From a virus, in IMG/VR virus record IMGVR_UViG_3300017706_000639, positions 1-27,270 of that record: a stretch of 27,270 nucleotides of DNA; one strand, given 5' to 3'. The notes beneath the pieces are model-generated. The model made no database searches. It had not been told where the DNA came from and saw only the letters and a list, made by a program, of their open reading frames with translations. Position 1 is the first letter of the stretch, and each line of letters starts with the position of its first letter. Below are positions 1-27,270 of this stretch, in pieces. The position numbers were made by a program, and so were the translations under genes.

Positions 1-1746
1 ACACAGTTTAACAAAACAGAAGGAATAACAATAGATTATGTAGATCCTTCATATATGGTTTATTCTTATACTGAAGACCCTAATTTTGAAGACATATACT
101 ACGTTGGTGAAATAAAAGCTATAACAATATCGGAACTTAAAAAAGAGTTTCCAGACTTATCTAATAAAGAGTTAGAACGTATACAAAATATGCCAGGTAA
201 TAGATCTTATATAACTGGTTGGGGAGATTATGATGACAATACGGTTCAAGTTCTTTATTTTGATTATAAGACTTACCATAATCAAGTGTTTAAAATAAAG
301 CAAACAGATCAAGGTTTGATAAAAGCTATTGAAAAAGATGATACTTTTAATCCACCTGAAAACGACAGCTTTGAAAGAGTATCAAGATCAATCGAAGTTT
401 TATATAGCGGAGCTAAAGTACTAGGTACTGATACTATGTTGAAGTGGGAACTTGCTAAAAACATGTCAAGACCTTACGCTGATACTACTAAAGTAAAAAT
501 GAATTATTCTATATGTGCGCCTAGAATATATAAAGGCAGAATAGAATCACTGGTTAGTAAGTGTATAGGTTTTGCAGATATGATTCAGTTAACTCATTTA
601 AAGCTACAGCAAGTTATGTCTAGAATAGTGCCTGACGGTGTGTACTTAGACATGGACGGTTTAGCTGAAGTTGATCTAGGTAATGGTACAAACTATAATC
701 CAGCGGAAGCGTTAAATATGTATTTCCAAACTGGTAGTATTGTAGGTAGATCGCTTACACAAGACGGTGACATGAATCCTGGAAAAGTACCTATTCAAGA
801 GCTAAACTCTAGTTCTGGTCAAGGTAAAATACAAAGCTTAATACAGACGTATCAATATTATTTACAAATGATACGCGATGTAACCGGACTGAATGAGGCT
901 AGAGATGGTAGTACTCCAGACAAAAGCACTTTAGTAGGATTACAAAAGATGGCTGCTAACGCGTCTAACGTAGCTACTAGACATATTAAGCAAGCTGGTT
1001 CTTATTTAACGCTTAGAATTGCAGAGAACATAGCCCTTAAAGTAGCAGATGCTTTAGAGTTTCCATTAACAGCTGAATCACTAGTTAACTCTATAAGTAG
1101 TTACAATGTAAACACTTTAAAAGAAGTTGTTAATTTAAATCTACATGATTTTGGAATATTCTTAGAATTAGAGCCAGACGAAGAAGAGAAACAGCAACTA
1201 GAACAAAACATACAAGTAGCTATACAAAAAGGTGGTATTGATCTTGAAGATGCTATTGATTTAAGACAAATAAAAAATCTTAAACTAGCTAACCAACTTT
1301 TAAAAGTAAAACGTAAACAAAAAGCTGTTAAAGAACAAGAGAACGCTCAAGCTAATATAGCAGCTCAAAGTGAAGCTCAAGCCGCTGCTAATGAAAAAAT
1401 AGCAATGAACGAGGTTCAAAAACAAGAAGCTATTACTGGTGCTAAAGTTCAATACGAGCAGTCAAGAACTCAAATGGAGATTCAAAAAATGCAAACTCAA
1501 TCTCAACTTGATATGCAAAAAATGCAAATGCAACATCAATTTGACGTTGAATTAGCTAAGATGCAACTTCAACAACAACAAGAAAAACAAAAACAGCAAG
1601 AAGAAGCTAAAGACAAGCGTATACAAATGGAAGGTACGCAACAAAGTAAAATGATAGAACAAAGAAAAAACAATGGACTACCTATAGACTTTGAAGAAGA
1701 AGGCGCATCAAGCGAACCATCTATGATGGCGGAGAGTGAGCAATAA
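1..1746 (+). CDS. Portal protein, 5'-truncated by the window edge
   Basis: Forms the dodecameric ring at the DNA-entry vertex, contacting terminase during packaging and the connector afterwards (family knowledge). The reading frame is open from base 1, so the gene begins upstream; the ATG at 55 is internal, since the 18 codons before it read as normal protein (ending VDPSY before MVYSYTEDPN). Visible parts are a mixed alpha/beta N-terminal region, a helical core around MSRIVPDGVYLDMDGLAEVDLG, and, counting from base 55, a region near residues 270-330 (YYLQMIRDVTGLNEARDGST) typical of podovirus-type portals. The last ~130 residues are a Gln/Met/Lys-rich coiled coil. The scaffold and capsid genes follow directly, which supports the call. 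No catalytic motif is expected. Subfamily (N4-like, P22-like or crAss-like) cannot be settled by eye. Confidence 0.82.
   Translation, partial: TQFNKTEGITIDYVDPSYMVYSYTEDPNFEDIYYVGEIKAITISELKKEFPDLSNKELERIQNMPGNRSYITGWGDYDDNTVQVLYFDYKTYHNQVFKIKQTDQGLIKAIEKDDTFNPPENDSFERVSRSIEVLYSGAKVLGTDTMLKWELAKNMSRPYADTTKVKMNYSICAPRIYKGRIESLVSKCIGFADMIQLTHLKLQQVMSRIVPDGVYLDMDGLAEVDLGNGTNYNPAEALNMYFQTGSIVGRSLTQDGDMNPGKVPIQELNSSSGQGKIQSLIQTYQYYLQMIRDVTGLNEARDGSTPDKSTLVGLQKMAANASNVATRHIKQAGSYLTLRIAENIALKVADALEFPLTAESLVNSISSYNVNTLKEVVNLNLHDFGIFLELEPDEEEKQQLEQNIQVAIQKGGIDLEDAIDLRQIKNLKLANQLLKVKRKQKAVKEQENAQANIAAQSEAQAAANEKIAMNEVQKQEAITGAKVQYEQSRTQMEIQKMQTQSQLDMQKMQMQHQFDVELAKMQLQQQQEKQKQQEEAKDKRIQMEGTQQSKMIEQRKNNGLPIDFEEEGASSEPSMMAESEQ
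1420..1680 (+). other. Gln/Met-rich coiled-coil tail of the portal protein
   Basis: About 85 codons dominated by Gln, Met, Lys and Glu, with short degenerate reiterations (MQTQSQLDMQKMQMQHQ, then KMQLQQQQEKQKQQEE). The stretch lacks Pro and Gly almost entirely and has heptad-like hydrophobic spacing, so a long helix or coiled coil is likely. Portals of some phages carry a C-terminal helical barrel rising into the capsid, and this may be an equivalent (inference). The DNA here is rich in CAA and AAA codons, so it may also be prone to length variation. Confidence 0.6.
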
Positions 1747-1762
1747 GCTTAAATTTATTAAT

Positions 1763-1787
1763 TATTTAATTATATTATATTATGTCA
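1763..1787 (+). promoter_or_regulatory. 25-bp leader repeat, copy 1 (scaffold start)
   Basis: An almost pure A/T leader ending in the scaffold ATG (1782) plus its second codon. It is identical over 25 bp to 4557-4581, where it also ends in ATGTCA of a different gene. The sequence contains TTAATTATATTATATT, which could act as an A/T-rich translation enhancer of the kind used by Bacteroidetes in place of a Shine-Dalgarno, or overlap a phage late promoter. Which of these applies cannot be decided from sequence alone. There is no similarity upstream of the 25 bp. Confidence 0.5.
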
Positions 1788-2984
1788 GAAACAAAAACAA
1801 ATGAACCTGTTAAGCAGGAAGGTGAATTTAAAATAAAAAAGAAAACAACACCTAAAAAATTAACTGAAACAAAAGATAACATTACAAAAGTAAATGTTAA
1901 TCCAAAAGAACCTTTAATTGAAATACCAAACAACGTAACTAAAGTTGAAATAAAAAAAGAAGACGATGCCATTCAAATCGGAGAAACAGAGAAGGTATCT
2001 ATGGAAAAACCATCCGGAGATAGCACAAAGGTGGGAGAACCTGTACAAGAGTCCAACGAGACTACTGAAGGGATTTCTCCGATCAAAGAAGTAACAGAAG
2101 AAGTTGAAGAAATAAAAAAAGAAGTAAAAGAGGCTATAAGAGATGAAAAAATACTAGGTAAACCTTTACCAGAAAACATCGAAAAATTAGTTTCGTTTAT
2201 GGAAGAAACAGGTGGAACCATAGAAGATTACACTAGATTAAACGCTGATTATACAAGCGTAGACGATAATACTTTATTGAAAGAGTATTATAAAAAATCT
2301 AAACCACATTTAGATTTAGAAGAAATTAACTTCATAATGGAAGAAAACTTTGATTATGATGTAGATATTGACGAAGAGCGAGAAGTCAAAAAAAAGAAAC
2401 TCGCTAAAAAAGAAGAGGTTGCAAAAGCTAAAAACTTTTTAGAGGAAACTAAGAAAAAATATTACGACGAAATCAAGTTGAGACCCGGCGTAACTCAAGA
2501 CCAGCAAAAAGCAATGGATTTTTTCAACCGCTATAATAAAGAGCAAGAAATAGCTACACAACAACACGATTTATTTAAACAAAAGACTAAAAATTTATTT
2601 AATGACGATTTCGAAGGTTTCGATATTAAAGTTGGAGATAAAAGATATAAGTACAATGTCGTTAATCGTGATAAAGTAGCCGAAAGCCAATCTAACATAA
2701 CAAACCTTGTCGGGAAGTTCCTAGACAGCGAAGGTAATGTGGAAGATGCTAAAGGTTATCATAAAGCTATTTATGCTGCTGAAAATGTAGATAAGATTGC
2801 CGCTCATTTTTATGAGCAAGGAAAAGCAGACGCTGTAAAAGACGTTGTAAACAAATCAAAAAACTTGAGTAACACTGAAGCTAGGACTTCTCAAGGAGAC
2901 GTGTTTATTGGCGGTATGAAAGTGAAAGCTATTTCTGGTGCAGACTCTACAAAACTTAAAATTAAAACGAAAAGGTTTAACTAA
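1782..2984 (+). CDS. Putative capsid scaffolding protein
   Basis: Likely guides assembly of the capsid shell and is lost or retained internally on maturation. No enzymatic motif is seen. The 400-aa product is very hydrophilic: residues 1-120 are a Lys/Glu/Thr-rich, probably disordered arm; residues ~120-210 are acidic with short helices (LPENIEKLVSFMEETGG, DYDVDIDEEREVKKKK); residues ~210-270 form a charged helix; and the C-terminal ~60 residues are basic, ending KLKIKTKRFN. A charged helical protein with a basic tail between portal and capsid genes is the usual scaffold arrangement, since basic tails of known scaffolds dock on the coat protein. The start at 1782 follows the duplicated A/T leader; the gap from the portal stop is 35 bp. 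Codons around 1990-2090 look less AT-biased than neighbours. The call rests on position and composition, not on a diagnostic motif. Confidence 0.62.
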   Translation: MSETKTNEPVKQEGEFKIKKKTTPKKLTETKDNITKVNVNPKEPLIEIPNNVTKVEIKKEDDAIQIGETEKVSMEKPSGDSTKVGEPVQESNETTEGISPIKEVTEEVEEIKKEVKEAIRDEKILGKPLPENIEKLVSFMEETGGTIEDYTRLNADYTSVDDNTLLKEYYKKSKPHLDLEEINFIMEENFDYDVDIDEEREVKKKKLAKKEEVAKAKNFLEETKKKYYDEIKLRPGVTQDQQKAMDFFNRYNKEQEIATQQHDLFKQKTKNLFNDDFEGFDIKVGDKRYKYNVVNRDKVAESQSNITNLVGKFLDSEGNVEDAKGYHKAIYAAENVDKIAAHFYEQGKADAVKDVVNKSKNLSNTEARTSQGDVFIGGMKVKAISGADSTKLKIKTKRFN

Positions 2985-3000
2985 TTAAAATTAACAAATT

Positions 3001-4494
3001 ATGAGTTTATCTCCACAATTTGGTAGTATTGTACCTTCGCAAGTTCAACAAACTCTAGCTAATAACTATCTTGTATTTGATGGTGGCGCTGGAGGAAATT
3101 TTGCGCAACAATATTTACCAGAAATTTACGAACAAGAAGTAGAGCGTTATGGAAACAGAACGTTATCTGGCTTCTTAAGAATGGTTGGCGCTGAAATGCC
3201 AATGACAAGTGATCAAGTAATCTGGTCAGAACAAAATAGATTACACATTGCATACGATAGTTGTGGTGTTGAAGCTGGTGGTGGTGCTGGAGCTAATTTA
3301 GCTTCTGTCATCAATATTGGTGGTGGCGCAACTGCTTTGAATGTAATATCTGTAAACGATACTGTAGTTCTTTTAGATCCTGCTAATGGAGTAGAAGCTA
3401 AAGGTATTGTTCAGGCTACAACTCCTGGTGTAGTTGGTGGTGCAAGTGGAACTATTACAGTTCAACCATTTGCTAATCAAACTTTTGATGCTAGCGGTAT
3501 TTCTATTACTGGAGCAGGTGCTTTAGGTAGTATTAAAGTATTTGTATACGGTTCTGCTTACCAAAAAGGAACACAAATGACAGGCGGTACAGTTGCTAAT
3601 GGAGCTGCGTCTAGAGTTTCTGTAGAACCACAATTTACTCAGTTTTCTAACTCACCTATTATATTGAGAGATCAGTACGTTATAAACGGATCTGATATGG
3701 CTCAAATTGGATGGGTAGAAGTTGCAACTGAGGATGGTGCTTCTGGTTTCTTATGGTACTTAAAAGCTGAGTCTGAAACAAGACTACGTTTTGAAGATTA
3801 CCTAGAAATGTCTATGGTAGAAGGTGAGCTAAATGCAAATGCTAACGCTGCTGCAGGAACTGCTGTGGCTTTCTTACCAGGTACTGAAGGTTTATTTGCT
3901 GCTATCAGAAACAGAGGAAATGTAGAAGTAGGATTTACTGCTGCTGCTGGACTAGATGAATTTGATGCAATTCTTAAAAACTTAGATACTCAAGGTGCTA
4001 TTGAAGAAAACATGCTTTTCTTACAGAGACAAACTGCTCTTGATTTTGATGATATGCTAGCAAGCATTTCTGGCGGATTCGCTGGAGGAACTGCTTTTGG
4101 TTTATTTGAAAACTCAGAAGAAATGGCTCTTAACCTTGGTTTCTCAGGATTTAGAAGAGGTTCTTACGACTTTTACAAAACTGATTGGAAATACTTAAAT
4201 GACGCTTCAACTAGAGGTGGTATTGTAGGTGTTAATTCAATTGAAGGTGTATTAGTACCTGCTGGAACTTCTACAGTTTACGATCAAGTACTCGGTACAA
4301 ACATCAGACGACCATTCTTACACGTACGTTATAGAGCTTCTCAAGGAGACGACAGACGTATGAAGTCTTGGTTAACTGGTTCTGCTGGTGGTGCATTTAC
4401 TTCAACTCTTGATGCTATGGAAATTAACTTCCTATCAGAAAGATGTTTAGTAACTCAAGCTGCTAACAACTTTGTATTATTTCAAGGATTATAA
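3001..4494 (+). CDS. Major capsid protein
   Basis: Main shell subunit, HK97-fold expected. Of 497 residues, the N-terminal ~75 carry LPEIYEQEVERYGNRTLSGF and EMPMTSDQVIWSEQNRLHIAY, an N-arm and P-domain-like opening. Residues ~90-205 are a Gly/Ala/Thr/Val-rich beta region that looks like an inserted domain. Residues ~205-270 include SNSPIILRDQYVINGSDMAQ and ETRLRFEDYLEMSMVEGE, a stretch of the kind seen in podovirus and crAss-like capsid proteins. The C-terminal part (EINFLSERCLVTQAANNFVLF) reads as the closing strands. Codon use is more regular than in the flanking genes, as expected for a highly expressed protein. The gene starts 16 bp after the scaffold stop and is followed by a strong terminator, which would shield downstream genes from its high transcription. 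Order and composition make this call fairly secure. Confidence 0.85.
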   Translation: MSLSPQFGSIVPSQVQQTLANNYLVFDGGAGGNFAQQYLPEIYEQEVERYGNRTLSGFLRMVGAEMPMTSDQVIWSEQNRLHIAYDSCGVEAGGGAGANLASVINIGGGATALNVISVNDTVVLLDPANGVEAKGIVQATTPGVVGGASGTITVQPFANQTFDASGISITGAGALGSIKVFVYGSAYQKGTQMTGGTVANGAASRVSVEPQFTQFSNSPIILRDQYVINGSDMAQIGWVEVATEDGASGFLWYLKAESETRLRFEDYLEMSMVEGELNANANAAAGTAVAFLPGTEGLFAAIRNRGNVEVGFTAAAGLDEFDAILKNLDTQGAIEENMLFLQRQTALDFDDMLASISGGFAGGTAFGLFENSEEMALNLGFSGFRRGSYDFYKTDWKYLNDASTRGGIVGVNSIEGVLVPAGTSTVYDQVLGTNIRRPFLHVRYRASQGDDRRMKSWLTGSAGGAFTSTLDAMEINFLSERCLVTQAANNFVLFQGL

Positions 4495-4513
4495 TAATCC
4501 ATTAATGTAATTC

Positions 4514-4552
4514 TTACCCTCGTTAAATTAACGGGGGTAATTATTACTTTTA
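4514..4552 (+). terminator. Rho-independent terminator after the capsid gene
   Basis: Inverted repeat TTACCCTCGTT / AACGGGGGTAA (4514-4540): an 11-bp stem with one G-U pair and a 5-nt AAATT loop, followed by the T-rich run TTATTACTTTTAT. It lies 20 bp after the capsid stop and 24 bp before the next ATG, so it should end or attenuate the portal-scaffold-capsid transcript. Confidence 0.85.
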
Positions 4553-4556
4553 TAAC

Positions 4557-4581
4557 TATTTAATTATATTATATTATGTCA
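4557..4581 (+). promoter_or_regulatory. 25-bp leader repeat, copy 2
   Basis: Exact duplicate of 1763-1787, again placed so that it ends in ATGTCA, here the start of the 254-aa gene. Because a strong terminator lies directly upstream, this copy would have to carry or closely follow a promoter if the gene is expressed independently. With the ATG inside the repeat, a purely translational role is equally possible. Confidence 0.5.
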
Positions 4582-5340
4582 AAAATAAAAGAAAATCCAG
4601 TGTTAGACTGGGAAATAAAAGATAGAGTTTATTATTTAAAAGGTAATAAATCTCCTTTAACGTTAACTATACCAGCTAAGCATACTAAAAAACATGCTTT
4701 ACTATATTTCGATGAAACAACTGGTAGACAAAGAGAAATAAAATATGCCACCAATCAAGACTCGCCTCTTGTAGATGAACAAAAAGGTGAATGCACAATG
4801 GGTCATATTATATTTAGAGACGGTACGTTAAGAACTAAAAAGCATGAAACTGCATTACAAAAACTTCTTTCATTATATCACCCTTTAAAAGGTAAAACAT
4901 ATGAAGAGTTTAAACCTATTGCTGAAGCTTCAGATCAATTAGATGATATTAATCTAGAACTAGACGCAATGACTGCAGCTAGAGCTATGGATATTGATCA
5001 GGTTGAAGCAATATTAAGAGTTGAAAAAGGATCAAGTGTAAGAAACATGAGCTCTAAAGAATTAAAAAGAGATGTATTGTTGTTTGCTAAAAGAAACCCT
5101 GCTACTTTTATAGCATTAGCAAAAGATGATAATGTCATGTTAAGAAATTTTGCTATAGTTGCTCAAGAAAATGGGATAATAAAATTATCTCAAGATCAAA
5201 GAACATTTACGTGGGCTTCAAATGGTAAAAAATTAATGAACATTCCTTTTGATGAAAACCCGTATTCAGCATTTGCTGCTTTCTTAAAAACAGATGAAGG
5301 TGTTGAAATCTATAAATCTATAGATAAAAAACTAAAATAA
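4576..5340 (+). CDS. Conserved-looking phage protein of unknown function, 254 aa
   Basis: I do not recognise a named family. The protein is soluble and charged, without membrane segments. Residues 1-90 look beta-rich (VYYLKGNKSPLTLTIPAKH, GECTMGHIIFRDGTLR). Residues ~90-175 are helical, with an acidic segment EASDQLDDINLELDAMTAARAM. Residues ~175-254 read as a helix followed by a beta hairpin (MLRNFAIVAQENGIIKLS, then RTFTWASNGKKLMNIPFDE), a layout that could be a winged-helix-like module (weak inference). It sits between capsid and connector genes, so a head-completion or assembly role is possible, but it is insulated by terminators on both sides, unlike every other gene here. That arrangement may indicate a different expression level or time. 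The start at 4576 is fixed by the shared leader. Confidence 0.8.
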   Translation: MSKIKENPVLDWEIKDRVYYLKGNKSPLTLTIPAKHTKKHALLYFDETTGRQREIKYATNQDSPLVDEQKGECTMGHIIFRDGTLRTKKHETALQKLLSLYHPLKGKTYEEFKPIAEASDQLDDINLELDAMTAARAMDIDQVEAILRVEKGSSVRNMSSKELKRDVLLFAKRNPATFIALAKDDNVMLRNFAIVAQENGIIKLSQDQRTFTWASNGKKLMNIPFDENPYSAFAAFLKTDEGVEIYKSIDKKLK

Positions 5341-5346
5341 CAAGTG

Positions 5347-5384
5347 ATACTATATATAGGCGGATTCGTCCGCCTTTTTAGTAT
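5347..5384 (+). terminator. Rho-independent terminator with UUCG loop
   Basis: Core hairpin AGGCGGA-TTCG-TCCGCCT followed by a T run. The outer arms ATACTA (5347-5352) and TAGTAT (5379-5384) can also pair, giving an extended structure. TTCG is a stabilising tetraloop. It begins 7 bp after the stop of the 254-aa gene and ends 14 bp before the next ATG, so the downstream block needs read-through or its own promoter. Confidence 0.87.
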
Positions 5385-5398
5385 ATAAAAAATTAATA

Positions 5399-6199
5399 AT
5401 GGTAAACGTAAATACAGTATATACAACAGTCTTGTCTATTTTGAACAAAGAACAAAGAGGTTATGTTACGCCAGATGAGTTTAATAGGTTAGCTGCTCAG
5501 GTTCAATTAGAAATATTTGAATCTTACTTTCCTGACGGAACACAATTAAACCGTCAAAACCAAAACAATACACAAAACGATACAGAGTTTTTTAATATAT
5601 TTAAAAACCAAGAAGAAAAACTTTATGGATTTCAAAAAGAAATTAACTTTTCTCTAGACGCTCAAACATTAATGTGGTATCAAACCCAAGCGGTTAATTC
5701 AGCAGATTATGTTGCTACTATATATTGGATGGGTGACATATTATCAACATATAATTCTGCTTTAGTAGGAAACACTGACCCTAGACCTTCTTCTTCAGGC
5801 GGTCAATTTATTACTCAATTAGTAAGCAAAAGAGATTATAATAAAATTATAAGATCTAGAATTACTGCTCCTACATATCAATTTCCTATAGCATTTGCTA
5901 ATACATCAACAGTTGCAAATTTTGACAATGTTGGTTTAACAGTATCACCAACTCCAAACGCGGTTAATGTAAATTGCATTGTTACACCTATAGTTCCTTC
6001 TTGGAGCTTTAGTGTTGGACAAGCTGGTCAATATATTTTTAACCCAGGTAGCGCCGTGAATTTTGAGCTTCACATTTCTGAACAAACTAATATCATAATA
6101 GGAATATTAAAATATGCCGGTGTTATTATAAACGATCCTACGATAATAGATGTAGCTGCTCAAGAAGCGGCTCAAGTACAAGCTAACGAAAAATCTTAA
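5399..6199 (+). CDS. Putative head-tail connector / ring protein, 266 aa
   Basis: Probably part of the connector below the portal. The N-terminus (NTVYTTVLSILNKEQRGYVTPDEFNRLAAQ) is a helical opening of a kind I associate with structural proteins of flavobacterial and crAss-like podophages, followed by AQVQLEIFESYFPDG. Residues ~85-215 are a beta-rich, Asn/Ser/Thr-rich part. The last ~50 residues form a hydrophobic helix pair (TNIIIGILKYAGVIINDPTI) and a polar Ala/Gln-rich tail. No enzyme motif is present. It lies four bases upstream of the next gene and in the canonical place for a connector, between head and tail-hub genes. The start at 5399 follows AAAAATTAATA with no Shine-Dalgarno. Exact ring position cannot be assigned. 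Confidence 0.6.
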   Translation: MVNVNTVYTTVLSILNKEQRGYVTPDEFNRLAAQVQLEIFESYFPDGTQLNRQNQNNTQNDTEFFNIFKNQEEKLYGFQKEINFSLDAQTLMWYQTQAVNSADYVATIYWMGDILSTYNSALVGNTDPRPSSSGGQFITQLVSKRDYNKIIRSRITAPTYQFPIAFANTSTVANFDNVGLTVSPTPNAVNVNCIVTPIVPSWSFSVGQAGQYIFNPGSAVNFELHISEQTNIIIGILKYAGVIINDPTIIDVAAQEAAQVQANEKS

Positions 6200-6203
6200 A
6201 TAA

Positions 6204-7472
6204 ATGAGTCTAGTAACAGAAACAAATCAACAATATTACCAAGGCGCTCAAGGCTTTAGAGGTGCTTTACTAGCCGATGGCAATTTACAGAGTACTTTTG
6301 TAACTACTTTTAATACAGATTTAGTTTTTGGAGGTGCAGACTCTAGCGGTGTAGAATCCTGGAATCCAGCTAGCATTAACTACGCTTTAAATAACTTTAA
6401 AATATACACAAGTACTGATGCAGTTCCTGGCAATTGGCAGGAATACATATTAGCTTATAGTGTTGTGGGTAATTCTATAACTTTTGCAAATCCGCCAGCT
6501 GCAAATCTATATATAGTTGTTCAACTGAAAACACTAGATGGTGGTCAGTACGCTAGCACTATAGCAGAGGAAGCGTTGGGTGATGCGGTTGAAGAAAACT
6601 ATGGAACTTATCAATATGTTAAATTATCTGATATTATAGATAATTACATGGTTGGTTATGTTGGTGATGGTAAAATAATACAACAAGCTAAAAAATCAGA
6701 TGTGTTGTTTTTTGCAAAAAGATCTTTGCAAGAATTTAGTTATGATACTTTAAAAAGTATTAAATCTCAAGAATTAACAATACCTGAGAGCTTACAATTA
6801 ATAATGCCTCAAGACTATGTTAATTACGTATCACTGTCTTGGATAGATAACTTAGGTGTAAAAAGACCTATATATCCAAATAACAACTTAACAACAAATC
6901 CTTACTCTAAACTATTACAAGACAACAAAGGAATACCTACGCAGGATAATTTTGGAGAAGACTTAGAAGGAACATCATTAACAGTAGAAAGATGGAGAGA
7001 CGCAAATGACAAGCTAATAAACAATCAAGCTTATAATCAATTTTGGGACGATGCAGCTTACGGCTTGTATGCTGATGGTTTCTATGGATCTGGTCCTTGG
7101 AATTGGGGAAGATTATACGGTCTTGATCCGCAAACCTCTCAAACAAACGGTTGGTTTGGGATAAACGAAAGAGATGGTATGTTTACTTTTTCTAGTAATT
7201 TAGTAAACAAACTTATAGTTTTAGAATACATATCTGATGGCTTGGCTTATGATCTAGATACTAGAGTTCCAAAGCTTGCCGAAGAGGCAATGTATATGAG
7301 TATATCATATAATTTACTAGCTAATAGAGCTAACACATCAGAAGGTATAATAGCTAGATTTAAAAAAGATAGAAGAGCTGCTCTTCGAAACGCTAAGATA
7401 AGATTATCTAATATTAAACTTGAAGAAATAGTACAGGTTATGAGAGGTAAATCTAAATGGTTAAAACACTAA
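6204..7472 (+). CDS. Putative tail tubular / connector protein (T7 gp11-like role), 422 aa
   Basis: Likely an adaptor between connector and tail hub. Residues 1-130 are a beta-rich segment (QYYQGAQGFRGALLADGNLQ; YIVVQLKTLDGGQYAST) resembling a tail-surface or fibre-docking module. From ~140 the protein becomes helical: KLSDIIDNYMVGYVGDGKII and KKSDVLFFAKRSLQEFSYDT are a bundle opening typical of gp11-type adaptors. Next comes an insertion rich in Trp/Gly/Tyr (residues ~265-315). The closing helices LAYDLDTRVPKLAEEAMYM and RAALRNAKIRLSNIKLEE end in MRGKSKWLKH, a basic terminus I associate with this protein in flavobacterial and crAss-like podophages. The gap to the next gene is 6 bp. The family call is from motif memory and order only. 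Confidence 0.62.
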   Translation: MSLVTETNQQYYQGAQGFRGALLADGNLQSTFVTTFNTDLVFGGADSSGVESWNPASINYALNNFKIYTSTDAVPGNWQEYILAYSVVGNSITFANPPAANLYIVVQLKTLDGGQYASTIAEEALGDAVEENYGTYQYVKLSDIIDNYMVGYVGDGKIIQQAKKSDVLFFAKRSLQEFSYDTLKSIKSQELTIPESLQLIMPQDYVNYVSLSWIDNLGVKRPIYPNNNLTTNPYSKLLQDNKGIPTQDNFGEDLEGTSLTVERWRDANDKLINNQAYNQFWDDAAYGLYADGFYGSGPWNWGRLYGLDPQTSQTNGWFGINERDGMFTFSSNLVNKLIVLEYISDGLAYDLDTRVPKLAEEAMYMSISYNLLANRANTSEGIIARFKKDRRAALRNAKIRLSNIKLEEIVQVMRGKSKWLKH

Positions 7473-7478
7473 AATTTA

Positions 7479-10400
7479 ATGGCTAAAGTTCAAAATACTT
7501 TTTTAAAGTCCAAGATGAATAAAGACTTGGACGCTCGTATATTGCCAGAGGGTGAGTACAGAGACGCTAGAAACGCACAAATAAGTAAGTCTGAAAGTTC
7601 TCAAGTTGGAAACTTAGAAAACACTTTAGGTAATAGGTCTATACAAAATTACCAAACATTAACTCAAAGCACAAATATAAAATGTATAGGACATTTTTCA
7701 GATGAAATAAATTCTACAGTTTATTTGTTTTTTACTGATTACGTTGATCCTTTTCCAAACAGATTTATATATAATCCTTCAGCTAAAAACTTTATAATAT
7801 CTACAAATGTTTTAACTAATCAGTCTAGTATATTAGTTCAAGGCGCTTTTTTAAACTTCTCTCAAACAAATATTATAACTGGAGTTAACATACTAGAAGA
7901 TCTATTATTTTTTACTGACGATAGAAATCAACCTAGAGTAATAAATACTTTATTAGCAAACCCAGATCCTACTAATATATTTCCTACTTATTATTTAACT
8001 GAAGATCAAATATCAGTAGCTAAATACAATCCATACAGTTGTATGGAAATGTTTCAAAAAAGCATTTTAGATCCAGGTGAATATGAAACTACTATGAAAG
8101 ATGTTAGTAGTAAATTTTTACCTAACGGAGGTCAAGCTACAACTACCAGTAATCAAACAGGCGCTAGTATAAATGTAACTCTTAATATTGTAGGTCAAGT
8201 TAATACATCGACGTCTCCTTGGGGATCCGCAAGTGTTTCACTATTTGATTCATTTGATAACACTATAATACCTACTGGAGCAACAGTAAATAGCATTACT
8301 TTAAACACTACAACAACACCAAACAGTTACGATATTGCATTAAGCACTAGCATAACAACCACTACAACAAGAAACACATTAGTGTTTGAACCAAACCCGT
8401 ATTTTAACGGAGCTTTTGGTGGAGATCCAGATTACTTAGAAAGTATATTTCCAAGGTTTAGCTATAGATTTAAGTTTACGGATAATACATATTCTATATT
8501 TGCACCTTTTACGCAAATAGCTTTTATACCAAAGCAAGATGGTTATTTTATGTTTGCTGAAAGTCCTGATCAAGAAAAAGACGATCAAAACGAAGCTTAT
8601 AGAAGTACAATAGTTTATTTTGTAGAAAACAAAGTAAACAATATTGGTTTAAGAATACCATTACCTTTTAATAACTATACTCTATCAAATGCTTTAAAAA
8701 TAGAAGAGATAGATATACTGTATAAAGAATCTGATGGTATTGCTGTTAGAGTTGTAGAGACTATACCAATAGGCAGAATTCAAAGTCAATCAGGCGTTTG
8801 TTTGACCAATGGTGCTCAAACACCAGGAACTTCGGGTAATAATATAGCGATAGATGGTCTTCAAGGCGGTATAACAATAGGTGATCCAATAACAGGTCCA
8901 GGTATTGATGATGGAACTACAATTTTAAGTTTTACACCTACAGATCCTAGCAACGCTGTATCTGGAAACATAACTGTAAGCTCAACTGTTCCTATATTAG
9001 ATGACAATGTTTTATTAACAATAGGTAGTCCAAACTTTTTTGTTTATGATTACACATCTACAAAACCTACAAAAACTTTACCTGAATCTAATTTAGTTAG
9101 AGTTTTTGATAAAATACCAGTAAGAGCTAAGGCTCAAGAAGTCACTGGTAATAGGGTTATATATGGTAATTTTTTAAATAAAATTGATCCACCTGCTTTT
9201 TTAAACTACAACGTAGCTTCTACTATTAAACCTCAATTTACAATAAACGAAGTAACTGCAGCTTATGCCGGTGCGGCGGCAACGTATACAGCTTTTACAG
9301 ATACTATAGCTATAAATGTATCAAAATCAACTTTACCTTGGTACGTTGGATATGTTATAACATCTAATACATACGGAGTTATAATTCCTCCAGGCACGCA
9401 AATAGCTAGTACAGATAGCAACACTACAGGTGCAGCTAATATAACATTAACTGAAACAGTTACTTTTCCAGCAGGCACACCTGTAAACGTTGTTTTAATA
9501 ATGGAACCTGGGGCTGATACAGAAAACTCAGAGTCTATTATAGAATACCCAAATCATTCTGTTAAAACAAATAGAAATTATCAAATTGGTTTTGTGCTTT
9601 CAGATAGATACGGAAGACAATCAAGCGTTATACTGTCTAATAATGAAACTAAAATAAAAGTTTCTGGAGTAGAATATTCAGGCTCTACTTTATTTTCTCC
9701 ATATATAGATGAAAGTATAAATAAAACTGCTTGGCCAGGTAATTCTTTGAAAGTTTTAATGAACGAACCTATTAATGAAAATTTATATAATGGAGATGTA
9801 ACAAGTGCAGATTATAATCCTTTAGGTTGGTATTCATATAAAATAGTTGTAAAGCAAACAGAACAGGAATATTACAATGTTTATCTTCCTGGTATTATGG
9901 CCTCTTATCCTGAGGATCGAACGCTTGAAATTGGTCAAACATCTCATATTGTTTTAATAAATGATAATATAAATAAAATTCCAAGAGATTTAACAGAGGT
10001 TGGTCCTGATCAAAAACAGTTTAGAAGTTCTGTTCAACTATTTGGTAGAGTTCAAAATATAACAACAGGCTCTATACCTGTTTCTGGAAACACTAACACA
10101 CAGTATTACCCAGGAACTAATTCAGATACTGTTTCAATAATTTCTACTGTTAATGATTTATTTGATTACGATCCTATAAACCCAAATCAACCAAATTATT
10201 TTCCTCAGTTTTATTCTTTAGATTCAAATCCTTTAATAGCTAGGATATCGACAGAAGCTCAAATAGGACAAATAGCAACAACTGGTCAAACATATAACTA
10301 CATACCAGCTGCTGGTACCGTAGTAAATCCTCCTAACACTGCTGGTTCGAATCCTGGTACACCTGTAACTCCACTAACACCAGCGAATAAAATACTTATA

Positions 10401-12857
10401 ACAAACGTAGCTAGCCAAATAGCTATTACAGCAAATAGTCTTGTAAATTACTTAGTAACAGGTCAAGGTGTACCAGCTGGAACGTACGTAGGCGCTAACG
10501 ACGCGCCAATTGCAGATGGCAGTGTAAATAATATAACTCTAGTTGACAGTGCTAATAATTCTGTTTTTGTAAATTTAACAGATGGAATAGAAGTAACTTT
10601 TACGCCGGCGTCAGCTACAACAGATTTATTAACGCCAGGTATTCAGTATTTAGCTGTTTATGAAACAGAAGCTGTAGAGAGTGCTATTGATATATTCTGG
10701 GAATCATCTTCAACTGGTTTAATAGGTGATCTTAACGCGGCTATACTAAACAATCAAGATCAACCTGCTGGGTCAAATATAACTTGGAACCCAAGTGATT
10801 TCACTGAAGGTTTAGCCGCAGGAGGTAACATATTAAATGGTAACGGATTTAACATAGTAGATAATTTTGGGCAAACAATAACTATAGATCCATCAACTGA
10901 CACTGTAGAATTTGGAGCGCCTAACGATTTACCTTCAATAACAGATGGTGCCGGAAATGATTGTAATGGATCTCCTTCTACAAGCACGCCTCAAGTTAGA
11001 GATTATTTTAGACTAGTACCAGGATCAAATACAGGTCCTTGGCAAGTTAGAACAACGTCTCAAGCAGATGGTTTAGCAGAAGATGTAAATTATTTTGATA
11101 ATATTTTTTACATGTATGATCAAAATGAAGCTCTAAGACAGTTTAATTTTAATTTTAAAATAACAGTAGGTGGTCAAGTTAATTACGTAACAAATCTTCA
11201 AGCTAATCTCCAAAATGTAGCACCTGAATATTTCAAAATAATAGCTAAAAATACTGTTAATGCTGGTGATATAACGTATGGTCCAGGTGGAAATCTTCCA
11301 CTTCAAGAATTTATACCTGTAAGAACTAGAAAAAATACTGAAGATATTGCAATTATAAACTTTAGTAATGGTTCCGCTAACAAAGATAATACTTTAAGTA
11401 ATGGAGCTTTATCTGTTAAAGATCTAGAAATGATTAATTCTTTTGGTGAAGATTTTAGCGTTTATGATCAAAGAATAGGTAGTCCAAATGGACAACCAGC
11501 TGAGGTATTATTTATGGGTAATACAGAACCTATATTTACTATTCAAGAAGAATCTAGTAATGAAGCAGGAACCTTGCAGGCGAAACTAATAAATCAATTT
11601 GCAGGATCAAATCAAGCAAACGTGCCTGCCGCTCTTTATTACGTAACATTACTTATACAAGATGGTCAAACTACTGTTGAACAAAAGTTTGAAATTGATA
11701 TGAGACTAGAGCTCACCAACGATAACTTTTTAAATAAATTTCAGAGATCTAAAGACTTAGGGCCAGGAAATACTCAAAATCAACAATCAGGCTTTGTTTA
11801 TCCAGCTTATGATACGTTTACTAGATATGCAGCTTGTGGAACCAATGATTTTTACGCCGGCAGTGCATTTGATTCATTAGATTGGAAATCTTATAATATG
11901 ACATTAATAAATCTACCCGCAGGAACACCGGGCGTAGGAAATGATGAAATTGGTTATTATATATATGCTCTTGGGTTCTTTAAAAACCACGATCCAGTTT
12001 TAATCGGAGGTTGTCAACAAGAATATTCTCCTAGCGTAGACTTGGTTACTTACTCTCAAGGTGCTAATGAAGTTTTTAACAACACTATAACAATTCCATT
12101 TAATACTCCAAATTTATGGGGTCATAAGGTTCAAAAACAAAAATCTTTTGTAACAAATGAAAACTGGCAGCTACCACCTTATTGTCATGGTAAAGGAAAA
12201 GTAGTTGGAGTACAGGTTGCTATTGATGGTATTACATATGATTATGAAATAGAACCAGTTGGATCAGAAACAGCTCAAAGTGACATAAGTGCATGCATGT
12301 TGTTTTTTAAAAATGACTGGAATGATGGAAGCGCGAACGCTGGGGAGCGTGTTAGGCAGGGAAGACAGGCTAATACAGTAAATACCGGAGATGCTTCTAA
12401 TAGAATTGCAGCAGCTGTTAATTTAAATAATGGAAACGTAGCTATCAATTTTGAAAACCAAAATATTTCTTTACAATTAAATGATCACATATATACATAT
12501 GGCGGTCCTTTTAATGAGTTTACAACTCCTTGGTTTTTTTCCCCAGGCATAAGCTCTGATTCTGTAATGAAAGTGTGGGCTATGTGGATATACAGCGAAT
12601 GGTTTCCACCGTATTGGGAGAATTCAGATAGAAATTTTTCAAGATGGTCTCCAGCTTGGGAGCCGTATACTAGTACTAATACCCCAGGTGAACCTGTGCC
12701 TAATTCACCTTTAGTTGTAGCTGGGTTTTCCCAAGCAAACTGGATGGCATCGGTGAATCCTAGTTCTACAGCCGAAGGCTGCCCAACAGCTCCTATATAT
12801 GTTAATCAAAACTATGAGGTTACAGAGGCTAACGACTATCTTTATTCAATACAGTAA
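7479..12857 (+). CDS. Giant tail-hub / tail stabilisation protein, 1792 aa
   Basis: Likely forms the tail nozzle (T7 gp12 / P22 gp10 / crAss muzzle-type role). The N-terminus is diagnostic in style: FLKSKMNKDLDARILPEGEY and RDARNAQISKSESSQVGNLE resemble the opening of tail stabilisation proteins. The body is beta-rich with many Asn/Thr/Pro/Gly residues, as expected for propeller and Ig-like domains. At least three small Gly/Thr-rich beta modules are inserted (residues 438-515, 595-674, 969-1041), and a related Thr-rich stretch may lie at 225-305. The C-terminal ~300 residues are Trp/Tyr-rich (NDWNDGSANAGERVRQGRQ; VMKVWAMWIYSEWFPPYWEN) and contain several Cys. No transmembrane segment or hydrolase motif is seen. 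It is well over twice the ~800 aa of T7 gp12, probably through such insertions. Neighbours on both sides are tail proteins. Confidence 0.66.
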   Translation: MAKVQNTFLKSKMNKDLDARILPEGEYRDARNAQISKSESSQVGNLENTLGNRSIQNYQTLTQSTNIKCIGHFSDEINSTVYLFFTDYVDPFPNRFIYNPSAKNFIISTNVLTNQSSILVQGAFLNFSQTNIITGVNILEDLLFFTDDRNQPRVINTLLANPDPTNIFPTYYLTEDQISVAKYNPYSCMEMFQKSILDPGEYETTMKDVSSKFLPNGGQATTTSNQTGASINVTLNIVGQVNTSTSPWGSASVSLFDSFDNTIIPTGATVNSITLNTTTTPNSYDIALSTSITTTTTRNTLVFEPNPYFNGAFGGDPDYLESIFPRFSYRFKFTDNTYSIFAPFTQIAFIPKQDGYFMFAESPDQEKDDQNEAYRSTIVYFVENKVNNIGLRIPLPFNNYTLSNALKIEEIDILYKESDGIAVRVVETIPIGRIQSQSGVCLTNGAQTPGTSGNNIAIDGLQGGITIGDPITGPGIDDGTTILSFTPTDPSNAVSGNITVSSTVPILDDNVLLTIGSPNFFVYDYTSTKPTKTLPESNLVRVFDKIPVRAKAQEVTGNRVIYGNFLNKIDPPAFLNYNVASTIKPQFTINEVTAAYAGAAATYTAFTDTIAINVSKSTLPWYVGYVITSNTYGVIIPPGTQIASTDSNTTGAANITLTETVTFPAGTPVNVVLIMEPGADTENSESIIEYPNHSVKTNRNYQIGFVLSDRYGRQSSVILSNNETKIKVSGVEYSGSTLFSPYIDESINKTAWPGNSLKVLMNEPINENLYNGDVTSADYNPLGWYSYKIVVKQTEQEYYNVYLPGIMASYPEDRTLEIGQTSHIVLINDNINKIPRDLTEVGPDQKQFRSSVQLFGRVQNITTGSIPVSGNTNTQYYPGTNSDTVSIISTVNDLFDYDPINPNQPNYFPQFYSLDSNPLIARISTEAQIGQIATTGQTYNYIPAAGTVVNPPNTAGSNPGTPVTPLTPANKILITNVASQIAITANSLVNYLVTGQGVPAGTYVGANDAPIADGSVNNITLVDSANNSVFVNLTDGIEVTFTPASATTDLLTPGIQYLAVYETEAVESAIDIFWESSSTGLIGDLNAAILNNQDQPAGSNITWNPSDFTEGLAAGGNILNGNGFNIVDNFGQTITIDPSTDTVEFGAPNDLPSITDGAGNDCNGSPSTSTPQVRDYFRLVPGSNTGPWQVRTTSQADGLAEDVNYFDNIFYMYDQNEALRQFNFNFKITVGGQVNYVTNLQANLQNVAPEYFKIIAKNTVNAGDITYGPGGNLPLQEFIPVRTRKNTEDIAIINFSNGSANKDNTLSNGALSVKDLEMINSFGEDFSVYDQRIGSPNGQPAEVLFMGNTEPIFTIQEESSNEAGTLQAKLINQFAGSNQANVPAALYYVTLLIQDGQTTVEQKFEIDMRLELTNDNFLNKFQRSKDLGPGNTQNQQSGFVYPAYDTFTRYAACGTNDFYAGSAFDSLDWKSYNMTLINLPAGTPGVGNDEIGYYIYALGFFKNHDPVLIGGCQQEYSPSVDLVTYSQGANEVFNNTITIPFNTPNLWGHKVQKQKSFVTNENWQLPPYCHGKGKVVGVQVAIDGITYDYEIEPVGSETAQSDISACMLFFKNDWNDGSANAGERVRQGRQANTVNTGDASNRIAAAVNLNNGNVAINFENQNISLQLNDHIYTYGGPFNEFTTPWFFSPGISSDSVMKVWAMWIYSEWFPPYWENSDRNFSRWSPAWEPYTSTNTPGEPVPNSPLVVAGFSQANWMASVNPSSTAEGCPTAPIYVNQNYEVTEANDYLYSIQ
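8790..9023 (+). repeat. Beta module copy A in the 1792-aa tail protein
   Basis: Residues 438-515. Hydrophobic strand, then GDPITGPGIDDGTTILSF, a loop, then NITVSSTVPILDDNVLLTI. It shares the pattern G-x-x-(I/V)-x-G-x-G-(I/V)-x-x-G-(T/A)-x-(I/V) ... (I/V)-T-(V/L/I) with copies B-E. The copies are protein-level repeats, not near-identical DNA. Confidence 0.6.
9261..9500 (+). repeat. Beta module copy B in the 1792-aa tail protein
   Basis: Residues 595-674. TIAINVSKSTLPWYVGYVI is followed by GVIIPPGTQIASTDSNTTG and ANITLTETVTFPAGTPVNVV. The core PPGTQIASTD and the NITL strand match the shared pattern. This copy has a longer first loop than D or E. Confidence 0.55.
10383..10601 (+). repeat. Beta module copy C in the 1792-aa tail protein
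   Basis: Residues 969-1041. Contains NYLVTGQGVPAGTYVGAND and VNNITLVDSANNSVFVNLTD, ending GIEVTF. The TG-x-GVPAG core is the same as in copy D of the neighbouring gene, which is the clearest sign that the modules are homologous. Confidence 0.65.
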
Positions 12858-12886
12858 TTTAAATATAAAACAAGTAATAATTAATT

Positions 12887-14833
12887 ATGGCAGGTGCAGT
12901 AATAGAAGTAAAATACTTTAATACCTTTTTGCTTAAAAAAGTAAATGACTCAGCAGACAAAGTAGTTTGGAATGGTTCTAGAGGTATTCCAAAAGATATT
13001 GGAGGTTATCCTGCTATAAGTGGATTAAACAGAGATGACACTTGGGCTATTGAAGAATCAAGAATTAGAGGTGGGTATAATAACACCTCGGTTGATTTTG
13101 GAGCAAAAGCTTATTTAGTTGAAGACGAACCTAACGGCACAAGAAGGTTTAATACTTTAATATACTCTGGAATATTTAATTCAAGAACAGGTATAAACAA
13201 TACAAATGTTTTTTCTGTAGCAGATGATATAACTAAATCAGCTGATCCAGCTAATGGTTCAATACAAAAACTATACGCGGAAGATACTAATTTAACTATA
13301 TTTCAAGAGTTGAAGTGCTCAAGGGCCTTAATAGATAAAGACGCTATATATTCCGCAGAAGGTGGTGGCGCTGTAACAGCTAGTAACTTAGTTATCGGTG
13401 TTATTCAACCGATACCTGGAAAATATGGTATATCTAAAAACCCAGAAAGTTTTGCTGTTTATGGTAATAGAAAATATTTTTCTGATGAAAACAATAACGT
13501 AATACTTAGACTTGCTGGTGGTATAGAAGAAATATCTTCTAACGGCATGAAAGACTTTTTTAGAGATGAAATAAATAAAATAAATTCAGCTGGAGCACTA
13601 GGTAATATAATTGGAGCTTATGATATATACGGAAGCGAATATGTTATATCCTTACAAACACCTTCTTCTTTAAGAACTGTTTCTTTTGATCCAAATCAGA
13701 CTAACAACCCTGATTTATTCAAAACTTTAAACTTTGACGAAAGATCTCAAGGTTGGGTTAGCTTTTTCGACTATAAGCCAGATCAAATGTTTAGTTTAAG
13801 AAATAATTTTTATTCTGTTAAATCTACACCAGGACGTGGGACTGTTGCTAGTAGCGCAACCGGTTTTACTTTTATTTTAAACAACGTAAGTGGATTTATA
13901 CAACAATATTCTACTGTAACAGGCACTGGTGTTCCCGCTGGAGCTACAGTAACTGGTTTTGATTCTACAACAAACAATGTAACCATAAACACTGGGGCTA
14001 CATTGTCGGCTGGAACAATACTTAGATTTGGTAGTGTACCACAATTGTGGAGACATTATGACAGTAGTGTTAATAGAAGTAATTTTTATGGCGTAAACTA
14101 CCCAAGTACTATTACTTTTATTTTTAATCCAAACGCGACTAATTCTAAAAGTTTTAAAACAATAGGTTATGAAGGAAGCAATGGTTGGCAAGTTGATAGT
14201 TTTTCTTCCGATAGCACAGGCGCTAGATTAACAGCAGCTGGCGCGGGTTATAATTCTTCTGAAGATACTACTAGTAGAAATATTACTGGTCTTGGTGAAA
14301 TAACTACAGTAAGTTACAACGACGGAGAATATATTTTAACCGAAGGTCAAGGTTCTGTTGCTTTAGCTACTACAACTACAAACGTAGTTTTACAATTAAA
14401 TACTGTTACTGGATATATAAACGCTGGTGATATTGTTACTGGATCTTCTTTGCAATCTCAAAGAACTGTAGTTTCTTACAACAGCAATACAGGGGTTTTA
14501 GTCTTAAATCTATTGACTACTTTAAACGTTGGAGACGTTTTGTATTTTAACGGTGTAGCCTATAGAAGTAATTACTTATCTGTATTTGGCACCTTAAACC
14601 CTCCATTTCCAAAACACTATTCAGGTTTTAATTTAAAAGAGAATAAATACGTTGCTAATTTACTTAACTTTTCTAGTCCTAATAATAAAGAAGTTTTATA
14701 TGGTCAATCTATTAGCGGTGTAAAAGGCTTTTATGCAACAGTAAAAATGTCTACAGATTTAACTACTGATTTTGGAGGTGAGAAAACATTATTTTCTGTT
14801 GAGAGTACATACGATATGAATAACGGATATTAA
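12887..14833 (+). CDS. Second tail-hub protein, 648 aa, beta-rich
   Basis: Probably a partner of the preceding tail-hub protein. Residues 1-320 carry ordered beta-strand-like blocks with Gly/Tyr turns (KDIGGYPAISGLNRDDTWAI; YGISKNPESFAVYGNRKYFS; NVILRLAGGIEEISSNGMKD; FDERSQGWVSFFDYKPDQMF), reminiscent of a propeller as in P22 gp10-type proteins. Two small beta modules of the type found in the 1792-aa protein interrupt the C-terminal half (residues 324-381 and 495-556). The segment between them (VPQLWRHYDSSVNRSNFYGV, FKTIGYEGSNGWQVDSF) and the end (GVKGFYATVKMSTD) look like continuation of the main fold. No enzyme motif, no membrane helix. The gene starts 29 bp after the previous stop, so it may be a split-off part of a single ancestral tail gene (inference). 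Confidence 0.6.
   Translation: MAGAVIEVKYFNTFLLKKVNDSADKVVWNGSRGIPKDIGGYPAISGLNRDDTWAIEESRIRGGYNNTSVDFGAKAYLVEDEPNGTRRFNTLIYSGIFNSRTGINNTNVFSVADDITKSADPANGSIQKLYAEDTNLTIFQELKCSRALIDKDAIYSAEGGGAVTASNLVIGVIQPIPGKYGISKNPESFAVYGNRKYFSDENNNVILRLAGGIEEISSNGMKDFFRDEINKINSAGALGNIIGAYDIYGSEYVISLQTPSSLRTVSFDPNQTNNPDLFKTLNFDERSQGWVSFFDYKPDQMFSLRNNFYSVKSTPGRGTVASSATGFTFILNNVSGFIQQYSTVTGTGVPAGATVTGFDSTTNNVTINTGATLSAGTILRFGSVPQLWRHYDSSVNRSNFYGVNYPSTITFIFNPNATNSKSFKTIGYEGSNGWQVDSFSSDSTGARLTAAGAGYNSSEDTTSRNITGLGEITTVSYNDGEYILTEGQGSVALATTTTNVVLQLNTVTGYINAGDIVTGSSLQSQRTVVSYNSNTGVLVLNLLTTLNVGDVLYFNGVAYRSNYLSVFGTLNPPFPKHYSGFNLKENKYVANLLNFSSPNNKEVLYGQSISGVKGFYATVKMSTDLTTDFGGEKTLFSVESTYDMNNGY
13856..14029 (+). repeat. 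Beta module copy D in the 648-aa tail protein
   Basis: Residues 324-381, the most compact copy: TFILNNVSGFIQQYSTVTGT, GVPAGATVTGFDSTTNNVTI, then GATLSAGTILRFG. The TGTGVPAGATV core parallels TGQGVPAGTYV of copy C in the upstream gene. Confidence 0.65.
14369..14554 (+). repeat. Beta module copy E in the 648-aa tail protein
   Basis: Residues 495-556. VVLQLNTVTGYINAGDIVTG is followed by RTVVSYNSNTGVLVLN and LNVGDVLYFNG. Spacing of strands and the closing G-(D/T)-(V/I)-L-x-F match copy D, but the PAGT turn has diverged. Confidence 0.58.
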
Positions 14834-14843
14834 ATTAAATTAA

Positions 14844-15365
14844 ATGAGCAATACCTTAATAAAACAAGAGCAAACATTAGAACAAATAAAACACATAGAG
14901 CGTTTTAGAGAGTTAATAATGGACTTCGAAGATAAATTATTAGATTTACCAGACTCTTACGGTGATCCTGAAAAGCCTGGTCAAGACAAAATAGCCAATA
15001 AAATAAATCCACTTAAACATACGTTTGCAGATGGACTATATATTAGAGAAATATTTATGCCTAAAGGTCAAATAATTTCTACTGGTATACACAAAAAAGA
15101 GCATCCTTATTTTGTTTTAAAAGGCGATATATCTGTATTGACAGATAAAGGTATTAAACGCATAAAAGCACCTTTCAACGGAATAACAAAACCAGGAACA
15201 AAAAGATTAATATACATGCATGAAGACAGTATCTGGGTAACTGTACATGCTACAGATAAGTCTACACCTGAAGATGTGTTAAATGAAGTAGTGGCTAAAG
15301 ATTTTGATGATCCAGACATTAGTATTGAAAGCATGAAAAAGAAATTAAAATTAAAAAACAAATAG
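14844..15365 (+). CDS. Cupin-fold phage protein, 173 aa
   Basis: Residues 1-60 are helical and charged (EQTLEQIKHIERFRELIMDF). Residues ~60-135 read as a double-stranded beta-helix: FADGLYIREIFMPKGQIIST, then GIHKKEHPYFVLKGDISVLT, DKGIKRIKAPFNGITKPGTK and EDSIWVTVHATDKS. This is the cupin pattern: IHKKEHPYF supplies His residues where cupin motif 1 has its metal ligands, and a KPGTKR turn precedes the second strand set. Motif 2 ends in HED and VTVHAT, so metal binding is possible but unproven. Similar small cupin proteins lie in structural blocks of many marine phages, where their role is unknown; a virion or tail-tip assembly role fits the context. The gene starts 10 bp after the tail gene, with TAAAT repeated just before ATG. 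Confidence 0.72.
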   Translation: MSNTLIKQEQTLEQIKHIERFRELIMDFEDKLLDLPDSYGDPEKPGQDKIANKINPLKHTFADGLYIREIFMPKGQIISTGIHKKEHPYFVLKGDISVLTDKGIKRIKAPFNGITKPGTKRLIYMHEDSIWVTVHATDKSTPEDVLNEVVAKDFDDPDISIESMKKKLKLKNK

Positions 15366-15366
15366 T

Positions 15367-16035
15367 ATGACTGTAGTAGCAGCCGGCGTTGGCGCGGCAG
15401 TAAGTATCGGAGGCGGTATTTTCGGCGCAAGTGCAGCTCGAAGAGCTAAGCGAAGAGCAGCAAGAAAAGCTAGAAAATTAGAAAGAAAATTAGCTCAGCT
15501 AGAAGCAAATCGCCAAGAAATTATAAACCCTTATGAAGGAGTTACGAGTTTAAGCGCTATGCTTAGTAATCCATTTGAAAAATTAACTGTAGCAACTAAG
15601 GCCACTGAAATGCAAATGGAGCAAACTGATATTGCTTTAGCCAATACCTTAGACACTTTAAGAGCTACTGGAGCTTCTGCTGGAGGCGCAACAGCGTTGG
15701 CACAAGCTGCTCTTCAAAGCAAAAAAGGTATTGCAGCTGATATAGAAAGACAAGAGTCTAGTAACAACCAACAGCGATTAGCTGGAGAGCAAAGACTTCA
15801 AAGTCAAAAAATGGCTGAAGAACAAAGAATGCAACAAGCGGATGTTGCTGGAAAACAGTTTGTATTTTCAAACACAGAGAGAAGAGAACAACAACAGCTT
15901 GACAGGGTTTCTAATCAAATTTCAGCACTAAGAGGTCAAGCAGCTGCAGCTCAAAGAGATCAAACAGCAGCCATAACAGGAGCAATAGGTTCTGTCGCTG
16001 GTATAGCTGGAGGTTTAGGCGGTAAAATTGGTTAG
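15367..16035 (+). CDS. Putative internal virion protein (T7 gp14-like), 222 aa
   Basis: Likely packaged in the capsid or portal channel and ejected with the DNA to help form the envelope conduit. The first ~25 residues form a small-residue, membrane-compatible helix (TVVAAGVGAAVSIGGGIFGA), followed by an Arg/Lys/Ala helix (RRAKRRAARKARKLERKLAQ). Residues ~100-200 are a Gln/Ala/Arg-rich coiled coil (RQESSNNQQRLAGEQRLQSQ). The last ~25 residues are a second Gly-zipper-like hydrophobic segment (AITGAIGSVAGIAGGLGGKIG). A Gly-rich membrane segment at each end around a Gln-rich coiled coil is the usual profile for podovirus ejection proteins. It starts one base after the preceding stop (TAGTATG). 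No sequence identity to gp14 is claimed. Confidence 0.66.
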   Translation: MTVVAAGVGAAVSIGGGIFGASAARRAKRRAARKARKLERKLAQLEANRQEIINPYEGVTSLSAMLSNPFEKLTVATKATEMQMEQTDIALANTLDTLRATGASAGGATALAQAALQSKKGIAADIERQESSNNQQRLAGEQRLQSQKMAEEQRMQQADVAGKQFVFSNTERREQQQLDRVSNQISALRGQAAAAQRDQTAAITGAIGSVAGIAGGLGGKIG

Positions 16036-16051
16036 TAAATAAAAACATAAA

Positions 16052-17152
16052 ATGGAAAATAAAAACACGCTATATAATCTTTCTTTAAAACAAACCAACA
16101 AAAGCAATGCTTTAGCTTATAACAAAAACTACGTGTCTTCAAATATAGACACTACTTTTGGTATATTAGATCAAGCTTATGCTAATACAGGTATTGCATA
16201 CGCTAAATTTAAAATGGCTGTAGATTCAGGTAAATGTGTTAGTGAAAACTGTGATTATGAACATAAGCAACTTAAGATGCTAGAAGCAGCTCCTAAGAAA
16301 TCTCTACAGTTTATACAAACACTTGTTGATCAATTAGCCACGACTGACGACGCATATTATGATGTTAATAATGACTATGCTTATTTAGTAGCTAATTCTA
16401 TAATGACAAACAAACCTGGTTTTTCTAAAACAGAAGGATATAATGTTTATTTAAATTTAATAGATGATGGTTCTCAAAGCATAACTTTTGATGGTCCTCT
16501 TTTTTCAACTCCATTAATTATAAACAGTAATACTTTACTAGCTTTAATAAACGCAGGTACAGATCTTGTAGCATCAACACCAGATATAAATAAAGACATG
16601 TTAAAATTATTAACAGATGTCGGTGTTATGGCTGAAGGAGCCGCGGATGAAGAAGGTAACTTATTACCTGGAGCAGCTATTGCTGATGAGTTTGTGTTAA
16701 AAAATTCCGATGGTTCTTATGATTATGAAATAATAGACATAGGAATGGGCAAAGGTAGAAACATACTTAAGTTTGATTTAGATAAAATTGAAAAAAAAGT
16801 AAAACCTTTTATAAACGCTGAGGTTGCTGGTCTACTACAACAAGAACAAGAAGTTGTAGCTGCGTGGAACGTTTTTATATCTAAAGGTTCTAGTGTTGAA
16901 GAAGATGATCAGATGGCTCAGAATGCTAATGCTGGATCTACTTCTTGGTCTTACGAAAAGCACTTGCCATTAGACCAAAAAAGAAAACAATTATTTGAAA
17001 CAAAATACACAGAATATTTTATGAATAATTATTTAAAGCAATTTATAACTCAAAAACTACCAACAGTAGAACAAGATGCTGCGGTGTTTGATTTAGAACA
17101 AGCAAAACAAGCTAAGTCTGATAAGTTTCTACAAGATAACAAATTAAATTAA
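16052..17152 (+). CDS. Uncharacterised, probable internal virion protein, 366 aa
   Basis: I do not recognise the family. The protein is acidic to neutral, largely helical, soluble, and lacks a signal peptide. Two Cys near residues 60-70 (SGKCVSENCDYEH) could be a structural pair. The middle carries alternating helices and turns (TLLALINAGTDLVASTPDIN; MLKLLTDVGVMAEGAADEEG), and the C-terminal ~80 residues are a charged helix-rich tail (QKRKQLFETKYTEYFMNNYL, then FDLEQAKQAKSDKFLQDNKL). It lies between an ejection-type protein and the giant virion protein, 16 bp and 5 bp from its neighbours, so it probably belongs to the internal core or cargo set. A role as a chaperone or packaging partner of the giant protein is an alternative. 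Confidence 0.75.
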   Translation: MENKNTLYNLSLKQTNKSNALAYNKNYVSSNIDTTFGILDQAYANTGIAYAKFKMAVDSGKCVSENCDYEHKQLKMLEAAPKKSLQFIQTLVDQLATTDDAYYDVNNDYAYLVANSIMTNKPGFSKTEGYNVYLNLIDDGSQSITFDGPLFSTPLIINSNTLLALINAGTDLVASTPDINKDMLKLLTDVGVMAEGAADEEGNLLPGAAIADEFVLKNSDGSYDYEIIDIGMGKGRNILKFDLDKIEKKVKPFINAEVAGLLQQEQEVVAAWNVFISKGSSVEEDDQMAQNANAGSTSWSYEKHLPLDQKRKQLFETKYTEYFMNNYLKQFITQKLPTVEQDAAVFDLEQAKQAKSDKFLQDNKLN

Positions 17153-17157
17153 TTCAA

Positions 17158-20100
17158 ATGACAGTAGGTGAATATGCTAGATCTTTAGTTGATCAAAATT
17201 ACTCTCAGACAGAAATGTACGATATGGTTTTAGCTTTTAAAGCTAAACAAAAAAAAGAGAAGAAAACTGAAGTTGTAGCCGAGCAAGTAAAGAACACCGA
17301 CTCCACGCCGCAGGATCCGAACGTAGAGTCAGAAAACAATACAGGATCCGAATCGGAAAGTGGACAATCACAGCCTCAAGAGCTTGAGGTAATTACTGAT
17401 AAGAAACAAGCTTTAAATGCTAAGCCTGGTCAAGTTTATAGTGATCATGGTTATGAATATAAATACGAGGTAGGCGAAGATGGTAAAGGCGAGTATTATA
17501 CTAAAAAACCAGATGACAATGACTGGATTAAAGCTAAAGGCGTAGCTGAAGCTTCAATTGCTAGCCAATTTGGTCATAGTGATTTTGATAAAGAAAGTTA
17601 TTTTAAAGCTAAATATGCTAGACAAGAGAGAGAGGAAGCTCTAAAATTAGCTAATGCTAAACAACTAGAGGAAGCTAAAAAGCTACAAGAACAAATAGAT
17701 AAACAAGCGCCTTTAGTTAATGAAGTTGAGTCAGAGGTTGCCTACGTAAACACTGTAGATAAGTGGAAGCAAAGAGAGGATATAAAAGCAGACAAAAACA
17801 AAACAAGAAGAAACACTTCTACTGAAGATGAGTTAAAAAGAGGTATAATTAGAGGAGAAGACGTATTAGGTGATGGAACTCTAGACTTAGACGATTTTAA
17901 TGGAGACGAAAAGCAGTTTGAAGATTACAAAAAATACAAAGATATTACAAACAGATTAGCTGTTAATAAAAATTACAAAGGACAATGGGGATCGGGTAGA
18001 AAACGAATAACACGAAAAAACGGTGAATCTATTGAAGAATTAAAAGCTAGACTTAAAAAAGAAGGTAGAGATCCAGTTAAAGGTAAATCATCGGTAGGTG
18101 AATATATAGTGGCTGATATGCCTGGTAAGTTATCCAAAGAAGAGTGGACCAAGCTTAATGAAGAAAGAAAAAAATTAGAAACTTCTTTTGACGAAGGTAA
18201 ATTTGATCTAGCCGAGGAAGCTTGGTATGTGAAAGCCTACGATGCGTTTATGGGTAATCCAGAAGATAGAATCCAAAAGGTAAAAGCAGTTGATTTAGTT
18301 CCTACCGTAGAAGCTGTTACTGCTTTTGACAAAAAATATATACAGCCCCAAGAAGATGGCGACAACACTGAAGGTATTAATTTTGCAGAGATAACTGATG
18401 AAGCTTTGCTTGCAACAAAATTAGATCAAGCAATTCAAAATGAAGTTACAGCTGATCCTTTGGTTAGAAAACTACAATTAGAAGCTGAGGTTAGAATAAA
18501 ACCTGTTATGGCTAAACACCAAGAAGAGCTTTATAAGAAACACGACACTGACACTCCAGAAGGAGTGGCTGCTTTTAATAAAGAAAGTGAAGAAATATAC
18601 TCACAGCTCATGAGCGAAGATTTATCTTCTAATGACGATTATTCAAATAGAGTAAAACAAATAGCTGCTGTAGGAAATAAAGCTTTTCAAACAGCTAATA
18701 ACGCTTTTAATAGAGACAATAGCTGGTTAGGCTATTTAGATGATGCTCAAGAAGCAGTAGATGGTCTTGGTCCAGTTGAATTTTGGACTGACTTAGTAAC
18801 TGATTCAGCTGAAGGTTTTGCAAAAGGTAGTAGAAGTATTGGCACGGGTATTGATAAAATGCAAGCTAGTTATGATGTAGCAAGAGCCAAACAGGCTAAA
18901 GACAAGTTAACAGATTTAGATAATCTACAAAAATCAGGTGCGCTAAAAGGAGATTCAGAAATATTATATTACGGTAAAAAAATGACCGTTGATGAAGCTC
19001 GTAAGGAGCTAAAGCTAGAAGAAAAAGACTGGACTAAGGCTTTAGAAAGTAATTTAGATGAAATAAAATTATCTGATGAAATCTTACAAAAATACCAAAC
19101 AGCTGATCTTTCAGATGGTGATATAAGCTGGAAAGATATTGTTTTAACAACTTCTGAAGCCTTGCCTCAAATAGGTTTGGCTACAGCGGGTGCAGCCGCG
19201 GGAGTTGCTACTGGTGGAGCAGCTATAGCTCCTTTATTAGGTGCTCTTGGTACAGTTACCATGGGAGTAACAATGTATGGTGATGCGTATATGGATGCTG
19301 CGGAAACTGGAGCACAAGAAGACTACGATGCAATTAATGGAGCTGGATCATACAATCAATTAGAAGATAAAGAAAGAACAGAGTTTTTAATAACTGGTCT
19401 TAAAAGTGGTAGATACCACGAGCCTGGTAAAGCCGCTTTAGTAGCCGCTGTTCAAACTGGTATGGAAAAAATTGGTGCTGGTAAGATTTTAGCTAAAACT
19501 CAAAAAGCTTTAGGTGTAGGTAAAAATGGTTTAGCTTCTATAATAGCAGGTGACTTAAAATCAAGTTTAAAAAATATAGGAGCTGGAGTTTTAAGTAAAC
19601 TAGAAGCTGGAGGTACAGAGTTTATAACAGAGTGGGGTCAAGAAATAGTAGGTGGCATAGGTAAAGGCATGATGGTTAAAGGATCTGGAAGCCAAGGAGC
19701 TATGAGATATGTTGACATGGGCGCTGCTTACGAAGCTGGTAAAGCTGGTGGAATTGTAGGTATTGCTATACCATTTGGTGGTAGCATTGCAAAACAAAGT
19801 AGCATAGAGGTTAGAAACATAGCTAGAAATGTAGCTATAAACTTTGCACCGAGTAGTAATTTTGGTAAATCTGCAAAAGCAAACGCTGAGTTTTTTAAAA
19901 ATGCTCAAAATCAATTAGATAAACGATTAAAATCTGGTAAAAACCCAGACGGAACAACCTACACTAAAGAACAGCATCAAGAAGATTCTATAAACTTAGC
20001 TAATATTAAAAATGCTGGTGACAAAATACCTTCCGCTGTTACTGATCCTCAGACTAGAGGTAAAATGTTAGATCTTTTAGTTAAAAGAGATAATCTAGAA

Positions 20101-23100
20101 AGAAAAATAAAAGACATAGATGATAGCGATCTTACGGCTGAAGAAGACGCAGAGTTGCAAGAAACGAAACAAGAGCTAAGAGAAATAATGAAGCAAGAGG
20201 CTTTATTTTCTACCAACAATAACGTGAGAGCTGCTATAGAAAAATCCGGTAAAGGTAATATTGAATTTCAAGACTTTAGTAATGCTAAAGAAATGAACGA
20301 CTATGCTAAGCAAAAAAAGATTAATGGGTGGCAAGAAAAAAACTCAGCTAATCACGGTGTAGTTTTATATGATTCTAAAACAGGTAAAGAGCAAATACTT
20401 ATTAATAATGAGCTATCACTAAAAGACTCTAATGTAAATGTAGGAGCTCATGAGTTTTTACATACAGTATTAAGAAACACGGTTCAAAATAGTAAAGGAA
20501 CAGCTATTGCTTTAGGTAAAAGCTTACAGACTTATATTGAAGGAATAGATAGCACTCAGATTGATAGTAATTCTGATTACGGTAAAAGATTAGCTGCTTA
20601 CAAAAACGATCCAGCTAACATAAAAGGTGAAGAAGCTATAACGTTGTTTAGTGATGGTATTGCTAATGGCTCTATAAAGTTTAATGAAGGTGTTTTTACT
20701 AAAATAGGTGATGCTATACGTAGAACATTGCAAGCTGCAGGTATTAAAAACGTTAAATTTAATACAGGTAGAGATGTTTATAATTTTGTTAAAGACTACA
20801 ATAAAAGCATTGAAAAAGGTAAAGGGTTAAATAAAGCTCAGCAAGCATTATTAGAAGGTAGAGCAGAAGGAGACCTTGTTAAAAGAGAATACAAAAGTAA
20901 ACCTAAAACAGATAGCTCTGTAGATATGGGGCTAGAAACAGAGGTTGATCTAGGTGTTGTTAAGTCTTCTAAGCCTACAGTTTTAGAAGCAATAAATGAA
21001 ACTGTACCTCAAGATATATCTACAAAAGCAGATTATGACGCTATGCTTAGAGATCCTAAAAAAGGTTCTACAGTGTTAAACTCTGTTATAAATGAAGGTG
21101 GAGCTATTAATAATTATATTAGAAGTAGATCTACAAGTAAAGCTGAAGCTGAAAAAGCTATAGAAGGTGTAACAGATAGAATATTAAACTTTAATCCTGA
21201 AGCACTAAGAGCTGATGGTAAAAAAGTTGGCATGGAAGGATTTGGTGAAGCTATATTTGCTAATACTAGATTCGCTAAAATGGATGCTAAAAAAGCTTTA
21301 GCAAAAGAATCAGAAAAAGCTAAACAAGAACAAAGCACAGATAGTGATATTGTTAGAGAAATAGCTAACGCACCTACAAGCTCTACGTCTACAGAGAAAC
21401 AAACAGCAAAAGCTCAATCACCTAGAGCAACAAATCAATTTACACCTTCTTTTTCTCAAGGACTACAAGTTGAAACAGAAGGTAAAACTACCGCTGAAGT
21501 AAATGAAGAAATAAACCAACAGTTTGATAAAGCTATTGATTCTGATTTACAAGCATTAGGAGAGGTTACTAGCTTTGGCCAGACTAAAAACATAGGACCT
21601 GCTGTAGCCGCGTTGATGGAGAAAGCAACAGGGATGCCTGCTAAAGTTTTTACAGATAAAAGCAAAAACATAGCAAAGAAAGACGCTACATCTGGAGCTT
21701 TAACAAACGTAAAACAATATCTTAATAAAAACGCTCAAAGAGATTTTAAAAATCTTCCTGACGCATTTGCTAAAGATAGTGGTAAAGCTACATTTATACC
21801 TGAAAACGTTAAAAAAGCTTTATACAAAAAAAATGATAAAGGTCAATTTGTTTTAGATAAAAGTAAAACTTTAAAAGATTATAAAGAATTACTTGGTGAT
21901 ATGGAAAAACCTGTTTATAGAGCCGCTGAAGCTCAAACTATAAAAGGTTTAGTTGCGCTTTCTCTTAGAAACATGATATTCGAAAAAGCTGTTCCAAGCT
22001 CAACCGCAAGAGCAACAACAGGCGTTAAGTTTAGTAAGCAAATACCTGTAGATACTGACAAAGGTAAAACTCAACTTAAAGATATAGGTGTTGCTAGAGA
22101 CATGAATAAAGTTGCTGAGATTTCTGGAATTGGTAAAATTGGCATTACTCCTGAAAACATAGCAGAAAAAAGAGCTCAAATGACTAGCTCTATAGTAGAT
22201 CAAAATATATCAAGCATAGCTTTTAACAATGGAAAATTTGCTAACTTTGGTAGATCATATAAAGTTAGAGATGGTATAAAATATTTTAAGCTAACAAACG
22301 GTAAAGAAGTTAAAAATGGTAGTAAAGAGTATAAACAAGCTGTAAAAGACGAAACGTTTATGCCCGCAAAAGGCAGCTTGTATTACTCAGTAAAGCAGAA
22401 AGCATATATAGCAGATCAAGAACTAGCCGCGGCTAACGATGCTATGTATCCTAATTTACCAAAAGCACAAAGAGTTAATGTAAAAGATGCTGGAACCAAA
22501 AAAGCAAACGCACAGTCTAAAGCTAATTTAGATATACTAGAAGCTGTTGCTACTCAATTAGAAACAGCAGTAGCTAACGGTATGCCTATAGAAATAGCTT
22601 CTTTGTTTATAACTTCTAGTTATCAAGCTACTACAGGTTTAATAAAAATATCAGCTCCTTTTTCTGCAGAGTCAGATAAAATGGAATATGCCGAGGTTGG
22701 TAAATCAAATCAAGTTGGAGGTAAAGAGGCTTTTAGAGAAGAGCATAGTCCACCGGCTTCTGTTGTTGGTGGTAGTTTAATTTGGGCTATTAAAAACGGT
22801 CAAGTTAAACAAGTAATGCAAGGAATAAGAGATAACTATATACAAGTAAAGTTATCTAAAAAAGACGATGTAAAATTAGATAATGCTAAGTTAGATTCTA
22901 CTTTACCAGACGGCGTTAGTATCATGACACCAAACGCTGGAATAAGAAGATTTGCAGCAGCGGGTGTAAATCTGAATACTATAACAGATTATAAATCAGG
23001 TAAGAGTTTTGCTGATATAATGGGTGTTGGTGTTGATTTAAAAGCTAGTAAAAGAAATCCTAATATAATATATGCTCAAAACGCTTTAATAAATGAGCAA

Positions 23101-26100
23101 ATAAAAGGTGACTTAGAAGTTGACGTTACTATGGATAAAGCTGCTATTAAGAAGTTTGATCCGCATGGTATGATAGAAGTAGTTTCTAATAGACTGTTTG
23201 GTGAAGCTAATTACTTTAAGCTAAATGACACTCAAAAAGCAGCAGTTCAAAAAGAAATGATTACTAAAAACATAGCTAAGCTGACGCAGGCTAGAATAAA
23301 AGCTTACGAACCAATTGCTTCTTTAGAATTAAAAGCTAGTAAAATAAATACTAAAACATACAACAATAAAGTAAGTCCTGAAATGACAATAGCTGAACAG
23401 CTTACAATTTTAGGTAATTACGATACTGCAGCTAGAAAAGCTAGATCTTTAGACACGCCTAAAAAAGGCATTAGTGTATTTGATTTTGATGATACGTTAG
23501 CTAGAACTAAAGAAAAAGTTATAGTAAACAAACCGGGCGAGGTTTCAGTAGAAATATCTGCGGCAAAATTTGCAGAAACAGCTAGTCAACTAGAATCAGA
23601 AGGAGCTACATTTGACTTTAGCAACTTTGAAGGAGTTGCAAATGGAACCAAAAAAGGTCCTTTGGCAGACTTGGCTTTACGTAGACAAGAAAAATTTGGT
23701 AACAAAGATATATTTGTTTTAACTGCTAGACCTCAAGTATCAGACAAAGCTATTAAAACTTTTCTAGATGGCATCGGTTTAAACTTACCTATAGGAAACA
23801 TAACAGGATTAGGAAATGGAACACCTGGCGCTAAGGGTAATTGGGTTGCTCAAAAAGCCGCTGAAGGTTATAATGATTTTTATTTCGCAGATGACGCTTA
23901 TAAAAACGTAGAAGCCGTACAAGAGGTTTTAAGTCAAGTAGATGTTGATTCAGAAGTACAAATAGCTAAGTTTAGTAAAGTTAAAACTTTTGATAAAATA
24001 TTTAATGATATAATAGAGAGTTCTACTGGCATTGAAACATTTAAAGAGTACTCTAAAGCAAAAGGCCAAATGACAGGTAAGAAAAAAGGTAGATTTAGCT
24101 TTCTTACAAGTCCTTCAGCTGAAGATTTTTTAGGTTTACTATATAAGACATTAGGCAAAGGAAAAATAGGTGATGCTCAATTAGATTTCTATAAGAAAAA
24201 CTTAATCGATACATACGACAGAGCAGAGCTAGCGGTAACAAAAGCTAAAATACAAGCTGCTAATGATTTCAAAGCTTTAAAAAAGAATTTAAAAACACTA
24301 CCTAAAAGTTTATCAAAAGAAATGGGTTACGGTGGTTTTACTTTTTCGCAAGCAGCTAGAGTTGCAGCATGGACAAGACAAGGTTTAAACGTGCCTGGTT
24401 TATCTAAAACCGACTTAAAAGCTCTTAATAGCTTTATAGATAATAATGCTGAAATGAATACTTTTGTTGATGAGCTTATTAAAATACAAAAAGGTAAACC
24501 GTATCCTGCACCAAGCAAAGATTGGTTAGGTGGAACTATTACTAGTGACATATTAAATGATATAAACAAAGTAAATAGAAAACAATACCTACAAGAGTGG
24601 CAAGAAAATGTAGACATTATATTTTCTGAAAAGAATATGAACAAGCTTGAAGCGGCCTATGGTCCTAAGTACGTAGAAGCTCTGCGTGATACTTTGCGTA
24701 GAATGAAGAGCGGTTCTAATAGACCTATTGGCGGATCTAGAGTTGTTAATCAATTACTAGACTGGCTTAATAATTCAGTTGGTGCTATTATGTTCTTAAA
24801 TACTAGATCAGCTGTCTTACAGACTCTTTCTGCAGTTAACTTTATAGGTGTAGGAAATAACGGTATTATAAATTCAGCTAAAGCTTTTGCTAACCAAAAA
24901 CAATATTGGTCAGATTTTAAAACGCTAATGAACTCTCCTTATTTGACGGAAAGACGTAATGGTTTAAAAATAAATGTAAGTGAATCTGAAATAGCTGATG
25001 CTGTTGCTGAAAGCTCAAACAAACCCAAAGCGGCTTTAAGTTTTCTTCTTAACAAAGGATTTGTACTTACTAGATTTGCAGATAGTTTTGCTATAGCAAC
25101 TGGTGGTGCCGCTTTTTATAGAAACCAATTAAACATGTATGTTGAGCAAGGTATGCCAATGGACATGGCTCAAAAGAAAGCTTTTCAAGATTTTTATACC
25201 ATAGCAGAAAAAAACCAGCAATCAAGTAATCCAAGTAAAATATCACAGCAGCAGGCTTCAGGTGCTGGACGTGTTGTATTAGCGTTTGCTAACACACCAA
25301 TGCAGTATGCTCGTATAATAAAAAGATCTTCTCAAGATTTATTAAACGGCAGAGGTGATTGGAAGAAGCATGTTGGTACTATAGCTTTTTACGGTGTTGC
25401 ACAAAACCTTATATTTAGTGCTTTACAAAACGCTTTATTTTCTGAGGCTTTTGGTGAAGATGAAGAAGAAGATGAACAACAAGAAGACAAAGCTGGTAGA
25501 ATAGCAAATGGTATGGCTGATTCATTATTGTCAGGTTTAGGTATACAAGGTAAAGCTGTTTTATCTTTAAAAAATGCTTTAATAACTTTAGCTAAAGAAA
25601 ACGATAAAAAATCACCTAAGTTTGTAAAAGCTGTTTATGATTTATTTGACTTTTCACCTCCATTAGATTCTAAATTTAGAAAACTAAGATCAGCAGCTAA
25701 TACTTTTACTTGGGAAAGAAAAACTATGAAAGAAAAAGGTTTTAGCTTAGATAACCCTGCTTACCTAGCTGGTGCTCAAGTTGTATCAGGTTTAACAAAC
25801 TTACCTCTCGATAGAGCTATATCTAAGTTAAACAATATTAGAGGTATAATGAGTGAGCAGTCTGAAAAATGGCAAAAAGTAGCATTAGCTTTGGGTTGGT
25901 CAACTTGGGATGTTGGCTTAGGTTACTATGGTGGATTTGATCCAGTTAAACCGCTAACTGAGCAAGAGCAATATGAAGTTGATGTCACAACAATGAAAAA
26001 AGATACATCAACTAAACAGCAAAAACAAATGCTATTAGATTTAGGTTTAACAAAAGCTGAAATTAAAAAACTTCGCTATGAAGAAGATAGAGTTAAAAAA

Positions 26101-26139
26101 ATAATTGCATTACAAAAAAAGAAAAATGATAAAAAATAA
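17158..26139 (+). CDS. Giant polyvalent virion protein (2993 aa) with zincin-like and HAD-like domains
   Basis: Probably packaged and ejected, in the position of T7 gp16 or the giant internal proteins of marine podophages. Residues 1-35 are a short helical head; ~35-85 a polar, disordered linker; ~85-640 charged helical segments. Residues ~664-715 and ~858-880 are Ala/Gly-rich and membrane-compatible (LPQIGLATAGAAAG; GIVGIAIPFGGSIA). An HExxH motif lies at 1098-1102. A HAD-like domain spans ~2100-2270, with D2109, D2111, T2189 and D2245/D2246. The C-terminal ~450 residues contain hydrophobic helices (VGAIMFLNTRSAVLQTLSAV; AFYGVAQNLIFSALQNALF), an acidic run near 2766-2780, and a Lys-rich end. 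No lysozyme/SLT signature and no RNA polymerase DxDGD motif is visible. The start at 17158 follows TTAATTCAA, 5 bp after the previous stop. Confidence 0.72.
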   Translation: MTVGEYARSLVDQNYSQTEMYDMVLAFKAKQKKEKKTEVVAEQVKNTDSTPQDPNVESENNTGSESESGQSQPQELEVITDKKQALNAKPGQVYSDHGYEYKYEVGEDGKGEYYTKKPDDNDWIKAKGVAEASIASQFGHSDFDKESYFKAKYARQEREEALKLANAKQLEEAKKLQEQIDKQAPLVNEVESEVAYVNTVDKWKQREDIKADKNKTRRNTSTEDELKRGIIRGEDVLGDGTLDLDDFNGDEKQFEDYKKYKDITNRLAVNKNYKGQWGSGRKRITRKNGESIEELKARLKKEGRDPVKGKSSVGEYIVADMPGKLSKEEWTKLNEERKKLETSFDEGKFDLAEEAWYVKAYDAFMGNPEDRIQKVKAVDLVPTVEAVTAFDKKYIQPQEDGDNTEGINFAEITDEALLATKLDQAIQNEVTADPLVRKLQLEAEVRIKPVMAKHQEELYKKHDTDTPEGVAAFNKESEEIYSQLMSEDLSSNDDYSNRVKQIAAVGNKAFQTANNAFNRDNSWLGYLDDAQEAVDGLGPVEFWTDLVTDSAEGFAKGSRSIGTGIDKMQASYDVARAKQAKDKLTDLDNLQKSGALKGDSEILYYGKKMTVDEARKELKLEEKDWTKALESNLDEIKLSDEILQKYQTADLSDGDISWKDIVLTTSEALPQIGLATAGAAAGVATGGAAIAPLLGALGTVTMGVTMYGDAYMDAAETGAQEDYDAINGAGSYNQLEDKERTEFLITGLKSGRYHEPGKAALVAAVQTGMEKIGAGKILAKTQKALGVGKNGLASIIAGDLKSSLKNIGAGVLSKLEAGGTEFITEWGQEIVGGIGKGMMVKGSGSQGAMRYVDMGAAYEAGKAGGIVGIAIPFGGSIAKQSSIEVRNIARNVAINFAPSSNFGKSAKANAEFFKNAQNQLDKRLKSGKNPDGTTYTKEQHQEDSINLANIKNAGDKIPSAVTDPQTRGKMLDLLVKRDNLERKIKDIDDSDLTAEEDAELQETKQELREIMKQEALFSTNNNVRAAIEKSGKGNIEFQDFSNAKEMNDYAKQKKINGWQEKNSANHGVVLYDSKTGKEQILINNELSLKDSNVNVGAHEFLHTVLRNTVQNSKGTAIALGKSLQTYIEGIDSTQIDSNSDYGKRLAAYKNDPANIKGEEAITLFSDGIANGSIKFNEGVFTKIGDAIRRTLQAAGIKNVKFNTGRDVYNFVKDYNKSIEKGKGLNKAQQALLEGRAEGDLVKREYKSKPKTDSSVDMGLETEVDLGVVKSSKPTVLEAINETVPQDISTKADYDAMLRDPKKGSTVLNSVINEGGAINNYIRSRSTSKAEAEKAIEGVTDRILNFNPEALRADGKKVGMEGFGEAIFANTRFAKMDAKKALAKESEKAKQEQSTDSDIVREIANAPTSSTSTEKQTAKAQSPRATNQFTPSFSQGLQVETEGKTTAEVNEEINQQFDKAIDSDLQALGEVTSFGQTKNIGPAVAALMEKATGMPAKVFTDKSKNIAKKDATSGALTNVKQYLNKNAQRDFKNLPDAFAKDSGKATFIPENVKKALYKKNDKGQFVLDKSKTLKDYKELLGDMEKPVYRAAEAQTIKGLVALSLRNMIFEKAVPSSTARATTGVKFSKQIPVDTDKGKTQLKDIGVARDMNKVAEISGIGKIGITPENIAEKRAQMTSSIVDQNISSIAFNNGKFANFGRSYKVRDGIKYFKLTNGKEVKNGSKEYKQAVKDETFMPAKGSLYYSVKQKAYIADQELAAANDAMYPNLPKAQRVNVKDAGTKKANAQSKANLDILEAVATQLETAVANGMPIEIASLFITSSYQATTGLIKISAPFSAESDKMEYAEVGKSNQVGGKEAFREEHSPPASVVGGSLIWAIKNGQVKQVMQGIRDNYIQVKLSKKDDVKLDNAKLDSTLPDGVSIMTPNAGIRRFAAAGVNLNTITDYKSGKSFADIMGVGVDLKASKRNPNIIYAQNALINEQIKGDLEVDVTMDKAAIKKFDPHGMIEVVSNRLFGEANYFKLNDTQKAAVQKEMITKNIAKLTQARIKAYEPIASLELKASKINTKTYNNKVSPEMTIAEQLTILGNYDTAARKARSLDTPKKGISVFDFDDTLARTKEKVIVNKPGEVSVEISAAKFAETASQLESEGATFDFSNFEGVANGTKKGPLADLALRRQEKFGNKDIFVLTARPQVSDKAIKTFLDGIGLNLPIGNITGLGNGTPGAKGNWVAQKAAEGYNDFYFADDAYKNVEAVQEVLSQVDVDSEVQIAKFSKVKTFDKIFNDIIESSTGIETFKEYSKAKGQMTGKKKGRFSFLTSPSAEDFLGLLYKTLGKGKIGDAQLDFYKKNLIDTYDRAELAVTKAKIQAANDFKALKKNLKTLPKSLSKEMGYGGFTFSQAARVAAWTRQGLNVPGLSKTDLKALNSFIDNNAEMNTFVDELIKIQKGKPYPAPSKDWLGGTITSDILNDINKVNRKQYLQEWQENVDIIFSEKNMNKLEAAYGPKYVEALRDTLRRMKSGSNRPIGGSRVVNQLLDWLNNSVGAIMFLNTRSAVLQTLSAVNFIGVGNNGIINSAKAFANQKQYWSDFKTLMNSPYLTERRNGLKINVSESEIADAVAESSNKPKAALSFLLNKGFVLTRFADSFAIATGGAAFYRNQLNMYVEQGMPMDMAQKKAFQDFYTIAEKNQQSSNPSKISQQQASGAGRVVLAFANTPMQYARIIKRSSQDLLNGRGDWKKHVGTIAFYGVAQNLIFSALQNALFSEAFGEDEEEDEQQEDKAGRIANGMADSLLSGLGIQGKAVLSLKNALITLAKENDKKSPKFVKAVYDLFDFSPPLDSKFRKLRSAANTFTWERKTMKEKGFSLDNPAYLAGAQVVSGLTNLPLDRAISKLNNIRGIMSEQSEKWQKVALALGWSTWDVGLGYYGGFDPVKPLTEQEQYEVDVTTMKKDTSTKQQKQMLLDLGLTKAEIKKLRYEEDRVKKIIALQKKKNDKK
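19147..19310 (+). other. Ala/Gly-rich membrane-compatible segment of the giant protein
   Basis: Residues ~664-717: TTSEALPQIGLATAGAAAGV, GGAAIAPLLGALGTVTMGV, then TMYGDAYMDAAETG. Long uncharged stretches of small residues suggest a membrane-inserting or tightly packed helical hairpin. A second weaker segment follows at residues ~858-880. Large ejected phage proteins often carry such segments, thought to help cross the cell envelope (inference). Confidence 0.5.
20440..20640 (+). other. HExxH zincin-like motif region in the giant protein
   Basis: Residues 1095-1102 read VGAHEFLH, placing H1098, E1099 and H1102 in an HExxH helix preceded by a strand ending VNVGA. The pair E1158/E1159 in KGEEAITLFSDGI lies 56 residues downstream in a predicted helix, where gluzincin-type metallopeptidases place the third zinc ligand. 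The order strand, HExxH helix, then EE-x-x-x-x-F helix matches zincin domains found in large polyvalent phage proteins. Activity could be proteolysis of host or virion proteins (inference). Confidence 0.55.
23461..23985 (+). other. HAD phosphatase-like domain in the giant protein
   Basis: Residues ~2102-2275. Motif I is VFDFDDTLA (D2109, D2111, T2113). Motif II is FVLTARP (T2189). Lys candidates for motif III are K2226 and K2233 in GAKGNWVAQKAAEG. Motif IV is FYFADDAYKN (D2245, D2246). All four HAD motifs occur in order with plausible spacing, so the site may be active. HAD enzymes act on phosphate esters of nucleotides, sugars, proteins or nucleic-acid ends; the substrate cannot be inferred here. 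Confidence 0.8.
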
Positions 26140-26443
26140 TCCAATAAAGCATTGTTTCAGTAAATTAATGCACACAGAGCCTTGGAATAAAATGAGAGGA
26201 ACTACAGCTAAAGTGTCAGGACGTGGAACTGGAAACAAAGTCGCTTTAAAACAAGCTAAAGAAAAAAGAAATACACCTATGGAACAATCTTCACCACTAT
26301 ACGGAAAAATAAGCGGCGCGTGTAAAGCTGCAGCAAAAAAGAAATTTAAGGTTTGGCCAAGTGCTTATGCTTCTGGTTGGGGAGTAAGATGTACGAAGGC
26401 AGGTGGACCTGGTAACTTTGGTGGAGGTAAAAAGAAAAAGTAA
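26126..26443 (+). CDS. Small Lys-rich protein with KVWPSAYASGW motif, 105 aa
   Basis: Function unknown. The product is strongly basic (many Lys, few acidic residues) and contains LMHTEPWNKMRGTTAKVSG near the N-terminus, then YGKISGACKAAAKKKFKVWP, SAYASGWGVRCTKAGGPG and a Lys tail. The C-(x)n-KVWPSAYASGW-x-VRC block with its paired Cys is a short motif I have seen in small proteins and protein tails of marine phages and large viruses; its role is not known to me. The ATG at 26126 is chosen over the in-frame TTG at 26105; it overlaps the giant gene's end by 14 bp, and its stop overlaps the next start as TAATG. That coupling suggests co-translation. A nucleic-acid-binding or virion role fits the charge (inference). 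Confidence 0.75.
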   Translation: MIKNNPIKHCFSKLMHTEPWNKMRGTTAKVSGRGTGNKVALKQAKEKRNTPMEQSSPLYGKISGACKAAAKKKFKVWPSAYASGWGVRCTKAGGPGNFGGGKKKK

Positions 26444-26796
26444 TGGCTTATATACAGAAAGGTTCTCCATTTGCCTGTTGGAAAGGTTATGAAAGAAAAG
26501 CTGGCACAACGGAGTTTAGCAAAGGTAGCTGCGTTAAATCATCACCTATGAATAAACAAAAAGGTGGTGGCACAACTAAGACATGTCTACCTAAATCTAA
26601 GATAGATAACTTATCAGATGAAAAGAAAAAAGAATTAGTTAATTCTAAAAAATCCGCTGGATCTAGCGGTAAATACAAAAGATCGTCTAAGACTAATGTT
26701 AAGGGCGCTCGAAAAAAAGGAGCTACACTTAGAGACTGGTTTGAAAAAGAAGACTGGAGAAGAGTTGATGATCCATCAAAAAAATGCGGAGAATAA
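26443..26796 (+). CDS. Small basic protein with CWKGYE and LRDWFEKEDW motifs, 117 aa
   Basis: Function unknown. Visible blocks: FACWKGYERKAGTTEFSKGS followed by CVKSS (residues ~11-34); KTCLPKSKIDNLSDEKKKEL (~46-65); a basic Lys/Ser linker; and GATLRDWFEKEDWRRVDDPS ending KKCGE. CWKGYE...C and LR-(D/K)-WF...CG(E/R) are short modules I have met in small basic proteins of marine phages and giant viruses; the second resembles the DUF5872-type motif as I recall it. Four Cys in two spaced pairs might bind metal (inference). The start overlaps the preceding stop by one base (TAATG), so translation is probably coupled. It follows another small basic Cys-motif protein, so the two may act together. 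Confidence 0.75.
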   Translation: MAYIQKGSPFACWKGYERKAGTTEFSKGSCVKSSPMNKQKGGGTTKTCLPKSKIDNLSDEKKKELVNSKKSAGSSGKYKRSSKTNVKGARKKGATLRDWFEKEDWRRVDDPSKKCGE

Positions 26797-26809
26797 TAAA
26801 ACAAAAATT

Positions 26810-26950
26810 ATGGGAAAATTATTAGTAAAATTAGGATTATGGATGCAAGCTTGCTGGTGTAAGCTAATGTGTAAATGGAACTGGCTAGTTTCAAAATTAA
26901 TTGTTAACGTAAAAGACTGTCCTGTAGCGGAGTGTGTTTGTAAAAATTAA
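26810..26950 (+). CDS. Cys/Trp-rich 46-aa peptide, unknown
   Basis: Not recognised. The peptide begins MGKLLVKLGLWMQACWCKLM, continues CKWNWLVSKLI and ends DCPVAECVCKN. Six Cys and four Trp in 46 residues is extreme. Residues 3-33 are amphipathic to hydrophobic and could lie on or in the membrane; the end has a tight C-x(4)-C-x-C cluster. The ATG at 26810 was chosen over in-frame starts further upstream because those lie inside the preceding gene and give atypical sequence. It sits 13 bp after that gene and 4 bp before the holin-like gene, so a lysis accessory (spanin-like or membrane peptide) is possible, though no lipobox is present. Confidence 0.55.
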   Translation: MGKLLVKLGLWMQACWCKLMCKWNWLVSKLIVNVKDCPVAECVCKN

Positions 26951-26954
26951 TATA

Positions 26955-27119
26955 ATGACCGAGCAAATAAAACTATACATAATAAACGCTTCAACGTTAG
27001 GCGTTACAACCTTTACTACTTTAGAAATGGGTATGAAAATATTGCTTTTAGCAGTAACAATAGGATATACCGTTACTAAATGGATAAATTTAAACAAAAA
27101 AGATGAGATCGATAAATAA
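26955..27119 (+). CDS. Putative holin, 54 aa
   Basis: Small inner-membrane pore former that would time lysis (inference). Residues 1-22 are polar to amphipathic (MTEQIKLYIINASTLGVTTF), and residues ~27-45 form a hydrophobic helix (KILLLAVTIGYTVTKWINL) followed by a charged tail NKKDEIDK. One clear transmembrane helix with a charged C-terminus, placed directly upstream of an amidase, is a class II or III holin-like arrangement. It is shorter than the T7 holin (67 aa). The ATG at 26955 was preferred to the in-frame GTG at 26934, which lies inside the previous gene. The gene overlaps the amidase start by 17 bp. Confidence 0.6.
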   Translation: MTEQIKLYIINASTLGVTTFTTLEMGMKILLLAVTIGYTVTKWINLNKKDEIDK

Positions 27120-27270
27120 AATTATCGTTCATTGTTCTGCAACTCAAGAAGGTAGAGATTTAGATGCTGCTGAAATAAATCGGTGGCATTTAAAGAGAGG
27201 GTTTAACGGTATAGGGTATCACTATGTTGTATTACTAGATGGTACTATAGAATATGGCCGTAGCGTATAC
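27103..27270 (+). CDS. N-acetylmuramoyl-L-alanine amidase (T7 lysozyme type), 3'-truncated
   Basis: Endolysin that would cut the amide bond between MurNAc and L-Ala in peptidoglycan. Only the first 56 residues are in the window. They read INKIIVHCSATQEGRDLDAA, EINRWHLKRGFNGIGYHYVV and LLDGTIEYGRSVY, which lines up with the start of T7 lysozyme (FVHCSAT, then REIRQWH, GYHFII and RDGTVEAGR). H10 corresponds to the first zinc ligand and Y39 to the catalytic-site tyrosine of T7 lysozyme; the remaining zinc ligands (a His and a Cys) would lie beyond the window. Start codon ATG at 27103 is inside the holin gene (17-bp overlap), suggesting coupled expression. In T7 this enzyme also inhibits the phage RNA polymerase; nothing here shows that second role. 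Confidence 0.93.
   Translation, partial: MRSINKIIVHCSATQEGRDLDAAEINRWHLKRGFNGIGYHYVVLLDGTIEYGRSVY

Follow-up and report, generated by a model that had tools for sequence, protein, structure and literature searches.

Sequence evidence for a small beta-module family inserted, exchanged, and nested in loops of a two-gene crAss-like phage muzzle

INTRODUCTION

The closest described counterparts of the locus analyzed here are the tail muzzle of phicrAss001, gp44 (PDB 7QOK, 7QOL; PMC10172136), and gp97 of Cellulophaga phage phi38:1. In gp44, both chain ends take part in a single propeller, and the IG1, IG2, and crass domains are insertions (PMC10172136). The authors of that work noted that muzzles vary in length by insertion, and they proposed a cell-contacting role for the distal crass domain and an effect of insertions on surface properties (PMC10172136). 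Small domains with a comparable distribution have also been described: Ig-like and other small beta domains, together with the shuffled domains of receptor-binding proteins, occur in many unrelated virion proteins, are spread by recombination, and are presumed to decorate surfaces (PMC10684548). The BACON repeats of crAssphage are likewise described as repeated small domains in a crAss-like structural gene, with a presumed role in carbohydrate contact (PMC6949934).

How does the present locus compare? The window, by which we mean the whole stretch of DNA analyzed, is a 27,270-base virus record and a fragment. It encodes a muzzle whose N- and C-terminal parts are homologous to gp44 and gp97, carried on two genes instead of the one chain of those proteins. 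Relative to gp44, inserts are also found in the IG1-like region and in the hairpin next to MUZ_C, and some are nested; at the places in phi38:1 that match modules A and D, both modules are absent. Unlike the Ig-like domains (PMC10684548), the module of the window has no Pfam or NCBIfam match and is inserted recursively into its own loop. The BACON domains (PMC6949934) are a separate family in a tandem array, whereas the modules in the window are separate loop insertions with no Pfam BACON match. Domain insertion in phage tails is already known; the unnamed, widespread module family, the recursive nesting at one loop, and the two-gene muzzle each appear to be new.

RESULTS AND DISCUSSION

The window and its genes

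The window virus is a crAss-like phage. Among named phages, it is closest to Cellulophaga phi38:1, Maribacter phage Panino, a spring phage (MW202828), and the elemo phages of Flavobacterium, and judging from these its host would be of the Flavobacteriia type. A nucleotide search of known phages with the window gave no match. The genes run from the portal through a 400-aa gene, a phrog_13704 gene, and three further genes (two of them virion structural by PHROG) to two open reading frames (ORFs) of 1792 aa and 648 aa, P1 and P2. These are followed by a tail-fibre-adhesin-like gene and then by a 2993-aa gene. The place of the muzzle in this order matches that of gp44 in phicrAss001 and of gp97 in phi38:1.

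3001-4494: virion structural protein (phrog_13704), at the position where phicrAss001 has its major head protein
7479..12857, + strand: P1, 1792 aa, split muzzle protein, N-terminal half (hhalign to gp44 and phi38:1 gp97; phrog_14478)
12887..14833, + strand: P2, 648 aa, split muzzle protein, C-terminal half (Pfam crAss_MUZ_C; hhalign to gp44; Foldseek)

The 2993-aa ORF (17158-26139), which lies downstream of the tail genes, had no Pfam or PHROG match. Very long structural genes occupy the corresponding position in phi38:1 and the elemo phages.

P1 and P2 are halves of one muzzle

The first-pass annotation had described P1 and P2 as two adjacent tail proteins. Their homology to gp44 and gp97 revises this: P1 and P2 are the halves of one crAss-like phage tail muzzle, split in a marine clade. 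With a mixed homologue profile in hhalign, P1 matched residues 1-321 of phicrAss001 gp44 (E 8.5e-29), and P2 matched gp44 residues 1029-1293 (hhalign, E 1.2e-30). P2 also contains the Pfam domain crAss_MUZ_C (PF25729; E 6.3e-11), P1 matches phrog_14478 in PHROG, and both ORFs match the single gene product gp97 of phi38:1. Sequence and profile searches of P1 and P2 against the PDB returned nothing significant. The muzzle fold was recovered for P2 only, which shares the fold of gp44: the best PDB match of its AlphaFold model was the phicrAss001 muzzle (7qok_A; Foldseek E 1.4e-9), followed lower in the list by nozzle proteins of the T7-like type from other phages. The P1 model, of moderate confidence (mean pLDDT 69), had no significant Foldseek match in the PDB.

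The two ORFs lie in different frames, ~30 nt apart (window 12855-12887). The muzzle is a single chain in phi38:1, the elemo phages, and phicrAss001, whereas the window and nearly all of ~80 related marine loci (including L023-L027 and L152-L227) carry it as two ORFs. Since the gp44 propeller is threaded through both chain ends, P1 and P2 should jointly complete one propeller. This arrangement suggests that two separate polypeptides can together form a propeller-based gate.

Five stretches belong to one module family on profile evidence

Are the five stretches noticed in these ORFs copies of one small beta module, as the first-pass annotation proposed? Translation of both ORFs bore out its coordinates, frames, and motifs. 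Modules A, B, and C correspond to aa 438-515, 595-674, and 969-1041 of the 1792-aa ORF (7479-12857), and D and E correspond to aa 324-381 and 495-556 of the 648-aa ORF (12887-14833); all are of the beta-strand type and ~55-75 aa long. The insert limits given here were set from relatives and are wider than those first drawn.

8133..8387, + strand: site N, probable divergent sixth copy (site-profile scores 33-41 against the other sites)
8769..9047, + strand: module A (external HMM 3e-5; absent in 17/57 relatives)
9240..9542, + strand: module B (site profiles against A, C, D, and E: E 3.5e-11 to 2.9e-9)
10296..10637, + strand: module C with linkers (external HMM 1e-4; absent in 4/57 relatives)
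13823..14044, + strand: module D (external HMM 5e-8; absent in 62/74; pLDDT ~95)
~14327..14563, + strand: module E (phmmer to D 2.6e-9; absent in 34/74; pLDDT ~95)

Comparison of single sequences with phmmer was secure for D-E only, gave about 1e-3 to 1e-2 for A-D and C-D, and found no match between B and the other copies. The string TG-x-GVPAG is indeed shared by C and D despite their being in different genes; A, B, and E have no exact copy of this central motif. External module sequences were gathered by scanning IMG/VR with a DNA pattern for TGxG(I/V)PAGT, and among the matches listed, most of the in-frame ones lay in long ORFs with the same module around the motif. An HMM was then built from unrelated IMG/VR phages only, leaving out the window's clade. 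Its five best matches in P1 and P2 were D, A, C, E, and B (E values of 5e-8, 3e-5, 1e-4, 0.012, and 3.4). Because the seeds had been chosen by the central motif, C and D were expected to gain some of their score from it. On orthologues, the same HMM reached 2.6e-5 at the E site and 0.0016 at the B site of L026. Within the window, the profile from unrelated phages accordingly matches D, A, and C, and also E with an E value of 0.012; for B, the match depends on orthologues. Reversed and shuffled controls gave at best ~0.9-1.1 with the default composition correction; without this correction, a single reversed ORF came to 0.0013.

When the sites were compared profile against profile, with profiles drawn from up to 74 relatives, all ten pairs were linked (E 1.9e-13 to 2.9e-9; scores 50-73), the closest being D-E. 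As controls, core windows scored no higher than 21, and reversed profiles of other sites no higher than 8.8. Taken together, the external HMM and the ten site-profile pairs confirm, at the level of sequence, that A to E form one homologous module family, which we call the GIPAGT-type beta-module. Could the likeness instead be a product of chance or low complexity among integral strands of the propeller or core? The modules are rich in Thr, Gly, and Val, and reversed self-pairs reach a score of 33 (D), which is inflated by low complexity and points to some composition effect. The reversed, shuffled, and core-window controls rule out such an origin, relatives with the same core lack the stretches, and we consider this explanation very improbable.

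Site N is probably a sixth copy that has diverged in the window. Relatives L212 and L226 have a clear module there (E 1e-9 and 8e-8, respectively), and the external HMM did not detect one in the window sequence itself (E 30).

The modules are insertions in muzzle loops

Relatives number at least 391, and those compared vary between presence and absence of a module at all five sites. Beyond the absences given above, D is present in 12/74 relatives, and the E site holds a single module in 27 of 74 and a double-length insert in 13. B is missing from 2/57 (L007 and L224) and double in 5, and ~19 of the 57 have inserts of 154-180 aa at site C. Module-free relatives have a short turn or loop at the matching position. 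In L024 and L026, which are ~72% identical to the window before site D, the module is missing exactly there. The D position corresponds to gp44 1234/1235, and the A position lies near gp44 262-275, in the IG1 region.

The earlier proposal that the modules were inserted into host folds continuing on both sides agrees with these data, as A, D, or E, and less often B or C, are cleanly missing from those sites in relatives. The insertion reading holds because relatives have the same core without the modules, and this also refutes the alternative that the first-pass annotation had set against itself, namely, integral strands of a core propeller. Presence/absence comparison thus shows the modules to be true insertions in muzzle loops, and their separateness rests mainly on the module-free relatives. 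In AlphaFold models, D and E were predicted confidently as beta units, with pLDDT values of ~93-96 and matching strand order, and N, A, B, and C in the P1 model were mostly at 66-92. Foldseek with P2 also returned a weak likeness to T5 Dit pb9 (E 0.03) that is not assignable to a module.

Modules are exchanged between lineages and nested within one another

On a tree of the P2 core from which the module columns had been removed, D and E each change state at least five times. L154 and L162 share 76% core identity, and their D modules are only 31% identical. The D module of L154 is 54% identical to that of L006 (core, 59%), and the D module of L162 is 69% identical to that of L023 (core, 72%). 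These identities show that lineages have swapped variants of D. Identity between modules at different sites and in different genes is as high as 47-51%, which together with the conflict between D and core identities supports the earlier suggestion of spread by recombination. Between close relatives, the modules are under purifying selection (dN/dS 0.12-0.46), with no hypervariation or positive selection seen. There is thus no sign of fast diversifying selection, which counts against a fast arms-race reading.

Alternatively, the copies could have arisen by duplication in one lineage and been inherited vertically with no exchange between phages. D was found only in E-carrying genomes (12/12), and no two sites are closer than D and E. 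D may thus have begun as a copy of E, although shared ancestry confounds this count; an E-like segment is also visible by eye in phi38:1 and the elemo phages. The D-versus-core conflict between lineages and the occurrence of the family in unrelated phages and proteins are at odds with a history of duplication alone, and we regard it as improbable.

Long inserts at the E site have an internal order. In 11 of 13, the E profile matches three times: the first part of an outer module (to ~56-70), a near-complete inner module, and the last part of the outer module (from ~57-71). The other two, L198 and L208, have no clean nested pattern. The five B-site doubles are nested like those at the E site, and at both sites the outer module is interrupted at the corresponding internal loop, where the V-x-S strand is followed by the I-T-L strand.

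The module occurs in unrelated phages

Module sequences are poorly represented in domain databases. Whole P1 and P2 had no Ig-like or BACON match in Pfam at E 1, four single modules had no Pfam match except a weak one to MlaD (E 0.08), and NCBIfam held no model for the module. No single module was found by tblastn in known phages with the low-complexity filter on, and a literature search for the motif string found no paper. With representative modules, the profiles of PHROG 6005, 5838, 6002, and 10467 were found to contain the module (E down to 1.7e-6). These families, annotated as virion structural or unknown, represent whole proteins of other phages and do not define the module as a family of its own. 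In unrelated phages, the module is present in proteins matching baseplate wedge, head closure, head-tail adaptor, and tail fibre families. The family seems abundant in environmental phages, and routine annotation, with no Pfam or NCBIfam model, is blind to it.

Tentatively, the module could be a general landing-pad domain that inserts in permissive loops of unrelated virion proteins. Its own hairpin loop would then be one landing site, so that it could grow recursively and spread by recombination like a nuclease-free mobile element at the protein level.

A stricter pattern matched 15 contigs of bacterial metagenome-assembled genomes (MAGs), several with ORFs of >2,000 aa in Verrucomicrobia and Bacteroidota. 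Some of the module-bearing MAG contigs could be phage contigs. L229-L243, MAG contigs from Verrucomicrobia, Bacteroidota, and proteobacteria, carry the module motif within very long ORFs, and the module may also be a bacterial surface-protein module.

Possible roles of the modules at the tail tip

What might the modules do? In our preferred reading, to which we give a probability of roughly 0.6, A to E (probably six copies) are one unnamed beta-module family in loops of a two-gene muzzle, gained, lost, exchanged, and nested by recombination around a conserved core, and they sit outside the tail tip, where they alter contact with the host envelope. In this reading, recombination at a few permissive muzzle loops adds, removes, exchanges, and nests modules while the muzzle core stays conserved. 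The modules most likely project outside the tail tip and could alter envelope contact through weak, multivalent adhesion or spacing, leaving the gate untouched. Their position on the outer surface is inferred from the loop sites and from homology to the phicrAss001 muzzle. The host-contact role is likewise conjectural, and it agrees with the cell contact proposed by the phicrAss001 authors. Overall, the first-pass interpretation is supported in part: insertion and recombination agree with the data, and the glycans or fibres that it named are hypothetical ligands.

The main rival is that the modules are structural or near-neutral decoration, acting as spacers, stabilizers, or subunit clamps in exposed loops with no part in host binding. 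Many relatives do without A, D, or E; the module is also found in proteins of head-closure and head-tail adaptor-like type, for which host contact is not required; and purifying selection on the modules would fit as well. That modules have repeatedly been gained, exchanged, and nested at the tail tip in different lineages nevertheless suggests a benefit, although neutral mobility would look similar, and we consider pure decoration rather unlikely. The gain, loss, swapping, and nesting of modules suggest that phages can rapidly remodel the surface with which they meet the host cell. The series of present, absent, exchanged, and nested modules in one conserved protein is a natural experiment in tail-tip remodelling and makes the role of decoration domains directly testable.

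Other arrangements of the muzzle genes

Variation in the muzzle genes was also observed in individual relatives. In L005:4583-9968, a close relative on the same contig as L022 and L153, P1 is broken into overlapping ORFs of 980 and 837 aa. The interruption, either a sequencing error or a real break, lies near residue 955, immediately ahead of module C. The muzzle is split at another place (P2 257/279) in L008:10858-11598 and L017:7634-9000 (minus strand), and in L017 a 183-aa gene annotated as a putative glycosidase sits between the muzzle parts. The window and the two relatives split elsewhere contained no Rfam element at gathering score, and the muzzle splits are thus not accounted for by any known intron family. 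An extra ORF of ~130 aa lies exactly between the muzzle genes at L196:7492-7998, L198:7555-7986, L208:7549-7986, and L213:7537-7995; it carries a GGxxE...DIDxxV motif and by eye resembles a nucleotidyltransferase.
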